64,000 nucleotides of DNA from Sulfurimonas sp. HSL-3221 (GCF_021044585.1 NZ_CP087998.1:682001-746000); one strand, 5' to 3'. Positions 1 to 64,000 are shown, numbered from the stretch's first letter. Notes: generated from the sequence alone by a model not told the origin. Numbers and translations: made by a program.

Positions 1-1974
1 GATGCCCCAGTCACAGAACTCGTTCCACAAGAAGCGGTAGAGGACCGTGGCCGCATCGTTGAAGCGGTACTCGTCGAGGAAGCCGCGGGTTTCAACGACG
101 GCGGCGTTGAAGCGGCTCTGCATATAGCGGCCGAGGTCGGTTGTGACCGTGATGTTCTCCAGGTCGTCGAAGGTTTCGACGTTCATCTGGAGGAACTTCG
201 CCGCGTTGTAGAGCTTGTTGGTGAAGTTGCGGCTCAGTTCCAGCTTCTCTTCGCTGAGGCGGATGTCGCGCCCCTGGACGGCGAGGACGGCGAGGGTAAA
301 GCGCAGGGCGTCGGCGCTGTATTTCTCGACCATGTCGAGCGGGTCGATGACGTTGCCTTTGGACTTGGACATCTTCTGGCCGTGTTCGTCGCGTACCAGC
401 GCGTGCAGGTAAATGTGGTCGAACGGGAGTTTGCCCATGAAGGTCTCGCCCATCAGCATCATCCGTGCGACCCAGAAGAAGAGAATGTCGAATCCGGTGA
501 TCAGCAGGCTGTTGGGGTAGAAGTTCTTGAGATCGTCGCTCTCGAACAGCTTGTCCATGACCGGGTCGCCGTTGCCCCAGCCCAGGGTCGAGAAGGGCCA
601 GAGCGCCGAGGAGAACCAGGTGTCGAGGACGTCGGGGTCCTGGACGATGTTCTTGGAAGAGCAATGCGGACAGGCTTCCGGTTCCTCCTGCTGCGTCGCC
701 CATTCGTGGCCGCAGTCGTTGCAGTAGAAGACCGGGATGCGGTGGCCCCACCAGAGCTGGCGGGAAATACACCAGTCGCGCAGGTCGATCATCCAGGCGT
801 TGTAGCTGTTGATCCAGTGCTGCGGGAAGAACTTGACGAGGCCGTCGTTGACTTTCTCGATGCTGCCGCGGGCCGTTTCGGCGCGGACGAACCACTGCTT
901 GGAGATGTAGGGCTCGACGACGTTCTTACAGCGGTAACAGTGGCCGACCTGGTGAACGTGATCCTCGATCTTCTCGACGAAGCCTTCCTCTTCGAGGCGC
1001 TTGACGATGACTTCGCGCGCTTCAAGGCGTTCGAGCCCTTTGAACTCGCCGGCGAAGTCGTTGAGGATACCCTTCTCGTCAAAGACGGTGATGAATTCGA
1101 GGTCATGGCGCTTGCCGACCTCGTAGTCGTTCGGATCATGCGCCGGGGTAACCTTGACCATCCCCGTTCCGAACTCCATGTCGACGTGCTCGTCGGCGAT
1201 GATGGGGATCTCGCGGTCGATGAGCGGGAGTTTGAGCTTTTTACCGATGAGGGCCTTGTAGCGCTCGTCGTCGGGGTGGACCATGACGGCGGTATCGCCG
1301 AAGTAGGTCTCCGGACGGGTTGTCGCGACGACGATGTGGCCGTTGCCGTCCGCGTAGGGGTAGCGGACGTGGTAGAAGTGGCCGTTGTGCTCTTCGTATT
1401 CGACTTCGATGTCGGAGAGGGCACCGTCGTGGGTACACCAGTTGACCATGTAGTTTCCGCGGACGATCAGCCCTTTGTCGTAGAGGTTGACGAAGGCTTC
1501 TTTGACGGCGGATTTGAGCCCTTCGTCCATCGTGAAGCGCTCGCGGCTCCAGGCGGGGGAGACGCCCATCTTGCGCAGCTGGCCGACCATGATCCCGCCG
1601 GACTCCTCTTTCCACGCCCAGACGCGCTCCAGGAATTTCTCGCGGCCGAGTTCTTCTTTGGTCGTTCCCTCTTCGAGCAGCTGTTTCTCAACGACGTTCT
1701 GCGTCGCGATTCCCGCGTGGTCCGTGCCCGGCTGCCACAGGGTCTTGTAGCCGTCCATCCGCTTATAGCGGACGATAATGTCCTGGAGTGTGAAGGTGAG
1801 GGAGTGGCCGATGTGCAGGCGCCCGGTGACGTTCGGCGGCGGCATCATGATGGCGAAGTTTTTATCCGCCTTTTGGATGGCTTTGTTCCCGTCGATTTCG
1901 AAGTATCCACGCTCCTCCCATATCGGGTAAAACGCTGATTCGACCGCTTTCGGATCGTAGCTTTTTTTGGACAT
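1..1974 (-). CDS. valS: Valyl-tRNA synthetase, 5' part (cut by window edge)
   Basis: Class I aminoacyl-tRNA synthetase that charges tRNA-Val in the cytoplasm. The frame is open from the ATG at 1974 to the window edge, giving 658 residues; full-length enzymes are about 870-950, so the C-terminal anticodon-binding part lies outside. The HIGH signature is at residues 54-57 (GRLHIGHS) and KMSKS at 534-538 (GQKMSKSKGN). Between them is the inserted editing domain, with the TTRPET and GTDHAG segments typical of ValS. A weak AGG precedes the start. It is divergent from lemA, with a 225-bp shared upstream region. Identity is secure; only the 3' end is unseen. Confidence 0.97.
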   Translation of the reverse strand, partial: MSKKSYDPKAVESAFYPIWEERGYFEIDGNKAIQKADKNFAIMMPPPNVTGRLHIGHSLTFTLQDIIVRYKRMDGYKTLWQPGTDHAGIATQNVVEKQLLEEGTTKEELGREKFLERVWAWKEESGGIMVGQLRKMGVSPAWSRERFTMDEGLKSAVKEAFVNLYDKGLIVRGNYMVNWCTHDGALSDIEVEYEEHNGHFYHVRYPYADGNGHIVVATTRPETYFGDTAVMVHPDDERYKALIGKKLKLPLIDREIPIIADEHVDMEFGTGMVKVTPAHDPNDYEVGKRHDLEFITVFDEKGILNDFAGEFKGLERLEAREVIVKRLEEEGFVEKIEDHVHQVGHCYRCKNVVEPYISKQWFVRAETARGSIEKVNDGLVKFFPQHWINSYNAWMIDLRDWCISRQLWWGHRIPVFYCNDCGHEWATQQEEPEACPHCSSKNIVQDPDVLDTWFSSALWPFSTLGWGNGDPVMDKLFESDDLKNFYPNSLLITGFDILFFWVARMMLMGETFMGKLPFDHIYLHALVRDEHGQKMSKSKGNVIDPLDMVEKYSADALRFTLAVLAVQGRDIRLSEEKLELSRNFTNKLYNAAKFLQMNVETFDDLENITVTTDLGRYMQSRFNAAVVETRGFLDEYRFNDAATVLYRFLWNEFCDWGI

Positions 1975-2166
1975 TATTGGTGCCTTTTACAGTAGATATT
2001 GGCTTAAAAATTACGCGGATTATAGCGAAAGGGAGGTAAAGGGAGAATTGCGGTGCTTGTCTACCCGTCAGGCGCGCTGCTTGGCGTCTTGAGAGATGGC
2101 AGCCTGGCTAACGTTTTAAATAGTATGGCTTACATTACGGGAAGCGTACATTTAGACCCTGGCAAC

Positions 2167-2172
2167 TATAAT
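2167..2172 (+). promoter_or_regulatory. Probable -10 box of lemA operon
   Basis: A perfect TATAAT lies 28 nt before the lemA ATG at 2200. No good -35 hexamer is visible at the usual distance, which is common for Campylobacterota vegetative promoters. The rest of the 1975-2199 interval shows no gene. Confidence 0.45.
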
Positions 2173-2199
2173 GGGCGTACTAAACGGGAACAGAGGCCA

Positions 2200-2754
2200 A
2201 TGGACACATCTTATCTCTACATCGTGGCAATGCTACTGCTTGTTTTATACGCTATTTTTATTTTCAACGGCTTTGTCGCACTACGGATGCGTTCGGAAGC
2301 GAGCTGGTCCGATATCGACGTGCAGCTCAAGCGCAGGCACAATCTTATTCCCCGTCTTGTCGAGGCGGTCAAAACGTATGCGGCCTACGAACGGGCGATC
2401 ATGGAAGCTGTCGTCGAGGCCCGTACCAAAGGGATCGAAGCGCATGGCGTTTCTGAGCAGAGCAGGGCGGAAAAACATCTGACGCATGAGCTGAGACAGC
2501 TGCTAGCGGTCGTCGAGAACTATCCGGATATCAAAGCCGACGGCACGTTCATGAAACTTCAGCATGAGTTGGTGGCAATAGAAGACGCCATCCAGAATGC
2601 CCGGCGCTATTACAATGCCGTCGTCAGGGATTACAACACCAAGATCGACTCTTTCCCGGAGATGTTGATCGCAAGACCGTTTCGTTTCGTCCGCAGGACG
2701 TATTTCGAGTTGGAGAATCTTCAAGAAGCAATGGTACCGAAAGTCGAATGGTGA
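2200..2754 (+). CDS. lemA: LemA family membrane protein
   Basis: LemA-family protein of 184 residues: one N-terminal membrane anchor (about residues 4-24) followed by a long alpha-helical domain. The family segment RRHNLIPRLVEAVKTY and the late NARRYYNAVVRDYN segment are both present. The molecular role of LemA is not well established; it usually sits beside membrane proteins with Gly/Ser-rich tails, as here. The ATG at 2200 is preferred over an in-frame upstream start at 2053, because the hydrophobic anchor follows it directly and an AGAGG lies just upstream. The stop overlaps the next start by 7 nt, so the two genes are translationally coupled. Confidence 0.9.
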   Translation: MDTSYLYIVAMLLLVLYAIFIFNGFVALRMRSEASWSDIDVQLKRRHNLIPRLVEAVKTYAAYERAIMEAVVEARTKGIEAHGVSEQSRAEKHLTHELRQLLAVVENYPDIKADGTFMKLQHELVAIEDAIQNARRYYNAVVRDYNTKIDSFPEMLIARPFRFVRRTYFELENLQEAMVPKVEW

Positions 2755-4652
2755 CGCGCTTTCTTCTGTTGCTGGGACTGCTGTTGGGTACGGTATCGTA
2801 TGCAGGCGAGTCGATTGACGACTACCGCATCGAGCTTAGTTTGCATCAAAACGGCAGCCTGGATGTGGCAGAGCGGATCCGCTACAACTTCGGCGGTGAG
2901 ATACGACACGGCATCTTCCGCGATATCCCGCTTGCTTTGAAAACGAAGGAGAGTTCGGCCGCAAGGCTCGATATCGGTTTGGAAAAAATAGATGTTCTGG
3001 CGGACAATCGCAAAGTTCCTTTCGAGGTGACGAATTTCCGTAGCAACGGCGGCGGAAAGGTCCGCGTAAGAATCGGAGATCCGGCCCGATATGTTACGGG
3101 AACGCATCTGTACCGGATCGCTTACGGCGTCAAACGAGGAGTGACGATGGAAGGGTCGGACTATGTATTGCGGTGGAATGCCGTCGGAACCGAATGGAAT
3201 ATCCCAATCCATGTCGCAACCGCTACCGTGCACTTGCCGCAGGCGCTTTCACAGGCTAACGTCAAGCTGGCGGTATTTACGGGGCGCTACGGATCAACGG
3301 CCTCTAAAGCGACCCAGCAGTGGGTTGATGACCGCACACTACTCGTTTCAATGACGGGACTGGGAGCGCATGAAGCATTGACCGTCGAGGCGGCGTTCGC
3401 ACGGAGCCTTCTAGGCGATATCCCGTATCTTATGCACCCCGAACCTGTCCGTCCGCAGTTGAAGAGGGCAGTCAAGCACAAGTATAAAATACCGGCGTAT
3501 GAAGCACAGGCGTTTATACTGACAATGATTTCCTGGGGAGTCGCCGCTTTGCTGTGGCTCCTAATGCACTGGTACTGGTACGTTTATGGGAGGAACGTGC
3601 TCAATCGCAGTATTCCTGTACAGTATGCAGCCCCGAAAGGCTTCGGTGTTTTGGAGTCCGGTATCCTTTTCAACCGCTTTTCTGCCGGCCGGCACTTTGC
3701 CGCGGCCATCGTTGACCTGGCCCGGCAGGGCTATTTGGGGATTTCGCGGGATCACAAAGGTGTATTCCTGGAGAAATCGGATGTACCGGGAAAGAAACAT
3801 ACCCCCTTTCAGGAACGTCTTTATCAGTTACTCTTTTTCCGCGGGAAACGTTTCGATATTTCAAAGCCTCCGCGAGGCAGGATGGGGGTTTTTCTCGGGG
3901 GGATTGGCAGGCTAAAACGGGACCTTTCCGCGTGGACGGAAAACGACGGCTATATGCTGGAAGGACCCCGCTATGCCAGAAAGGCTTTTCTGGTGATTTT
4001 CGGTATTTTATGCGGGATATTCACCGCGGTGGCAATGTTTTTCAGCTTTTTATATGTCGGGGACGAAGTGACCATGATCGTCTTCATTCTCGGTGGATTC
4101 GGAGTGTACCTGCTTACCAGGGCGGCGCTCGCAGGGGTCTTGTTCGTCTTCTTTTCTGCAATCAGCATTTACGTGATTTTCTCGGAGGGAGGTTCTGTGC
4201 TCCCTTACGTTACGCATACCCCGTTCCTTGCCCTGATAGTTGTTTTTTTGCTGCTTCTGGTCTATTACCGCAACATGGGTAAATATACTGAAAAAGGTCT
4301 AGAGGTGTATGCGCGGCTATTGGGCTATAAAGAGTTTATCAAACGGGTTGAACTGGACGAGATACGACGGAGGCAGGAGGAGGACCCCGCGTTTTTGAGC
4401 CAGGCCCTGCCGTACGCTATGCTTTTCGGCTATGAAAAAAAATGGATTGGTTTTTTCAAGAGCCTTGAAACAGATATACATGATTGGCATCGGGAAGAGC
4501 CCGCACTGGTACTGTCCGCGTTCTCAAGCAGCGCTTCGTTGATGGAGAGCAGTTTCGGAGGGGGTGGAAGCTCCGGCGGTTCGGGCGGGGGAGCATCCGG
4601 CAGCAGCTCTTCCGGCGGCGGTTCCGGCGGTGGTGGCGGCGGTTCGTGGTAA
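2748..4652 (+). CDS. DUF2207 family exported membrane protein with Gly/Ser-rich tail
   Basis: Predicted 634-residue membrane protein of the DUF2207 (YciQ-like) family. A signal peptide (about 1-20, ending SYAG) is followed by an extracytoplasmic beta-rich domain beginning with ESIDDYRIELSLHQNG. There is a transmembrane segment near 250-275 and a group of hydrophobic helices at about 405-500. The last 35 residues are almost only Gly and Ser, ending GGSW, a tail typical of this family. Partnership with LemA is a recurrent genomic pairing; function is unknown. The start is an ATG inside the lemA stop region (ATGGTGA). The following 4653-4817 interval holds no convincing gene. Confidence 0.85.
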   Translation: MVTRFLLLLGLLLGTVSYAGESIDDYRIELSLHQNGSLDVAERIRYNFGGEIRHGIFRDIPLALKTKESSAARLDIGLEKIDVLADNRKVPFEVTNFRSNGGGKVRVRIGDPARYVTGTHLYRIAYGVKRGVTMEGSDYVLRWNAVGTEWNIPIHVATATVHLPQALSQANVKLAVFTGRYGSTASKATQQWVDDRTLLVSMTGLGAHEALTVEAAFARSLLGDIPYLMHPEPVRPQLKRAVKHKYKIPAYEAQAFILTMISWGVAALLWLLMHWYWYVYGRNVLNRSIPVQYAAPKGFGVLESGILFNRFSAGRHFAAAIVDLARQGYLGISRDHKGVFLEKSDVPGKKHTPFQERLYQLLFFRGKRFDISKPPRGRMGVFLGGIGRLKRDLSAWTENDGYMLEGPRYARKAFLVIFGILCGIFTAVAMFFSFLYVGDEVTMIVFILGGFGVYLLTRAALAGVLFVFFSAISIYVIFSEGGSVLPYVTHTPFLALIVVFLLLLVYYRNMGKYTEKGLEVYARLLGYKEFIKRVELDEIRRRQEEDPAFLSQALPYAMLFGYEKKWIGFFKSLETDIHDWHREEPALVLSAFSSSASLMESSFGGGGSSGGSGGGASGSSSSGGGSGGGGGGSW

Positions 4653-4817
4653 CGGTCGCAGCAGTAGTATTGGGTGAAACAGCGTATCAGCCTGAAGCGA
4701 GCGTTTGAACATACGCAGCTACTGAAATTTAAAGCCAAACAGCGCTAGAATCCCACCTTCTAAATGGACCGGAATGTGTGCCTGCCCGATTCCCGTCCGG
4801 AAATATAAAGGACCTTT

Positions 4818-6899
4818 TTGCCCCTCTCCCGTCTTAATGAAGAGCAGTATAAAGCAGCAACCGCATCTTTCGGCCATAACCTGATTATTGCTTCTGCCGG
4901 GACGGGAAAGACGTCGACCATTGTCGGGCGGATCGCGCACCTGCTGGGGCAGGGGGTGCAGCCCCATGAGATTCTGCTGCTGACCTTCACGAACAAGGCG
5001 GCGGCGGAGATGGTCGAACGTGTCGCCTCGTTTTTCGGGGCGGAGAAGGCCGGTCAGATCGACGCCGGGACCTTCCATGCGGTGAGCTACCGATGGCTCA
5101 AGCGGCAGCAGGGCAAGGTCGTCCTCAAACAGCAGCGAGAGCTCAAGACCCTTTTCCGCAGCGTCTATGAAAAACGGAGCTTCCACCACCTGGAGGGGGA
5201 GAACGAACCCTACGGGGCCAACTACCTCTACGACCTTTACTCCTACTACCAGAATACGGAGATGGACAAGAGTTTCGAGATGTGGATCACTGAGCGGCAG
5301 GAGGAACATGACCGTTTTGCGATGATTTATGCCGACATTATTGATGAATTCGAGGAGCTGAAAACCCAGTACGGTTTTTTGAATTTCAACGACCTGCTCC
5401 TGCAGATGCGCAAACTCTGCGAACGGATGGAGCTGGGATACAAAGAGGTGCTCGTCGACGAGTACCAGGATACCAACGCGCTACAGGGGACTCTCATCGA
5501 CGCGATGAACCCGCCGTCGCTCTTCTGTGTCGGCGATTATGACCAGTCCATCTACGCCTTCAACGGGGCGGATATCTCCATTATCGGCTCCTTTTCACAG
5601 AAGTATCCCGAGGCAGCTGTCCATACCCTCTCGAAGAACTACCGCTCGACCGTCCCGATCCTTTCATTGGCAAACAAGGTGATTGCGAAAAATGAACGCA
5701 TCTATCCGAAACAGCTGGAGGTGACCCGCGATCATGCTGCACCGCCGCCGAAGCTACTGGTCTACGACGAGCTTTTTGAACAGTACCACGGCATTGCAGA
5801 GATGATCGGCAAGAGTGTAACCGAGCATGAAGAGATCGCCGTCATTTTCCGTAACAATTCCAGCGCAGACGGAATCGAAGCGGCACTGCGGGAGAAGGGG
5901 ATCGCCTGCCGCCGGCGCGGCGGGGTCAGTTTTTTTGACGCCAAAGAGGTGAAGTTTATTCTTGATATCTATACGCTTCTTGTGAACGAGAGCGATATGA
6001 TGGCTTTCATCCATGTGTTCGAACACGCAAAAGGGGTGGGCAGCGCTCTGGCAAAGGAGCTTTACGTAGCGCTGCAATTCCTCGGCGGCGGTTCGATGCT
6101 GCGCGGGCTTTATACACCGGATTTGAAAATTTCCAACCCCTTTGAGAAACGGAAACTGAACCATCAGCTCGGACTCTTCGATGATTTTCTCGAACTGGGG
6201 CATGCCGGCCGCTTTGCCGAGGTGATCAGCGACAAGAAACTGCTGAAGAACCCCGTACTGAAGCATCCGAAACTAACCAAGGACGGGGCGAAAATGCTCT
6301 CCCAGTTCTATACCCTGCTGCAGGCGATCAAAAACCTCTCCCGCCCCCAGAACGTCGTACAGAAGATCGCAGTCTCAGATCTCTATGCGACGGTCGCGGA
6401 ACAGTTGGCCGTCCGGCGTGCCATTCTACCCGACGGGCAGGTCGATGCAAAGCTTAAAACGGAAGCGCTGGAACGTATCCGCCGCAAACCGGCGGTGCTC
6501 CAGGAGCTGGCCAAACCGTACAAAGAGCATGAGCGCTTCCTCAATGCGATGATCCTCGGCTCCCAGGACCTGACGCAGGGCGAAGGGGTGCATCTTCTCA
6601 GCATCCATGCTTCCAAAGGGCTGGAGTATAAAGAGGTCTATGTCATCGATCTGATGGACGGGCGCTTTCCCAACCGTAAGCTGATGGGCAGAGGAGGGAG
6701 CCTGGATGAGGAACGGCGGCTCTTCTACGTGGCCGTGACCCGGGCGAAGGATATCCTCTATCTCAGTTTTGCCAAATACGACCGGATCAAAAAGGCACAG
6801 TTCGTGCCGTCGATTTTCCTTTACGAAGCGGGCATGCTCAAAGAGGACGAAGAGTACAGAATGCTCGTGAAAAAAGAGGAAGCGAAAGAAGACGCGTAA
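4818..6899 (+). CDS. UvrD/Rep-family superfamily 1 DNA helicase
   Basis: ATP-dependent 3'-5' DNA helicase of the UvrD/Rep/PcrA group, 693 residues, expected in repair or replication restart. Visible motifs: Walker A GTGKT with Lys31, motif II VDEYQDTN near residue 213, motif III VGDYDQSIYAFNG, and late motifs SIHASKGLEYKEVYV and DEERRLFYVAVTRAK. The start is TTG, supported by AAGGA 5 nt upstream. It stands alone after the lemA-DUF2207 pair and converges on mshG, with an 18-nt gap. Whether it is the UvrD or Rep orthologue cannot be decided from motifs alone. Confidence 0.93.
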   Translation: MPLSRLNEEQYKAATASFGHNLIIASAGTGKTSTIVGRIAHLLGQGVQPHEILLLTFTNKAAAEMVERVASFFGAEKAGQIDAGTFHAVSYRWLKRQQGKVVLKQQRELKTLFRSVYEKRSFHHLEGENEPYGANYLYDLYSYYQNTEMDKSFEMWITERQEEHDRFAMIYADIIDEFEELKTQYGFLNFNDLLLQMRKLCERMELGYKEVLVDEYQDTNALQGTLIDAMNPPSLFCVGDYDQSIYAFNGADISIIGSFSQKYPEAAVHTLSKNYRSTVPILSLANKVIAKNERIYPKQLEVTRDHAAPPPKLLVYDELFEQYHGIAEMIGKSVTEHEEIAVIFRNNSSADGIEAALREKGIACRRRGGVSFFDAKEVKFILDIYTLLVNESDMMAFIHVFEHAKGVGSALAKELYVALQFLGGGSMLRGLYTPDLKISNPFEKRKLNHQLGLFDDFLELGHAGRFAEVISDKKLLKNPVLKHPKLTKDGAKMLSQFYTLLQAIKNLSRPQNVVQKIAVSDLYATVAEQLAVRRAILPDGQVDAKLKTEALERIRRKPAVLQELAKPYKEHERFLNAMILGSQDLTQGEGVHLLSIHASKGLEYKEVYVIDLMDGRFPNRKLMGRGGSLDEERRLFYVAVTRAKDILYLSFAKYDRIKKAQFVPSIFLYEAGMLKEDEEYRMLVKKEEAKEDA

Positions 6900-6917
6900 G
6901 AGCGTCTTCCATTGGTG

Positions 6918-8162
6918 TTAACGGCCGTGGACGGCGTCGTTGAGCGACCACATAGGCAGGAAGATACCCAGGGCAAGCAGCAGGACCATCGCGGCGATGA
7001 TAAAGAGCATGATCGGCTCAATCGCTTCCGCGAGACCATCGATGATCTGGTCGAAACGCATCTTATAGTAATCCGTGACCTTTTCGAGCATCGAGTCGAG
7101 CTGACCCCCCTGTTCACCGGCGGAGATCATCTGAATGATCATATTCTCAAACAATCCGGTGTCGGCAAGCCCCTCACTCAGGGAGGCCCCTTTTTCGACA
7201 GCCTGTCTGACGGTCAAAAGTTTCTCCTGCAGCGGGAGGTTGTCGATCATGGCGACGGAGGTCTCAAGCGCATCGGCAATGGGAATACCCGCCTTGACAA
7301 GTGCGGAAAAGACCAAGGTGAAACGGTTAAGCGTAGAGAACATGATCAGGTCTTTGATCAAATAGGTTTTCAGCAAAAGCTGGTGCCATCGGAATTTGAA
7401 CTCCCGGTTGGTATTGAGCATGTACCGGAAAATGATAAAAAAGACAATCAACCCCGCAAGGATATAGGGACCGAAATTGTTGAACAGGTACTCCAGCTTC
7501 AACAGAATAATCGTCGGCAGCGGCAGATCGGCATGCAACTCTTCGAAGATCTTTTTAAACTGCGGTACGACGTAGGAGATCAAAATCGTAAAAGCGACGG
7601 CCATGGCGATCATGACATTGCGCGGATAGGCCATTGCCTTCTTGAACTTGATGACATTGCGCCGGATCTCTTCGAGCATGTCGGCAAGCTGGTAGAGTGA
7701 ATCAGCCATGTTACCGGTCTGCTCACCGAGTTCGACCATCGCCAGGGTGAGACCGCCGAGTTGAAAGCGGAAATTTTCCATGGATTTCGACATGCTTGAA
7801 CCCGAGTTGATATCTTCGGCAACGGAGGAGAAGATCTCTTCGAGCACCGGGTCGTTGGCTGCCCGTGCGATTTCGTTCAATGCATCATGAACGGAGATAC
7901 CGGCATTGGTCATAACGGCCAGCTGACGGATTGCAGCGATCAGAGAATCGGGTTTGACCTTCTTCTTCTTGATGTTGCCCATGAAGCGCTCTTTGAAATG
8001 TTTGAGCTGATCATCGAGCGGCGCTGCGCCTTCCATGACATTGACGACGATACCGGGATAGCGGACTTTGGCAATATACATTGCCTCTTTTTTACCGTCG
8101 GCGTAAAAGCCGTGTTGAACTTTTTTCCCTTTGGAAAGGACTGTTGCAAGATAGTATTTCAT
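6918..8162 (-). CDS. mshG: MSHA/type IV pilus inner-membrane platform protein (GspF/PilC family)
   Basis: Polytopic inner-membrane platform protein of type II secretion/type IV pilus assembly, 414 residues. The two GspF repeats are visible: IAAIRQLAVMTNAGISVHDAL in the first half and NRFTLVFSALVKAGIPIADAL in the second. Hydrophobic segments lie near residues 175-195, 225-245 and 385-410. It is the last gene of the msh-type operon and its start overlaps the end of mshE (ATGA). The family coordinates the assembly ATPase with pilin insertion. The msh name rests on gene order (I-J-K-L-M-N-E-G); by sequence alone it could be called PilC/GspF. Confidence 0.88.
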   Translation of the reverse strand: MKYYLATVLSKGKKVQHGFYADGKKEAMYIAKVRYPGIVVNVMEGAAPLDDQLKHFKERFMGNIKKKKVKPDSLIAAIRQLAVMTNAGISVHDALNEIARAANDPVLEEIFSSVAEDINSGSSMSKSMENFRFQLGGLTLAMVELGEQTGNMADSLYQLADMLEEIRRNVIKFKKAMAYPRNVMIAMAVAFTILISYVVPQFKKIFEELHADLPLPTIILLKLEYLFNNFGPYILAGLIVFFIIFRYMLNTNREFKFRWHQLLLKTYLIKDLIMFSTLNRFTLVFSALVKAGIPIADALETSVAMIDNLPLQEKLLTVRQAVEKGASLSEGLADTGLFENMIIQMISAGEQGGQLDSMLEKVTDYYKMRFDQIIDGLAEAIEPIMLFIIAAMVLLLALGIFLPMWSLNDAVHGR

Positions 8163-9895
8163 TCTTTTGCCACCCTCAAGACTTCTTCGATGGTTGTTTT
8201 ACCTTCGACAACCTTATTCATCCCATTCTGGAACATACTAACAAAACCTTCCTGAATCGCCTGTTTCATCATCTCTTCTTTGGAAGCACTCCGGGCGATC
8301 ATACTGCTGAGCGTTTCGGTAATGGGAAGTACTTCACTGATCATTTCCCGGCCGAGATAGCCGCTGCCGTTGCACTCTTTGCAGCCGACACCGTGGTAAA
8401 AGACCGTCTCGGGCGGGATGTAGGCCTGATACTCTTTTAAAACGGATGGCGGCACTTCAAGCTCTTTTTTGCAATGCGGGCAGATCTTGCGGACAAGACG
8501 CTGCGCCTGAACGGCGACAACGGCCCCGCTGATCAGATAGGGTTCGATGCCCATATCCGACATCCGCGGCAGTGCGCTGATGGCATCGTTGGTGTGCAGG
8601 GTCGAAATGACGAGGTGGCCGGTCAGGGCGGCCTTGATGGCGATTTCCAGGGTTTCATGGTCGCGGATCTCCCCGATCATGATCTTGTCGGGGTCCTGGC
8701 GCAAAATGGAGCGTAGCGCCGCCGCGAAGGTCATGCCGACCTGCGGATGGACCTGGACCTGCTGGATGAGGTTCATCCGGTATTCGACGGGGTCTTCGAC
8801 CGTAATGACTTTGTCCTCGACGTTACGGAGTTCGTTGAGCGCGCCGTACAGCGTCGTCGTTTTCCCCGAACCGGTCGGTCCGGTGACCAGGAGAATGCCG
8901 TGCGGCTTTTTAAGGGCCTGGAGCAGCTTTTTGTAGCCGTCTGCATCCATACCGGCATCTTCCAGTCGGATAAGCGCTTTTTCCTTGTCCAAAATACGCA
9001 TAACGATTGATTCGCCGTAAAGAATCGGGAGCGTAGAAAAACGGAAGTCATACTCGCGGTCACCGACCACGGCGGAGAAACGGCCGTCCTGAGGCTTGCG
9101 CTTTTCGGCGATATCGAGATTGGCGAGGAGTTTGAAACGCGAAGCGAGCGGTGGGTAGATATCCTGGTCGAAAATGAAGATCTCGGCCAGTTTCCCGTCG
9201 ACACGCGCCCGGACGACGCAGTTGTTCTCCGTCGGTTCGATATGGATATCGCTGGCCCGGCTCTTGATACAGGTTTTCAGAATAACGTTGATGAGCTGGA
9301 GAATCGACGATGCGTCCTTCTGCTCTTCGGGCGAACCGATCGTGTTAAGCTCTTTGCGGATGTTGTCGACAAGGCCCTTGACACTGCTTTTAATATCGAT
9401 TTTGAAGAGATAGGACTGTATCTGCTTTCCCGAAGCGATGGCGACCTGGAGGGGCTTGCGCGGGAAGACCCTCTGAATCGCTTCCTGGGCATCGATGTTG
9501 AGCGGATCGGCAAAGGCGACCGTAATGCTCATATCGCTTTCCGCTACCGGCAGGGCATTGGAGCGCTGCAGCAGGTTCAGGGGAACACGTTCCGCCAGAC
9601 GGTAATCCATGTCGATCGAATCCAGGTCGATATATTGGATCTCAAGGACCTCCGCCAGATACTCCAGGACGGCCCTTTCGGGGAGAAAAGGATACTGTTT
9701 GAGAATTTCCAGGTCATACTTGCCGGCCCGGATCTGTTCAACGACGAAACGTTTGACAAAATTGAGCGATACGGCCCCGACTTTTGTCAGTGTTTCCAGC
9801 AGAATCTCCTCTTTCACCCCGACCTTGACAAGGCGGTCGATCTGGGTTTGGGAGATATGCTTTTTTTCCAGAAGATCGTGCGTAATTCTATCCAC
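8159..9895 (-). CDS. mshE: MSHA/type IV pilus assembly ATPase (GspE/PilB family)
   Basis: Hexameric assembly ATPase, 578 residues. It has Walker A GPTGSGKTTTLYGAL, Walker B DKIMIGEIRD, and a late zinc-binding tetracysteine (CPHC then CKEC). A GspE-N-like domain is recognisable around residues 70-150 (LAEVLEIQYIDLDSI then ALPVAESD). The far N-terminus does not show the RLGxLL-type pattern of c-di-GMP-binding MshEN domains. The start lies 13 nt from the upstream small exported gene, and the stop overlaps mshG by 4 nt. It should power pilus extension at the inner membrane. Confidence 0.9.
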   Translation of the reverse strand: MDRITHDLLEKKHISQTQIDRLVKVGVKEEILLETLTKVGAVSLNFVKRFVVEQIRAGKYDLEILKQYPFLPERAVLEYLAEVLEIQYIDLDSIDMDYRLAERVPLNLLQRSNALPVAESDMSITVAFADPLNIDAQEAIQRVFPRKPLQVAIASGKQIQSYLFKIDIKSSVKGLVDNIRKELNTIGSPEEQKDASSILQLINVILKTCIKSRASDIHIEPTENNCVVRARVDGKLAEIFIFDQDIYPPLASRFKLLANLDIAEKRKPQDGRFSAVVGDREYDFRFSTLPILYGESIVMRILDKEKALIRLEDAGMDADGYKKLLQALKKPHGILLVTGPTGSGKTTTLYGALNELRNVEDKVITVEDPVEYRMNLIQQVQVHPQVGMTFAAALRSILRQDPDKIMIGEIRDHETLEIAIKAALTGHLVISTLHTNDAISALPRMSDMGIEPYLISGAVVAVQAQRLVRKICPHCKKELEVPPSVLKEYQAYIPPETVFYHGVGCKECNGSGYLGREMISEVLPITETLSSMIARSASKEEMMKQAIQEGFVSMFQNGMNKVVEGKTTIEEVLRVAKE

Positions 9896-9907
9896 TTCGG
9901 ATTGCCT

Positions 9908-10456
9908 TTAACGGTAAATATGCTGTTTTGTTAATATTGTATCATAATATTCCGTGATGCCAAGCTGCAGGGATTGGCCGGAATGACGCAAGAAAAGCTT
10001 GTAGCTTCGACGGGGGTTTTGGGGATCGGTCAGCACATAGGAATCGCCGCTCTTCACGTACCGATTTGCACTGTACAGATCGAAGACCCGTGAGAGGAGA
10101 TGCTCCGAGGTCGGGAGCTTCAGACCCGCAAGCGTTGTCTGATTTTCAAGGGCATTGATCAGCAGGTTTCTCTGTAGCAGAATCGCAGCGAAGTACGTGG
10201 CGTTTCTGCGCGCCTCCTCCGAACGGTTTAGCATAACGACGGGCAGTGCCAGGCGATCAATGCGATCTGCTTCGAGGCAGGAAAAGGCGTAGAGTGAAAC
10301 AAAACGTTCATCCAGCTCATGGCGATGCAGTGTCTTCGCCCCCTGATTGCAGGCTTGAAGGTACTGACCGTTTTGATAGAGCGTGTAGAGGCTGTCGCTG
10401 CTGGAGGCACTGAGCAGGGTTGTGGCAACTGCAAGCAGGCTCAAATGAAGCCTCAT
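9908..10456 (-). CDS. Small exported protein within the MSHA-type operon, unknown function
   Basis: Hypothetical protein of 182 residues. A short hydrophobic N-terminus (about 1-18, MRLHLSLLAVATTLLSAS) looks like a signal peptide, so a periplasmic location is likely. The body is helix-rich (YTLYQNGQYLQACNQGAKTL), which may be a single TPR-like repeat, with a short polar C-terminus. I do not recognise the family. The start overlaps the end of mshN by 4 nt (ATGA) and mshE follows 12 nt later, so it is part of the pilus operon and probably an accessory of the envelope complex. Confidence 0.75.
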   Translation of the reverse strand: MRLHLSLLAVATTLLSASSSDSLYTLYQNGQYLQACNQGAKTLHRHELDERFVSLYAFSCLEADRIDRLALPVVMLNRSEEARRNATYFAAILLQRNLLINALENQTTLAGLKLPTSEHLLSRVFDLYSANRYVKSGDSYVLTDPQNPRRSYKLFLRHSGQSLQLGITEYYDTILTKQHIYR

Positions 10457-11397
10457 TCCATCGTCCCCTTCTCCATCTGATCAAGGGTGATTTTGGCCTT
10501 GACGGAGCTGCTCTCCTGGATGTAGCTTTTGAGGGTTTTGATCGCCATCTCTTTCTGATCCATTTTGTAAAGCGACTTTGCAAAAATGAGCCATGAATCT
10601 TCGATCGTACTATCAAGTTCATTGGTGATCAGCGCATAGTTGTAGGCTTGCTGATAGTTCCCGGTATGATAATAGCGCTTGGCGACAAAGAGGCTCAGAA
10701 TAGGGTTCTTGCTCTTTTTAAAACGGGCGATGACATCCTGGATATCTTTCATGTCGTCATCGCGTAGAATCGTCATCTCTTCAGACGATGGTTCATCGTC
10801 TGTTTCGGCCCGAGATGCAGCGGGGACCGGAGGGGCGGCTTTGAGTGACGAAGAAGCCTGAATGCCTGGCAACGTTTCGGATGGTTGCGCAGGAGCGTTG
10901 ATCGGCTGTATCTCCTCTTTCGGAGGTGTCGAAATGACCGGGGCCGGAGCTGGCGCCTGTTGTGACGGTCTCTGATAGACTGGCGGTGCGGCCTGTGTTC
11001 TCGCTTGCGGTTGCGGCTCTTGCGTATCGACATGGGAATAATAGTCCATGACGTCCGATTCGAACTCGTGCATGAAGCCCATGGAAGGCGTCAGTTTCAG
11101 GGCCGGCTGCTCTGCAGCAACTGCCTGTGTTTGTGCCGGTCGTGCGCTGTCGGACGCTTGCCCCTGTGCGGCAGCGGATTGTTTAGATGAGTCAACCGCC
11201 GGCATTGTCACTTTGGGCGCAGCGGGGGCCGATACGACCGCCTGTGGTTTTGATGACGTGGGAGCCGACGGTGTGAGGAGAAAATAGGTTGCAGCGAATA
11301 CAAGAACTACTGCGGCACCGCCGCCGACCAGGTACGGGACCTGACGTGTTCGACGGTAGTGCTTCCAGCGCTGTTCGAGTTCAGGGACGTTAAGCAT
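10453..11397 (-). CDS. mshN: MshN-like TPR protein of MSHA pilus assembly
   Basis: Protein of 314 residues: a short cytoplasmic N-terminus, one transmembrane helix (about residues 23-41, YLVGGGAAVVLVFAATYFLL), a long Pro/Ala/Gln-rich linker, and a C-terminal TPR-like region (residues about 210-310, FVAKRYYHTGNYQQAYNYAL). This matches the MshN plan of inner-membrane anchor plus periplasmic TPR. The ATG at 11397 is chosen because it overlaps the mshM stop by 8 nt; an upstream in-frame start at 11430 would lie inside mshM. The low-complexity linker may span the periplasm or contact peptidoglycan. Confidence 0.8.
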   Translation of the reverse strand: MLNVPELEQRWKHYRRTRQVPYLVGGGAAVVLVFAATYFLLTPSAPTSSKPQAVVSAPAAPKVTMPAVDSSKQSAAAQGQASDSARPAQTQAVAAEQPALKLTPSMGFMHEFESDVMDYYSHVDTQEPQPQARTQAAPPVYQRPSQQAPAPAPVISTPPKEEIQPINAPAQPSETLPGIQASSSLKAAPPVPAASRAETDDEPSSEEMTILRDDDMKDIQDVIARFKKSKNPILSLFVAKRYYHTGNYQQAYNYALITNELDSTIEDSWLIFAKSLYKMDQKEMAIKTLKSYIQESSSVKAKITLDQMEKGTME

Positions 11398-12202
11398 TGA
11401 TAAACCCCGTTTCAATCCCCGCCATTTCAATCATTTTACGGTTGACAGCAGTATAGTTGATCTGCGTGGGCTGGTTCTCTTCATACCATGACGCAATACT
11501 GAAGAGAGCAAAGAGCAACTTGTTGGTATTACGGTAATTGCCTTCGGTCAATTCATGGATCCAGCGGACATTCTTGTCATTGAACATATTGGCGACATCA
11601 AAACAGTTTGACCGAAGCAGTTTTTTCTGAATGTAGATCTTCAATTCGGCGGCCGAAGCGTTGAGCAGCTCTTGTGCTTCCCAGATACGTGACTGGAAAT
11701 GCTCTTTGGCGACAACGTCCTCCTGTTCCGTTTTGTGCAGGGAGATAATAAACTTGATCTGGCGCGTATCGGAGATCAGACGGATTTTTTCCAACAGTGC
11801 CGTTGAATACATTTGCGCTTCATCCAGCAAGACGACCGGAGGCGTTTCAAAAGTATATTGTGCGGCAAGCTCGTTAAAGCGCGTAAAATGGATGGGTTCG
11901 TCGGTGATGTAGTCAAACACATCGCGTGCCAGTGAGCGGAAAAAAGCATCTTCATCGGTAATGGGTGTTTGATACAGAACGATTTTTTGTCTGTCGTGCA
12001 GTTCTTTGTAGATACGGCTCAGCATCATACTTTTACCCGTTCCCGGTTTTCCGAAAAGCAGGATCATTTTCAGGGGTTTTTTTATGGCTTCCATCAGGGA
12101 TTTGTAGACGATGGCGACGCGATCGAGCTGCACATAGGCATTCGCGTCTACTACATCGAGAAAGACCTCTTTGGAAGAGTCAAAGAGGTTCTTATTCTGC
12201 AT
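11390..12202 (-). CDS. mshM: MshM/GspA-like AAA ATPase
   Basis: ExeA/GspA-type AAA+ ATPase of 270 residues. Walker A is LFGKPGTGKSMM with Lys57 and Walker B is VVLLDEAQMYS near residues 117-127. The late NYRNTNKLL segment fits the sensor 2 region. In the aeromonad ExeA/ExeB system such proteins help place the secretin through the peptidoglycan, and MshM is the counterpart in MSHA loci. It lacks a membrane helix and a peptidoglycan-binding domain, so it acts on the cytoplasmic side. The start overlaps the mshL stop by 11 nt. Confidence 0.85.
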   Translation of the reverse strand: MQNKNLFDSSKEVFLDVVDANAYVQLDRVAIVYKSLMEAIKKPLKMILLFGKPGTGKSMMLSRIYKELHDRQKIVLYQTPITDEDAFFRSLARDVFDYITDEPIHFTRFNELAAQYTFETPPVVLLDEAQMYSTALLEKIRLISDTRQIKFIISLHKTEQEDVVAKEHFQSRIWEAQELLNASAAELKIYIQKKLLRSNCFDVANMFNDKNVRWIHELTEGNYRNTNKLLFALFSIASWYEENQPTQINYTAVNRKMIEMAGIETGFINA

Positions 12203-13814
12203 TGGCCTCTGCAGCTGTTTCTTTGGAGGTCAGGCCGGCTTCACTGTCGGTAAACTTGGTATATCCAAGATCAGAAAGGGAGAGCGTGTTGTTCTCTTTC
12301 TTGATAATGTGCGGTTCGATAACAATAACGAGTTCCGTCGTATCCACAGCTTTTTCTTCGTATTTGAAAAGGTAACCGAGTCCCGGGATGTCACCGAGGA
12401 GCGGTACTCTGTTAGTATGCATGCTTTCGGATTTGTCGATCAGACCGCCGATGATGATACTGTTGCCGTCTTTGACGGTCACGACGGAGGCAAGCTGGCG
12501 GCGGTCAAGATCCGGCGGCATAGAGCGCTTTTGCTGCTCGATTTCGTCGCTGCTGAGTTTAATCCTTGTCTGGCTGACCGAAGGATTGATCTTGAGGGTG
12601 ATCGTATTGTCGTTGGCGATCTCCGGCGTGATGTCGAGCAGAACACCCGCGAAGATGGAGTTGACCTCTTCGTTCTGTGTGGTCTGCGATGTACCGGCCG
12701 AACTACCGGCAAGAATCTGGGACTGCTGGATCTTGTAGAAATACTCCGTACCGACAGTAATGAGGGCAGGCTGGTTGTTGAGGGTCAGTACCTTCGGATT
12801 GGAGATCGCGTCAACATCCCCCTGCGTTTTAAGGAATTTGACCAGTTCCGTGATCGTATTACCCCCGGTGAGTTTGAGCAGCGACGCCGGACCGGAATAG
12901 CCTGCGGTACCCCCCGTCAGAATATTCCCCGTCGTATCAAAGGTGGAAACGTTCAATGCATCGAGTTTGTCGATGTGGAACGAGAGATTCTGCAGGGCAT
13001 AGATCTGGGACCAGTCGATACCGGTCGAACTGCTGTCGCTGAGTGTGACGGCCATCATGCGGACGTCGATCAGCACCTGGTATTGGATCTTTTTCTGCAG
13101 TTCGTTGAGGTATTTTTCGAGACGCTGTTGCTGGCGTACCGTCGCCGTAACGGTGACGAGCCCCGCGTTTTTGTTGACAATCGGAGCTTCCGCCTGATAG
13201 AAGTCCGTCGGACGGTTCAGGACGCGCTGCAGTTCGAGGTCGAGTTCTTCCCAGAACTTGACCTCGTCGAGGGACTCGATCTTGATACCGGAGGTGTTGT
13301 TTTGCGTAATCTGCATGGAGCCGCCGCCGAGGTCCGCTCCCTGGCCGCCGCCACCGCCGCCGGATTGGCTGCTTGAACTTCCGGTTGCCTGGGAGCTGCT
13401 GAGCAGGATATCCGTACTGCCGATACTTTTGCGGGCACTGATGATGTAGTCGATGTTGTAGGTCTTCGTCTCGATAAAGGAGATCTTGAGGATATTGTTC
13501 TCCAGGGTATAGTTGAGGTTGTTGTCAACCAGGAGAATATCCAGGACCTCGTTCAGTGTGAGGTTCTTCAGATTGGTCCGCTGCAAGCGTTTGGACATCT
13601 TTTTTTCAGCTTCATTGTCGCTGATGATCAGTGTGAGTTCACATTCGTTGCTCAGCTGATCGACGTATTTGGAGATGGTCATCCCCTTCGCTCCGCTGAT
13701 GGAAAAGAGCTCATACGTACAGTCTGCTGCCTGTACCGATGAAGCCAGCAGTAGGGCCGCGGCTACCGAAGTGATTGACTTGTGGATGCTTTGGAATGGA
13801 GTCATGTTTTTCAT
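12192..13814 (-). CDS. mshL: MSHA pilus outer-membrane secretin
   Basis: Secretin of 540 residues that forms the outer-membrane channel for the pilus. A signal peptide (about 1-29) precedes an STN-like N domain (LKNLTLNEVLDILLVDNNLNY) and a Gly/Ser-rich linker near residues 143-160. The C-terminal secretin core carries SNPKVLTLNNQPALITVG and the late VPLLGDIPGLGYLFK typical of the family. Length fits MshL. Starts at 13814 and 13805 are both possible. It lies 9 nt after the mshK stop, in the same operon. Confidence 0.9.
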   Translation of the reverse strand: MKNMTPFQSIHKSITSVAAALLLASSVQAADCTYELFSISGAKGMTISKYVDQLSNECELTLIISDNEAEKKMSKRLQRTNLKNLTLNEVLDILLVDNNLNYTLENNILKISFIETKTYNIDYIISARKSIGSTDILLSSSQATGSSSSQSGGGGGGQGADLGGGSMQITQNNTSGIKIESLDEVKFWEELDLELQRVLNRPTDFYQAEAPIVNKNAGLVTVTATVRQQQRLEKYLNELQKKIQYQVLIDVRMMAVTLSDSSSTGIDWSQIYALQNLSFHIDKLDALNVSTFDTTGNILTGGTAGYSGPASLLKLTGGNTITELVKFLKTQGDVDAISNPKVLTLNNQPALITVGTEYFYKIQQSQILAGSSAGTSQTTQNEEVNSIFAGVLLDITPEIANDNTITLKINPSVSQTRIKLSSDEIEQQKRSMPPDLDRRQLASVVTVKDGNSIIIGGLIDKSESMHTNRVPLLGDIPGLGYLFKYEEKAVDTTELVIVIEPHIIKKENNTLSLSDLGYTKFTDSEAGLTSKETAAEANAE

Positions 13815-13823
13815 CGTCTTTTC

Positions 13824-14249
13824 CTATTTGGCGTTGATTTGGATTTTTGGGTTCTTCTTCTTCAGCGTCAGCGTTACTTCTTTCTTCTTCTTCTGAAGCA
13901 AGACGCTGTCGCGTTCGATCTTCGTGATGACGTACCCGTAAATGGTGTCTTTTTCTTTGTACCATTTGCCGTCAATCAGCGCGGTGCGACTGTTGATGAC
14001 GGATTCGAGGGTCATGTACCTCTGCTTGGGACGCTTCACGTATGTGCCCGTCGCCTTTGCCTTATGGGGCTGGTTGATAATCAGTTGCGCCCTAAAGGGG
14101 TCTTGTAATCCGTACAGCGCACTGGCATGAACCCCCTTGCGGGGCGGTTTGATCGCTGCGATCTCATCGTCTACCCACTTCATGTCAGGCTGCATGCCCT
14201 CGGCGAGTGCGATCAACGGCAGGGTGAGGAGTAGTAGCTTCGTTTTCAT
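13824..14249 (-). CDS. mshK: MshK-like periplasmic protein of MSHA assembly
   Basis: Small exported protein of 141 residues: N-terminal signal (about 1-16, MKTKLLLLTLPLIALA) and a C-terminal region with the pattern ALIDGKWYKEKDTIYGYVITKIERDSV. That is the short GspC/PilP-like fold expected for MshK (inner membrane-secretin connector). The C-terminus is very lysine rich (KKKKEVTLTLKKKNPK). The ATG at 14249 shares its base with the mshJ stop (TAATG) and is preferred over an upstream in-frame start at 14267. The assignment leans on position between mshJ and mshL. Confidence 0.7.
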   Translation of the reverse strand: MKTKLLLLTLPLIALAEGMQPDMKWVDDEIAAIKPPRKGVHASALYGLQDPFRAQLIINQPHKAKATGTYVKRPKQRYMTLESVINSRTALIDGKWYKEKDTIYGYVITKIERDSVLLQKKKKEVTLTLKKKNPKIQINAK

Positions 14250-14881
14250 TAGTAAGTAATCCCCCATACAGATGAGTTGACGTCGAGTTCCAGTTTTTCC
14301 TTGGCTCTGAGGTCAAGACCGTGCAGGTCAATGACGAGATCGCTCTGCTCCATCGCATTGACGAATTTGAGCATATTGTCGAATTGACCACTTGCAAAGA
14401 CTTTAATATCCAAGACATGACCGAACTTCTCTTTTTCAATGGCGCGTTTGTTGCTGAGAAGTGCGAGCTTGATGTTGTATTTTTTTGCGTTTTCGGCAAT
14501 CGAGTCGATATATTTACCCCAAGCTTCTTCATTATAGAAGAGTTCGGAGATTTGGCTGATCTTGAAGTTGATGTACTCATTTTTTTCCTGAGTCGCTACC
14601 GTCTCCATTTTGATCGCTTCAATCTGCGCTTCGATCTGCTTGATTTCACTTTCGGGGTGCATCGCCAGGTACTGCTCATCCGCCCGGAGTTTTTGTTCGA
14701 CGGCGATTCTCTCTTTTTTGACTTGGAGATATTCGCGCTCGGCACTTTCCCAGAAAAGAAGATAGGAAAACGCTACCAGTGCCACGGCGATCAGACCGTA
14801 GATCATATAGACCTCGCCCTGCTTTTTGCTGGCGAAGGACTGGTCTATCGGATAGAGATATTGTTCAAGATTGAATTTCAT
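14249..14881 (-). CDS. mshJ: MshJ-like (PilO/GspM type) pilus assembly protein
   Basis: Protein of 210 residues with one N-terminal transmembrane helix (about 25-45), a charged coiled coil (residues about 50-115) and a small C-terminal alpha/beta domain (FASGQFDNMLKFVNAMEQSD), the layout of PilO/GspM proteins. It should pair with the MshI C-terminal domain in the inner-membrane platform. The start overlaps the mshI stop by 4 nt and the stop overlaps mshK by 1 nt. The name is by architecture and order. Confidence 0.75.
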   Translation of the reverse strand: MKFNLEQYLYPIDQSFASKKQGEVYMIYGLIAVALVAFSYLLFWESAEREYLQVKKERIAVEQKLRADEQYLAMHPESEIKQIEAQIEAIKMETVATQEKNEYINFKISQISELFYNEEAWGKYIDSIAENAKKYNIKLALLSNKRAIEKEKFGHVLDIKVFASGQFDNMLKFVNAMEQSDLVIDLHGLDLRAKEKLELDVNSSVWGITY

Positions 14882-16410
14882 TTCAGCACCACCTTCAGGT
14901 CACCGCGGTAATAGTTGGTTTCCTCATCCAATTCGATTTTCTCGATGTTGTAGTGGAAACGCTGTGTACGGTGTTTAGTCATAAATTCGACCAGATCGGT
15001 AATTTGTTTGTCTTTTTTCGCCATGACTTTCAAGCTGAAAACCTTTTCTTGGGCATCCTGCTTATAGTTGATATCGGCAACACTGACGTCAAACCGATTC
15101 AACTCTCTGGTAAGGGCGGCCATGATTTCTGCTTTCATGGGGTAATTGACCTTGACGTCATGGATTTTGATCAGTGTCGCTTTTCGCTCTTCGAAGAGCT
15201 CGATCTCCGCATCAAGAAGCTTCTGCGCCTCTGCCTTTTGTGCCAGTTTGAGATTAATGGTCTCTTCGCGCGTCACCTTGATGGCATGCGTCTCGCGGTA
15301 CTGTTTCTCCAGGAGGGCTTTACGAACGCTTTCGGCATAGCCCATTGTCCAGTAGGTGACGGGGTAGGCAAATGCGACGACGAGCGAGAGGGCCGTGACG
15401 GCGAAGAGCTTTCCACTGTGGCGTTGGAAAAACGGCGGCGGGCGGTGGTAGATGGAAAAGTTGACGTCATAGCGTGCCGCTTTGTCCGTGCGTACATACA
15501 GCTGCATCAGCTGGTGGATCTGGTCAATGTAGCTGTCCGTCGCAAAACCGTAGGAGAAGTCGAACGACTTGGCCTCAAACCCCAGATAGGTCTGGCAATA
15601 CTCGTCAACCCCGGCGATTGAGCCGATCTGCGAACCGATATAAATCTCTTCGATCGTTTCGATTTCGTAAGCGCGTTTCGCGTAATTAAGAACGTCGTTG
15701 ATATGGAGGAAGAGTTCGCCGAAGAGTTTGATCAGGTATTTTTGGTACTCCGGATTCTGCGTCGCAAGCCCTTCGGTCGCAAGCAGCGTCTGAAAGTCCG
15801 CAAGGTCGATCTGTTCGCCTAGGAGCTCGCAGAAACGCTCATGCATGTCACGGAAAGAGTATTTGAGACTCTTTGTGTAGACGAATTCTTGCTCATTGTA
15901 GAGGGTGAAGAAGGCGTCATTTTCCTGGAAATAGATGTAGCAGTGCGCACCGTATCCCTGAACGATCTCATGGCTGTAAAGGGTTTTGAGCAGCAGCGGT
16001 ACCGGAACGATCTGGTCGACATACTGCAGAGCTGAAACCGTTTGGGCAAAGGTCTCGTCGATGACGAGCGGGTCGACAATAAATACATGGAAGATGCGTT
16101 CTTTCGCACTTCCGTCCGTCGGCACCTCGATGAAATCGATCGTGTACTCGATCGCCATGTCGAGGGCGAGCTCTTCGTATGCCTTGGTTTCAATGACAAA
16201 AGCAAGATCGTCATCGGGGATGTTTTTGCTTACACCGATCTGGGCCGTGATGAAGCTACTCGTGTTGAGATAGGAAATCCCGTACTGTTTCTTACCATAC
16301 TGCGGGTTTTTAGCAGCACTTAACTGATTACCGCTCCCGAGGTAGTAGGTGTGATTATACGGGTTGTTCGAGAGGACCGTATCAAAAACCTGCTCGTTAG
16401 AATTGTTCAT
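14878..16410 (-). CDS. mshI: MshI-like (GspL/PilM-PilN type) pilus assembly protein
   Basis: First gene of the pilus operon, 510 residues. The N-terminal half resembles an actin-like PilM/GspL cytoplasmic domain. A transmembrane helix near residues 345-365 (LFAVTALSLVVAFAYPVTYW) follows, then a coiled coil and a PilN-like C-terminal domain (LTRELNRFDVSVADINYK). The ATG at 16410 (MNNSNEQVF) with AGGGA upstream is chosen over an in-frame start at 16455. MshI is expected to build the inner-membrane platform with MshJ and MshG. Identity rests on architecture and gene order. Confidence 0.75.
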   Translation of the reverse strand: MNNSNEQVFDTVLSNNPYNHTYYLGSGNQLSAAKNPQYGKKQYGISYLNTSSFITAQIGVSKNIPDDDLAFVIETKAYEELALDMAIEYTIDFIEVPTDGSAKERIFHVFIVDPLVIDETFAQTVSALQYVDQIVPVPLLLKTLYSHEIVQGYGAHCYIYFQENDAFFTLYNEQEFVYTKSLKYSFRDMHERFCELLGEQIDLADFQTLLATEGLATQNPEYQKYLIKLFGELFLHINDVLNYAKRAYEIETIEEIYIGSQIGSIAGVDEYCQTYLGFEAKSFDFSYGFATDSYIDQIHQLMQLYVRTDKAARYDVNFSIYHRPPPFFQRHSGKLFAVTALSLVVAFAYPVTYWTMGYAESVRKALLEKQYRETHAIKVTREETINLKLAQKAEAQKLLDAEIELFEERKATLIKIHDVKVNYPMKAEIMAALTRELNRFDVSVADINYKQDAQEKVFSLKVMAKKDKQITDLVEFMTKHRTQRFHYNIEKIELDEETNYYRGDLKVVLK

Positions 16411-16710
16411 GTCGCAAATCCCTGTTCTTTTTGGACTGTCCGGCAGCCATATCATGAAGGGCGAATACTATCTCTAGATAGCCGGGGGCAACCGGATTGC
16501 CACCCGTTTTTGTTCACCTGGTTCATTTAATAACAACATAAAACCACATTGCAAAATAACACAGGGTGTTATCGTTCTGAGGTTTCACACATTTTCATTG
16601 TAGCCCAAGTAAACTTAAAAATTTTCTTATAAGTGTGCAAAAAAGCCCTAGTTATGGTTGTCGCGGGGGAGTGAGGTAGAATCTATTTTTATGACTTGTC
16701 TGCCGGAAGT
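16411..16710 (-). promoter_or_regulatory. 300-bp leader/promoter region of the msh operon
   Basis: No gene is visible between the era stop and mshI. The outer half (about 16500-16640) is AT-rich and holds a TACAAT on the minus strand as a possible -10. Nearer the gene are two inverted repeats: CTATCT-CT-AGATAG at 16468-16481 and GGCAA-N5-TTGCC at 16487-16501. They lie within 95 bp of the mshI start and could be an operator or a 5'-UTR hairpin. Confidence 0.4.
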
Positions 16711-17586
16711 TCAGGTTTGGTACCCGAGGTCTTCCAGCATCTTCTTATCGTTGGTCCAGTTGGGTTTCACGCTGACAAACAGATCAAGGTAGGCGCGGTG
16801 GCCGGAAAGGGATTCGATTTTCTGACGGGCATGCTTGCCGATGCGCTTGATCGTCGCGCCGCTTTTACCGATCATAATTCCTTTCTGGCTCTCCTTTTCA
16901 ACGATGATTGTGGCGCGGATATGGTCGATGTCATCAGCTTCATCGATCTTGTCAATGACGACATCGGTCCCGTAGGGGATTTCGTCGCTGATGTTCTCGA
17001 AAATTGATTCGCGGATGAACTCTCGGAAGATGTCACGCAGCTTCTCATTGGTGAGGTCTTCAGGGTCAAAGAGGTAGGGTGATTCCGGCAGAAAGCGCGT
17101 AATGACCTCTTTGAGTTGTTCGAGACCGGTATGCTTGGTCACAGAGACGGGAATGAGGGCCTCGAAGTGCTCAGAGAAGGCGTTGTACTCCGCGATGCGT
17201 GCTAGCAGCTCTCCCTGGGAGATCTGGTCAATTTTGCTGAGCGCAATGAGGTGCTTTTTCCCGCCGGCAATCTCCAAAAAGCGCTTGTAGTGTTTGACGC
17301 TGTCCGCAGCCGGGGCCAGGTAGACGATCAGATCGCAGTCGCCGATCGCCTTGAGGGCCTCTTCGAGCATGAACTGGTTGAGCTTGCGCTCTTTTTCATG
17401 CAGACCCGGCGTGTCGACGAAGATCAGCTGATCTTCCCCGTGCATGACGATGGCGTTGAGACGCCTGCGCGTCGCATTGGCTTTCTGGCTGACCATGGCG
17501 ATCTTCTCGCCCAGCAGCGCATTGAGTAGGGTACTTTTGCCCGCGTTCGGGCGTCCGACGAGGGCTACGAAACCGGCTTTGGTCAT
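16711..17586 (-). CDS. era: GTPase Era
   Basis: Essential GTPase that assists 16S rRNA maturation and 30S assembly, 291 residues. G1 is GRPNAGKST at about 11-19, G3 is VDTPGLHEKE, G4 is SKID. The C-terminal KH RNA-binding domain carries IMIGKSGATIKRIGKHAR. It follows hslU by 12 nt, and together with hslV, rplI and upstream genes forms a long minus-strand run. Identity is secure. Confidence 0.97.
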   Translation of the reverse strand: MTKAGFVALVGRPNAGKSTLLNALLGEKIAMVSQKANATRRRLNAIVMHGEDQLIFVDTPGLHEKERKLNQFMLEEALKAIGDCDLIVYLAPAADSVKHYKRFLEIAGGKKHLIALSKIDQISQGELLARIAEYNAFSEHFEALIPVSVTKHTGLEQLKEVITRFLPESPYLFDPEDLTNEKLRDIFREFIRESIFENISDEIPYGTDVVIDKIDEADDIDHIRATIIVEKESQKGIMIGKSGATIKRIGKHARQKIESLSGHRAYLDLFVSVKPNWTNDKKMLEDLGYQT

Positions 17587-17598
17587 ACAGGGGCTCCT

Positions 17599-18927
17599 TT
17601 AAAGGATATAACGGGAGAGGTCTTCATCTTCGATGACGATATCCAGTTTGTCGTGGACGATCGCTTTGGTGACGGTATAGGTCTCTCCGGCGTAGGATTC
17701 GGCGTCAAAACTGATCGCTTCGAGCACCTTTTCCAAGATAGTGTGCAGACGTCTGGCGCCAATGTCTTCGGTCTTTTCATTGGCCTGCTGCGCGAGGGCG
17801 GCGATGGCACGGATGGCGTCGTCATCAAACTCCAGGGTGACCTCTTCGACGGCGAGCAGCGCCTTGTACTGTTTTATCAGCGAGTTCTTCGGCTGGGTGA
17901 GGATGGCGTAGAGCGCCTCTTCGTCAAGGGACTGTAGCTCGACGCGAAGCGGGAAGCGCCCCTGAAGCTCGGGGATAAGGTCACTCGGCTTGGTCAGGTG
18001 AAAGGCCCCGGCGGCAATGAAAAGGATGTGGTCGGTTTTGACCGGCCCGTACTTTGTGCCGACGCTGCTCCCTTCGACAATGGGAAGCAGGTCACGCTGT
18101 ACCCCCTCTTTGCTGGGGTCGTTGCGCCCCTGGCTCTTGGCACTGACGGCGATCTTGTCGATCTCGTCGAGGAAGATGATGCCGCCGTCTTCCGCGCGGC
18201 GTACGGCCTCGCTTCGGATGGCGTCCATATCCAGAAGCGCTTCGGTTGCTTCACTGTCAAGGATACGGATCGCATCGGAGACCTTCATCTCTTTTTTGTT
18301 CTCTTTTTTGTTGATTGAACTGAACATCTTGGCGAAGGATTCCTGCATCTTCGCCATCTCCGGCGGCATGCCGCTGTCGTTGAACTCGATATTTCCCTTG
18401 GGGAGCTCGATCTCGATCGTCTTGTCGTTCATCTCGCCGTCAATGACCCTCTGCCGCATCCGTTCGCGGGAGGAAGCATATTCGGCTTTCTTGGTCTCCG
18501 AGGAGAGGGGCGGCAGCGGTGGCAGCAGCTTGTCGACGATCTTGTCGAGGACATACTCTTTGATCGCCTCTTCGTTCGCCGCTTTCTGCTCCTCTTTGAC
18601 AAGAGCGATGGAGGTCATGACGAGGTCGCGGACCATGGACTCGACGTCGCGGCCGACGAAGCCGACCTCCGTGAACTTGCTTGCTTCGACCTTGATGAAG
18701 GGAACGCCCATCATCTTGGCCAACCGGCGGGAGATCTCCGTCTTTCCGACCCCGGTAGAGCCGATCATCAGGATGTTCTTGGGCATGATCTCGTGCTGCA
18801 TCTCGCCGTCCAGCTGCATCCGGCGGTAGCGGGTGCGCAGGGCAAGGGCGATGCTCTTTTTCGCAGCCTGCTGGCCGATGATGTAGGCATCGAGATAGGA
18901 GACGATCTCCTTGGGGGTCATGTTCAT
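17599..18927 (-). CDS. hslU: ATP-dependent protease ATPase subunit HslU
   Basis: AAA+ unfoldase that feeds proteins into the HslV peptidase chamber, 442 residues. It has Walker [11 protein letters not shown] with Lys62, the [20 protein letters not shown] region, Walker [13 protein letters not shown], and a C-terminal DEDLSRYIL that fits the HslV-activating tail. The start overlaps the hslV stop by 4 nt (ATGA); an ATG two codons later is an alternative. It is co-transcribed with hslV. Confidence 0.97.
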
Positions 18928-19469
18928 GCTTCCGAGGCCTCCAGGGTCAGGATTTTGATCTCATGGTTGGTGTAGATGCAGAGGTCCGCCGCGATATGCA
19001 AGCTCTCCTCGACGAGGGCCTCGGGTGCCATGTCAGCATGCTTTTTCAGGGCACGGGCGCTGGCAATGGCGTAGTTGCCGCCGCTGCCGATGGAGGCAAT
19101 TTGGCCATCCTCGGGCTCGACGACGTCGCCGTTGCCGGTGAGGATAAAGATATGCTCGGTGTTGAGGACGATCATCATCGCTTCCAGACGCCGAAGGACC
19201 TTGTCTTTCCGCCACGCTTTTGAGAAGTCGATAATGGCCTTGACCATGTCCCCTTTGCGCGCGGAGAGGAACTCCTCGAACATGTCGAAGAGGTTGAAAG
19301 CGTCCGCCGTGGAGCCGGCGAATCCGGCCAGCACCTGGCCGTTGTGCAGTTTGCGGATCTTAGTGGCGTTGTTTTTTAGGACGGTGTGCCCGAAAGTGAC
19401 CTGCCCGTCCCCGCCGATGACCGCTTTGCCCTCACCCTTGTACGCGAGGATCGTCGTTGCGTCGAACAT
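18924..19469 (-). CDS. hslV: ATP-dependent protease peptidase subunit HslV
   Basis: Proteasome-like threonine peptidase of 181 residues. The conserved GGDGQVTFG and [18 protein letters not shown] segments and the late [15 protein letters not shown] are present. The N-terminus reads MFDATTI, so the Thr-Thr aligned to the usual mature N-terminus is preceded by four residues rather than by the initiator Met alone; removal of MFDA would be needed for a Thr nucleophile. The start shares one base with the rplI stop (TAATG) and the end overlaps hslU. Confidence 0.96.
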
Positions 19470-19915
19470 TATGCACCTACGATGTCGAGGTGCAGTAGCG
19501 CATGGATGCCGTGGCCGAGTTTGAGGTCGACCTCGTGCTTCCCGGTCATTTTGATCGCTTTTTTGGCTTCAATGTGCTTTTTGTCGATGGTGATGCCGTG
19601 CCCATCCTCGAGCGCTTTGGCGATGTCATCTTTGGTGACGGCGCCGAAGAGGTGGCCGGTGTCGCCCAGTTTCTTCGCGATTGTCACCTCCAGGGCTTCG
19701 AGCTTCGCTTTCATGGCGGTGAGGTCGGCGATCTCCTGGGCCTCGTTCGCGGCGGCCTGGCGTTTTGCCTCCTCCCATTCCGCGATCACGTCGTCGGTGG
19801 CATGCTTGGCAAACCCTTTGCCGATCAGGAAGTTCTTGCCGTAGCCGTCTTTGACCTCTTTAACCTCGCCGGCTTTGCCGAGGCTTTTGACATCTTTGAT
19901 CAACAGTACTCTCAT
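19469..19915 (-). CDS. rplI: Large ribosomal subunit protein bL9
   Basis: Ribosomal protein bL9, 148 residues. The N-terminal RNA-binding domain has [19 protein letters not shown] and [14 protein letters not shown] long connecting helix rich in Ala/Glu/Lys leads to the C-terminal domain. A purine-rich ribosome site precedes the ATG. The stop shares one base with the hslV start, so ribosomal and protease genes are coupled. Confidence 0.97.
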
Positions 19916-19931
19916 CTCTTCTCCTTGTGTT

Positions 19932-20660
19932 TCAGCGTTCGAGTTCGCCGCCGTAAGCGACGATCCCGTAGGTCAGGTTACCGACGTTTTCAAATCCCAT
20001 GTCACTGAGGATGCGCTGGCAGTGCGCACTCCGGCTGCCGACATGGCAGTAGACGATCAGCTTCTCTTTTTTGGAGAGCTTTGCGCTCTCCAGGGTGTCG
20101 CAGAAGCTGCTGGTGGGGATAAGGCGGTCGGCGCCCTTGATATGCCCCATCTGCCACTCCATGTGTTCGCGCACGTCGATCAGTTTGAAATCGACCATGC
20201 CGAGCATTCTCCCTTCGAGAAGGGCGGTGAGCTCGTCACCGTCGAACTGCTCTTTTTGAAGCAGCAGAGCGCACTCTTCGGCACTGAGTCCTCGGGAGTG
20301 CTGGTGAACGACCTCTTCGATCTCCTCTTCGCTTCGGTGCTGGGCGGCATATGCGGGGGTGCAGAAGATCTGGCAGTGGCAGACCCCGTCTTCGGGGATC
20401 TCTTTCTCGATGGCCGGCTTACAGGGGCAGATGCGGTCCTGCTCTTTGTCGCCGGTGACGAAGAAGCAGGGGCAGTAACGCTTACCATGCATCAGTTTGT
20501 TGCGCGTCAGCCCCAATTGGATGCCGTCGTTGATCTCCGCATCGGGGTTGTAAGACCAGCCGAACTGCTCAACGACTTTGTCCGTAAAACGGATCGTCCG
20601 CTCGAGCTCGCTCTGGAATTCGTCAGAGTTGATATCGATCTTCGTAATTCCGCCGGCCAT
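19932..20660 (-). CDS. Ferredoxin-thioredoxin reductase catalytic-like domain fused to rhodanese
   Basis: Two-domain protein of 242 residues. Residues about 10-110 carry the Cys pattern of the catalytic beta chain of ferredoxin-thioredoxin reductase, here CPC-X12-CPC-X13-CHC, expected to hold a [4Fe-4S] cluster beside a redox disulfide. Residues about 150-242 form a rhodanese domain with YCHVGSRSAHC, where the first Cys is the likely persulfide-carrying nucleophile. No separate FTR variable-chain gene is seen nearby. It may move electrons or sulfur between ferredoxin, thiols and persulfides; the substrate is unknown. It lies between argG and rplI on the same strand. Confidence 0.8.
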   Translation of the reverse strand: MAGGITKIDINSDEFQSELERTIRFTDKVVEQFGWSYNPDAEINDGIQLGLTRNKLMHGKRYCPCFFVTGDKEQDRICPCKPAIEKEIPEDGVCHCQIFCTPAYAAQHRSEEEIEEVVHQHSRGLSAEECALLLQKEQFDGDELTALLEGRMLGMVDFKLIDVREHMEWQMGHIKGADRLIPTSSFCDTLESAKLSKKEKLIVYCHVGSRSAHCQRILSDMGFENVGNLTYGIVAYGGELER

Positions 20661-20672
20661 AACGGTTTCCTT

Positions 20673-21887
20673 CTACTGTTTGCGCGCTTTGCCCGCGATA
20701 ATGAAGCGCAGGGCGTTGAGCTTGATGAAGCCGTTGGCGTCTTTCTGGTCGTAGACCGCGTCCTCTTCGAAGGTACAGTATTCCGGGTTGAACAGCGACT
20801 GTTCGGAGCTGCGGCCGACGACGATGACGTTGCCCTTGTAGAGCTTCAGGCGGACCGTCCCTTCAACGTTCTCCTGGGTCTTGTCGATGGCGGCCTGGAG
20901 CATCTCGCGCTCCGGTGCGAACCAGTAGCCGTTGTAGATCAGTTTCGCGTAGCGCGGCATCAGCTCGTCTTTGAGGTGCGCCTCTTCGCGGTCGAGGGTG
21001 ATGGACTCGATGGCGCGGTGCGCTTTGAGCATGATCGTACCGCCCGGCGTTTCGTAACAGCCGCGGCTCTTCATCCCGACGTAGCGGTTCTCGACGATAT
21101 CGGCGCGGCCGATACCGTGTTTGCCCGCCAGCTTGTTCAGGGTCTCGAGCATCGTTGCCGGGGAGAGGGCTTCACCGTTCAGGCTGACCGGGTCGCCGTT
21201 TTTATAGCCGATCTCGATGTACTCAGGCTCGTCCGGTGCCGTCTCCGGGGAGACGGTCCAGCGCCACATATCTTCTTCGGGTTCCGCAGCGGGATCTTCA
21301 AGGATGCCCCCCTCGTAGGAGATGTGCAGGAGGTTGGCGTCCATGGAGTAGGGGGATTTTTTCCCGCTTTTCTCGATCTTGATGCCGTGCTTCTCGGCGT
21401 AGGCGAGCAGCTTTTCGCGGGAGTTGAGGTCCCATTCGCGCCACGGGGCGATGATGGTGAGGCTGCTGTTCTGGCCGAGGTAGCCCAGTTCGAAGCGGAC
21501 CTGGTCGTTCCCTTTGCCGGTTGCGCCGTGGCTGACGCCGTCGGCGCCGGTGATCTTGGCGATCTCCGCCTGGCGCTTGGCGATCAGCGGACGGGCAATG
21601 GAAGTGCCCAGAAGGTATTCGCCTTCGTAGATGGCGTTGGCGCGGAACATCGGGAAGACGTAGTCGCGGACGAACTCTTCGCGCAGGTCGTCGATAAAGA
21701 TGTTTTCAGGTTTGATACCGAGGCTGAGCGCCTTCTGGCGTGCCGGTTCGACCTCTTCGCCCTGGCCGATATCGGCGGTAAAGGTGACGACTTCGCACTG
21801 GTACTCATCCTGCAGCCACTTGAGGATGACGCTGGTGTCCAGGCCGCCGGAGTAGGCCAAAACGACTTTTTTGACTTCTTTTTTCAT
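20673..21887 (-). CDS. argG: Argininosuccinate synthase
   Basis: Joins citrulline and aspartate with ATP in arginine biosynthesis; 404 residues, the usual length. The PP-loop AYSGGLDTS is at about 11-19. [23 protein letters not shown] and the [11 protein letters not shown] segment are also typical. The ATG at 21887 has AAGGA 9 nt upstream and a TAAAAT about 35 nt upstream as a possible -10. It heads the minus-strand run with the FTR-rhodanese gene 12 nt downstream. Confidence 0.97.
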
Positions 21888-22014
21888 GGATATATGTCCT
21901 TGAAGGATAATTATGATGCCGCGATTTTAGCGCAGTTTAGATGACGACGAGGTAAAGGGCACCCGGGTTCGGGTGGGGGACCTGCTATACTTTTGAAAAA
22001 GTTTGGAGCTCCGG

Positions 22015-22266
22015 ATGCCAAGTTTTGCCATTATCGGCGGTCTTTTGCTCAATGTCGGCGCCTTTTTGACCTACCGCGGGAAGATCTTCGAAGCGGTGTG
22101 GGCCTACCTGGTGGCGGACCTCTGCTGGATCGCGATGGCCTGGGAACGCAATGATGGCTGGGGCATGCTCTTTATCGCCATAGGCATCGCCTTCGGGCTG
22201 CTGGCCTTTCGGCGGATGCACCGGGGGGACATGGAAAAATCACTGAACAAGGATGAACGTGGCTGA
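22015..22266 (+). CDS. Small membrane protein, unknown function
   Basis: Hypothetical protein of 83 residues with three short hydrophobic stretches (MPSFAIIGGLLLNVGAF, VWAYLVADLCWIAMAW and MLFIAIGIAFGLLAF) and a charged C-terminus, so probably an integral membrane protein. The ATG at 22015 is preceded by GGAG at 6 nt; a TTG at 22003 is an alternative. It overlaps the next small gene by 14 nt. I do not recognise the family. Confidence 0.65.
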   Translation: MPSFAIIGGLLLNVGAFLTYRGKIFEAVWAYLVADLCWIAMAWERNDGWGMLFIAIGIAFGLLAFRRMHRGDMEKSLNKDERG

Positions 22267-22558
22267 TACGATGCTATACGAGGCGCAGGGACTGCAGCTC
22301 GACCTCTCCAAAATCACCCGTCTCTACCCGGCGGCGATCGTCGAGGGGGGCGGTGCCGAGGCCCAGGTCTCCCTGGAGTGGGCGGATTTGAAAAAAGACG
22401 AAGTGAAGATCGCGGAGTACGTCCTCGTCTTTGACTTCGACCCCCCCGGAGAGGTCCCGGCCCAGCGCAAACTGCTCCATTTCGAGACGAAAGCGGCGCT
22501 CTTCGAGACGATGCAGACCCTCTCCGATATCTTCGAAAAGGCCTACAAGGGGGCTTAG
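22253..22558 (+). CDS. Small cytoplasmic protein, unknown function
   Basis: Hypothetical protein of 101 residues, acidic, without signal or membrane segment, with a predicted beta-rich centre (EVKIAEYVLVFDFDPPGE) and a helical end (ALFETMQTLSDIFEKAYKG). It overlaps the preceding small membrane-protein gene by 14 nt, so both are probably one transcript. An in-frame ATG at 22271 is an alternative start. The stop overlaps the convergent envC-like gene by 4 nt. Confidence 0.65.
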   Translation: MNVADTMLYEAQGLQLDLSKITRLYPAAIVEGGGAEAQVSLEWADLKKDEVKIAEYVLVFDFDPPGEVPAQRKLLHFETKAALFETMQTLSDIFEKAYKGA

Positions 22559-23769
22559 CGGATTACCTGAAGCGGGTCGATGTGGTAGTTTTTCTGGGTC
22601 ACTTCGAACATCAGTTCATCGTTCACGCGGCCGATGACGCTCCCTTTTTTGAGACGTTTGCCTTTCTGGACCGTCGGGGCGATCTGGTCGAGGTGGGCGT
22701 AGATGGTATGCAGTCCGCCGGAGTGCTCGATAATGACGACGTTCTCCAACATCGGCGTCTCCTGGGCAAGAATAACCTTGCCGTTGAAGACGGCCTTGAC
22801 TTTGGCGTTGGGGCTTTTTGGCTGCAGGGAGACCGACTCGTTGAAGATCTTGATCTTGTAGATCGGGTCGGTGTAGGTGCCGTAGCGCTTCAGGACCGTG
22901 TACGCATCGAGTGGTGCGATTGTCTTTGAACCGCGGTAGCGGCGGGTCCGCGCTTTGTGGTAGCTGCTGCCGACGGAACGGACGTCGGGAACCTCTTTGG
23001 AAGCCAGCAGCGCTTCGTTGCGCTTCTCCTCCTGGCGCGCGGCCGCTTTTTGCGATTCGCTCTCCTGGATGATGTGCAGTTGGGCCAGGGTCTCTTTCAG
23101 GGCGGACTTCTGCGCCAGGATCTTTTTGATCTCTTTCTTATAGCGGCTCTTCTTCGTCTGCAGGTCGCCCAGGGCCTTTTCATTCGTCTGTTTGGCTTTT
23201 TGGAGGTCGCGTTTTTCCTGTTCGATCGAAGCGATGTCCGTTTTGAGCCTTGCTGTTTTTGCCGTCAGTTGCTTCAGGGCGGCTTCGTTCGCGCGGTAGT
23301 CATTCCCGAGCTTTTTGATCTGTTCTTTGGTCTGTGCGTTCAACGCGCTAAAAACCGCCTCGCCGATGACCGCGTCGGGGGAGAGAGTGTTGCTGTCCTC
23401 CTGGATCATGGTGAGCGAGACGATGCGCGCCATAAGGTCGGCGAGGTCGTCGCGCAGTTTTTTGCGGTTGGCCTCGAGGGTCTGCTGCGTTTCGGCGAGC
23501 GTGACCAGTTCATCCTTGGCACCGGAAAGGATGGTGGCCTTGCCCTGCAGTGCCGACTCGAGGGATTCGATCTTCTTCTGCTGGGTCAGAACGGTCCGCT
23601 TTTTTTTCAGGATCGCCTTGGCGGTCTTGGCCATCTTGGCATTGACCGAGGCGTAGTTGCGGTCGAAAGAGCTGAGACTTTTGGAGGTCTCGTCGATTTT
23701 GTCGTCGATGCTCTTGGCCGCCACGGCGGCGGTCAGCAGCACGAAAAGCAGAAGGGCGGCCCGGATCAT
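22555..23769 (-). CDS. envC: EnvC-like murein hydrolase activator (M23/LytM domain)
   Basis: Exported protein of 404 residues: signal peptide (about 1-18), long coiled coil (about 25-260, KSIDDKIDETSKSLSSF onward) and a C-terminal LytM domain (about 290-404). The LytM domain looks degenerate: the HxxxD metal motif is not evident and the usual HxH second motif reads LMFEV. This fits EnvC-type activators of amidases rather than active endopeptidases. The ATG at 23769 overlaps the ftsX stop by 4 nt. FtsEX would control it across the membrane during septum splitting. C. jejuni has the same neighbour order. Confidence 0.85.
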   Translation of the reverse strand: MIRAALLLFVLLTAAVAAKSIDDKIDETSKSLSSFDRNYASVNAKMAKTAKAILKKKRTVLTQQKKIESLESALQGKATILSGAKDELVTLAETQQTLEANRKKLRDDLADLMARIVSLTMIQEDSNTLSPDAVIGEAVFSALNAQTKEQIKKLGNDYRANEAALKQLTAKTARLKTDIASIEQEKRDLQKAKQTNEKALGDLQTKKSRYKKEIKKILAQKSALKETLAQLHIIQESESQKAAARQEEKRNEALLASKEVPDVRSVGSSYHKARTRRYRGSKTIAPLDAYTVLKRYGTYTDPIYKIKIFNESVSLQPKSPNAKVKAVFNGKVILAQETPMLENVVIIEHSGGLHTIYAHLDQIAPTVQKGKRLKKGSVIGRVNDELMFEVTQKNYHIDPLQVIR

Positions 23770-24578
23770 ACCTCTTCTTTGTGCCCCATGACGATCATGG
23801 AAGCGAGCAGGATGGAGAGGGAGATGGCCACGCCCGTGAGCAGCGGCACGTCGTGCAGCGGCTGGAAGAGCGTCGGTTGCAGCTGTACGAGGGAGAGGAG
23901 CTGAGCCATCCAGCCGTAGTGGTCGACGAGGACAAAGACGGTCGTCGCCAGCAGCGAAGCGATCACGGCATCGACGATGGCCAGGCGGAAGAGGACGGCC
24001 GATCGCAGCCAGACCGGGGCACCGAAGAGGGCCATGATGTTCATCCGTTCGCGGTGCTGGAACTGCCACAGGCGCATCTCTTTGATGATGAGCAGCGAGG
24101 TGACGAGGAGGACGACGGCCGCCAGGACGCTGACAACGTTCTTGAAAAGCTGCAGCAGCCGGTAGACGGTGTCATGCTGCTGCGCAAAGGTCTCGACGCG
24201 GCTGATGGCCCGATCGCGCAGCAGCCTCTTTCCCAGTTCCCGCGCCTCGTCCGGGGTGATGAAGTGGGCCATCCGGAGCCGGTAGAAGTGCGGAAGGTTC
24301 AGCGTCATCAGGTTGATCTGGGAGTCCCCGGTCTGCTGCTGGAGCTGCTGCAGCACCCGGGCGGGCGAGAGGGGTTCAACGGCGCTGATAGCATCGTCGA
24401 TGCCCTGGAAAAAGGCGAGGGAGAGGTTGTTGTCGCTGACGACGACGATGCCGTAGTTGTCCCCCAGGCGCTGTTCGTACGCCCCGATGACCCGCTCCAG
24501 GCTCAAAAAGAGCTGCAGGGTGATGAGGATGGAAAAGAGCGCCGTGATCAGCGAAAAGTGGCTTTTAAGAGACTTCAT
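23766..24578 (-). CDS. ftsX: Cell-division ABC transporter permease-like protein FtsX
   Basis: Integral membrane partner of FtsE, 270 residues. There is an N-terminal membrane helix (about 10-28), an extracytoplasmic domain of about 110 residues, then three hydrophobic segments in the C-terminal half (VVSVLAAVVLLVTSLLI, a middle one near 200-220, and VAISLSILLASMIVMG). The ATG at 24578 is chosen because GGAG lies 6 nt upstream; a TTG at 24596 is possible. It overlaps ftsE by 14 nt and the envC-like gene by 4 nt, so all three are coupled. Confidence 0.88.
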   Translation of the reverse strand: MKSLKSHFSLITALFSILITLQLFLSLERVIGAYEQRLGDNYGIVVVSDNNLSLAFFQGIDDAISAVEPLSPARVLQQLQQQTGDSQINLMTLNLPHFYRLRMAHFITPDEARELGKRLLRDRAISRVETFAQQHDTVYRLLQLFKNVVSVLAAVVLLVTSLLIIKEMRLWQFQHRERMNIMALFGAPVWLRSAVLFRLAIVDAVIASLLATTVFVLVDHYGWMAQLLSLVQLQPTLFQPLHDVPLLTGVAISLSILLASMIVMGHKEEV

Positions 24579-25236
24579 AGACGTCTCCGTGCTCAATATG
24601 GTAGTGCTTGTATTTGATCCCCAGCGTCTCGGGGATGTGGTGGGTGACGACGACGACGGTCGCTTCGAGCTGGGTGTTGGCCCCCTCGAGAAGGTTCCAG
24701 ATCACCTTGGAAGAGTACTCGTCCAGGTTCCCCGTCGGTTCATCCGCGAGGATAAGGATGGGGTTGTGGGCGAGGGCGCGTGCCATGGCGACGCGCTGCT
24801 GCTCGCCCCCGCTCAGCTCCATGGGGTACTTGCCCCGCTGGTGGGTAAGTTTGACGTGGCCGAGAAGCTTCTCCACCTGCATCTCGCTGATGTCGCGGGC
24901 GTAGCCGTTGATGAGCAGCGGGAGCATGACATTCTTTTCGATCGTCCACTCTTTGACAAGCTTGTAGTCCTGGAAGACGATGCCGACGTGGCGGCGCAGG
25001 AAGTTGAGTTTCTTCGTATGGATATTGTCCATGTCGACCCCGCCGACGGTGAGGTTGCCCGAGAGCATAGGGAGAGCGCCGAAGAAGGATTTCAGCAGGG
25101 TGGACTTGCCGCTCCCGCTGGCCCCGGTGATGAAAACGAAGCTCCCCGAGTCGATCGCGAAGGTCGCCTTGGAGATGATCGTTTCATGCTTGCCGTAGCC
25201 CAGGGAGAGGTTGTCGGCGATGATGATCTTATCCAT
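24565..25236 (-). CDS. ftsE: Cell-division ATP-binding protein FtsE
   Basis: ABC ATPase of 223 residues that drives FtsX to activate septal peptidoglycan hydrolysis. Walker [11 protein letters not shown]-loop [11 protein letters not shown] signature [15 protein letters not shown] and Walker [14 protein letters not shown] are all intact. The start overlaps the trmB stop by 8 nt. Placement with ftsX and an EnvC-like gene supports the division role over a generic ABC exporter. Confidence 0.93.
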
Positions 25237-26401
25237 GCAGGGCCTCGATCAGGAGCTGATGCGCGCGGGCGTTCGTCCGGGAGCGCACCGGCGGTGTCGG
25301 GAGGTAGCGCGGCGCATCGCCGAGGATCAGATAGAGATGCTCGGGACGGGCGTAGGGGCCCATGGAGAGGCGGAACATGGCGCGGTCGTCGTCGGTGCGG
25401 TAGAGGCGCTCGAAGTGCACGAACCCTTCGTCAAAACGCAGCGTGGAGCCGTTGAGGGCTTCGAGGCGTTCATGGTCGGGTGCGATGGCGTCGAAAACGA
25501 AGGGGGCGATCGCCTCCAGCGGTCCGGAAAGCTCTTCGTTGTGCATCAGTACGTCGTAGATGTTCTTCTCCATCCGGCGCCAGCGGTCCTCGTACTTGCT
25601 GCTGACCTCCAGGGCGCGGTTCTTGTAGATCTCGATATGGTTCTGGTTCAGGGCCATAAAGGTCTCGAAACTGTAGGCGAAGTAGTTGTCGCTGTCGGTA
25701 CGCAGTTCCAGTTTCCCTTCGGGTTTCAGCACCCGGATGCTCTCGGCGATGAAAGCTTCCCCGATGACGCGGCGCTGGGGTTTCTTGTCCCAGGGGACGG
25801 GAAAGTGGACGTAGATGCGCCCGGCAAGGTTGGAGGGGACGAGTTCCAAAAAGAGGCGGGCGTCATAGTCGAGCAGCAGGAGATTGTCAAGCTGCTGGAT
25901 ATTGATCTGTTTGAGCACCTGCTCGATGGAGGGCTTGTGGATCTCGATCCCGATAAAGAGGACTTCCGGGTTCGCCTTGGCCTGGTGCAGCAGGTGGCGG
26001 CCGGAACCGAAGCCTACCTCGATGCGGATCTCACGGTCGGTGGGAAAGTTGCGCTCGAAATCGTGGATGGACCAGAGCGCGCTGTCGTTGCCCAGGTGCA
26101 TGTTTGCTTCGCCGCTGTCGACGTTCGAGGCGAGGACCTCCAGTCCGACGAGCCCCGCATAGGCCTGAAGGGCGCGCTTGACATAGTGGGTGGCCGAGGG
26201 GCGGGAGATCTTGTCCGCTTTGAGCAGGGTTTTGTCCGGCAGCCGCTTGAGCAGCAGGAAGAACTCTTTCTCGCCGATGGAAGCGGCGATCAGCTTTTCA
26301 TCGTCGTGGAGGGTATTCTCCGCCATATAGTGAAAGGTGACGCCGTCCGCGGCCGCGGGGAAGGCCGGAGCCTTGAACGAAGCGATATGCAGGTGGGGCA
26401 T
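25229..26401 (-). CDS. trmB: tRNA (guanine-N7)-methyltransferase with extra N-terminal domain
   Basis: Makes m7G46 in tRNA using S-adenosylmethionine. 390 residues, well above the about 220-240 of E. coli TrmB. The methyltransferase core lies roughly at residues 140-300 with VGFGSGRHLLHQAKANPEVLFIG (split here: VGFGSGRH is the SAM loop), VHFPVPWDKKPQRRV and a late ELRTDSDNY. The additional ~130 N-terminal and ~90 C-terminal residues match the long form I know from Campylobacter. The ATG at 26401 lies 4 nt after the flpA-like stop; the longer frame to 26467 lies inside that gene. Confidence 0.9.
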   Translation of the reverse strand: MPHLHIASFKAPAFPAAADGVTFHYMAENTLHDDEKLIAASIGEKEFFLLLKRLPDKTLLKADKISRPSATHYVKRALQAYAGLVGLEVLASNVDSGEANMHLGNDSALWSIHDFERNFPTDREIRIEVGFGSGRHLLHQAKANPEVLFIGIEIHKPSIEQVLKQINIQQLDNLLLLDYDARLFLELVPSNLAGRIYVHFPVPWDKKPQRRVIGEAFIAESIRVLKPEGKLELRTDSDNYFAYSFETFMALNQNHIEIYKNRALEVSSKYEDRWRRMEKNIYDVLMHNEELSGPLEAIAPFVFDAIAPDHERLEALNGSTLRFDEGFVHFERLYRTDDDRAMFRLSMGPYARPEHLYLILGDAPRYLPTPPVRSRTNARAHQLLIEALHG

Positions 26402-26405
26402 CGGG

Positions 26406-27662
26406 TTACTGGCCCTCCAGGACGATGGTCTTGGACGCGGAGGGCTCAGACTTGAGGCCGTTGGCATCGACGGCGATCACCTTGTAGCTGTACTCCAGCC
26501 CCGGCGAAACGTTCACATCGGTGAAGCTTTCGGTCTTGATGTCGCGGATGACGTTCTCTTTGCTGTCGAACCATCCGCTGCGGGTCGTCTTGAGGAGTTC
26601 GAAAGCGACGGCGCGGGCATCTTTTGCCGTCCAGCGTACCACCACCGCTTTGTTGCGCAGTGCGAGGCCGGTCAGCTCCGGTACGGCTGGTGCCGCCATC
26701 GTCGTGCCTTCGGAAGGTTCGCTCGGCAGGCTTTCCAACTCATCCTTGTCGACGGCCGCGACCTTGTAGAAGTAGTGTGCCCCGTTTTCTTCGACCTTGT
26801 CCGTAAAAGCGGTTCTGTCGACTTTGGCGCGGTAGCTGTAGTAGCCGTCCTCGCGGTCGGCACGGTAGACCTTGTAGTAGACAATCCCTTTGTTGGGGGA
26901 GGGCTGCCACTGCAGGGCGACCTTGTGGATCGCACCCCGGCCGGCCGAGAGCTGCGACGGCGGCAGCGGGAGCGGCTTGGTCGCGACGGTCACGACGGCG
27001 GAGGGGAGGCTCTTCTCGCCGCTGAAAGTGCGGGCGAGGATGCGGTAGCGGTAGACGCTGTCGTCGTCAAGATCGTGGTCGATGTGTTCGGCGTGGAGGC
27101 GGCCGTCGATGCGGGCAATCCAGTGGAAGGATTTCTCGCCCGGATCGAGGCGTTCGATTTCATACCCCTCGACGCGCAGGTCCGGGTGGGGACGCCAGAG
27201 GAGCTTGGCACTGCGTGCGAGCTCTTTGGTCGCCGTGAAGTAGCTGACGGGCTCGGGGAGGCTCAGTGTTTTGGCGGCGACGGTGTTGTCGGGCATCGAT
27301 TCGCGCCCCTTGGCGTCGACGGTCGTGAAGCGGTAGCGGTAGGTCGTGGCGGGCTGCAGGCCGGCGTCGACGTAGTGGGTACGGAGGGTGTCGTCGATGA
27401 CGGCGATGCGGTAGAGTTTGTCATCCTCGCCGCCCGGGGTGTCGCGGTAGATATTTACGCCTTTGACCCGCGTGTCCTTGACCGGTTTCCACTCAAATGC
27501 GATGGCGGCGGTGTCGCTCAGGTAGCCGTTGATGCTGACCTGGGGCAGGGTGTTGTCGATAGCGACAGGTCCGGCGGGGGTGGGGCCTCCGACACAGCCG
27601 CTAATCAGCAGTGTCAGTGTCGAAAAGAGTGCCGATACGATCAGGGTCGAGCGTCTCATCAT
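26406..27662 (-). CDS. Fibronectin type III-repeat lipoprotein (FlpA-like)
   Basis: Predicted lipoprotein of 418 residues. The N-terminus has a lipobox LLISGC with the modified Cys near residue 24. The mature part is a series of about four fibronectin type III-like domains of roughly 95 residues, visible from repeated YRYRFTTVDAKG / YRYRILARTFSG / YFYKVAAVDKDE / YSYKVIAVDANG strands. The same gene lies between trmB and rluD in C. jejuni, where FlpA (Cj1279c) is described as a fibronectin-binding adhesin. The start (27662 or 27659) lies inside the 3' end of rluD, a 62-nt overlap. Confidence 0.87.
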   Translation of the reverse strand: MMRRSTLIVSALFSTLTLLISGCVGGPTPAGPVAIDNTLPQVSINGYLSDTAAIAFEWKPVKDTRVKGVNIYRDTPGGEDDKLYRIAVIDDTLRTHYVDAGLQPATTYRYRFTTVDAKGRESMPDNTVAAKTLSLPEPVSYFTATKELARSAKLLWRPHPDLRVEGYEIERLDPGEKSFHWIARIDGRLHAEHIDHDLDDDSVYRYRILARTFSGEKSLPSAVVTVATKPLPLPPSQLSAGRGAIHKVALQWQPSPNKGIVYYKVYRADREDGYYSYRAKVDRTAFTDKVEENGAHYFYKVAAVDKDELESLPSEPSEGTTMAAPAVPELTGLALRNKAVVVRWTAKDARAVAFELLKTTRSGWFDSKENVIRDIKTESFTDVNVSPGLEYSYKVIAVDANGLKSEPSASKTIVLEGQ

Positions 27663-28584
27663 CCAGTGTCTCCGTAGCGAAATGCGACTGCAGCCTCTCT
27701 GTGAGCGCCGCGGGAAGCGGGGCCGCAAAACGCATTGCCTCTCCCGTCCGCGGATGGGTGAAGTAGAGCGTATAGGCGTGCAGCAGAATACGTTGGATTT
27801 TATCGGGATTGCTCTTAATGCCGTATAAATGGTCGCCGAGGATATGGCGGCTGAAACTTTCCAGGTGGACGCGGATCTGGTGGGTGCGCCCCGTAAAGAG
27901 TTTGCAGGCGATCAGCTCCTCCTTTTCATCCTTGGAGAGCAGCAGCTTTTTGAAGAGGGTCTGTGCGCTCTTGCCGTGGGGAACGACGGCCATCTTGAGG
28001 CGGTTGTGGGGGCTGCGCCCGATCGGCTTATCGACCAGGGTGAGGTCCTCTTTGAGCGGCGGGGTGACGACGGCGAGGTAGTAGCGCCCCATGCTCTTGT
28101 CCTGGAGCTGTTTGGAGAGGGCGTCGTGGGCCTCGTTCGTTTTGGCGACGATCATGACGCCGCTGGTGCCTTTGTCGAGGCGGTGGACGATGCCGTGGCG
28201 CTCCTCGCCGCTGAGCGTCGAGAGGCGGATGTCGTGGTGTTTGAGCCAGTCGACGAGGGTCGGCTCCTTGACGCTGGGGGCGGGGTGGACGGTAAGGCCG
28301 CTGGGCTTGTTGATGATCAGCAGGTCGTCATCCTCATAGAGAATGGGCACGTCGAAATCGATGGGCTGCGCTTCCTCCGGCTCCATCTGCGGCAGCGTGA
28401 CCGTGACCTTTTCACCGGCTTTGAGCTTCACCCCCGGCTTGGCCGCCGCTTTGGCCTCGACGGCGACATGGCCGTTTTTGATGAGGTGGGCGATCTGATT
28501 GCGGGGTTCGCCCATCGCCTTCCCCAGAAAGGTGTCGAGGCGTTCGCCCCCGGCGGCTTCGAAAGTCAGGACAGTTGGCTGCAT
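27601..28584 (-). CDS. rluD: RluA-family 23S rRNA pseudouridine synthase
   Basis: Pseudouridine synthase of 327 residues. An S4-like RNA-binding domain at the N-terminus (GERLDTFLGKAMGEPRNQIA) is followed by the catalytic domain with HRLDKGTSGVMIVAKT, whose Asp is the catalytic residue, and LFTGRTHQIRVH. The ATG at 28584 is preceded by AAAGG. It is the first gene of the rluD-flpA-trmB-ftsE-ftsX-envC run. The exact rRNA site (RluD-type helix 69 or another) cannot be told from the sequence. Confidence 0.87.
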   Translation of the reverse strand: MQPTVLTFEAAGGERLDTFLGKAMGEPRNQIAHLIKNGHVAVEAKAAAKPGVKLKAGEKVTVTLPQMEPEEAQPIDFDVPILYEDDDLLIINKPSGLTVHPAPSVKEPTLVDWLKHHDIRLSTLSGEERHGIVHRLDKGTSGVMIVAKTNEAHDALSKQLQDKSMGRYYLAVVTPPLKEDLTLVDKPIGRSPHNRLKMAVVPHGKSAQTLFKKLLLSKDEKEELIACKLFTGRTHQIRVHLESFSRHILGDHLYGIKSNPDKIQRILLHAYTLYFTHPRTGEAMRFAAPLPAALTERLQSHFATETLDDETLDPDRIGTLFDTDTAD

Positions 28585-28709
28585 GGGAACCTTTGTTATA
28601 ATTTTGGCACTGGGCATTAAGCGCTGTGGCTAAAAGCTGGATGGGGACCCGTACCGCTCTTTTTTCTACACGTTTGACGCTGAACGCTTAACGCTTGAGA
28701 GGACGTGCC

Positions 28710-29819
28710 TTGCGCAGAATAGATAGACGCATTTTAGCACACTTCGATTTTGTCATCCCGGCGCTGGTCGTGCCCCTTGTCCTGGTGTCGGGGTGGCTTA
28801 TCGGCGAGATCCACCCCCTTCTGGCGCACAAACATCTCGTCTATGTCGGCGTCGGCGCGGTCGTCTTCACCTTTTTCTTCTTTCTGCCTGTACGGCGGCT
28901 GAGCTGGATGATCCCGATCTTCTACTGGTTCAACATCGGTCTGCTGCTCGCCGTCGAGTTCTTCGGCCATGCGCGCCTGGGGGCGAAGCGCTGGATCGAG
29001 CTCCCCTTTGTGCACTTTACCCTGCAGCCTTCCGAGCTGATGAAACCGGCGTTCATCCTGATGCTGGCCTACCTCGTCTCGCGTAATCCGCCCCCCTACG
29101 GTGGCTACGGCTGGGCCGCTTTTTTGAAACTCTCCTTTTACATCCTGCTCCCCTTCTTCCTTATCGCCAAGGAGCCGGACCTGGGGACGGCTACCGTCTT
29201 GCTGCTGCTGGGGGTGGGGGTGCTCTTTCTCGTCGGGGTGCGCTGGAAGATCTGGCTGACGCTGGCGGTCGGTTTTATCGTCTCGATGCCGCTGATCTAT
29301 ACCCAGCTGCACGACTACCAGAAGAAGCGGATCACGGACTTTATGAGCGAGAAACCGAGCTACCACGTCCAGCAGTCCATCATCGCCATCGGTTCGGGCG
29401 GGGTCGTCGGCAAGGCCAAGGAGGAGGCGACGCAGACGCAGATGAAGTTCCTTCCCATCGCGTCGAGTGACTTCATTTTCGCCTATGTCGTGGAGCGTTT
29501 CGGGTTTATGGGGGCTGTGCTGCTGATCGGGCTCTATGCCCTGATCATCATCCACCTGCTCGGCATCAGCCTCTACACCCACGACCCCTACATTAAGGTC
29601 GTCAGCGCGTCGGTCTCGTTGCTCATCTTCGTCTACATGAGCGTCAACATCGCGATGACCATCGGGCTCGCCCCCGTCGTCGGTGTCCCGCTGCCGATGT
29701 TCAGCTACGGCGGCAGCAGTTTCGTCAATTTCATGATCCTCTTCGGCATCCTCGAAAACCTGATGGCGTTCCGCTTCACCGAACTCTACCACCGCCGGGG
29801 CAAAAAAAGCTTCGTCTAA
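28710..29819 (+). CDS. rodA: SEDS-family peptidoglycan glycosyltransferase RodA/MrdB
   Basis: Polytopic SEDS protein of 369 residues that polymerises peptidoglycan for rod elongation. Typical segments are visible: ARLGAKRWIELPFVHFTLQPSELMK, KEPDLGTATVLLL, the loop SGGVVGKAKEEATQTQMKFLP, and the late VGVPLPMFSYGGSSF (key residues quoted in parts). The TTG at 28710 with AGAGGA upstream is preferred over a TTG at 28695. C. jejuni mrdB occupies the same position near rluD, supporting RodA over FtsW. Confidence 0.92.
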   Translation: MRRIDRRILAHFDFVIPALVVPLVLVSGWLIGEIHPLLAHKHLVYVGVGAVVFTFFFFLPVRRLSWMIPIFYWFNIGLLLAVEFFGHARLGAKRWIELPFVHFTLQPSELMKPAFILMLAYLVSRNPPPYGGYGWAAFLKLSFYILLPFFLIAKEPDLGTATVLLLLGVGVLFLVGVRWKIWLTLAVGFIVSMPLIYTQLHDYQKKRITDFMSEKPSYHVQQSIIAIGSGGVVGKAKEEATQTQMKFLPIASSDFIFAYVVERFGFMGAVLLIGLYALIIIHLLGISLYTHDPYIKVVSASVSLLIFVYMSVNIAMTIGLAPVVGVPLPMFSYGGSSFVNFMILFGILENLMAFRFTELYHRRGKKSFV

Positions 29820-29831
29820 AGGGCGCGAAAG

Positions 29832-29837
29832 TATAAT
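29832..29837 (+). promoter_or_regulatory. Probable -10 box of the tRNA gene
   Basis: A perfect TATAAT lies 24 nt before the tRNA 5' end, a natural distance for a tRNA transcription start. No clear -35 is seen; upstream is the end of rodA. Confidence 0.55.
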
Positions 29838-29860
29838 TCGCTCCTTCCGATACCGGATGT

Positions 29861-29937
29861 GGGTCTTTAGCTCAGTTGGTTAGAGCCCCCCGCTCATAAC
29901 GGGGTGGTCCAGGGTTCGAGTCCCTGAGGACCCACCA
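29861..29937 (+). tRNA. tRNA with CAU anticodon (Met elongator or Ile2)
   Basis: A 77-nt cloverleaf with encoded CCA. The acceptor stem GGGTCTT pairs with AGGACCC (one G-U), discriminator A at 29934. Anticodon CAT is at 29895-29897, and the T arm is CAGGG-TTCGAGT-CCCTG. The anticodon stem has C-rich 5' and G-rich 3' strands, not the three G-C pairs in initiator orientation, so it is not tRNA-fMet. Elongator Met versus Ile2 (lysidine-modified) cannot be settled by eye. Confidence 0.93.
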
Positions 29938-29977
29938 CCAAACCTACGATACCTTTTCCCTTTTATTTTTCAGAACG

Positions 29978-30544
29978 TTATGGCGCATCCAACAGTTTTT
30001 CAATGGCGCTTTCCAGTGTTTTCGGCTCCGTCGAGGGGGCAAACCGTTCGACGACGTTGCCGCTGCGGTCGACGAGGAACTTGGTGAAGTTCCACTTGAT
30101 CGCCTCGCTGCCCAGCACGCCCGGCCGGGCCTTTTTGAGGTGGCGGTAGAGGGGGTGGGCGTGCTCGCCGTTGACGTCGATCTTGCCGAACATCGGGAAG
30201 GTGACCCCGAAATTGTTCCGGCAGAAGGTTATGATCTCCTGTCCCGTTCCCGGTTCCTGGGAACCGAACTGGTTGCAGGGGAAACCGAGGACGACCATGC
30301 CCCGGGATTTGTATTGCTCATAGAGCGCTTCGAGCCCTTCGTATTGCGGGGTAAAGCCGCAGCGGCTGGCGACGTTGACGATTAGCATAACCTTGCCGCG
30401 GTAAGCTTCGAGCGTCGTGGCGCTGCCGTCAATGGTTTTAACGTTGAAAGCGTAGATGTCGGTCATTGTATTCTCCTGGGCGCAGTTTTGGATGGAAAAG
30501 AGCAATAAGAGTCCAAAAAGCCCCCGTATTGTCCGCTGTCTCAT
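29978..30544 (-). CDS. Glutathione peroxidase family protein (possibly exported)
   Basis: Thiol peroxidase of the glutathione peroxidase/BtuE family. [16 protein letters not shown] holds the peroxidatic Cys (Cys, not Sec), [12 protein letters not shown] follows, and [12 protein letters not shown] gives the Trp-Asn part of the tetrad. Two starts are possible. From 30544 the protein has 188 residues with a signal-like [18 protein letters not shown]; from 30466 it is a 162-residue cytoplasmic form. Both have ribosome sites (AAGGA and AGGAG). It converges on the tRNA gene and is divergent from the transglutaminase operon. Confidence 0.88.
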
Positions 30545-30710
30545 CATCTTCCTTCGTCCGTGTGATACCGCATTGTAACATCCATGTAAACTCCCTTGGT
30601 CGCGGAGATGGAACAGACGTCGGAAACAGCGGCGGGTCCGGGGTGTGAAAACCCGTGGGGGGTGGGTGAAAAATAGGCGCGGTTTTCCCGAAGTTGAATC
30701 GAGAAAAGTA

Positions 30711-30716
30711 TATAAT
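30711..30716 (+). promoter_or_regulatory. Probable -10 box of the amidoligase operon
   Basis: A perfect TATAAT, preceded by a short AT run, lies 34 nt upstream of the ATG at 30750. A TTGAAT at 30694-30699 is too close (11 nt) to be a normal -35. Confidence 0.45.
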
Positions 30717-30749
30717 GCAGCAATATTCCGAGGACGCACAAGGAAAACC

Positions 30750-33700
30750 ATGGCGCTCAAAGTCGTAATCTCCCACAAAACCGCTTACCAGTATGACCGT
30801 TACGTGTCGCTTTCGCCGCATACCATTCGTTTGCGCCCCGCGCCGCACAGCCGCACCCCGATCGAGGCGTACTCGCTCAAGATCAAGCCGGAGAACCACT
30901 TTATCAACTGGCAGCAGGACCCCTTCGGCAACTACCTCGCCCGTATCGTTTTCCCTGAAAAGACGAAAGAGATGAGCATCGACGTCGAGATCATTGCTGA
31001 CCTGATCACCATCAACCCTTTCGATTTCTTCGTCGACGAGTATGCGCAGGACTTCCCGTTCAAGTACAAGCCGGCGCTGAAAAAGGAGCTGCTGCCCTAC
31101 CTGGAGATTACGGACAAAGGCAAAAAGCTCAAGACGTTCATGGAGTCGCTCGACCTGAAGACGAAACGCAATATAAACGACTTTCTCGTCTACCTCAACA
31201 CGGAGATCCACAAGTACCTCGACTATACGATCCGGCTCGATCCGGGCGTGCAGACCTGCGAAGTGACCCTGGGCAACAAACTCGGCAGCTGCCGCGATTA
31301 CGCCTGGCTCTTCGTGCAGGTACTGCGCCACCTGGGACTCGCGGCGCGTTTCGTCTCCGGCTACCTTGTCCAGCTCACCGCTGATGTCAAATCCCTCGAC
31401 GGCCCGAGCGGCCCGGAAGCGGACTTTACGGACCTGCACGCCTGGACGGAGGTCTACGTCCCGGGGGCGGGATGGATCGGTCTCGATGCGACCAGCGGCC
31501 TCTTCGCCGGGGAGGGGCATATCCCCCTGGCATGTACGCCCCATTACGACAGCGCCCACGCCATCGACGGGGCGACGGATAAATGCGAGACGGAGTTTGA
31601 TTACTCCAACACTGTCACGCGGATCTTCGAATCGCCCCGGGTCACCAAGCCCTACCGCGACGAACAGTGGGAGGCGATCTACAACCTCGGGTTCGAGGTC
31701 GACAGGGAGCTCGAAGCCAACGACGTCCGTCTCTCGATGGGGGGCGAGCCTACTTTCGTCTCCATCGACGACATGGAGTCCGAGCAGTGGAACACCGAAG
31801 CCGACGGCGAACACAAGCGCGAACGTGCCGACGTCCTGGCGCACCGGCTGCTGGGGACCTTCGGCAAGGGCGGGATGCTGCACTACGCCCAGGGGAAATG
31901 GTACCCGGGCGAACCGCTGCCGCGCTGGCAGAAGTCGGTTGTCTGGCGCAAAGACGGCAAGCCGATCTGGCGCAACCCGAACCTTTTTGCCGACATGAAC
32001 GCGACCTACAGCTACACGACCGAAGACGCGAAGCGTTTCATGGAGCTGCTGTCGCTGACGCTGGGCGTGAGCGACAAGAACATTGTCGAAGCCTATGAAG
32101 ACCCCGTCTACTACGTCGTCAAAGAGGCCGAGCTACCCATCGACGTCGATCCGACGACGTTTGACCTGGATGACCCGCTCGAGCGCCGTACCCTGGCGCA
32201 GCTGCTACAGCAGGGGCTGGCCAACCCGGTCGGCTATGTCCTGCCGCTTAACTACGGCAAGACACGCTGGATCACCTCGGCATGGGAGTTCCGCCGCGGA
32301 AAACTCTTTCTCAGTGCGGGGAACTCGCCGCTGGGCCTGCGGATGCCACTGGAGTCGCTGATGGCCAAACCCCATGTGGAGCTGGCGCAGAACTTCGAAC
32401 CCGACCTTTTTGCAGAGGCCCCGGCACTGGGGGATTACCTTGACGATGCGCGGGCACGCTGCGAAGCGGCGACCCCGGAGACGACGGAGGCGAACCGTTA
32501 CGACGCCTTCGTGCGGACGGCGATCAGTACGGAAGTGCGCGACGGTAAACTCTATATCTTCCTGCCGCCGCTCAACCACACAGAGGCCTTCCTGGACCTC
32601 ATGGCCTCCATCGAGGCGGTCGCGGCGAAGCTCAATGTCAAAGTCGTCCTCGAGGGGTACGAACCGGCCCACGACAACCGCATCGAGCGCATCAAAGTGA
32701 CCCCGGACCCGGGGGTTATCGAGGTTAACATCCATCCGGCGAAGAACTGGAGCGAACTGACCGAAACGATGCTGGGACTTTACGAGGACGCGCGCCAGTC
32801 GCGGTTGGGAACGGAGAAGTTCATGGTCGACGGCAAGCATACGGGTACGGGCGGGGGGAACCATGTTACCATCGGGGCGATGACGCCGCACGACAGCCCG
32901 CTGCTGCGCCGCCCGGAACTGCTGCGCAGTCTTATCACCTTCTGGCAGCACCACCCCTCCCTGAGTTACCTCTTCTCCGGTGCTTTCATCGGCCCGACCT
33001 CCCAGGCGCCCCGTGTCGACGAAGGGCGCGCGGAGAACCTCTATGAACTGGAGATCGCCTTTGCGCAGATCCCCGAAAATGGTGAGGTGCCCTACTGGCT
33101 CACCGACAGGCTCTTCCGTCATATGCTCACCGACATCACCGGCAATACCCACCGTTCCGAGTTCTGTATCGACAAGCTCTACTCGCCCGATTCGAGCACG
33201 GGACGGCTGGGCATCCTGGAGCTGCGCGGTTTCGACATGCCGCCGCATTCGCAGATGGCCCTGATGCAGATGCTGCTGGTACGCACCCTGGTCTCGCTCT
33301 TCTGGCGCAAGCCCTACCGCCACAAACTGGTGCGGTGGGGGACCCAGCTGCACGACAAGTTCCTGCTGGAACACTACGTCAAAGAGGATATCGCCGACAT
33401 CGTCCGTTTCCTCAATGCCGAGGGATACCCCTTCGAGCTGGACTGGTTCGACCCCTTCTTCGAGTTCCGCTTCCCGCTTTACGGCATGGCGACGGTGGAG
33501 AATGTCCATCTCGAACTGCGCGCGGCCATCGAACCGTGGAACGTCCTGGGAGAAGAGAGCGGATCGCAGGGGACATCGCGCTATGTCGATTCGTCGCTGG
33601 AGCGCGTCCAGGTCAAAGTGAACAACTTCGTTCCGGAGCGCTATGTGCTCACCTGTAATGGGGTCGCGGTGCCGTTGAACCCGACGGGCGTCGAGGGCGA

Positions 33701-34121
33701 GTTCGTCGCCGGGGTCAAGTACAAAGCGTGGGAGCCGTGGTCGGCGCTGCACCCGACGATCGGGGTCGACACCCCGCTGACGTTCGATGTCGTCGACCGC
33801 TGGAACCAGCGCTCCATCGGGGGGATGACCTACTACGTTTCCCACCCGGGCGGCCGCAGCTACGATACCTTCCCCGTCAACAGCTACGAGGCGGAGTCGC
33901 GCCGAATTAACCGTTTCTGGGGCTTCAACCATACCCAGGGCAGTGTCGATGAGGTGCCGACCCACGTGGTCGAACAGGCGCTGCCGGCAGGGGAGCGTGA
34001 AGTGACGCGCAAAGTGGCCGAGAAGCACGCCGGCGACAAGGTCTTTGTCTTCCAGGAGCTGCCGCGCAGCGCCGAGTATCCCCATACGCTGGACCTTAGA
34101 CGGAAATGGACACGGGTGTAA
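30750..34121 (+). CDS. Transglutaminase-like peptidase fused to DUF2126 amidoligase
   Basis: Large 1123-residue fusion. The N-terminal third is a COG1305-type transglutaminase-like domain with the triad Cys181 (LGSCRDYAW), His230 (DLHAWTEVY) and Asp246 (GLDATSG). The remaining part is DUF2126 (COG4196), which published analyses group with glutamine-synthetase/GCS-like amidoligases. Its signatures here include [35 protein letters not shown] and [16 protein letters not shown]. The expected chemistry is ATP-dependent amide bond formation coupled to thiol-dependent cleavage or transfer; the substrate is unknown. The ATG at 30750 has AAGGA upstream. The next gene starts directly after its stop. 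Confidence 0.88.
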
Positions 34122-36614
34122 ATGGGGATTTTCGACCGCTATTTTTCCGAAAGCTCCTTTGACGAGATGGTCGATGCGCAGCGGCAGTGCCGCCCGCATT
34201 GGCAGGCGATCTGCGACCAGATCGAGGCGACCGGCATCGAGGGGCTGAAAGCCAAACAGGCGGAGCTGGACTGGAGCCTCGAAGAGAACGGCGTCACCTA
34301 CAACGTCTACGACGCCCCCGACGGGATCACCAAACGGCGCTGGACGCTCGATCCCATCCCCTTCGTCGTCACCCAGACGGAGTGGGACGGCGTCGTCAAG
34401 GGGCTGCGTCAGCGCGCGAAGCTTTTCGACCTGATGCTGCGCGACCTCTACGGCGACCAGCTTCTGCTGCGGCAGGGGATCCTGCCCGCCGAAGTCGTCT
34501 ACGCCCACAAGGGGTACGCGGCGGAGATGTTCGGTTTCGGACACAAAATGGATTTTGAACTCTTCTTCTACGCGACGGACATGGCGCGGGGGCCCGATGG
34601 CAAGTTCTGGATCGTCAATGACCGTATCCAGGCCCCGTCGGGCCTCGGTTACGCCGTCGAGAACCGCCTGAGCATGAACATCATCGCCAAATCGCTCTAT
34701 CCGGGGGTACATACCCGCCGGCTCGCGGGCTTCATCGAAGAGATGAAATCGATGATCGACCGTCTCAGCGGTGGGGACCGCTCCAAGGCGGCCCTGCTGA
34801 CGCCGGGACCGCACAACGAAACCTATTTCGAGCACGCCTATCTCAGCTCCCTGCTGGAGATCAGCCTGGTGCAGGGCGAGGACATGCTGGCCAAGGACGG
34901 GGCGCTGTGGCTGAAAAACCTGAGCGGCCTCACGAGGATCAACACCCTGCTGCGCCGGGTGGACGACCGCTACTGCGATCCGCTGGAGCTGAAAAACGAT
35001 TCGCACCTGGGGGTGGCGGGGCTGGTCGATGCCGCGCGCCGGGAGAACCTGGCGATGATTAACCCCATCGGCAGCGGCATCCTCGAGAACCTCGGCTTCA
35101 ACCCCTTTATGAAGAACATTGCGAAGTTCTTCCTCGACGAAGAGCTGATCCTGCCGCAGATCGCCACCTGGTGGTGCGGGCAGCCCGGCGAACTCGAATA
35201 CGTCCTCGAAAACCTCGAAGGGCTCATTGTCAAGCACATCGACCGTACGGAGAGCGCCAAGGTCTATTTCGGCCGGAAGATGGACGCGGAAGAACTCGAT
35301 GCGCTGAGAGCACGGCTGAAGGCGGCGCCGCACCTCTACGTGGCGCAGGAGGAGATCGGTTTCTCTACCGTGCCCTATTTTACCGGGGAGTCCGTCGAAC
35401 CGCGCAACGCCGTTATCCGTTCCTACGCCTTCAAGCGCGGCAGCCAATACTGGGTGATGAACGGCGGGCTTGTACGCGTCGCCTCGCAAAAAGACGCCTT
35501 CTTGATCTCGTCGCAAAAAGGGGGCACCAGCAAGGACCTCTGGATCGTCGGCGAGGATGAGGAGCGCGCGCCGAGCAATCCGTTCAAACAGCTGCCGTGT
35601 ATTGACGCCTCCATCGACCAGATCCCGACCCGCAGGGCGGAGAACCTCTTCTGGCTCGGACGCTACCTCTCGCGCGCGATTATCACGACGCGCCTCATCC
35701 GCTACGCGGTCAAGCGCCTCATCAACGTCTACCGCGACGAGTCGAACACCGCCGGGGAGTCGCAGCACCAGCTGCTGCGCGCCATTACGCACATGACGAT
35801 GACCTATCCGGGATTCCTGAACAAGAAAAAGGCCGACAAGCTCCTGGACAACCCGATGAAAGAGATCGTCTCAGTGCTCAAAGATCAGGGCCGGACCGGG
35901 TCGCTCTCCTTTACGCTGGCAATGCTGTCGGGTTCAAACGTCAGCATCAAGAACCTGCTGGGCATCGAAGCGTGGAAACTCTTCGACAAGCTCCAGTGGG
36001 AGTGGCAGGCGTTCTGCAGCGCCAATACCCGCATGAACCGCACCATCGTCAATGAGATGGACAAGCTGCATGTGAACCTGCTGGCGTACAAGGAGCTCGT
36101 CGAAGAGAGCATGTTCCGCGAGCAGGGGCTGGTCCTGTACGATATCGGCTACCGGATCGAGAGCGTCCAGCTGCTGATCTCCAAAGCGCGCTCCCTGCTC
36201 TGCCCGCGCCAGGAGAAGGCCGAGGAGTATGAACTGCTCGAAGCGCTGCTCAACACCTGCGAGAGCTTCAATGCCTACCGCGCCCACTACCGCAGCGCCC
36301 TGCAGCTCGAGAACGTCATCGAGTTCCTGCTGCTTAACCCGCAGTACCCGAAATCGTTGACCTACCAGACCCAGAAACTGCTCTCGGACCTCAAAGACCT
36401 GCCGAAGTCCCGTACCCACCTCACCGAGTACGAGGCGCCGATATTCCAGGCCTATTCGCGCCTGAAGCTCGCCACGGCGCAGGCGCTGCTGACCTATGAG
36501 GAGTCCGACGGCATCTACAAGGAGCTTGATGGGCTGCTTTCCGAGCTCTCCGAGCTCTTTATGAAGGCTTCGGACGAGTTTTCGAAAACCTATTTTTCCC
36601 ATTACGACGAGTGA
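34122..36614 (+). CDS. Circularly permuted ATP-grasp protein fused to alpha-E domain
   Basis: 830-residue fusion. Residues about 1-480 match the circularly permuted ATP-grasp family (COG2308), e.g. LTPGPHNETYFEHAYLSSLL and the late GGLVRVASQKDAFLISSQKGG. Residues about 505-820 are an alpha-E (DUF403, COG2307) helical domain starting RRAENLFWLGRYLSRA. Compared with the stand-alone paralogue at 40117-41481, the EDNLRVPSG segment reads VNDRIQAPSG, and the glycine-rich EAGGYGVMFG reads RTESAKVYFG, so ATP use by this copy is doubtful. The ATG follows the upstream TAA with no gap, and the stop nearly touches the next start, so it is operonic. Confidence 0.87.
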   Translation: MGIFDRYFSESSFDEMVDAQRQCRPHWQAICDQIEATGIEGLKAKQAELDWSLEENGVTYNVYDAPDGITKRRWTLDPIPFVVTQTEWDGVVKGLRQRAKLFDLMLRDLYGDQLLLRQGILPAEVVYAHKGYAAEMFGFGHKMDFELFFYATDMARGPDGKFWIVNDRIQAPSGLGYAVENRLSMNIIAKSLYPGVHTRRLAGFIEEMKSMIDRLSGGDRSKAALLTPGPHNETYFEHAYLSSLLEISLVQGEDMLAKDGALWLKNLSGLTRINTLLRRVDDRYCDPLELKNDSHLGVAGLVDAARRENLAMINPIGSGILENLGFNPFMKNIAKFFLDEELILPQIATWWCGQPGELEYVLENLEGLIVKHIDRTESAKVYFGRKMDAEELDALRARLKAAPHLYVAQEEIGFSTVPYFTGESVEPRNAVIRSYAFKRGSQYWVMNGGLVRVASQKDAFLISSQKGGTSKDLWIVGEDEERAPSNPFKQLPCIDASIDQIPTRRAENLFWLGRYLSRAIITTRLIRYAVKRLINVYRDESNTAGESQHQLLRAITHMTMTYPGFLNKKKADKLLDNPMKEIVSVLKDQGRTGSLSFTLAMLSGSNVSIKNLLGIEAWKLFDKLQWEWQAFCSANTRMNRTIVNEMDKLHVNLLAYKELVEESMFREQGLVLYDIGYRIESVQLLISKARSLLCPRQEKAEEYELLEALLNTCESFNAYRAHYRSALQLENVIEFLLLNPQYPKSLTYQTQKLLSDLKDLPKSRTHLTEYEAPIFQAYSRLKLATAQALLTYEESDGIYKELDGLLSELSELFMKASDEFSKTYFSHYDE

Positions 36615-36616
36615 GC

Positions 36617-37564
36617 ATGATTTACGATATTTTCCACGAAACGGTCTTCCATTATCAGAGTCTGGTCACCTTCAGCCACAACATCGCGCGGCTGAAGCCC
36701 AAAGAGGGGCGGGAGCAGGAGCTGCTCTCGTTCCGGCTCGACGCGGAGCCGTACGCGTCGGAGATCCATGCCTTTGTCGACATGTTCGGCAACACCAACC
36801 ACCATCTGCTGCTGCGCGAACCGCACACCTCCCTGACGGTGACGGGACATTCACGGGTGCGGCGCAAAATCAAAGAGGCGCACCGGGCAATCGAACGGCT
36901 TCGCAAAGGGGCTGTCTCCTATGACAAAGCGCTGCAGCGCCTCTCGGGCTTCAACACGCGCGACATCGCCGCCAAGCAGTTTCTCTTCGCGTCGGACCTC
37001 GTGCCCGTCGATATCGCGCCGCTGCACGACTACGCCTTGGAGTCCTTCCATCCGGAGCGCAGCCTTTTCGAGGCGGGCGAAGAGCTGATGGGTCGCATCT
37101 TCGAAGACTTCGAGTTCAATCCCGCGTTCAGCGACCTGACGACCCCCGTGACGACGATCTTCGAAGAGAAAAAGGGGGTCTGCCAGGATTTCGCGCACCT
37201 GGCCCTCTCCGCGCTGCGCTCCATCGGGTTGCCGGCGCGCTACGTGAGCGGCTACATCGAGACCATCCCGCCCGAAGGCACGGAGAAGCTCTTCGGCGCG
37301 GACGCGTCGCACGCCTGGGTATCGCTCTACGTCCCCGGGAGCGGCTGGCTCGACCTCGACCCGACGAACAACATCATTCCCCTGGAGCAGCACATCGTCA
37401 TGGGGCACGGACGGGACTACGACGATATCTCGCCGCTCAAAGGGGTGGTGCGGGGGAGCGGGCAGAGCCGGCTCAGCGTCCGCGTGGACGTCCGGCGTGC
37501 CACTGAGGAAGATGAAGAGACGGCACCCACCCAGATACAGTCACAGTCGCAATCGTCGAAGTAG
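36617..37564 (+). CDS. Transglutaminase-like cysteine peptidase
   Basis: Stand-alone COG1305 protein, 315 residues. An N-terminal beta-rich domain (MIYDIFHETVFHYQSLV) of the bacterial transglutaminase N-type is followed by the catalytic core with Cys189 (GVCQDFAHL), His232 (DASHAWVSL) and Asp248 (DLDPTNN). No signal peptide, so cytoplasmic. The C-terminal tail is Gln/Ser rich. A GTG at 36611 overlapping the previous stop is an alternative start. It is the last gene of the plus-strand operon and ends 16 nt from a convergent M14-like gene. Confidence 0.88.
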   Translation: MIYDIFHETVFHYQSLVTFSHNIARLKPKEGREQELLSFRLDAEPYASEIHAFVDMFGNTNHHLLLREPHTSLTVTGHSRVRRKIKEAHRAIERLRKGAVSYDKALQRLSGFNTRDIAAKQFLFASDLVPVDIAPLHDYALESFHPERSLFEAGEELMGRIFEDFEFNPAFSDLTTPVTTIFEEKKGVCQDFAHLALSALRSIGLPARYVSGYIETIPPEGTEKLFGADASHAWVSLYVPGSGWLDLDPTNNIIPLEQHIVMGHGRDYDDISPLKGVVRGSGQSRLSVRVDVRRATEEDEETAPTQIQSQSQSSK

Positions 37565-37580
37565 CGCCGCCGCAACCGGC

Positions 37581-38513
37581 CTAATGGATCTTCGCGATGC
37601 GGTAGGCGACGGCATTCTCGAAGATCAGCGAGTGCATATAGATACAGGTGATCATGCCGTCGCAGGGGGCGAGGAAACGGTGGATGACCTCCCCTTCGAG
37701 TGAGTGGACGATCTTGCCGATCGTCTCATCCTTGGAGACCGTCGTCCCGGGTGTCTGCGTCGGGATAAAGATTCCGCTGCGGGGGCTTTTGATGACCTCG
37801 ATGCGTTCGCGGGTCACGACGGTCGAGTTGTAGCCGTTGAATGCCTCGTAGCGGATGATGCCGCTGTGGCTGAGGAAGTTGATGAGGCTATCCATGATGA
37901 CCCGGGCGGATTCGGGGTCGATCAGGGGTTCATGGGGGCAGACTACGGAACACGCCTTGGCCCCCCAGAGCTGCCAGTTGTACTGCAGCGACACCGTCTC
38001 GATCGATTCGGGTTCGCGGTGGTGAATGACCTTGAGCCCCAGCCAGCGGGCGCTTTTCACATCTTCGTATCCGGTCTTGAAGAGTTTGACGTAGGGCAGG
38101 CAGGTGGCGAGGTCGGTCCGCGTCTCCAGGATGATGCCGTAGTCGTAGTCCTGGACCGCTTCGAAGAGGCGGTGGGCGATGCGCTGCGTCGTTTCGCCCT
38201 CGTTGTAGCCCGGGAACATCATGTTGATGTCGGTCTTGTCCAGGGGCCAGAAACGTTCGTTGATGTTGAGGGCGTAGTGGTTGACGGAGGGGATGACGAG
38301 GATATTGCCCAGGATCTTTTCGCTTCCGAGTTTGTTGCGCAGGAAATCGACCAGCTTCGACGCGCTATACAGCGGCAGGGTCGTCGCCCCCTCCATGGCG
38401 CCGATAACGGCGACGCTGGGGGCATCGGGGTCGCTCCCTTCGAAGAGGTACCCCTCGACGACCATCGGCGCGCGGCTGAGGGACTCGAGTTTCAGGATCT
38501 CAATTTTTTTCAT
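37581..38513 (-). CDS. AstE/AspA (M14)-like protein with missing zinc ligands
   Basis: 310-residue relative of succinylglutamate desuccinylase/aspartoacylase. The fold can be followed by comparison with the next gene: TDINMMFPG here against EIDLNRAFPG there. At the zinc motif SGIHGDELEG of the neighbour this protein has IGAMEGATTL, and at DIHSSN it has LETRTD, so the His, Glu and His ligands and the substrate Arg of NRxFPG are absent. A C-terminal biotin-lipoyl-like segment (SPRSGIFIPTQTPGTTVSKD) is retained. A non-catalytic partner is likely. The start lies inside the end of the preceding gene (14-nt overlap). Confidence 0.8.
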   Translation of the reverse strand: MKKIEILKLESLSRAPMVVEGYLFEGSDPDAPSVAVIGAMEGATTLPLYSASKLVDFLRNKLGSEKILGNILVIPSVNHYALNINERFWPLDKTDINMMFPGYNEGETTQRIAHRLFEAVQDYDYGIILETRTDLATCLPYVKLFKTGYEDVKSARWLGLKVIHHREPESIETVSLQYNWQLWGAKACSVVCPHEPLIDPESARVIMDSLINFLSHSGIIRYEAFNGYNSTVVTRERIEVIKSPRSGIFIPTQTPGTTVSKDETIGKIVHSLEGEVIHRFLAPCDGMITCIYMHSLIFENAVAYRIAKIH

Positions 38514-39456
38514 CGGGCTCTCCGAAAATCCGTGCGAGCAGGGACCCCTCGTAGACGACAGGGTATTCGCGCAGGGTGAACAAAACGCCGCCGTTGGGGG
38601 CATAGAGGGATTCGCGCACCGCCCCGCTGAGGGGGTCGACGATGTCGCCGATCCACTGTTCTTTTTCAATCACTTCGCAGTGGTCAAGGGCGGGGACAAA
38701 AAGACCGGCGGCGGGGGCGTTAATGTAAAACACCTCCCCGACCTCGGAGGTGAACGGCTCGCGGACCTTGAACTCCGTCGGGGTTTCGATGATCCCCTCT
38801 TGTTGCATCAGGTTCAGGATCCCCCGCAGCAGCTGCCGCCCGTAGGCCTTCGTCAACCGCATGCCCACCCCCATCTCGACGACAAGGGTTTTCGTCCCCC
38901 GTTCGTTCATCGTATGCGAAAAGGTCGCTTCGAGGACCGTGACGGCGTCGTGGATCCAGATGAAGTCGCAGTTGAGCTGTTTGGCCAGGGGAAGGGTCGT
39001 CTCCGAGAACGCCTTGTTGATCCGGATCTGCGGGATCTCGCGCAGGAAAATGTTGGAAGAGTGAATGTCGATGGCGATGTCGCTGCCTTCGACGTCCCCG
39101 GCCAGGGCATGCACCACCTGCGCGGGCAGGAAATCGTTGCGCGCCCCCGGGAAAGCGCGGTTGAGGTCGATCTCGTAAAGGGGGAAACCGCGGATAATGG
39201 TGTCGACTCCCAGGGAGTTGACGGCGGGGTAGATGTCGACGGTCCCACGCAGCGCCTCGGGGTGCTCGCGCAGCCAGGCGGCCAGGAGGTAGATGACGAG
39301 CTGCCCTTCGAGCTCGTCGCCGTGTATCCCGCTGACAACGCTGATGCGCTTGGCATCCGGACGCACTGTTTCCGGTGCGAAACGGGCGCGCTGGATGCGC
39401 AGCGTCTCTCCCACCGGGAGCTCGGAAGAGAAGATTTCCGTAATTTCCGGGTTCAT
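38500..39456 (-). CDS. AstE/AspA-like M14 family zinc hydrolase
   Basis: 318-residue member of the succinylglutamate desuccinylase/aspartoacylase branch of M14. Zinc ligands are intact: His and Glu in SGIHGDELEG, third His in AIDIHSSN. Substrate-binding Asn-Arg is in EIDLNRAFPG, and the catalytic Glu is probably in TLVVEMGVG. These enzymes cleave amides of N-acyl amino acids or gamma-linked Glu/Asp residues. Here the substrate is unknown, but placement with ATP-grasp and amidoligase genes suggests it trims their product. It starts 2 nt after the alpha-E gene. Confidence 0.85.
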   Translation of the reverse strand: MNPEITEIFSSELPVGETLRIQRARFAPETVRPDAKRISVVSGIHGDELEGQLVIYLLAAWLREHPEALRGTVDIYPAVNSLGVDTIIRGFPLYEIDLNRAFPGARNDFLPAQVVHALAGDVEGSDIAIDIHSSNIFLREIPQIRINKAFSETTLPLAKQLNCDFIWIHDAVTVLEATFSHTMNERGTKTLVVEMGVGMRLTKAYGRQLLRGILNLMQQEGIIETPTEFKVREPFTSEVGEVFYINAPAAGLFVPALDHCEVIEKEQWIGDIVDPLSGAVRESLYAPNGGVLFTLREYPVVYEGSLLARIFGEPDEKN

Positions 39457-39458
39457 TT

Positions 39459-40115
39459 TCAGTAGACGACGAGCTCGTCGATGAGGGCGTTGATGGCGTC
39501 GAGGTTGGCCTCTTCGTCGGTTCTGGAAATGGCAAGTTTCGCATCGGGCGCGATCTTTTGCGCCGTCTGCAGAATGTTGTTGAGGTACTCGACCGGCTCC
39601 TTCCCGTCCTTGCCGTGACGGAGGTGGAGGTCGACCTTTTCGGTCAGTTTGCCCAGGCGGACGAAGTGGTCGCTTTTGCAACGGATCAGGCCGCGGTTCA
39701 TGCTGCCCCAGATTTCGTTGATCAGCGAGAGGGCGTCGTCGACGAAGCGGTAATCGACGAAGACGGCGCTTTTCGAGGCGTGGTCGAAAAGCTCGGCGAG
39801 GTGGATCGTCTCGCCGAAGGCGTCCGTATCGATATAGGCCCGGGAGATGATCGCGTTTTCGCGGGCGAAACGCATGATCTCCGCCAGGTTGGAGGGGTGG
39901 TCCCCGAAGATGGCGTTGTCTAGGAACTGGGAGGCGTTGGCGTAGTCGAGTTCGATCTCGAGGTGCTCGAAATAGCGCCTGCCGGCGTCCTTGTCCGTGT
40001 CGATGACGCAGTCGAAGATCTCGATGACGTCAACGAGGGTTGTTTCGACGCGCTGGAGGTGGCGTCCGAACCAGTAGAGATTGGTGGCGACGTTGGTGCT
40101 CAGAAGTTGATCCAT
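39459..40115 (-). CDS. Alpha-E domain protein (DUF403)
   Basis: 218-residue all-helical protein of the alpha-E family (COG2307), with the family start TNLYWFGRHLQRVETTL and the later FGDHPSNLAEIMRFARENA. The family co-occurs with circularly permuted ATP-grasp proteins; its biochemical role is not established. It starts 1 nt after the ATP-grasp stop and ends 2 nt before the M14 hydrolase, so the three are coupled. It is a close paralogue of the product of 41735-42556. Confidence 0.87.
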   Translation of the reverse strand: MDQLLSTNVATNLYWFGRHLQRVETTLVDVIEIFDCVIDTDKDAGRRYFEHLEIELDYANASQFLDNAIFGDHPSNLAEIMRFARENAIISRAYIDTDAFGETIHLAELFDHASKSAVFVDYRFVDDALSLINEIWGSMNRGLIRCKSDHFVRLGKLTEKVDLHLRHGKDGKEPVEYLNNILQTAQKIAPDAKLAISRTDEEANLDAINALIDELVVY

Positions 40116-40116
40116 C

Positions 40117-41481
40117 TTAGAGCTCCATGACCCATGTATCTTTGAACCCGCCGCCCTGGGACGAGTTGACGAGGTAGTTGCCCGCTTCCATCGCATAGCG
40201 TGTCAGCCCGCACTCCCAGACATTGACCTTCTCGCCCATGACGACATAGGCGCGGAAGTCCGCTTTGCGGGGACTCAGTTCCCCGTTGATGAGACACTCT
40301 TCGTCGTAGAACTCAACGAGCTCCTGGGCGATAAAACGGCGGGGGTTGGCCTCGATGATCGTCTTGAGGTCATCGAGCTGGATCTTGGACATGGCGTGCC
40401 CGAACATGACGCCGTATCCGCCGGCTTCCGCGACATCCTTGACAACGAGCTTGTCGATGTTGTCGAAGATGTATTTTTTGTCCTTTTCGAAATAGGGAAG
40501 GTAAGTCGGCGCGTTCTGCATGATGGGCTCTTCGTTCAGGTAGTATTTGATCATCTGCGGTACGAAGTAGTAGATCCCCTTGTCGTCCGCCACCCCGTTG
40601 CCGACGGCATTCATGATCGCCACGTTGCCCGCGAGGTAGGCTTCGATGATGCCGGGCACCCCGATGAGGCTTTCGGGGTTGAAAAACTTGGGGTCGAGAA
40701 AGTCGTCGTCAAGGCGGCGGTAGACCGCCCCGACGCGGATGCGCCGCCCGTCGTAGTTTTTAAAGTAGAGGACCTTGTTCTCCACGACCAGTTCGGCGGC
40801 GCGGACCAGTTCGGCCCCGATCTCTCCGGCGAGGTAGCTGTGTTCGTAATACGCGGAGTTGTAGCGCCCCGGGGTCAGAACGACGTTGATGCCGCCGGTA
40901 TTGACGTAATCCATCGCGTTGCGCAGATAGGAGGAGTACTGCTTGATCGGTTCGATCTTCAGCTCTTCGAAGAACTCCGGGTAGATCTTGCGGTAGGTGT
41001 CGCGGATGGAGAGCGGATAGCTCGCCCCGCTGGGCACGCGCAGGTTGTCCTCGAGGATGACCCATTCGTCGTTCTTGGTATCCTTGACGAGGTCGATGCC
41101 GTTGATATGGGTCCTGATCTTCTGCGACGGGGAGAAACCGACGAACTCCTTGAGGTACCCTTTGGCCTGGTGGATGAAGGCTTCGGGGACGATGCCGTCC
41201 TTGACGATCTTGGCCTCGGTATAGAGGTCTTCCAGGAAGAGGTTCAGTGCCGTGATGCGCTGCTCGAGGCCGCGCTGCATCTTGCCGAACTCCTCCTTGG
41301 AGATGATGCGGGGAATGACGTCGAAGGGGAGTGAACGCTCGATGAAATTGCCGTCTTTATAGAGATTGAAATTGACAGCGAACTTATCCATATAGCGCTG
41401 AAACTCTTCGACTTTCTGTCGATCTTGCCGGGAAAAAATCTCCCAGAACTTTTCATGTAGTTTTCCAGTTTCTTCTATCAA
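40117..41481 (-). CDS. Circularly permuted ATP-grasp protein
   Basis: 454-residue COG2308 protein with intact family signatures: VILEDNLRVPSGASY, VVLTPGRYNSAYYEHSYLA, KLVVKDVAEAGGYGVMFG and a late VNSSQGGGFKDTWV. ATP-grasp enzymes join a carboxylate to an amine through an acyl phosphate; the substrate here is unknown. The start is TTG at 41481, supported by AAGGGAG 5-6 nt upstream. It heads the ATP-grasp/alpha-E/M14/M14-like minus-strand unit. The 250-bp interval to the next alpha-E gene is AT-rich at first and holds no gene. Confidence 0.87.
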   Translation of the reverse strand: MIEETGKLHEKFWEIFSRQDRQKVEEFQRYMDKFAVNFNLYKDGNFIERSLPFDVIPRIISKEEFGKMQRGLEQRITALNLFLEDLYTEAKIVKDGIVPEAFIHQAKGYLKEFVGFSPSQKIRTHINGIDLVKDTKNDEWVILEDNLRVPSGASYPLSIRDTYRKIYPEFFEELKIEPIKQYSSYLRNAMDYVNTGGINVVLTPGRYNSAYYEHSYLAGEIGAELVRAAELVVENKVLYFKNYDGRRIRVGAVYRRLDDDFLDPKFFNPESLIGVPGIIEAYLAGNVAIMNAVGNGVADDKGIYYFVPQMIKYYLNEEPIMQNAPTYLPYFEKDKKYIFDNIDKLVVKDVAEAGGYGVMFGHAMSKIQLDDLKTIIEANPRRFIAQELVEFYDEECLINGELSPRKADFRAYVVMGEKVNVWECGLTRYAMEAGNYLVNSSQGGGFKDTWVMEL

Positions 41482-41734
41482 TGTATCTCCCTTGATGCTT
41501 TTATGCGAACATCACTCCGACCCGCGGGTTTCACGGTGCCAAAGGTGGTGTGGGTATAAAAGATCATATTGCATATTCTATGAGAAAATGCTTTTATTCG
41601 GTGCTTTTGTGGTTTTCGTTTTTTCGTCAAAGCGCGGAGGGCTAGCCGCCCCGATCCGTCGATTTGATGAACGCGGCTTTTCGCAGGGGGTTCGGCATGT
41701 GGTACGGGGCGCGGCGGGTCTGTTTTGCTCGCAT

Positions 41735-42556
41735 CTAAACCACTACCAGGTTCTCGAAGAGGTCGTTGATAGCATCGAGGTTGGCCTCATCATCTTTTTC
41801 GTCGATGGGCATCTCCGCCTCCGGGGCGATCCGCTGCGCAGTGATGAGAATATTGTGCAGGTAGACGACCGATTCGTTGCCGTTCTTGCCGTGGCGCAGG
41901 TGCAGGTCGACTTTCTCGGTCAGTTTGCCCAGGCGGATGAACTGGTCGCTTTTGCGCCGCAGAAGACCACGGGCCATGATCCCCCACACCTCGTTGATGA
42001 GCGAGAGGGCATCCCCGATGAAACGGTAGTCGACCTTGGTATCGGTCTTGGCATAGGTGTCGAGGAGGTTGTAGAGCCTGATCGTCTCCCCGAAGGCTTC
42101 CGCGTCGAGATAGGGACGGCAGATGATGGCGTTTTCTCGGGCGTTGCTCATAATGGTGGCGAGGTTTGCGGGGTGGTCGCCGAAGACGGCCTTTTGAAGG
42201 AAATCCTGCGCGCTCTTGTACTCCAGCTCAATGTCCAGATGCTCGAAGTAGCGTACGCCGGCTTCTTTGTCCGTGTCAATCACCGCGTTGAAGAGCTCCA
42301 GCACGTCGATCAGGGTCGTTTCGACGCGCTGGAGGTGGCGGCCGAACCAGTAGAGGTTGGTGGCGACGTAGGTGGTGAGCAGCTGGTGTTTATGACTGTG
42401 CTGGGGCCAGGTTTCGACAAACTTTATGCTCGGGTACTGCCGGTAGTCGGCATAGCCGTTAAGATAGTCTCGGAGCCGTTTAAAAAGGGTGATGGCGTTG
42501 AACGTCCAGAGATGCTTTGGATCTCGGTCGACGGGGGGAACATGTACTGCGTTCAT
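41735..42556 (-). CDS. Alpha-E domain protein with N-terminal extension
   Basis: 273-residue paralogue of the alpha-E protein at 39459-40115. Identity is high from TNLYWFGRHLQRVETTL to EEANLDAIN-like ends (DDEANLDAINDLFENLVVV here). An additional N-terminal stretch of about 55 residues (MNAVHVPPVDRDPKHLW onward) is absent from the paralogue. A strong AGGAGG lies 6 nt before the ATG. It is separated by 250 bp from the ATP-grasp gene downstream and has its own -10-like box, so it may be expressed separately. Confidence 0.83.
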   Translation of the reverse strand: MNAVHVPPVDRDPKHLWTFNAITLFKRLRDYLNGYADYRQYPSIKFVETWPQHSHKHQLLTTYVATNLYWFGRHLQRVETTLIDVLELFNAVIDTDKEAGVRYFEHLDIELEYKSAQDFLQKAVFGDHPANLATIMSNARENAIICRPYLDAEAFGETIRLYNLLDTYAKTDTKVDYRFIGDALSLINEVWGIMARGLLRRKSDQFIRLGKLTEKVDLHLRHGKNGNESVVYLHNILITAQRIAPEAEMPIDEKDDEANLDAINDLFENLVVV

Positions 42557-42622
42557 AGTGCGCCTCCTGCAGATACAGCGGGTCTGTCGGGCTCAAACAC
42601 GTTTCGAGCATATATTTTGACC

Positions 42623-42628
42623 ATTATA
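42623..42628 (-). promoter_or_regulatory. Probable -10 box of the third alpha-E gene
   Basis: TATAAT on the minus strand, 67 nt before the ATG at 42556. No clear -35. The interval 42557-42804 has no gene. Confidence 0.4.
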
Positions 42629-42804
42629 GAACGCGCGGCTGTGCATAGGGTGATATTTCTGATTAACTTTTAAACATAGCAGGTTTTTTCAGGTGGAAAT
42701 GGACGTGAAATCACGGAAAATAAGGCGCTTTCTCCTCTGAATGCACAAACGGGCTTACATAGGGGACGTTTATGAAAAGCCGCCGATCGAAAAGCGACGG
42801 GTGC

Positions 42805-43656
42805 CTATCGTTTGCGCGCGTTGATGAAGTAGACGGCGGCGGTACTGACGGCACCCCCTGCCACGAGCCAGAAGGAGGGGCGCTCTCCCAGCAGCAGAAA
42901 GCTCGCTACCAGGGCGGTCAGCGGCACGAGGAACATATAGCTTCCGGCCTTGGCCGAGCCGATCTTGCCCGCTGCGACAAAGAAGATGGTCGACGCCACC
43001 GTCTGCCCCATGATGGCCAGGAAGAGCAGTCCCGTCCAGAACGTCCAGTCCTGGTTGTACACCGTACCCAGCCCCGCGGGCAGCGCCGGAACGAATGTGA
43101 TGGGCACGGCGAAAACGGCCAGCCAGAAGTTGAAGTGGATGGGTTCCATCTCCGTATGCGACTGCTGCCCCAGCAGGGTGAGCACGGCCCAGACGAGCGC
43201 GCTGCCGATAAAGAAGACATTGCCGCTGTGCAGCAGGTCGGCATGCCACACCTCCAGCATCAGCATCCCGCCGAACAGTCCCACTCCCAGCCCGAGCAGC
43301 TGCGTCGGGGAGACGCGGGTGCGGAAGACAATCAGGGCGAGCAGGGCCGTGAGAATGGGACTGGCCACGGTGATGATGACCCCGCCCGCCCCGGCGCTGC
43401 CCGTTTGCACGCCCCAGAAGGCGAAGTACATAAATGCGACGTTGAGTGCGCCCGCCGCGATAGTGAAGCGCAGCGTCCGGCGGTTGAGGCGCAGCGGCTT
43501 GCGCCGCCAGTAGAGGATGGGCAGGAAGGAAACCGCCATGATGGCGAAGCGCAAAAAGGTGACAGTCTCGACCGGGACGTCAGTATCGGTCACGACCTTG
43601 AGCGCGGGCCAGCCGATGCCCCACAACACCATCGCCAGTACGATCCAACCCGCCAT
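42805..43656 (-). CDS. EamA-family (DMT superfamily) transporter
   Basis: 283-residue membrane protein with about ten hydrophobic helices in two EamA halves (MAGWIVLAMVLWGIGWPALK at the start, SPILTALLALIVFRTRVS and VVPLTALVASFLLLGE-like region VPLTALVASFLLLGERPS near the end). The family exports or imports amino acids and other small metabolites; the substrate is not readable. It lies on the minus strand with no coupled neighbour. Upstream 43657-43834 is AT-rich and has no gene. Confidence 0.85.
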   Translation of the reverse strand: MAGWIVLAMVLWGIGWPALKVVTDTDVPVETVTFLRFAIMAVSFLPILYWRRKPLRLNRRTLRFTIAAGALNVAFMYFAFWGVQTGSAGAGGVIITVASPILTALLALIVFRTRVSPTQLLGLGVGLFGGMLMLEVWHADLLHSGNVFFIGSALVWAVLTLLGQQSHTEMEPIHFNFWLAVFAVPITFVPALPAGLGTVYNQDWTFWTGLLFLAIMGQTVASTIFFVAAGKIGSAKAGSYMFLVPLTALVASFLLLGERPSFWLVAGGAVSTAAVYFINARKR

Positions 43657-43834
43657 TTTTTCTTCCCTGCTGAAAATTTCGGGAATTATACTCCGATAAT
43701 GGTGTGATGTGATATTTCAATGATTTCTATTTGCTACTTTGCTATCATGGCTTTTGAACGAAATGTATGATTGGTCTCAATTCTCAATAGCTGAACATAC
43801 GTTATTGCTACTAATTAATTCTTAGGAGTAGACT

Positions 43835-44164
43835 TTGGTCAACCTATGGATATTGCCGATTGCACTCGTCATACTTCTAGACCTTGCTGCACTTTTTGTC
43901 GTCATAAACGAAGAGTTACTGTATGAGGCACATCAAAAGTTTTATAAAGTGCTTTTTATTCTCCTCATTCCTCTTATCGGTGCTATTGTAGAGCTTTTCC
44001 TACTTAGCAGATATGCAAAATTTCGTGGAGATGGCTATTACCCAGATGATGATGTTAAGTGGTATGCATTTTGGAATCACTTTTCAAATGACAGTTCATC
44101 ATCTGGCAGCCATAGTGGTTCTGATGGGAGTGGGGGTGGAGGTTCCGGTGGCGGCGGAGATTAA
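43835..44164 (+). CDS. Small membrane protein with Gly/Ser-rich tail
   Basis: 109 residues: two membrane helices (about 3-23, LWILPIALVILLDLAALFVV, and 40-57) and a C-terminus of Ser, His, Gly and Asp repeats (SDGSGGGGSGGGGD). The start is TTG with AGGAG about 8 nt upstream. Base composition is clearly more AT-rich than the flanking genome. Reminiscent in plan of phospholipase D-nuclease N-type small membrane proteins, but I cannot assign it. It is followed by a perfect inverted repeat at 44186-44223. Confidence 0.65.
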   Translation: MVNLWILPIALVILLDLAALFVVINEELLYEAHQKFYKVLFILLIPLIGAIVELFLLSRYAKFRGDGYYPDDDVKWYAFWNHFSNDSSSSGSHSGSDGSGGGGSGGGGD

Positions 44165-44185
44165 AACTTCTAACAAACTAAAGGA

Positions 44186-44223
44186 GACCAATCAAAAACC
44201 CGCGAGCAGGTTTTTGATTGGTC
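44186..44223. repeat. Inverted repeat, 15-bp arms (copy 1 of island repeat)
   Basis: GACCAATCAAAAACC and its exact complement GGTTTTTGATTGGTC are separated by 8 nt. It is preceded by TAACAAAC just after a stop codon and followed by ATTTTAAACGTA. It could act as a bidirectional terminator or a recombination/mobility repeat. Confidence 0.75.
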
Positions 44224-44257
44224 ATTTTAAACGTAATAGTAACAAGGGAATCTGAAG

Positions 44258-44566
44258 ATGGGAAATAAAATAGAGTACAAAAAAGCGTTGAAAAAGCAAA
44301 TTGTGACTGCGATTGCAGCACTTTTTCTTTTCCTTGTACTGATGTATCTTTCTATGCAATCATCATTTGGCATACTTCAATTTAGCATAATAGGAATGCT
44401 TAGTATCGGCCTCATGTTTACAGTTCTACATGCCTTCAAAAATCAAGCCAAAGAGGCAAAGTGTCCACATTGTGAAACCGACTTATTTGAAATGATACAA
44501 GTCGCATTGTCTGAAAAAGTCGAATTCAATTACTGTCCAACCTGTGGCAAACATGTTGAGCTATAA
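44258..44566 (+). CDS. Small membrane protein with zinc-ribbon-like end
   Basis: 102 residues. Two membrane helices (about 17-33 and 38-58) are followed by a soluble end with two Cys pairs (CPHCETDLFE then YCPTCGKH), a likely zinc ribbon. Low-GC codon use like the preceding gene. AAGGGAA lies upstream. Function unknown; it is flanked on both sides by copies of the island inverted repeat. Confidence 0.65.
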   Translation: MGNKIEYKKALKKQIVTAIAALFLFLVLMYLSMQSSFGILQFSIIGMLSIGLMFTVLHAFKNQAKEAKCPHCETDLFEMIQVALSEKVEFNYCPTCGKHVEL

Positions 44567-44578
44567 CAAATCAAAAGA

Positions 44579-44615
44579 GACCAATCACAAACCCGCGGGC
44601 GCTTTTTGATTGCAC
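44579..44615. repeat. Imperfect inverted repeat (copy 2 of island repeat)
   Basis: Begins GACCAATCACAAACCCGCG and ends CTTTTTGATTG, again 10-20 nt after a stop codon, preceded by TAACAAA and followed by ATTTTAAATGTA. It shares most positions with copy 1 over about 60 nt, with compensating and non-compensating changes in the arms. Confidence 0.65.
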
Positions 44616-44654
44616 ATTTTAAATGTAGACTTCCAAGAAAAAAGGAGACAAAAA

Positions 44655-45044
44655 TTGAAATCTGAGAGGTATAAAATCGGAAGGGAGAAACTGGCCGAGG
44701 TCGGCGGCGATCAGGGGGATAAGATCATAGAGGCCCTCAGCGCAATCGCTCCGGAGTTCGCCGACCTGCTTGTGGAGTTTCCCTTCGGGGACATCTACAG
44801 CCGTCCGGGGTTGGACCTGCGGTCCCGTGAAATCGCCACGGTGGCGGCCCTGACGGCGATAGGCACGGCAGCGCCCCAGTTAAAGGCCCACGTACACGGG
44901 GCGCTCAATGTCGGCTGCACACCGCAGGAGATCATCGAGATTATGATCCAGATGGCCGTCTATGCGGGGTTTCCCGCCGCGCTGAACGGGCTTGCGACCG
45001 CCAAAGAGGTTTTTGACGAGCGGGACATAAATGTAAAAGACTGA
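44655..45044 (+). CDS. Carboxymuconolactone decarboxylase (AhpD-like) family protein
   Basis: 129 residues of the CMD/AhpD fold. RSREIATVAALTAIGTA and LKAHVHGALNVGCTPQEIIEI are the family core. Only one Cys is present at the CxxC position (NVGC then TPQE), so AhpD-type disulfide reductase activity is not supported; the true decarboxylase role is also unproven. The TTG at 44655 with AAGGAG upstream is chosen over a TTG at 44610 that lies inside the repeat. Base composition is nearer the host genome than its two upstream neighbours. Confidence 0.82.
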   Translation: MKSERYKIGREKLAEVGGDQGDKIIEALSAIAPEFADLLVEFPFGDIYSRPGLDLRSREIATVAALTAIGTAAPQLKAHVHGALNVGCTPQEIIEIMIQMAVYAGFPAALNGLATAKEVFDERDINVKD

Positions 45045-45085
45045 AAACGCAGAGGCGACCAGTCAAATCTTAAAAGGTTGATAGA

Positions 45086-45271
45086 ATGAAAAAATATGGA
45101 ATTGCCACCATACTTGGCGTCGTTTTGGTCCTGTTTCTTGCATATTTTATGCATCCGCTCGATAATGATTCCATCGGGCTGTTGACATTGTTGTGTGTTG
45201 GCGGGTCCAACGGGATTGCCGCACTTTTTGTGAAATCGAGAGATGTCGAAGGGATACAGAATGACAAATAA
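45086..45271 (+). CDS. Very small membrane protein, unknown
   Basis: 61 residues with two hydrophobic helices (GIATILGVVLVLFLAYFM and IGLLTLLCVGGSNGIAALF) and a short charged end. It overlaps the next gene by 11 nt. A shorter version of the island repeat core (GACCAGTCAAATC) precedes it. No family recognised. Confidence 0.55.
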   Translation: MKKYGIATILGVVLVLFLAYFMHPLDNDSIGLLTLLCVGGSNGIAALFVKSRDVEGIQNDK

Positions 45272-45920
45272 TATCAACGCGATGCACTGGATTGTACTGG
45301 TTTCGTCAGTCTTGATTTTTGCGGGATGCAGCGGTAGCTCTCCGGTGCCAGTGGATGCACCGACTGGCGCAGCTGCAGAAAACGAGCCCATCGCCACACG
45401 TTCTTTTCTCATTCATGGTAAAAAGCCCGACCCCTCGTACCGTGTCCACGGCTTCGTCATTTTTACTTCAAGACCCACCAGCGGACAATATGCCAGATAT
45501 ATGAAGACATGCGAAGCGTACATCGCTACGTTGGATCCTACGGAGAGTCACTCTTCTGACGAATATGATCTGTTACCGACGTATTGGCCCGTGACTGATG
45601 AGTTGTACTCTGAGGATTGTGTCGACATGATAAATTATTACGATTATCCGCGTGCCAGCGAAATCGTCGCTCGCCTGCATGCCGAACTCGGCACAGGCAT
45701 CGGCCCTTATCTGGTAGCTTCCGGGGAGGGGGAACTGATGGTGCTCGATATGAGTACCTTTTCAGAAGACGATATCCAACGGGCCATGCGGATATGGGAA
45801 AAAGAGATCTGTGTCGATCCGAAAAACTGGGAACCGAGGCTCTCGATTATCAAATTTCGCGAAGCGTTCCGCAGTATGCTCCAGGCATACGGAGACAGCA
45901 TCTTAAAATATTTCAGTTAG
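45261..45920 (+). CDS. Predicted lipoprotein, unknown function
   Basis: 219 residues. Signal peptide with lipobox IFAGC (Cys near residue 24), then a Ser/Pro/Ala linker and a globular domain with many Tyr and acidic residues (YDLLPTYWPVTDELYSEDC). The ATG at 45261, with AAGGGA upstream, is preferred to an in-frame start at 45243. It overlaps the preceding small gene. I do not recognise the domain. The 114 nt that follow hold nothing clear. Confidence 0.7.
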   Translation: MTNNINAMHWIVLVSSVLIFAGCSGSSPVPVDAPTGAAAENEPIATRSFLIHGKKPDPSYRVHGFVIFTSRPTSGQYARYMKTCEAYIATLDPTESHSSDEYDLLPTYWPVTDELYSEDCVDMINYYDYPRASEIVARLHAELGTGIGPYLVASGEGELMVLDMSTFSEDDIQRAMRIWEKEICVDPKNWEPRLSIIKFREAFRSMLQAYGDSILKYFS

Positions 45921-46034
45921 CCTTGGAGCTGGCTGTGCGCTTTGCGCCAAACGCATCGTCACACCCACACCGGCTTTCTTCCAAAAGCATTCGATCCAAT
46001 TGATCTTCGCCTCGAAAAAGAGTGAATCGCGATT

Positions 46035-46616
46035 TTATCGCCGATAGTGTTCCAGTACGATTGTCAGGTACTGGGCGTGGTGTCCAAACGATTCTTTCGA
46101 AGAGAGGGAGGGAGGCAGCGATATCTCTCCCCAGGTGGAGGTGATAAAGAAGCGGGCGAAGGCTTTGGTGTCAAACGCTACGAGTTCACCGTCTGCAATG
46201 GCGGCTTCCAGCGCCAGAGAGAGCTTGTCGATAAAATGGTGGTAGGCCTTTGTCAGGACGGCTTCAAAGTCGGGGTCGAGCGGGGCCATCTCCACGAGTA
46301 GGCGGTGCAGAGGGCAGCCGTTGGCGATGAGGGCGGTGTGGTTCTGCATCTTCGCAAATATGCGTGCAAAGGTTTGAAAAATGTTTTCGCCCGGCAGGCG
46401 CGCAAAGTCGAAGAAGTCGTCCATTTTCGGGACGATGCGCTCCTGGCTCACGGCCAGTACCAGCTCCTTTTTGGAAGCGAAAAAGTGGTACATGCTCCCC
46501 TTGGGCACCCCGGCGGCCTTGAGGATGACGGCGGTGCCGGTACCGTGATAGCCGTTCTTGTAGACTTCAGCAAAGGCGGCGTCCAGCAGCCGCGCTCTTG
46601 AGTCCTGGCGCTTCAT
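46035..46616 (-). CDS. TetR-family transcriptional regulator
   Basis: 193 residues. The N-terminal helix-turn-helix is typical (RARLLDAAFAEVYKNGYHGT ... VPKGSMYHFFASKKEL), with a helical ligand-binding C-terminal domain. It lies 62 nt downstream of the KAS gene on the same strand. The two perfect TAGAC-N6-GTCTA palindromes at 48281 and 48326, upstream of the operon, are the obvious candidate operators, so autoregulation is inferred. The ligand is unknown, perhaps an acyl compound. Confidence 0.88.
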   Translation of the reverse strand: MKRQDSRARLLDAAFAEVYKNGYHGTGTAVILKAAGVPKGSMYHFFASKKELVLAVSQERIVPKMDDFFDFARLPGENIFQTFARIFAKMQNHTALIANGCPLHRLLVEMAPLDPDFEAVLTKAYHHFIDKLSLALEAAIADGELVAFDTKAFARFFITSTWGEISLPPSLSSKESFGHHAQYLTIVLEHYRR

Positions 46617-46678
46617 ATCTCAACCCTTGAAATTTTTGCATCATTATATCGGTTTGTCCCCAGGCGCCGAAGCGCGGG

Positions 46679-47887
46679 CTAGAGCGCTTTGGTGAAGATG
46701 ATGGCCCCGTTCGTGCCGCCGAAACCGTAATTGGTGCTCATGACGGTTTGAAGCTCCTTTTCACGCGCGGTGTTCGCGACGTAGTCCAGGTCGCAGGCGT
46801 CGTCTTGGGTGCGGAGGTTGATGGTCGGGGGCATGATGTTGCGCTCAAGGGCCATAATGGAGACGGCGGCTTCGATGATGCCGGTGGCCCCGAGACAGTG
46901 GCCGATACTCCCCTTGATGGAACTGACCGGAGGTACGGTCTCAAAGACCGCTTTGAACGCTTTTGTCTCGTTAGCGTCTCCAAGCGGGGTACTGGTCCCA
47001 TGCGCGTTGATGTAGTCCACTCGTGGGTTGCCGGCCATCTGCAGCGCAGAGCGCATGGCCCGGACGGGGCCGTCCGTGGCGGGGGCTGTGATGTGGCCCG
47101 CGTCCGCGCTTTCGCCGAAGCCCGCGACCCGTGCATAGATCTTCGCACCCCGCTTTTGGGCATGTTCCAGGGTTTCGAGCACAAGGGCCGCCGCCCCTTC
47201 ACCCATCACGAAGCCGTCGCGCTCCTTGTCGAAGGGCCTGGAGGCCGTTTTCGGGTCGTCGTTGTGTGTTGAGAGTGCCTTCATGGCGCTGAAGCCGCGG
47301 ATGCCCGTCTCGCAGATGCAGGCTTCGGCGCCCAGGGCGACCATGACGTCGGCTCCGCCGGCCATGATGGTCTTCGCCGCCTGGTTGATGGCGTGAAGCC
47401 CCGCCGTGCAGGCCGTCGTCGAGGAGAGGTTCGGCCCCTTGAGCCCGTAATAGATGGAGGCGTACCCCGCCAGCATATTCGTGATGGATCCGGGGATGAA
47501 AAAGGGCGAGATCTTCTTGCCGAAGGCGTTCTTTTCGATATTCTCCTGCATCATCGGCAGGCCGCCTATCCCGGTGGCGGCGCTGACGCCCATTCGGGCC
47601 GCATCCCCGTTTTGCGGTTCGAGCGCGGCGTCGGCGAGGGCCTCTTTCAGCGCATGCATCCCCAGGTGGATGAAGCGGTCGCTCTTTTTGATGTCTTTGG
47701 GGTCCATGACGCTGCCCGGATCGAAATCCTTCACTTCGCTGGCGATTTGTACGGCATCGCCGGAGGCGTCGAAATGGGTGATATAGTCGATGCCGCATAC
47801 GCCCTCGAGCAGTGCTTCAAAAGCGCTCTCGGCACTGTTGCCGACGCCGTTGATCATGCCGATTCCCGTAATGACAATAGGGTTCAT
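46679..47887 (-). CDS. Beta-ketoacyl-ACP synthase II-like (FabF family)
   Basis: 402-residue condensing enzyme. The Cys-His-His triad is present: Cys in SSTTACTAGLHAINQA, His in NAHGTSTPLGDANE and His in SIKGSIGHCLGATG. It has the normal KAS II length. Because it sits with a thioesterase and a TetR regulator instead of acpP/fabG genes, it is probably a second, conditionally used synthase rather than housekeeping FabF. The start overlaps the thioesterase stop by 4 nt. Confidence 0.88.
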   Translation of the reverse strand: MNPIVITGIGMINGVGNSAESAFEALLEGVCGIDYITHFDASGDAVQIASEVKDFDPGSVMDPKDIKKSDRFIHLGMHALKEALADAALEPQNGDAARMGVSAATGIGGLPMMQENIEKNAFGKKISPFFIPGSITNMLAGYASIYYGLKGPNLSSTTACTAGLHAINQAAKTIMAGGADVMVALGAEACICETGIRGFSAMKALSTHNDDPKTASRPFDKERDGFVMGEGAAALVLETLEHAQKRGAKIYARVAGFGESADAGHITAPATDGPVRAMRSALQMAGNPRVDYINAHGTSTPLGDANETKAFKAVFETVPPVSSIKGSIGHCLGATGIIEAAVSIMALERNIMPPTINLRTQDDACDLDYVANTAREKELQTVMSTNYGFGGTNGAIIFTKAL

Positions 47888-48267
47888 ATTAACTCCTTTT
47901 CAATCGTATGAAATAGCCTGAGCATCTCTTCGGGGAAGAGGCTCGGACGCATGTTGCGCACGTAAAGCATTGTCAGCTGCACGGTGAAGATCGGTTTTTT
48001 CCCGCGGGAGATCGTCTGTTCGATCTTCAAAGATGTTCGCTTTATTTTTGTGATGTTGCTGCTGACATCGAGTACGTCTCCCAATCGTGCGGGGGTCAGA
48101 TAGCGGCACGCCAGAGAGTGCACGATCAGATGCCCGTCGGCGCCCTGAAGCGCGGTATCCGTATTGAAAAAATGCGCGGCGCGGGCCCGGTCGCAGTATT
48201 TCAGATAATTCGGGTGAAATACCAGACCCGTCGCATCCGTATCTTCGTAATAGACGGTTACCCGCAT
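47884..48267 (-). CDS. YbgC/FadM-type hotdog acyl-thioesterase
   Basis: 127 residues of the 4HBT thioesterase family. The N-terminal VTVYYEDTDATGLVFHPNYL holds the catalytic Asp region (YxDTDxxG-V-x-H-xNYL). It hydrolyses acyl-CoA or acyl-ACP; chain preference is unknown. It is the first gene of the minus-strand operon with the KAS and TetR genes, immediately behind the operator region. Confidence 0.88.
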   Translation of the reverse strand: MRVTVYYEDTDATGLVFHPNYLKYCDRARAAHFFNTDTALQGADGHLIVHSLACRYLTPARLGDVLDVSSNITKIKRTSLKIEQTISRGKKPIFTVQLTMLYVRNMRPSLFPEEMLRLFHTIEKELI

Positions 48268-48280
48268 CTTTTTCCCTTTC

Positions 48281-48296
48281 TAGACTGATTGGTCTA
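48281..48296. promoter_or_regulatory. Palindromic operator 1 (TetR-type)
   Basis: TAGAC-TGATTG-GTCTA, extended to CTAGAC/GTCTAG at 48280-48297. It lies 14 nt upstream of the thioesterase start. The arms are identical to those of operator 2, and such 16-bp sites are typical for TetR-family dimers. Confidence 0.75.
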
Positions 48297-48325
48297 GTAA
48301 AATTCTAGTGGAAATGTGCTTAAAG

Positions 48326-48341
48326 TAGACTAAACGGTCTA
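48326..48341. promoter_or_regulatory. Palindromic operator 2 (TetR-type)
   Basis: TAGAC-TAAACG-GTCTA, centre 45 bp from operator 1. It sits on the side facing the plus-strand thioesterase-like gene, so each divergent promoter probably has its own site. Confidence 0.75.
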
Positions 48342-48430
48342 GTTGTAAAATGGTATAGTTGTTTCCGCATAAGCAAAGCGCCGTGAACGGCAAGAGAGAC
48401 AAAACGTCCGAAGAGTATGAGGGAGATCTA

Positions 48431-48838
48431 TTGGAAGCCGCCGATATACCATTTGCACGCCATATTGGGCTTGAACAGGAGAAGGGGAGCGTGTCGCTGG
48501 GGTTCAGCGGCACGGTGATGAACCATCTCAATACGATACACGCCAGCGCACAGTTCGCCCTGGCGGAGACCCAGAGCGGTCTGTACCTGCAGACGCTCTT
48601 CCCCGAACTGGAGGGAAAAGTCGTTCCTCTTTTGCGGGAGGCGCAGATACGTTACAGAAAACCCGCCGCGGCAAAGATCGTCGCGTCCGCGTCAGTGGAC
48701 GATTCGGCGGTCGAAACGTTCAGAGATCAGTTTGGCAGAAAGGGAAGGGGGTCTATCCGGGTCGATGTCGCTGTGACGGACGTCAACGGCGTGTTGACGT
48801 CGCAGGGCGCTTTTACATGGTTCATCCAGACGCTCTGA
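48431..48838 (+). CDS. Hotdog-fold thioesterase-like protein (DUF4442/PaaI type)
   Basis: About 135 residues with the hotdog pattern FSGTVMNHLNTIHASAQFAL followed by the long beta strands (VPLLREAQIRYRKPA). This is typical of DUF4442/YiiD-C-type putative thioesterases. The TTG at 48431 is chosen because GAGGGAG lies 5-6 nt upstream; a TTG at 48359 gives 159 residues but has no ribosome site. It is divergent from the ybgC-like/KAS/TetR operon and shares its operators. It ends 4 nt from the convergent nitrate reductase stop. Confidence 0.75.
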   Translation: MEAADIPFARHIGLEQEKGSVSLGFSGTVMNHLNTIHASAQFALAETQSGLYLQTLFPELEGKVVPLLREAQIRYRKPAAAKIVASASVDDSAVETFRDQFGRKGRGSIRVDVAVTDVNGVLTSQGAFTWFIQTL

Positions 48839-48842
48839 GGCG

Positions 48843-50855
48843 TCAGCCGCTCCACTTCTCCAGCTTCGCCGCGTTGTGGTTGTAATCGGGCTCTTTTGAC
48901 TCGGGGTCGAGGAGATCGTTGGTAAGGTAGTTGATCCGGCGGTCGGTGACGGGGACGAAGAGGGTCTTTTCGCGAATGTTCTCCGTCACCTTCGCCTCGA
49001 AGACGAGCGCACCCCTGGCCGTCGTCACCTTGACCTTGTCGCCGTCCGCAATCCCTGCGCTTTGCGCATCTTCGCTGTTGATCTCGATGTAGCTCAGCGG
49101 CTTGTGCTTGAGCAGGCGGTCGACGAAGGCGGTCTTCGTGCCGCTGTGCCACTGGTCGCGGGTCCGCCCGGTGGTGAGCAGGTAGGGGAACTCCAGCGAG
49201 CTGCTTTCGCTGCGGCGTTCGTTCTGCACGAAGATGAGGTTCGCCCGACCGTCGGGGGTGAGGAACTCGTTATCGTCAAAGAGCCCTTCGCCCCAGACGT
49301 AGCCGCCGTTTTTGAGGCTGGCGGCGTCGACGCCGCTGATGTCCATGTGCCCCTTCGGGCTGAGCGCCGTCATGCGGCGGTATTCGTCCCAGATCGCCTC
49401 GGCGTTCTGGTAGTCGAAGGCGCGCACGAAGCCCATGGCCCGCCCGATCATCGAAAAGATCTCCCAGTCGGGTTTACAATCGATGCTGCGGCGGGTCAGG
49501 CGCTCCTGGCGGGTGATGCTGCGGTCCATGTTGGTCTGCGTCCCCTCTTTTTCGCCCCAGGGGGCCGCCGGCAGCCGCAGGTGGGCAAAGGGTTTCGTTT
49601 CGCTGTCGTCATAGGCGTTGATCTCGACGATGAAGGGGACCTTTTTCAGCGCCGCCTCGACCCGGCTGCGGTTGGGGAGGTGGTAGACGGGGTCGGTGTG
49701 GCAGATGATAAGGACGTCGAGTTCGCGCCGTTCGGCCGCTTCGATCATCTCGAAGGCCGTCAGTCCCGGGGCGGGGGCGATGTTCTGCGCCCCCCAGAAT
49801 TCGCTCACCTTGGCAATGGACTCCTCGTTGAAATCCAGGTGCACCGCGAGGGTTGTCGCCAGCCCCCCGACCTCGCGGCCCCCCATGGCATTGGGCTGAC
49901 CGGTCAGGGAGAAGGGGCCGTTGCCGGGACGGTTGATCTTGCCGGTGAGCAGGTGGAGGTTGATGAGCGCGAGGTTCTTGTCGACCCCCTGCGCGCTCTG
50001 GTTCAGCCCCATCGTCCAGGCGGAGATGACGTTCTCGCTCTCGTAAAAGAGTTCCATGAAGGCTTCGAAGTCCGATTCTTCTAACCCGCACCGTTTGAGC
50101 AGTTTCTTCGTCGGGATCTTCTTGATCTTTTTGAGGTAGGCGTCAAACCCGTTGACGTGCGCGTCGAGGAAGGCGTTGTCGGTTTTGCCATCGTCGACGA
50201 TGCGGCGCGCGACGAGGCTGAGGAAGTCGATGTCGGTGCCAACGCGGATGGGGAGGTGGAGGTCGGCCTGCTCGGCCGTCTCCGTGCGGCGCGGGTCGAT
50301 GACGACGGTTTTTAGCCCCTCTTTTTTCGCTTTTTTTATCTTGTTGTTGAAAACGACGTGCGCTTCGGCGGGGTTCGCCCCGATCATGATCAGCAGGTCG
50401 CAGTGTTCGATCTCCTCCATCCGGACGGGGACGTAGTCGACGCCGAAGACCTTCTTGTGGGCGACGACGGCGCTGGCCATGCAGGTGCGCGAGTTGGTAT
50501 CGACGTTGTTGGTCCCGAGGAACCCCTTGCCGAGCTTGTTGGCGACGTAGTAGTCCTCGGTGAGCATCTGGCCCGAGAGGTAGAAGCCGATCCGCTCGGG
50601 GGAGGTGGAGCGGATGTTGTGGACGATCGTCTCGATGGCCATCTCCCAGGAGATCTCCGTAAAGTCTTCATAGGCTTTGCGCAGCTTGGGGCGCAGCAGC
50701 CGCGTCGGTGTCTCGATGGTGTGCAGCTCGCTGGCCCCTTTGGAGCAGACGAGTCCCTCGTTGACGGGGTAATCGATGTCGCCGACGAGGCGCCGGGTGT
50801 CGTACTCAATGCCGCAGCCCACTCCGCAGTATCCGCAGACGGATTTGATTTTCAT
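48843..50855 (-). CDS. narB: Assimilatory nitrate reductase, molybdopterin catalytic subunit
   Basis: 670-residue Mo-bis-MGD oxidoreductase expected to reduce nitrate to nitrite in the cytoplasm. The N-terminal [4Fe-4S] motif is Cys7-X2-Cys10-X3-Cys14-X22-Cys37, and Cys125 (NSRTCMASAV) is the likely Mo ligand, as in NapA/NasA-type enzymes. There is no Tat signal and there are no nap genes, which argues against a periplasmic enzyme. It lacks the extra C-terminal Fe-S region of long NasA forms, so ferredoxin or flavodoxin is the likely donor. Divergent from nrtA with a 188-bp shared control region. Confidence 0.88.
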   Translation of the reverse strand: MKIKSVCGYCGVGCGIEYDTRRLVGDIDYPVNEGLVCSKGASELHTIETPTRLLRPKLRKAYEDFTEISWEMAIETIVHNIRSTSPERIGFYLSGQMLTEDYYVANKLGKGFLGTNNVDTNSRTCMASAVVAHKKVFGVDYVPVRMEEIEHCDLLIMIGANPAEAHVVFNNKIKKAKKEGLKTVVIDPRRTETAEQADLHLPIRVGTDIDFLSLVARRIVDDGKTDNAFLDAHVNGFDAYLKKIKKIPTKKLLKRCGLEESDFEAFMELFYESENVISAWTMGLNQSAQGVDKNLALINLHLLTGKINRPGNGPFSLTGQPNAMGGREVGGLATTLAVHLDFNEESIAKVSEFWGAQNIAPAPGLTAFEMIEAAERRELDVLIICHTDPVYHLPNRSRVEAALKKVPFIVEINAYDDSETKPFAHLRLPAAPWGEKEGTQTNMDRSITRQERLTRRSIDCKPDWEIFSMIGRAMGFVRAFDYQNAEAIWDEYRRMTALSPKGHMDISGVDAASLKNGGYVWGEGLFDDNEFLTPDGRANLIFVQNERRSESSSLEFPYLLTTGRTRDQWHSGTKTAFVDRLLKHKPLSYIEINSEDAQSAGIADGDKVKVTTARGALVFEAKVTENIREKTLFVPVTDRRINYLTNDLLDPESKEPDYNHNAAKLEKWSG

Positions 50856-50876
50856 AACAAGCCTTTCTCTCTATAT

Positions 50877-50886
50877 ATAGGGGTCA
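50877..50886 (-). promoter_or_regulatory. Shared nitrogen-island motif TRAYCCCTAT (copy in narB promoter)
   Basis: TGACCCCTAT on the minus strand, 22 nt before the narB start. It matches in eight of ten positions the TAATCCCTAT found upstream of nrtA and of the channel-cyanase operon. Confidence 0.35.
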
Positions 50887-50943
50887 ATATTTCGTTGTTG
50901 CTGACGTATTATGACATAGTATGCTAAGAAAATATTAAGACTA

Positions 50944-50962
50944 TTGTATAAAAAACATACAA
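50944..50962. promoter_or_regulatory. Inverted repeat TTGTAT-N7-ATACAA in narB-nrtA region
   Basis: A 6+6-bp palindrome with an A-rich spacer. A related sequence, TTGTGTATAAAATACATAC, occurs at 58941-58959 upstream of the channel-cyanase operon. Possible regulator site or AT-rich core promoter. Confidence 0.4.
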
Positions 50963-50976
50963 ATAAATTGTCATTT

Positions 50977-50997
50977 TAATCCCTATGGCATGCCATA
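50977..50997 (+). promoter_or_regulatory. TAATCCCTAT motif overlapping palindrome TATGGCATGCCATA (nrtA promoter)
   Basis: TAATCCCTAT at 50977-50986 overlaps the perfect 14-bp palindrome at 50984-50997, 47-60 nt upstream of the nrtA ATG. The palindrome is a candidate operator for a dimeric regulator; the 10-mer recurs exactly at 58896. Confidence 0.45.
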
Positions 50998-51043
50998 ATG
51001 GTGCAACCGAAACAGAGTTTCAAAAAAAATAAAGGTTTAAGCA

Positions 51044-52444
51044 ATGAAAAGTGCATCTGGATTGAAAGGTTTGACACTGGCCGGACTCGCCCTCGGGCTG
51101 GCGGCGACGACGCTGATGGCGGACGTCGAAAAGAAGAAGCTGACCATCGGCTTTATCGCGCTGACGGATTGTGCCCCCATCGTCATCGCGGAGGAGAAGG
51201 GCTTCTTTGACAAGTACGGCCTGGACGTCCACGTCGTCAAAGAGGGCGGCGGCTGGCCGGGGATCCAGCAGAAAGTGATCAACGGCGAGTACGACTTCTC
51301 GCACGCCCTGGCGGGGATGCCGATCGCGGCGACGCTGGGCATCAACGGGGACGCGAACCTGGTGGCGCTGATGAGCCTCGATTTCAACGGCAACGGCATC
51401 ACCTTCGGCAACAACATCATGAAGCAGATGAAAAAGTACGGCATGGATGACAAGAAACGCCCGCTCGGTTCCGAGTCGCTTAAAAAGTACATCGATGCCA
51501 AACATCAAAAAGAGGGCGGCAAATACCAGCCGCTGAGCTTCGGCATGGTCCACCCGGTCTCGACGCACAACTACGAACTGCGCTACTGGATGGCGACGTC
51601 GGGCATCGACCCGGATGCCGATGCGACGATCAAACCTTTCCCGCCGCCGACGATGCCTTCGAACCTGATCGCAGGCAACATCGAAGGGTACTGCGTCGGG
51701 GAGCCGTGGAACGAACGCGTCGTCCTGAAGAAGAAGGGTTCCACCCTGGTCACGAACTATGACATCTGGAACAACAACCCCGAAAAGGTGCTGCAGGCCC
51801 GCGCGGATTTCGTGGAAAAGAACCCGGAGACGACCAAGGCGGTCATGAAGGCGATCATCGAGGCGCAGATGTGGCTTGACGAGAGCTGGGAACACCGCAA
51901 AGAGGCGGCGAAGATCCTGAGCAAGCCCAACTACGTCAAGGCGCCGGTCCCGGTCCTTGAGAAGTCGATGACGGGGACCTTCCAGTACCTCAAAGGGCAG
52001 GACTCCGAGCCCAACCCGATGTTCAACGTCTTCGCCAACTACTACGCGGCGTACCCCTTCTACAGCCACGGCATGTGGTTCATCACGCAGATGTACCGCT
52101 GGGGACAGCTCGACAAACCTGTCGATATGAAAGCGGTCATCGAGAAGACCTACCGTCCCGACCTCTTCGAGGCCGCGGCCAAAGAGGTGGGCTACGCCCT
52201 GCCGCCGAGCCCGTGGAAAAAAGACGGCGTGGATAAGTACAACATGTTCATGGACGGCAAGGTCTACGATCCGAACAAAGCGGTTGAGTATATCTACAGC
52301 TTCAAGGTGACGAACCCGCTGGTGAGCGAGGCGGACCTCAAAGCGGCCAACGCCTGGGAAGGGAGCCTCAAGACGGCCCAGCCCGACTATGTCTGCCCCT
52401 ACGGCCCCGCCGGCTGTGCCGACCCCAAATACGTAACGAAATAA
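51044..52444 (+). CDS. nrtA: Nitrate ABC transporter substrate-binding protein
   Basis: 466 residues of the NrtA/CmpA/NasF family, much longer than taurine/sulfonate SsuA types. Signal peptide about 1-26 (ending TTLMA). ADVEKKKLTIGFIALTDCAP, the GGGWPGIQQKVINGEYDFSHALAG region and VGEPWNERVV are typical for nitrate/bicarbonate binders. There is no lipobox, so soluble periplasmic. It is the first gene of nrtABD, divergent from narB. An imperfect AAAGG precedes the ATG. Confidence 0.9.
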   Translation: MKSASGLKGLTLAGLALGLAATTLMADVEKKKLTIGFIALTDCAPIVIAEEKGFFDKYGLDVHVVKEGGGWPGIQQKVINGEYDFSHALAGMPIAATLGINGDANLVALMSLDFNGNGITFGNNIMKQMKKYGMDDKKRPLGSESLKKYIDAKHQKEGGKYQPLSFGMVHPVSTHNYELRYWMATSGIDPDADATIKPFPPPTMPSNLIAGNIEGYCVGEPWNERVVLKKKGSTLVTNYDIWNNNPEKVLQARADFVEKNPETTKAVMKAIIEAQMWLDESWEHRKEAAKILSKPNYVKAPVPVLEKSMTGTFQYLKGQDSEPNPMFNVFANYYAAYPFYSHGMWFITQMYRWGQLDKPVDMKAVIEKTYRPDLFEAAAKEVGYALPPSPWKKDGVDKYNMFMDGKVYDPNKAVEYIYSFKVTNPLVSEADLKAANAWEGSLKTAQPDYVCPYGPAGCADPKYVTK

Positions 52445-52447
52445 ATC

Positions 52448-52467
52448 TTCGGCCCTTCGCGGCCGAA
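52448..52467 (+). other. Intercistronic hairpin between nrtA and nrtB
   Basis: TTCGGCC-CTTCGC-GGCCGAA forms a perfect 7-bp stem in the 34-nt spacer, with no T-run after it. It probably protects or limits the nrtA mRNA segment, so that binding protein is made in excess over the membrane parts. Confidence 0.55.
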
Positions 52468-52478
52468 ACCAGGAAAAC

Positions 52479-53288
52479 ATGATGCAGGAAATTATTAAAA
52501 AAACCGCGCTGCCGCTGATGGTGCTGTTCGTCATTCTGGCGGGCTGGCAACTGGTGGCCAACAATGTCGAAGAGTTCCCGACGCCCCACAGCACATGGGT
52601 GGCGGCGTTCGGGGGAATCAATGCCGACGGCGACGAGATCACGGGGGTGCTCTCCGATCCGTTCTATGTCGAGAACGAGGATGACAAGGGGATCGCCTGG
52701 CAGATCACGAACTCCCTCGGCCGGGTCTTCGGGGGCTTCGCGCTGGCGATCCTCGTGGGGATCCCCGTGGGGCTGCTGATCGGGATGAGCAAAAGCTTTC
52801 TGATGGCGCTCAACCCCTACATCCAGATCCTCAAGCCGGTCTCGCCGCTGGCGTGGCTGCCGCTGCTGCTGATGGTCTTCCAGGACATCAACCTGACGGC
52901 CGTCTCGACGATCTTTATCACCTCCATCTGGCCGATTATCATCAATACGGCCCTGGGAGTCCGCAGCGTCAACCAGGATTATCTCAATGTCTCGAAGGTG
53001 CTGCAGTTCACCCCCTTCGAGACGATCCGCAAGATCATCCTGCCCGTCGCGGTGCCCTACATCTTTACGGGGATGCGGCTGAGCCTGGGGATCGCCTGGC
53101 TCGTCATCGTCGCGGCGGAGATGCTTACCGGCGGGATCGGCATCGGGTTCTGGATCTGGGACGAGTATAACAACCTGAACTACCCGAACATCATTATCGG
53201 GATCATCATCGTCGGTGTCGTGGGGTATATCCTCGACGTCATCATGGGCAAGATCGCCGATTTCTTCGACTACCGAAAACGCGCCTGA
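52479..53288 (+). CDS. nrtB: Nitrate ABC transporter permease
   Basis: 269-residue BPD-type permease with about six membrane helices. The EAA loop region reads LNVSKVLQFTPFETIRKIILPVAVPYI, the ATPase contact, and IAWLVIVAAEMLTGGIGIGF follows. The N-terminus starts MMQEIIKKTALPLMVL. It is paired with nrtA and the ATPase gene 10 nt downstream. Confidence 0.9.
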   Translation: MMQEIIKKTALPLMVLFVILAGWQLVANNVEEFPTPHSTWVAAFGGINADGDEITGVLSDPFYVENEDDKGIAWQITNSLGRVFGGFALAILVGIPVGLLIGMSKSFLMALNPYIQILKPVSPLAWLPLLLMVFQDINLTAVSTIFITSIWPIIINTALGVRSVNQDYLNVSKVLQFTPFETIRKIILPVAVPYIFTGMRLSLGIAWLVIVAAEMLTGGIGIGFWIWDEYNNLNYPNIIIGIIIVGVVGYILDVIMGKIADFFDYRKRA

Positions 53289-53298
53289 GGAGGACAGC

Positions 53299-54090
53299 AT
53301 GGGTAAATTTCTCTCACTGGAACATGTCGACAAGGTGTTCCCGCTCCCGGGCGGGAAGGAGTACGTGGCGGTCCGGGACGTGGACCTGGAGATTAAAAAG
53401 AACGAGATCATCTCCATCATCGGGCACTCGGGCTGCGGCAAGTCGACGCTGCTCAACATGATCGCGGGGCTGGACCTCAACACGGGCGGCGGGATCTTCC
53501 TGAATAACAAGGAGATCGGCGGCCCCGGCCCCGAGCGCGCCGTCGTTTTCCAGAACCACTCGCTGCTGCCGTGGCTGACGGTCTATCAAAATATCGAGAT
53601 GGCCGTCAAAAAGGTGATGCCGGAACTGAACAAGCAGGAACTGGGCGAACGGGTCATGAAGTTCGTCAGCATGGTCAACCTCGACCACGCCAAGGATAAA
53701 TACCCCGGCGAGATCAGCGGGGGGATGAAGCAGCGCGTCGGGATCGCCCGGGCGCTCTCCATCAAGCCCGAGGTACTGCTGATGGACGAACCTTTCGGGG
53801 CCCTTGATTCGCTGACGCGCGCCAACCTCCAGGAGCACCTGATGCGCATCCAGGAGAAGGTGCAGAACACCGTCATCATCATTACGCACGACGTGGACGA
53901 AGCGGTGCTGCTGAGCGACCGGGTCATCATGATGACCAACGGCCCCGAAGCGACGGTGGGCGAGATCCTCGAGGTGAACCTGGAGCGTCCGCGCGACCGC
54001 GTGGCACTGCAGCAGGACCCCGAATACGTCCGCTGCCGCGAAGCGATCCTCAGTTTCCTCTACGAGAAGTTCGCCAAGGACGACGAATAA
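53299..54090 (+). CDS. nrtD: Nitrate ABC transporter ATP-binding protein
   Basis: 263-residue ABC ATPase. Walker A GHSGCGKST, Q-loop VVFQNHSLLPW, signature ISGGMKQRVGIARALS and Walker B VLLMDEPFGALD are intact. There is only one ATPase gene, without the C-terminal NrtA-like sensor domain of NrtC, so it is of the NrtD/NasD type and acts as a homodimer. GAGGAGG precedes the ATG at 53299; a longer in-frame start at 53215 lies inside nrtB. Confidence 0.9.
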   Translation: MGKFLSLEHVDKVFPLPGGKEYVAVRDVDLEIKKNEIISIIGHSGCGKSTLLNMIAGLDLNTGGGIFLNNKEIGGPGPERAVVFQNHSLLPWLTVYQNIEMAVKKVMPELNKQELGERVMKFVSMVNLDHAKDKYPGEISGGMKQRVGIARALSIKPEVLLMDEPFGALDSLTRANLQEHLMRIQEKVQNTVIIITHDVDEAVLLSDRVIMMTNGPEATVGEILEVNLERPRDRVALQQDPEYVRCREAILSFLYEKFAKDDE

Positions 54091-54130
54091 CGAAATGAAC
54101 AACCGACCATAATGTGTTTCTGCCGGACCA

Positions 54131-54225
54131 GGGGAGGCATTTCCCCGGCGTTCCGGTGCAAAAGATAGCCGGTATCTGTGGGGAGTCCCGTCGCATCATG
54201 CGGGGCTCTCCAGAGGTGCCGCCTC
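54131..54225 (+). ncRNA. Structured leader of porin gene 1
   Basis: Hairpins readable on the plus strand: GGGGA-GGCATT-TCCCC at 54131-54146, GGAG-N-CCCG paired with CGGG...CTCC at 54182-54211, and GAGG-TGCCG-CCTC at 54213-54225, ending 23 nt before the porin ATG. The CCCC at 54143-54146 could instead pair with GGGG at 54180-54183. The same order of elements (CCCCGGCGT, GGGGAG, hairpin, AGAGG...CCTCG) precedes the paralogous porin at 62341. Confidence 0.5.
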
Positions 54226-54248
54226 GAGATTGTAAAAGGATAAATTGA

Positions 54249-55472
54249 ATGAAGAAGTGGATGATGTCGCTGGCCGCCGTGCCGGTTATTGTTGGAAGTA
54301 TGAATGTGGCCGTATCAGCGGCCGAAGAGATCGTTCTCCTGGACGGTCTGAAAGTGAGCGGAGAGATCCGCCCGCGCTACGAGATGGCGGACGTGAAGGA
54401 CAACGGCCTCGATACGGCTAACGCCTTTACGGCGCGGACGCGCCTTGCGGTCGAAGGGACGCTCCTCGGCCTCGAAGGGCTTACTGCCAAGGTGGGGATG
54501 ACCTCGGTCAACAACTTCGGCTACAACGACTATGCGCCGCAGAATGGGACCTATGACCTGATCCTGGACCCCCAGCAGGCGATCCTGACCGAAGGGTACC
54601 TGGCCTACACGGCGGCGGACACGACCCTGCTTGCAGGGCGCTCCTTCGTCAACCTCGACGACCAGCGCTTCGTGGGCACCGTCGGCTGGCGCCAGATGGA
54701 GCGCGCCTACGACACGGTGACGCTGAGCAACGGTTCCATCGAGGGCCTCTCCCTGATGGCCTCCTGGATCTACGGCTACCAGGGGGTCAATGCCAACCCG
54801 ACGACGGACACGGGATCGTTGCTCCTGCACGCCACGTACTCGGCGGGCAAGGCGCTCTCTGTCACGGGGTTCGGCTATATGCTTGCAGACATTCACGACA
54901 CTTACGGCCTGCGCGTCTCCGGGGATATCGCCCTGGACGGTGTGACGTTGAACTATGCGGCCTCCTATGCCAAGCAGAGCGACGCTTCGCTGACCTACGC
55001 CCTCGATGATGCGCCGGAGATCGATGCTGCCTACTACGACATCGCCCTGGGCGCGAACATCTCCGGCCTCATTGTCGGGGCGGAGTACGAGGTGCTGGGA
55101 GACGCCGAAAGCAACAGCACGAAAGGGTTCACGACCCCGCTGGCGACCCTGCACAAGTTCCAGGGGTGGGCGGACGTCTTCCTCGGTCGCACGTCCGGAA
55201 GCAACAACGACGGTCTGGCGGACCTGAGCGGCAAACTGGGATTTGCGGCGCCGGGCTTCGGCAAGGTGCTGGGGGTCTACCACAAGTTCGACGCCCTCTC
55301 CGGCGCGAACAAGGACCTCGGAAGCGAGTTCGACGTGCTCTATGCCAACAAGGTCCCCGGCGTCAGCAACCTCGGGTTCCTGGCGAAAGCGGCCTTCTAC
55401 TCCAAGGGTGACACGGGCAACGACGTCACCAAGGTCTGGGCACAGCTCGATTACAAGTTTATGGTCAAATAA
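54249..55472 (+). CDS. Outer-membrane porin (copy 1)
   Basis: 407 residues: signal peptide about 1-24 (ending AVSA), then alternating beta strands and a C-terminal LDYKFMVK with aromatic residue near the end, as in outer-membrane barrels. It resembles the Campylobacterota OprD-like/major porin group. Nearly the same protein is encoded at 62341-63564. Position behind nrtABD suggests it admits nitrate or other anions through the outer membrane; this is inference. It has a long structured leader. Confidence 0.82.
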   Translation: MKKWMMSLAAVPVIVGSMNVAVSAAEEIVLLDGLKVSGEIRPRYEMADVKDNGLDTANAFTARTRLAVEGTLLGLEGLTAKVGMTSVNNFGYNDYAPQNGTYDLILDPQQAILTEGYLAYTAADTTLLAGRSFVNLDDQRFVGTVGWRQMERAYDTVTLSNGSIEGLSLMASWIYGYQGVNANPTTDTGSLLLHATYSAGKALSVTGFGYMLADIHDTYGLRVSGDIALDGVTLNYAASYAKQSDASLTYALDDAPEIDAAYYDIALGANISGLIVGAEYEVLGDAESNSTKGFTTPLATLHKFQGWADVFLGRTSGSNNDGLADLSGKLGFAAPGFGKVLGVYHKFDALSGANKDLGSEFDVLYANKVPGVSNLGFLAKAAFYSKGDTGNDVTKVWAQLDYKFMVK

Positions 55473-55480
55473 GCGTTCGC

Positions 55481-55497
55481 GCGGCCGCTTCGGCCGC
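55481..55497 (+). terminator. GC-rich hairpin after porin 1
   Basis: GCGGCCG-CTT-CGGCCGC, a perfect 7-bp stem 9 nt after the stop. A T6 run follows 14 nt later, so termination would be weak; transcript stabilisation is the alternative. Confidence 0.45.
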
Positions 55498-55507
55498 CGA
55501 AACGGTC

Positions 55508-55553
55508 ATGTTTTTTGACGCTTCTTCATCACCGAAGGCGCATTAAAAAACAT
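55508..55553 (+). promoter_or_regulatory. Long hairpin just upstream of the siroheme synthase ribosome site
   Basis: ATGTTTTTT at 55508-55516 pairs exactly with AAAAAACAT at 55545-55553. An inner stem (CG/CG and CTTC/GAAG, 9-nt loop) lies between. It ends 2-3 nt before the AAGGA ribosome site of the gene at 55565. T- and A-runs are inside the stem, so it is not a normal terminator. Confidence 0.5.
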
Positions 55554-55564
55554 ACGAAGGATTC

Positions 55565-56866
55565 ATGATGCAAAGAATTACCCTTCCCGTTGTACTGCAC
55601 AACCCGAAGATACTGCTGATAGGCGGCGGGCCGGTCGCCCTGCAAAAGGCGCAGGTGATGCGCCGCAACAAGATCGATTTCGACGTCATCGCCGCGCAGT
55701 GCAGCGAGGCGATGCGCTCGCTTGTCCCGGAGGCGTGTGAACGTTCCGTGACGGAGGAGGATTGCCGGGAGTACGGCATTGTCATCGACGCTACCGGTAA
55801 CCCCGAGGTGACGGCGATGCTGACGGCGCTCAAACAGCGGCAGCGTTTCCTGCTCAACGTCGTCGACGTCCCGGAGCAGTGCGACTTCTTCTTTGCCGCG
55901 CTGATCGAGCAGGGGCCGGTCAAGATTGCGGTAAGTTCCAGCGGGGGCTCGCCGGCGCTCGCCCAGGCCATTCGCGACAAGATCGCCCGGATGCTGCCCG
56001 CATCATTGGCCGCACTGGGCCAAAAGGCGATGCGCGAGCGCCTTGCCGGGCATATCCGCCCGGGGGCGCTCAAAGCCGAGGCGAACCGGCAGCTCGGACG
56101 GGTGCACCTGGTCGGCTGCGGCACGGGGGACGTCGACCTGCTGACGCTCAAGGCCTACCGCCTTATCACGGAAGCGGACGTCGTCTTCGTCGATCACCTC
56201 GTCAGCGAGGAGATCAAGGCGATCATCCCCAAAGCGACGATGGTCATCCACGTCGGCAAGCGTAAAGGACACCACAGCATCAAGCAGGAGAAGATCAATG
56301 CACTCCTGATCGAGTACGCGCAGAAGGGGCTGGAGGTCGCCCGGCTTAAGGCGGGAGACCCCTACATCTTCGGCCGCGGGGCGGAAGAGGCGGAGGCGCT
56401 TGTCGCGGAAGGAATCCGTGTCGAAGTCGTCCCGGGGATCTCTTCGGCCGTCGCCGGACCGCTTGCCGCAGGGATCGCCCCGACGGCACGCGGGTACGCG
56501 GCGAACCTCTCCATCGTCTCCGCGCACCTGGCGGGTAACCGTATCAACACGGAGTGGATCGACCTGCTCAAACTGAAAAACCATACGACCATCGTGCTGA
56601 TGGGGGTCTCGCGCGCCAAAGAGATCGTGGAGAAGGCACTGGAAGCGGGCGCGGAAGCGGCGATGCCCTGCGCCGTCATCTCCAACGCCTCCCGGCCGGA
56701 CCAGCAGCGTTTCATCACCACGCTGGAGGGGTTGCCGGCGGTGGCCGAAAACGCCCCGCGCCCCGCGATCATCGTCTTTGGCGACGTCGTCAACCTGCAC
56801 GCGGTGCTGCCGCAGTATATCAACGAAGGGGAGTACCATGATCAGCGTATTGCAAGCGGCCTCTGA
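55565..56866 (+). CDS. cysG: Siroheme synthase (precorrin-2 dehydrogenase/ferrochelatase + uroporphyrinogen-III methyltransferase)
   Basis: 433-residue fusion. The N-terminal NAD-binding domain (about 1-160) starts with KILLIGGGPVALQKAQ and contains SSSGGSPALAQAIRDKI. The C-terminal SUMT domain (about 178-430) has VHLVGCGTGDVDLLTLKAYR, LKAGDPYIFGRGAEE and VVPGISSAVAGPLAAGI. It converts uroporphyrinogen III to siroheme, the cofactor of the nitrite reductase encoded next; the two genes overlap by 29 nt. An ATG at 55568 is an equal start. E. coli CysG has the same domain order. Confidence 0.92.
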   Translation: MMQRITLPVVLHNPKILLIGGGPVALQKAQVMRRNKIDFDVIAAQCSEAMRSLVPEACERSVTEEDCREYGIVIDATGNPEVTAMLTALKQRQRFLLNVVDVPEQCDFFFAALIEQGPVKIAVSSSGGSPALAQAIRDKIARMLPASLAALGQKAMRERLAGHIRPGALKAEANRQLGRVHLVGCGTGDVDLLTLKAYRLITEADVVFVDHLVSEEIKAIIPKATMVIHVGKRKGHHSIKQEKINALLIEYAQKGLEVARLKAGDPYIFGRGAEEAEALVAEGIRVEVVPGISSAVAGPLAAGIAPTARGYAANLSIVSAHLAGNRINTEWIDLLKLKNHTTIVLMGVSRAKEIVEKALEAGAEAAMPCAVISNASRPDQQRFITTLEGLPAVAENAPRPAIIVFGDVVNLHAVLPQYINEGEYHDQRIASGL

Positions 56867-58757
56867 AGCCCGGAATACCAAAACGAACAAGGTCGAGCAG
56901 ACCAAGGCGCTCAAAACCCCCAAAGAGGCGTTCGAACAGATCGCCGAGTACGCCAAAGGGGGGTACGGCAGCATCCCCAAGGAGGATCTCGGCTACTTCC
57001 TGAAGTGCTTCGGCATTTTCGACCGCCCGATGACCCCGGAGCGCTTCATGATGCGGGTGCGCATTCCCGGCGGCCAGCTGGATGCCGCCCAGGCACGCAC
57101 CGTCGGCGAGATCGCGCGGGAGTTCGGCCAGGATTACATCGATATTTCGACCCGGGCGCAGATCGTCCTGCGCTATTTAAGCATCGAAGCGATGCCGGAG
57201 ATCCTTGAACGCCTTGAAACGGTGGGGCTGACGACCTTTCATACGGGGGTGGACAACTTCCGCAACATGGTCAACGACCCCCTCGACGGGGTGGCCTTCG
57301 ATAACATTCTGCCGTCGCAGGGGCTCCTTCAGAAGCTGCAAGAGCTTTTCCTGGGCCACTGGGAGTGGGTCAGCGCCCTGCCGCGCAAGTTCAATACGGG
57401 AGTCTGCGGTTCTTTGGCCAACCGCTGCAACATCTTCGGGCAGGACTGCGGGTTTGTGCTGGCGCAAAAAGAGGGGGTCTACGGCTACAATGTCTACCTC
57501 GGAGGAAGGGTCGGGGTGATCGCGCGCAACGCGGACATCTTCGTGCGCGACGAGGCGGAGGCCGTGGCGATGTTCCGGGCCCTCATCGAGCTCTACCGCG
57601 ACTACGGCTTCCGCGACAACCGCAACAAGAACCGCCTTCACTTCCTCATCGAGGCGGTGGGGATGGAGGCCCTCGCCGCGGCCATCCGCGAAAAGGCGGG
57701 TATCGACTTCGCCACGGCCGGGGAGACGCTGACACAGCTTGACAACAGCGACCCTGACCAGGGTCGGGTCCAGCTCAACAACGGCACCTTCGCCGTCCAT
57801 GCCGTCGTCCCCTCCGGCGTCTTCAGCGGCAGCGACCTTGTCGCCGCGGCGGGGGCGGCGGAGACCTTCGGCGACGGGCGCGTGCGCCTCGACATTGAAC
57901 AGAGCCTCTACCTTCTCGGGGTGGATGCGGTCCGCTACGAGGCCCTGATGGAGACGCCGTTTTTCGAGACCTACAAGAGCGTCTCCAGCCCCTATTTCAA
58001 CCACCTGATCGCCTGCGCCGGGGAGGAGCACTGCCCCTTCGGCGTCATCCCGAACAAACCCGACGCCATCGAGATGGCCGAATACCTCAGCCTCGCGGTG
58101 CCGCTGGAGGGCGGCCGCGTGCGGATGCACTGGTCGGGCTGCGTCAAAGGGTGCGGCCTGCACGGGGTCGGCGACATCGGTTTCGAGGGGTGCAAGGCCA
58201 AGGTGAACGGCGAGACGGAGCACGGAGTGCACATCACGCTCGGGGGCAAACTCACCGCCGAAGGGCAGGAGGGGTACAGCGTCATGAAGTCCGTGCCGCT
58301 GCGGTTCGCGCGCTACCACGTCGAGTCGCTGATGCGCGAGTACCGCCGCCTGCGCAGGGCGGGGGAGAGCTTCGGACAGTTCCACGACCGGGTGCTGGCG
58401 CTCTACTCGCCCGCGGCGATCGGCTTTATCATGCAGATGCAGGCCTATGTGCGCGACAGGGGTATCGAGCTGGCGTTGGGGTTCGAGGCGGGTGCGAAAA
58501 GCGGCCGAAACGAATCCTTCGAACTCTTCGACTTCGGCTGCCGGCTCTACAAGAAACTGACGGGCGAGACGGCCTACCCGCTGCAGGCGCACTATATGCC
58601 CTCAGAGGGGGAGCGGTTGGATACGACACTGCTCGATCACAATAGTATCGACGCAAACCTGGCCCGGATGGTGACCAAGATGCTTGAGCCCAATGCCAAC
58701 CTCCGCGCCAAAGCCTTTACGGAACTAAACGGCTTCGTGGCACTCTTCCAATCGTAA
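56838..58757 (+). CDS. nirA: Ferredoxin-type assimilatory nitrite reductase (siroheme)
   Basis: 639-residue nitrite/sulfite reductase-family enzyme reducing nitrite to ammonium with siroheme and [4Fe-4S]. The cluster ligands are visible late in the sequence as CAGEEHC (C-X5-C) and SGCVKGCGLHG (C-X3-C). The two half-domains start with MRVRIPGGQLDAAQARTVG and LNNGTFAVHAVVPSGVFSG. There is no NAD(P)H flavin module, so reduced ferredoxin is the likely donor. The ATG at 56838 with GAAGGGGAG is inside the cysG end. Sulfite reductase is possible but unlikely beside nitrate genes. Confidence 0.88.
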   Translation: MISVLQAASEARNTKTNKVEQTKALKTPKEAFEQIAEYAKGGYGSIPKEDLGYFLKCFGIFDRPMTPERFMMRVRIPGGQLDAAQARTVGEIAREFGQDYIDISTRAQIVLRYLSIEAMPEILERLETVGLTTFHTGVDNFRNMVNDPLDGVAFDNILPSQGLLQKLQELFLGHWEWVSALPRKFNTGVCGSLANRCNIFGQDCGFVLAQKEGVYGYNVYLGGRVGVIARNADIFVRDEAEAVAMFRALIELYRDYGFRDNRNKNRLHFLIEAVGMEALAAAIREKAGIDFATAGETLTQLDNSDPDQGRVQLNNGTFAVHAVVPSGVFSGSDLVAAAGAAETFGDGRVRLDIEQSLYLLGVDAVRYEALMETPFFETYKSVSSPYFNHLIACAGEEHCPFGVIPNKPDAIEMAEYLSLAVPLEGGRVRMHWSGCVKGCGLHGVGDIGFEGCKAKVNGETEHGVHITLGGKLTAEGQEGYSVMKSVPLRFARYHVESLMREYRRLRRAGESFGQFHDRVLALYSPAAIGFIMQMQAYVRDRGIELALGFEAGAKSGRNESFELFDFGCRLYKKLTGETAYPLQAHYMPSEGERLDTTLLDHNSIDANLARMVTKMLEPNANLRAKAFTELNGFVALFQS

Positions 58758-58781
58758 AGCGTGCCCGGTATCCGGGCGCTT
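58757..58781 (+). terminator. Hairpin at the end of the cysG-nirA operon
   Basis: GCCCGG-TAT-CCGGGC with outer AAGC/GCTT pairs begins at the nirA stop. A T5 run follows at about 58794. A second perfect repeat, TGCGTCA ... TGACGCA (58814-58852), followed by a T6 run may complete termination. Confidence 0.5.
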
Positions 58782-58895
58782 CTATAAAGACGGTTTTTCT
58801 GCACACAGCTGCGTGCGTCATTTGCGGCGAATCTTCTACAGCGAGTGACGCAAAAATCATTTTTTGAAAAACTGTTAAGTTCTATTTTTCACCAC

Positions 58896-58959
58896 TAATC
58901 CCTATCATAAACGGTTTTAGTGTTCAGAAAATAATAAGAATTGTGTATAAAATACATAC
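58896..58959 (+). promoter_or_regulatory. Promoter region of the channel-cyanase operon with shared motifs
   Basis: TAATCCCTAT at 58896-58905 is identical to the nrtA promoter copy. TTGTGTATAAAATACATAC at 58941-58959 resembles the inverted repeat at 50944. The AT-rich stretch 58855-58995 otherwise holds no gene, and the leader RNA starts soon after. Confidence 0.4.
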
Positions 58960-59005
58960 AATTTTCTGCTACATAGTTTGAAATTTAATCGGTAGAATTT
59001 TTCAG

Positions 59006-59115
59006 GTTGATCGGACCGTGGTAGCGCTTGCAGCACTGCTGGACAGAAGGACCACGCCCTTGCCGATGCCGCTCTCCGTGAAGGGCAGCAGCGTCGGGAA
59101 GCGGCTTCGATCAAC
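59006..59115 (+). ncRNA. Candidate riboswitch-like leader RNA (three-way junction) before the channel-cyanase operon
   Basis: A 110-nt element closed by a perfect 8-bp stem: GTTGATCG (59006-59013) with CGATCAAC (59108-59115). Inside, CGTGGT (59017-59022) pairs with ACCACG (59051-59056), and CCCTT (59057-59061) pairs with AAGGG (59081-59085). CCGATGC (59063-59069) can pair with GCGTCGG (59091-59097; one G-U), giving a pseudoknot or an alternative fold. The 3' strand of the closing stem ends 8 nt before AAGGAG of the next gene. I do not recognise it as a known riboswitch class. Confidence 0.55.
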
Positions 59116-59136
59116 AACACGATAAGGAGATATCCA

Positions 59137-59949
59137 ATGGCCTATTTGGCTCCAAGCGAATTTGTAACAAAAATGGTCGATTCGGGAGAATCGAAAGTCT
59201 ATATGTCCACAAAGGACACCCTCATCCGCGCCTATATGGCGGGGGCTATCCTGGCACTGGCGGCGGTCTTCGCCGTCACGGTCGCAATGAAAACCGGCTC
59301 GCCGCTGGTCGGCGCGATGCTCTTCCCGGTCGGCTTCATTATGCTCTACCTCATGAGCTTTGACCTGCTCACGGGTGTTTTCGTCCTCGTCCCGCTGGCA
59401 TGGCTGGATAAACGTCCGGGCGTTTCGATAGCCCAGATCCTGCGTAACTGGGGTTTTGTGGCGCTGGGGAACCTGATGGGCGCCCTGACGGTCGCGTTTA
59501 TGATGGCCTTTATTTTTACATACGGTTTTGACACGGACGGCGGCGAGATCGCCAAGAAAGTGGCGGGCATCGGTGAAGCGCGTACCCTGGGGTACCAGTC
59601 CCACGGTGTATCCGGCTGGTTTACGGTTTTTGTCCGCGGGATGCTCTGTAACTGGATGGTCTCCATGGGTGTCGTCGGTGCGATGATCTCCACGACGGTC
59701 AGCGGCAAGTTCCTGGCGATGTGGATGCCGGTCATGCTCTTCTTCTTCATGGGCTTCGAGCACTCCATTGTCAACATGTTCCTGTTCCCGTTCTCCCTGA
59801 TCATGGGCGGTAACTTCACGATTTCTGACTACATCCTCTGGAACGAGGTTCCGGTTGCACTGGGTAACCTGGTCGGCGGTCTCGCGTTTACGGGTCTGAC
59901 GCTTTATGCAACGCACGTCAGAACAAGCCCGAAACGTGTGCTGGGGTAA
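59137..59949 (+). CDS. Formate/nitrite transporter (FNT) family channel
   Basis: 270-residue membrane protein with six helices. FNT features include the first half segment VGAMLFPVGFIMLYLMSFDLLTG and, in the second half, GFEHSIVNMFLFP with the central His. Between nirA and cyanase it may pass nitrite, or cyanate as a similar small anion; formate is less likely in this setting. AAGGAG lies 7 nt before the ATG. cynS follows after 55 nt. Confidence 0.87.
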   Translation: MAYLAPSEFVTKMVDSGESKVYMSTKDTLIRAYMAGAILALAAVFAVTVAMKTGSPLVGAMLFPVGFIMLYLMSFDLLTGVFVLVPLAWLDKRPGVSIAQILRNWGFVALGNLMGALTVAFMMAFIFTYGFDTDGGEIAKKVAGIGEARTLGYQSHGVSGWFTVFVRGMLCNWMVSMGVVGAMISTTVSGKFLAMWMPVMLFFFMGFEHSIVNMFLFPFSLIMGGNFTISDYILWNEVPVALGNLVGGLAFTGLTLYATHVRTSPKRVLG

Positions 59950-60004
59950 CCCGGCATAGCGGCTCCGGCCGCATCCATTCAAAAACGAAAAGGAAATATT
60001 TTTT

Positions 60005-60445
60005 ATGACAAAACTTGAAATGACTGAAACGATTATGGCGGCGAAAAAAAGCAGCGGTCTGGGCTGGGAGGCGATCTCCGAGAAGGTCGGTCTCGGTTCC
60101 GTGTTCCTGACATCGGCGTGCCTCGGTATGAACAGCCTGAAGCCCGAGCCGGCAGACAAACTGTGCGAAGTCCTGGGGCTGGATGCCGCGGTGTCCGAAG
60201 CGCTGCAGGCGTTCCCCAACAAGAAGTGGGACCAGATCGTTCCGACCGATCCGCTTATCTACCGTCTCTATGAAGTCGTCGGCGTCTACGGCGAAACCAT
60301 CAAGGAGATCGTCGGTGAGAAATTCGGCGACGGCATTATGAGCGCCATCGACTTCTCCATGGACATCGACAAAGAGGAGAATCCGGCGGGCGACCGCGTC
60401 GTGATCACCATGAACGGCAAATTCCTGCCCTACAAGTCGTGGTAA
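60005..60445 (+). CDS. cynS: Cyanate hydratase (cyanase)
   Basis: 146-residue enzyme that converts cyanate and bicarbonate to ammonia and CO2. Catalytic Arg87, Glu90 (LIYRLYEVVG) and Ser113 (IMSAIDFSM) are all present with the spacing of E. coli Arg96/Glu99/Ser122. The C-terminus FLPYKSW is conserved. It supplies ammonium alongside nitrite reduction, or detoxifies cyanate. No cynR or cynT gene is in the window. Confidence 0.95.
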   Translation: MTKLEMTETIMAAKKSSGLGWEAISEKVGLGSVFLTSACLGMNSLKPEPADKLCEVLGLDAAVSEALQAFPNKKWDQIVPTDPLIYRLYEVVGVYGETIKEIVGEKFGDGIMSAIDFSMDIDKEENPAGDRVVITMNGKFLPYKSW

Positions 60446-60515
60446 CACGACTTTTTTTGAGCATGGCCGCCGGCGCGGACGTGTTCAAAAGGAGTCTGAC
60501 AAAGATGATCAAGCG

Positions 60516-62249
60516 ATGAATACAGCCGTGAAGCTCACCGTCGGCAGCCACACCGACAAAGGGCGCAAACCCCTGAACCAGGATTTTCACGATCTGCGCA
60601 TTCCCGACGATACGCTGCTCTGCACAAAGGGGGCGGCCGCGGCGCTGGCCGACGGCATCAGCAGCAGCGAGGTGAGCCAGGTCGCCAGCCAGGTCGCTGT
60701 CGTCTCCTTTTTGGAGGATTACTTCAGCACGCCGGAGACCTGGTCGGTCGGCCGGGCGGCCCGGCAGGTGCTCAAGGCGACGAACTCCTGGCTCTACGCC
60801 CAGACCAGGCGGGGGCCGGAGCGCTTCGATATGGACAAGGGGTACGTCTGTACCTTCAGCGCGCTGGTGCTGCGGGGAAGGAGCGTGCATCTCTTTCATA
60901 TCGGCGACGCGCGGATCTACCGGCTCCGCGACGGGGTGCTGGAGCAGCAGACCGAAGACCACCGCCTGCGGATCTCGCCGAGCGAGAGCTACCTCAGCCG
61001 GGCCATGGGGATGGACTCGCAGCTCATCATCGACCATGCCGTGTTGAGTGCCGAAGCGGGGGACGTCTTTCTCCTGATGACCGACGGAGTCTACGAGCAT
61101 ATCCTTGACGAGGATATCCTGCAGCATTTGCAAGAGCGCGGCGACGATTACGACGGCGCGGCGGAGGCCCTGGTAAACCGGGCCCTGGAAAACGGCAGCG
61201 GGGATAACCTGACGCTGATGCTCATGCGCATCGACGCCCTGCCGGATCAGGCGATCGACGAGCGCTACAAGGAGGTGATCGAAAAGCCTTTCGCGCCGCT
61301 GCTCGAACCCCGGTCGGAATTTGAGGGTTACCGCATCGTGCGCACGCTCAGCAGGACGAGCCGCAGCCATGTCTACCTGGCCGTCGACATGCAGACCGAT
61401 ACGCCCGCGGTGCTCAAAACCCTCGCGACGGAGCTGCAGCACGACCGCACGCAGGTGGAACGGTTCCTGACCGAAGAGTGGATCGCCCGCCGGGTCAGCA
61501 ACGCCCACCTGCTCAAGGCCTACCCGCAGCAGCGCCCACGCGCCTACCTCTACACCGTGACCGAGTACGTGGAGGGGCAGTCGCTGGCGCAGTGGATGAC
61601 GGACAACCCCCGTCCCGATTTGGAGACGGTCAGGCGCTATGCCGAGCAGATCGCGCGGGGGCTGCTTGCGCTGCACCGCCGCGAGATGGTGCACCAGGAT
61701 CTCCGCCCGGAAAATATCCTGATCGACGCCACGGGGACGCTCAAGATCATCGATTTCGGGTCGGTAAAGATCGAGGGGATACAGGAGACGGTGCCGGAAC
61801 GCGAAGGGACGCAGATGCCCGGTACGGCGCACTATTCGGCCCCGGAGTATTTTCTGGGCGGCGCAGGCACAACGCGCTCGGACCTCTATTCGCTGGCGGC
61901 GATCCTCTACCGGATGCTCTCGGGCAGCTCCCCGTACGGACTCAAAGTGGCACGGACCAAACAGCGCTCCGAGCAGAAGAAACTGAAGTACGTGTCGCTG
62001 GCGACGGAGGGAAGGGGCGTGCCGGTCTGGTTCGACGAAGCGCTGCGCAAGGCGCTTGACCCGGACCCGGAGCGCCGCTACGAGGATGTCGCCGAGTTCG
62101 TCTACGATCTTCGTCATCCCAACCGGGCCTTTTTGAATAAAAGCAGACCGCCGCTGATCGAACGCGATCCGGTCCGTTTCTGGCAGGGGCTTTCCCTCCT
62201 GCTCGGATTCGCCCTCGTCATGGTGGCGGCGAAGTGCCTGAGCGGGTGA
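60516..62249 (+). CDS. PP2C phosphatase-Ser/Thr kinase fusion with C-terminal membrane anchor
   Basis: 577 residues. Residues about 1-240 are a PP2C domain (NQDFHDLRIPDD, ALADGISSSEVSQVA, HIGDARIYRLRDG, LMTDGVYEH, SGDNLTLMLM). Residues about 270-530 are a protein kinase: Lys in AVLKTL, catalytic loop MVHQDLRPENILID (near 393) and DFGS (near 413). The Gly-rich loop is poor (RTLSRTSRSHVYLAV). A membrane helix lies at about 553-573. Similar fusions accompany nitrate-assimilation genes in other proteobacteria, so it may tune this island by phosphorylation; targets unknown. Confidence 0.87.
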   Translation: MNTAVKLTVGSHTDKGRKPLNQDFHDLRIPDDTLLCTKGAAAALADGISSSEVSQVASQVAVVSFLEDYFSTPETWSVGRAARQVLKATNSWLYAQTRRGPERFDMDKGYVCTFSALVLRGRSVHLFHIGDARIYRLRDGVLEQQTEDHRLRISPSESYLSRAMGMDSQLIIDHAVLSAEAGDVFLLMTDGVYEHILDEDILQHLQERGDDYDGAAEALVNRALENGSGDNLTLMLMRIDALPDQAIDERYKEVIEKPFAPLLEPRSEFEGYRIVRTLSRTSRSHVYLAVDMQTDTPAVLKTLATELQHDRTQVERFLTEEWIARRVSNAHLLKAYPQQRPRAYLYTVTEYVEGQSLAQWMTDNPRPDLETVRRYAEQIARGLLALHRREMVHQDLRPENILIDATGTLKIIDFGSVKIEGIQETVPEREGTQMPGTAHYSAPEYFLGGAGTTRSDLYSLAAILYRMLSGSSPYGLKVARTKQRSEQKKLKYVSLATEGRGVPVWFDEALRKALDPDPERRYEDVAEFVYDLRHPNRAFLNKSRPPLIERDPVRFWQGLSLLLGFALVMVAAKCLSG

Positions 62250-62252
62250 ACG

Positions 62253-62314
62253 CCCCGGCGTACTTCTGGGGAGCTCCGCCCAAGCGGTGCGGCGTTGCTC
62301 AGAGGTACAACCTC
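62253..62314 (+). ncRNA. Structured leader of porin gene 2
   Basis: CCCCGGCGT followed by GGGG (62268-62271) can close a hairpin. GAGC...GCTC encloses CCGC/GCGG (62271-62300), and GAGG-TACAA-CCTC at 62302-62314 ends 26 nt before the ATG. The order of stems and the AGAGG...CCTCG hairpin match the leader of porin 1 despite differing loops. Confidence 0.5.
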
Positions 62315-62340
62315 GCACGAATAACTAAAGGAATAACTAT

Positions 62341-63564
62341 ATGAAAAAATGGATGATATCCCTGGCGGCAGCGCCGTTAATGATTGCAGCAATGAATACG
62401 GCGGCGGCAGCCGAAGAGAGTATTACGATCCTAGACGATATGAAAGTGAGCGGGGAGATCCGCCCGCGCTACGAGATGGCGGCAGTGAAGGATAACGGCC
62501 TCGATACGGCCAACGCCTTTACGGCCCGGACGCGCCTCGCGGTCGAAGGGACGCTCTTCGGTCTCGAGGGGCTCAGCGCCAAAGTGGGAATGACCTCGGT
62601 CAACAACTTCGGCTACAACGATTACGCGCCGCAGGACGCGACCTATGATCTGATCCTCGACCCGCAGCAGGCGATCCTGACCGAGGGCTACCTGGCTTAC
62701 ACGGCGGCGGACACGACCCTGCTCGCGGGGCGCTCCTTCGTCAACCTCGACGACCAGCGCTTCGTCGGGACCGTCGGCTGGCGCCAGATGGAACGTGCCT
62801 ACGACACCGTGACGGTCGTCAACAAGTCCGTCGAAGGGCTGACGCTGCTGGGAGCGTGGGTCTACGGCTACCAGGGGGTCAACACCAACCCGACGACCGA
62901 TACGGGTTCGGCGCTGCTCAACGTCAACTACAAGGCGGGGGATGCGCTCACCGTCAGCCTGTTTAACTATATGCTTGCAGACATTCACGACACCTACGGT
63001 ATCCGCCTCAGCGGCGTCGTGCCGGTCGAGGGGATCAAGTTCGATTACGCGGCTTCCTATGCGATGCAGACGGATGCGACGCTCGATTATGCCCTTGACA
63101 CTGCGCCGAAGATCGACGCTTCCTACTATGATGTCGCCCTGGGGGCGAACATCTCCGGCCTCATCGCCGGGGCGGAGTACGAGGTGCTCGGCGACGCCTC
63201 CGGCAGCAGCACCAAGGGGTTCACGACCCCGCTGGCGACCCTGCACAAGTTCCAGGGGTGGGCGGATGTCTTCCTCGGGCGCACGGCCGGCAGCAACAAC
63301 GACGGTCTGGCGGACTTGAGCGTCAAGCTCGGCTACGCCGCGCCGGGCTTCGGGAAAGTCCTGGGGCTTTACCACAAGTTCGATGCGCTCTCCGGTGTTA
63401 ACAAGGACCTCGGAAGCGAGTTCGACGTGCTGTACGCGAACAAGGTTCCGGGCGTTAAGGACCTTGCTTTCCTGGCCAAGGCGGCCTTCTACTCCAAGGG
63501 CGACACGGGCAACGACGTGACCAAAGCGTGGCTCCAGCTCGATTACAAGTTCGCAACGAAGTAA
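62341..63564 (+). CDS. Outer-membrane porin (copy 2)
   Basis: 407 residues, same length as copy 1 at 54249 and identical over most of its sequence; differences cluster at about residues 150-260. Signal peptide about 1-24, then a beta barrel ending LDYKFATK. An AAAGGA site precedes the ATG. Ancestral duplication with the nitrogen genes between the copies. The barrel could differ in substrate choice through the variable strands and loops. Confidence 0.82.
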   Translation: MKKWMISLAAAPLMIAAMNTAAAAEESITILDDMKVSGEIRPRYEMAAVKDNGLDTANAFTARTRLAVEGTLFGLEGLSAKVGMTSVNNFGYNDYAPQDATYDLILDPQQAILTEGYLAYTAADTTLLAGRSFVNLDDQRFVGTVGWRQMERAYDTVTVVNKSVEGLTLLGAWVYGYQGVNTNPTTDTGSALLNVNYKAGDALTVSLFNYMLADIHDTYGIRLSGVVPVEGIKFDYAASYAMQTDATLDYALDTAPKIDASYYDVALGANISGLIAGAEYEVLGDASGSSTKGFTTPLATLHKFQGWADVFLGRTAGSNNDGLADLSVKLGYAAPGFGKVLGLYHKFDALSGVNKDLGSEFDVLYANKVPGVKDLAFLAKAAFYSKGDTGNDVTKAWLQLDYKFATK

Positions 63565-63571
63565 ATAGACG

Positions 63572-63601
63572 CACGCGGCGTTCGTGAGCGACCGCCGCGT
63601 G
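63572..63601 (+). terminator. Hairpin between porin 2 and globin
   Basis: CACGCGGCG pairs exactly with CGCCGCGTG around a 12-nt loop, 8 nt after the porin stop. No T-run follows, so it may only attenuate or stabilise transcripts into the globin gene. Confidence 0.5.
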
Positions 63602-63626
63602 AAGCAGATGACAAAGGAGTTTAACC

Positions 63627-64000
63627 ATGAGTCTGTCCAAGGAGACGATCGAGATCATCAAGGCGACGGCGAAGCCCGTCGCGGAAAATGCGGAAGCGAT
63701 CACGGCGCGGATGTACGAGATCCTTTTCGAACACTATCCGGAAACACAGGCGCTCTTTAAAGCGGCGTCGCCGGACCAGCACAAAAAACTGGCCGCGGCC
63801 GTCGGCGCCTACGCGGCCAATATCGAAAAGCCGGAACTCCTCGGCGAGGCCCTCGAGAAGATGGCGCGAATGCATGTCCGTGCCGGCGTACTGCCGGAAC
63901 ACTACCCCGCCGTCGGGGTGTCGCTGCTCACGGCCGTCAAAGAAGTGCTCGGCGACGCGGCGACGGACGAAGTGTTGAGCGCCTGGAGAGAGGCCTATTT
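63627..64000 (+). CDS. Globin-domain protein, 5' part (flavohaemoglobin or single-domain globin)
   Basis: 124 residues are visible before the window ends. The segment MSLSKETIEIIKATAKPVAE resembles the start of bacterial Hmp/Vgb/Cgb globins. FEHYPETQALF contains the usual Phe (CD1) region, and KMARMHVRAGVLPEHYPAV holds the probable proximal His. AAAGGAG precedes the ATG. Whether a reductase domain follows (Hmp) or the gene ends near 140 residues (Cgb type) cannot be seen. NO detoxification would suit the nitrate/nitrite setting. Confidence 0.85.
   Translation, partial: MSLSKETIEIIKATAKPVAENAEAITARMYEILFEHYPETQALFKAASPDQHKKLAAAVGAYAANIEKPELLGEALEKMARMHVRAGVLPEHYPAVGVSLLTAVKEVLGDAATDEVLSAWREAY

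Follow-up and report, generated by a model that had tools for sequence, protein, structure and literature searches.

A conserved amidoligase operon ending in an M14 pair in Sulfurimonas, other bacteria and archaea: a probable variant of the Anbu operon

The Gene Cluster

The window, by which we mean the whole stretch of 64,000 nucleotides from Sulfurimonas sp. HSL-3221 that was analyzed (the source genome is 2.52 Mb in a single contig), carries two convergent gene modules. Module A lies on the + strand and has three genes whose stops and starts touch or overlap: a transglutaminase (TG) fused to DUF2126, a circularly permuted amidoligase (30750–34121), a circularly permuted ATP-grasp fused to a full-length alpha-E domain (34122–36614), and a stand-alone transglutaminase-fold protein (36611–37564). 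The reading frame of the first gene is open from 30645, and its likely start is the ATG at 30750, close to where the homologues begin. Module B lies on the − strand and reads, from right to left, aE1, an extra alpha-E (41735–42556, the true start being uncertain), a stand-alone circularly permuted ATP-grasp predicted to be active (40117–41481), the half-length alpha-E aE2 (39459–40115), a predicted M14 AstE/AspA-like zinc amidohydrolase (38500–39456), and psi-M14, a predicted catalytically dead protein of the same type (37581–38516). The mechanical list also has an open reading frame of 274 aa at 38723–39544, which lies in the wrong frame and is a shadow of the M14 gene. Pfam searches agree with the sequence-only reading of the interval: all eight genes exist, and its count of three alpha-E, two ATP-grasp, two TG-domain and two M14 proteins is correct. 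The joint presence of forming and cleaving enzymes to which it drew attention fits the families.

Proteins of Module A

In Pfam the first gene product matches DUF2126 (PF09899) with 1284 bits, together with Bact_transglu_N (PF08379) and Transglut_core (PF01841). The TG domain sits N-terminal to DUF2126, and its Cys-His-Asp triad is kept in 14/14. The second gene product combines CP_ATPgrasp_2 (PF14403, 432 bits) and Alpha-E (PF04168, 171 bits) in a single protein. The Mg ligands E and N of this ATP-grasp are changed to N, S or G and to R or K, respectively, and the Gly-rich loop is lost, in 17 of 17 fused copies; on these motifs the ATP-grasp part is predicted to be an inactive pseudoenzyme. 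The third gene product matches PF01841 (74 bits), and its Cys, His and Asp are intact in 20/20.

This set of a TG-DUF2126 protein, a predicted dead ATP-grasp fused to alpha-E and a TG is the same as that of the DUF2126/COG4196 transglutaminase-amidoligase module with an alpha-E-fused ATP-grasp, reportedly described by Iyer et al. in 2009. According to the Pfam description, modules of this kind pair an active circularly permuted ATP-grasp with an inactive one. As judged by motif conservation the same pairing is found here, the short form being intact in 74/74 and the fused form degenerate in 17/17. The suggestion that the duplicate ATP-grasp/alpha-E sets are unusual is not supported, the doubling being of a predicted active ATP-grasp and a predicted dead one. 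The difference is that module A faces the M14-type operon convergently or runs in its direction, and seems to stand in for the TG of that operon.

The ATP-Grasp and Alpha-E Proteins of Module B

The stand-alone ATP-grasp matches CP_ATPgrasp_2 (PF14403) with 445 bits and is related to the solved structure 3n6x. E144, N146, K348, E352 and G354 are present in 74/74 sequences and the second residue of the Gly loop in 73/74; we take E144 and N146 to be Mg ligands by homology to glutathionylspermidine synthetase. The protein is predicted from these residues to be catalytically active.

Both alpha-E proteins of module B have about half the length of the Pfam Alpha-E model (42.7 and 46.4 bits). The match of aE2 to PF04168, with 42.7 bits, covers profile positions 3–163 of 294; the protein is conserved within the operon across loci and its predicted structure is all-helical (pLDDT 93), with no Foldseek match to the alpha-E model at an E value under 0.001. 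The extra protein, aE1, was seen in the genome of the window only. It has 74% nucleotide identity to aE2 over 632 bp (dN 0.22, dS 0.87), the homologous part is 41738–42382, and the original ATG codon is lost; by its sequence aE1 is a diverged tandem duplicate of aE2.

The M14/psi-M14 Pair

M14 and psi-M14 match AstE_AspA_cat (PF24827) in Pfam with 56.6 and 35.0 bits, respectively, and profile comparison identifies them as paralogues (hhalign probability 99.9). In the first M14, H45, E48, H132 and E194 (two zinc His, the zinc Glu and the catalytic Glu) are present in 89 of 89 loci, a set in which a few genomes occur twice because they were found along two routes. In the same set psi-M14 has His at neither zinc position and the catalytic Glu in 0/89. 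Judged by these residues psi-M14 is a pseudoenzyme which has retained the fold while the HxxE...H zinc site and the catalytic Glu are gone.

M14 enzymes of the AstE/AspA type cleave N-acyl amino acids. Hydrolases of this type (DoeB, 3cdx, CphZ) share fold, zinc ligands and catalytic Glu with the first M14, whose best solved relatives are 3cdx and DoeB (6twm); one branch of the AstE-type relatives hydrolyses beta-Asp-Arg (PMC10206079). The psi-M14 model (pLDDT 89.5) has the same fold and overlays DoeB 6twm and 3cdx (Z 30 to each) and CphZ 8ein/8eip, with Z ranging from 27 to 30 overall. In contrast to these hydrolases, the M14 described here stands in tandem with a dead paralogue and is tied to an amidoligase operon.

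Spread and Conservation of the M14-Type Operon

The order was sampled with 150 Campylobacterales genomes, including loci named Arcobacter, Sulfurospirillum and Sulfuricurvum; the Sulfuricurvum genome belongs to the same family as that of the window. Close homologues of M14 (56–74% identity) were found in 12 of them, the genome of the window included, and each of the 12 has a second, diverged M14 immediately downstream of the first. A species-wide scan of 84,980 species with an M14 alignment gave at least 80 named loci, a sample which is anchored on M14 and so biased towards M14-bearing operons. The full order, ATP-grasp/half alpha-E/TG/M14/psi-M14, is found in Lachnospiraceae, Ruminococcus, other Clostridia, Negativicutes, Methanomethylophilaceae archaea and some Campylobacterota; in Campylobacterota outside this group the operon mostly has no TG, and a Treponema locus shows TG, M14 and psi-M14 at a contig edge. 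In 78 of 80 named loci psi-M14 comes directly after M14, and as the remaining two (L087 and L105) stop at a contig edge this holds for all 78 testable loci. The ATP-grasp and alpha-E adjoin the M14 pair in 73 of the 80; five loci are cut off, and two (L132 and L138) are without ATP-grasp/alpha-E.

A check which is not anchored on M14 was made with 291 Clostridia genomes. Seven have a full-length PF14403 protein and all seven have a close M14 (E below 1e-100); in three others the M14 pair is present and PF14403 is not. The divergence of the five operon proteins is congruent, with Mantel r of 0.85–0.95 and 0/999 permutations as high. The ATP-grasps of the M14-type operon form one clade separate from the Anbu-type (SH-aLRT 99, in a quick tree with long outgroup branches). 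Two Campylobacterota have ATP-grasp and alpha-E without M14, and since they nest inside the M14-type clade the absence of M14 in them is a loss. These two, together with the few genomes in which the M14 pair is found alone, mean that the parts of the operon can act apart.

Coupling of the Two Modules

Module A is present in 9 of the 150 Campylobacterales genomes, and the stand-alone ATP-grasp is present in every one; outside Campylobacterota no module A was found in the two sets tested (0/27 and 0/9 genomes). In genomes that carry both modules the two are mostly neighbours, convergent in genomes G000, G020, G037, G052 and G139 and in many named loci, co-directional in G137/L088 where one is flipped, and apart in G043. 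The sequence-only reading had been prepared to call the cluster coincidental if the genes of the two strands were in unrelated places in relatives and had no shared phylogenetic profile. In the relatives examined the modules are adjacent in most of those with both, even when flipped, and the phyletic profile is common to both, so the cluster is not coincidental.

The TG of module B behaves according to the presence of module A. Its triad is intact in nearly all module-B TGs, and the four without the catalytic Cys (C to S in L071, L072 and L073, C to R in L098) all occur in genomes with module A. In the other 25 genome entries with module A that were examined the module-B TG is missing, whereas it is intact in G039, G078, G089, G116 and L099, where module A is absent. 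An exception is L095, an incomplete MAG, in which module A and the TG of module B are both not seen. The plain reading of this distribution is that the TG of module A took over the role of that of module B.

Relation to the Anbu Operon

Valas and Bourne 2008 and Iyer et al. 2009 are said to be the sources for the Anbu operon, the families of which are ATP-grasp COG2308, alpha-E COG2307, transglutaminase COG1305 and the proteasome-type Ntn protein Anbu COG3484. ATP-grasp/alpha-E/TG/Anbu operons are described in PMC6376114 and PMC5666114, both of which cite Iyer 2009, and this is at variance with the earlier suggestion that the system is undescribed. The ATP-grasp of the Yersinia Anbu operon frees phosphate from ATP, and Anbu had no peptidase activity on the substrates tried (PMC6376114). 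Plasmids of Klebsiella and Limimaricola carry ATP-grasp, alpha-E, TG and Anbu in that order; in other plasmid operons the fourth gene is missing or an unrelated zinc-binding metallopeptidase is near, which indicates that the hydrolase slot is changeable. On plasmids the M14 search gave, among the matches listed, generic AstE relatives only (25–31% identity).

The M14-type operon has the ATP-grasp, alpha-E and TG families of the Anbu operon in the same order, with the hydrolase position last. The circularly permuted type 2 ATP-grasp is present with its motifs kept; alpha-E is beside it, with about half the domain length; the TG is an operon member in Clostridia and in a part of the Campylobacterota, and is supplied in the window by the adjacent module A. 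Anbu itself was found in none of the 150 Campylobacterales genomes and in none of 41 operon-bearing genomes, while as a positive control the same Anbu query matches Anbus of 45–46% identity in control records. At most one PF00227 protein, of the HslV type, is present per operon-bearing genome of the order, and the match in the genome of the window is HslV, located within the window. Because Anbu is absent from the operon-bearing genomes the M14 pair occupies its slot. The M14-type operon thus differs from the Anbu operon by having an active/dead M14 pair in place of Anbu, a half-length alpha-E and a separate clade of ATP-grasps, and with an Anbu-operon trait lacking it is filed as a variant and not as an Anbu operon.

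The system is real, conserved and functionally coupled, and it belongs as a variant to the known class of Anbu operons. What looks unreported is a module B that ends in an active/dead M14 pair in the place of Anbu. The sequence-only reading had noted it merely as an added M14 pair. It should be noted that the literature searched, which did not cover Iyer 2009, had no mention of the M14 version, and this is weak evidence of novelty. M14 is a mechanistically understood family, so the replacement of Anbu by M14 narrows down the bond made and cut by the whole class. The hosts of the operon include many Clostridia of gut and rumen as well as methanogenic archaea.

Proposed Function

We consider it probable that module B represents the Anbu-type amidoligase operon in a variant form, with M14 and an obligatory dead partner in the place of the proteasome-like hydrolase, and that it works with module A in Campylobacterota. 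ATP-grasps form amides via an acyl phosphate. Together with its partner alpha-E, the stand-alone ATP-grasp would activate a carboxylate in this way and couple it to an amine. A TG-fold thiol enzyme may trim or transfer the product, and M14, which probably forms a heterodimer with psi-M14, would hydrolyse the amide or isopeptide and free an amino acid; psi-M14 could be a dimer arm or a specificity subunit. Module A would contribute a glutamine-synthetase-like amidoligase and supply the TG. We think it most likely that the operon serves to make an amide or isopeptide at the expense of ATP and to cleave it with M14, probably within nitrogen metabolism. The likeliest product is a small nitrogen-rich amide or isopeptide, or a conjugate of it, which would be made and used there.

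This nitrogen-linked cycle is suggested by the chemistry of ATP-grasp and M14, by the nitrogen response of related operons and by the context of the solo M14 pair. In Pseudomonas putida PP_2685 (Anbu) and PP_2688 (ATP-grasp) are up by log2 4.4 and 4.0 on nitrate vs ammonium (PMC8050072), the ATP-grasp/alpha-E/TG cluster of Burkholderia cenocepacia is dependent on NtrC and sigma-54 (PMC5491218), and in marine metagenomes these operon domains cluster with urea metabolism (PMC3597751). A solo M14 pair adjoins an amino-acid ABC transporter, a PucR regulator and a class-III aminotransferase.

Other functions can be imagined for the same genes. The ATP-grasp and the amidoligase could attach an amino acid or a peptide to proteins, from which M14/psi-M14 would remove it, in parallel to tubulin tyrosine-ligase-like enzymes and cytosolic carboxypeptidases and to RimK/RimB. 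The pairing of ATP-grasp and peptidase is typical of glutamylation systems (RimK/RimB, PMC12239564), and tagging has been put forward for the Anbu operon (PMC6376114). RimK/RimB and RloABC share the logic of an ATP-grasp ligase with a peptidase with the present operon, but their peptidase is of the retropepsin type and its fold differs from M14; the RloB transglutaminase is inactive and membrane-bound (PMC12239564), whereas the module A TG keeps its triad (20/20). As the closest solved relatives of M14 are hydrolases of N-acyl amino acids and isodipeptides, not polyglutamylases, the operon is without a candidate target protein and the solo M14 pair has a catabolic context, we think protein tagging rather unlikely. 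Much the same standing is given to a nitrogen reserve, a storage amide or polymer made and mobilised by analogy with cyanophycin and its M14-type beta-Asp-Arg hydrolase: M14-type cyanophycin dipeptide hydrolases exist (PMC10206079), 8ein/8eip match in structure, and homologues are under nitrogen-starvation control (PMC8050072, PMC5491218), but M14 is closer in sequence to 3cdx and DoeB than to CphZ, neither a cyanophycin synthetase nor a cyanophycinase appears among the flanking genes listed, and no storage compound is known.

The M14 pair might also be an independent amidohydrolase that travels with the ATP-grasp operon by chance, as its occurrence without PF14403 in 3/291 Clostridia genomes and alone at L132 and L138 would allow; the fixed gene order, the single ATP-grasp clade, the congruent divergence and its finding in 7/7 ATP-grasp genomes of the unbiased Clostridia sample make this improbable. 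Least probable to us is the synthesis of a secondary metabolite (a peptide natural product), in which the M14 pair would serve for tailoring or self-protection. ATP-grasp amide ligases do make such products, and the first proposal for this locus was of the same kind, but no recurrent precursor peptide, NRPS or dedicated exporter is beside the operon, the same five genes across phyla look like core metabolism, and related operons respond to nitrogen.

A bolder reading, which we put forward tentatively and would not count as the likelier outcome, is that in bacteria and archaea an M14/psi-M14 heterodimer would have replaced a proteasome homologue in the role of "eraser" within a reversible amide/isopeptide conjugation system based on ATP-grasp, with ligase and hydrolase both being active/dead pairs in Campylobacterota.

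Surroundings of the Operon

The nitrogen link is derived from distant homologues, not from the M14-type operon, and the flanking genes of the operon are not uniform. Among Clostridia the flanks have amino-acid ABC transporters, a C26 gamma-glutamyl hydrolase and a FUSC protein in common only inside single lineages or at a few loci, which is weak evidence. An Arg/guanidine substrate, suggested by a DDAH-like neighbour at L133, was set aside as this is a single locus. Rfam, at its gathering thresholds, revealed no relevant riboswitch or further RNA upstream in 17 loci, and a promoter/terminator scan gave hits no more numerous than in shuffles. Between modules A and B relatives carry inserts, namely a transporter, a chemoreceptor or an enolase gene, which have nothing in common.

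Origin and distribution of the operon genes

The alpha-E gene aE1 (41735-42556) is a duplicate of aE2, the half-length alpha-E gene of the operon, with a nucleotide identity of 74%, and was found in the window's genome only. The ancestral start codon has been lost in aE1, the N-terminus is new, and dN/dS for aE1 versus aE2 is about 0.26.

The five-gene operons of Methanomethylophilaceae archaea (L113, L115 and L117) cluster with Clostridia sequences, and this grouping points to a transfer of the genes between gut organisms. The Sulfuricurvum metagenome-assembled genome L095 carries module B (the operon) and lacks both the module-B transglutaminase and module A, the set with the DUF2126 amidoligase; either the assembly is incomplete or this is a real exception.

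At nine Ruminococcus-group loci a gene for a peptidase C26 (gamma-glutamyl hydrolase-like) adjoins the operon (e.g., L157 4102-4830). At another locus (L133 395-3846) an amino-acid ABC transporter and a DDAH/arginine-deiminase-like gene are found directly upstream.

Proteasome-like proteins and other M14 genes

HslV (18945-19466, inside the window) is the sole proteasome-like protein in the window's genome. Among 150 Campylobacterales a second match to the proteasome-type profile PF00227 was found in one genome only (G119:C50:20012-20503, E 4.5e-5), and the ATP-grasp profile PF14403 was not found in that genome.

The window's genome has, at another place, an additional AstE-type paralogue (G000:C1:1183961-1184788) with 30% identity to the M14. 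An M14/psi-M14 pair without ATP-grasp occurs at L183 1-9738, where it adjoins an amino-acid ABC transporter, a PucR regulator, a class-III aminotransferase and an Fe-alcohol dehydrogenase.
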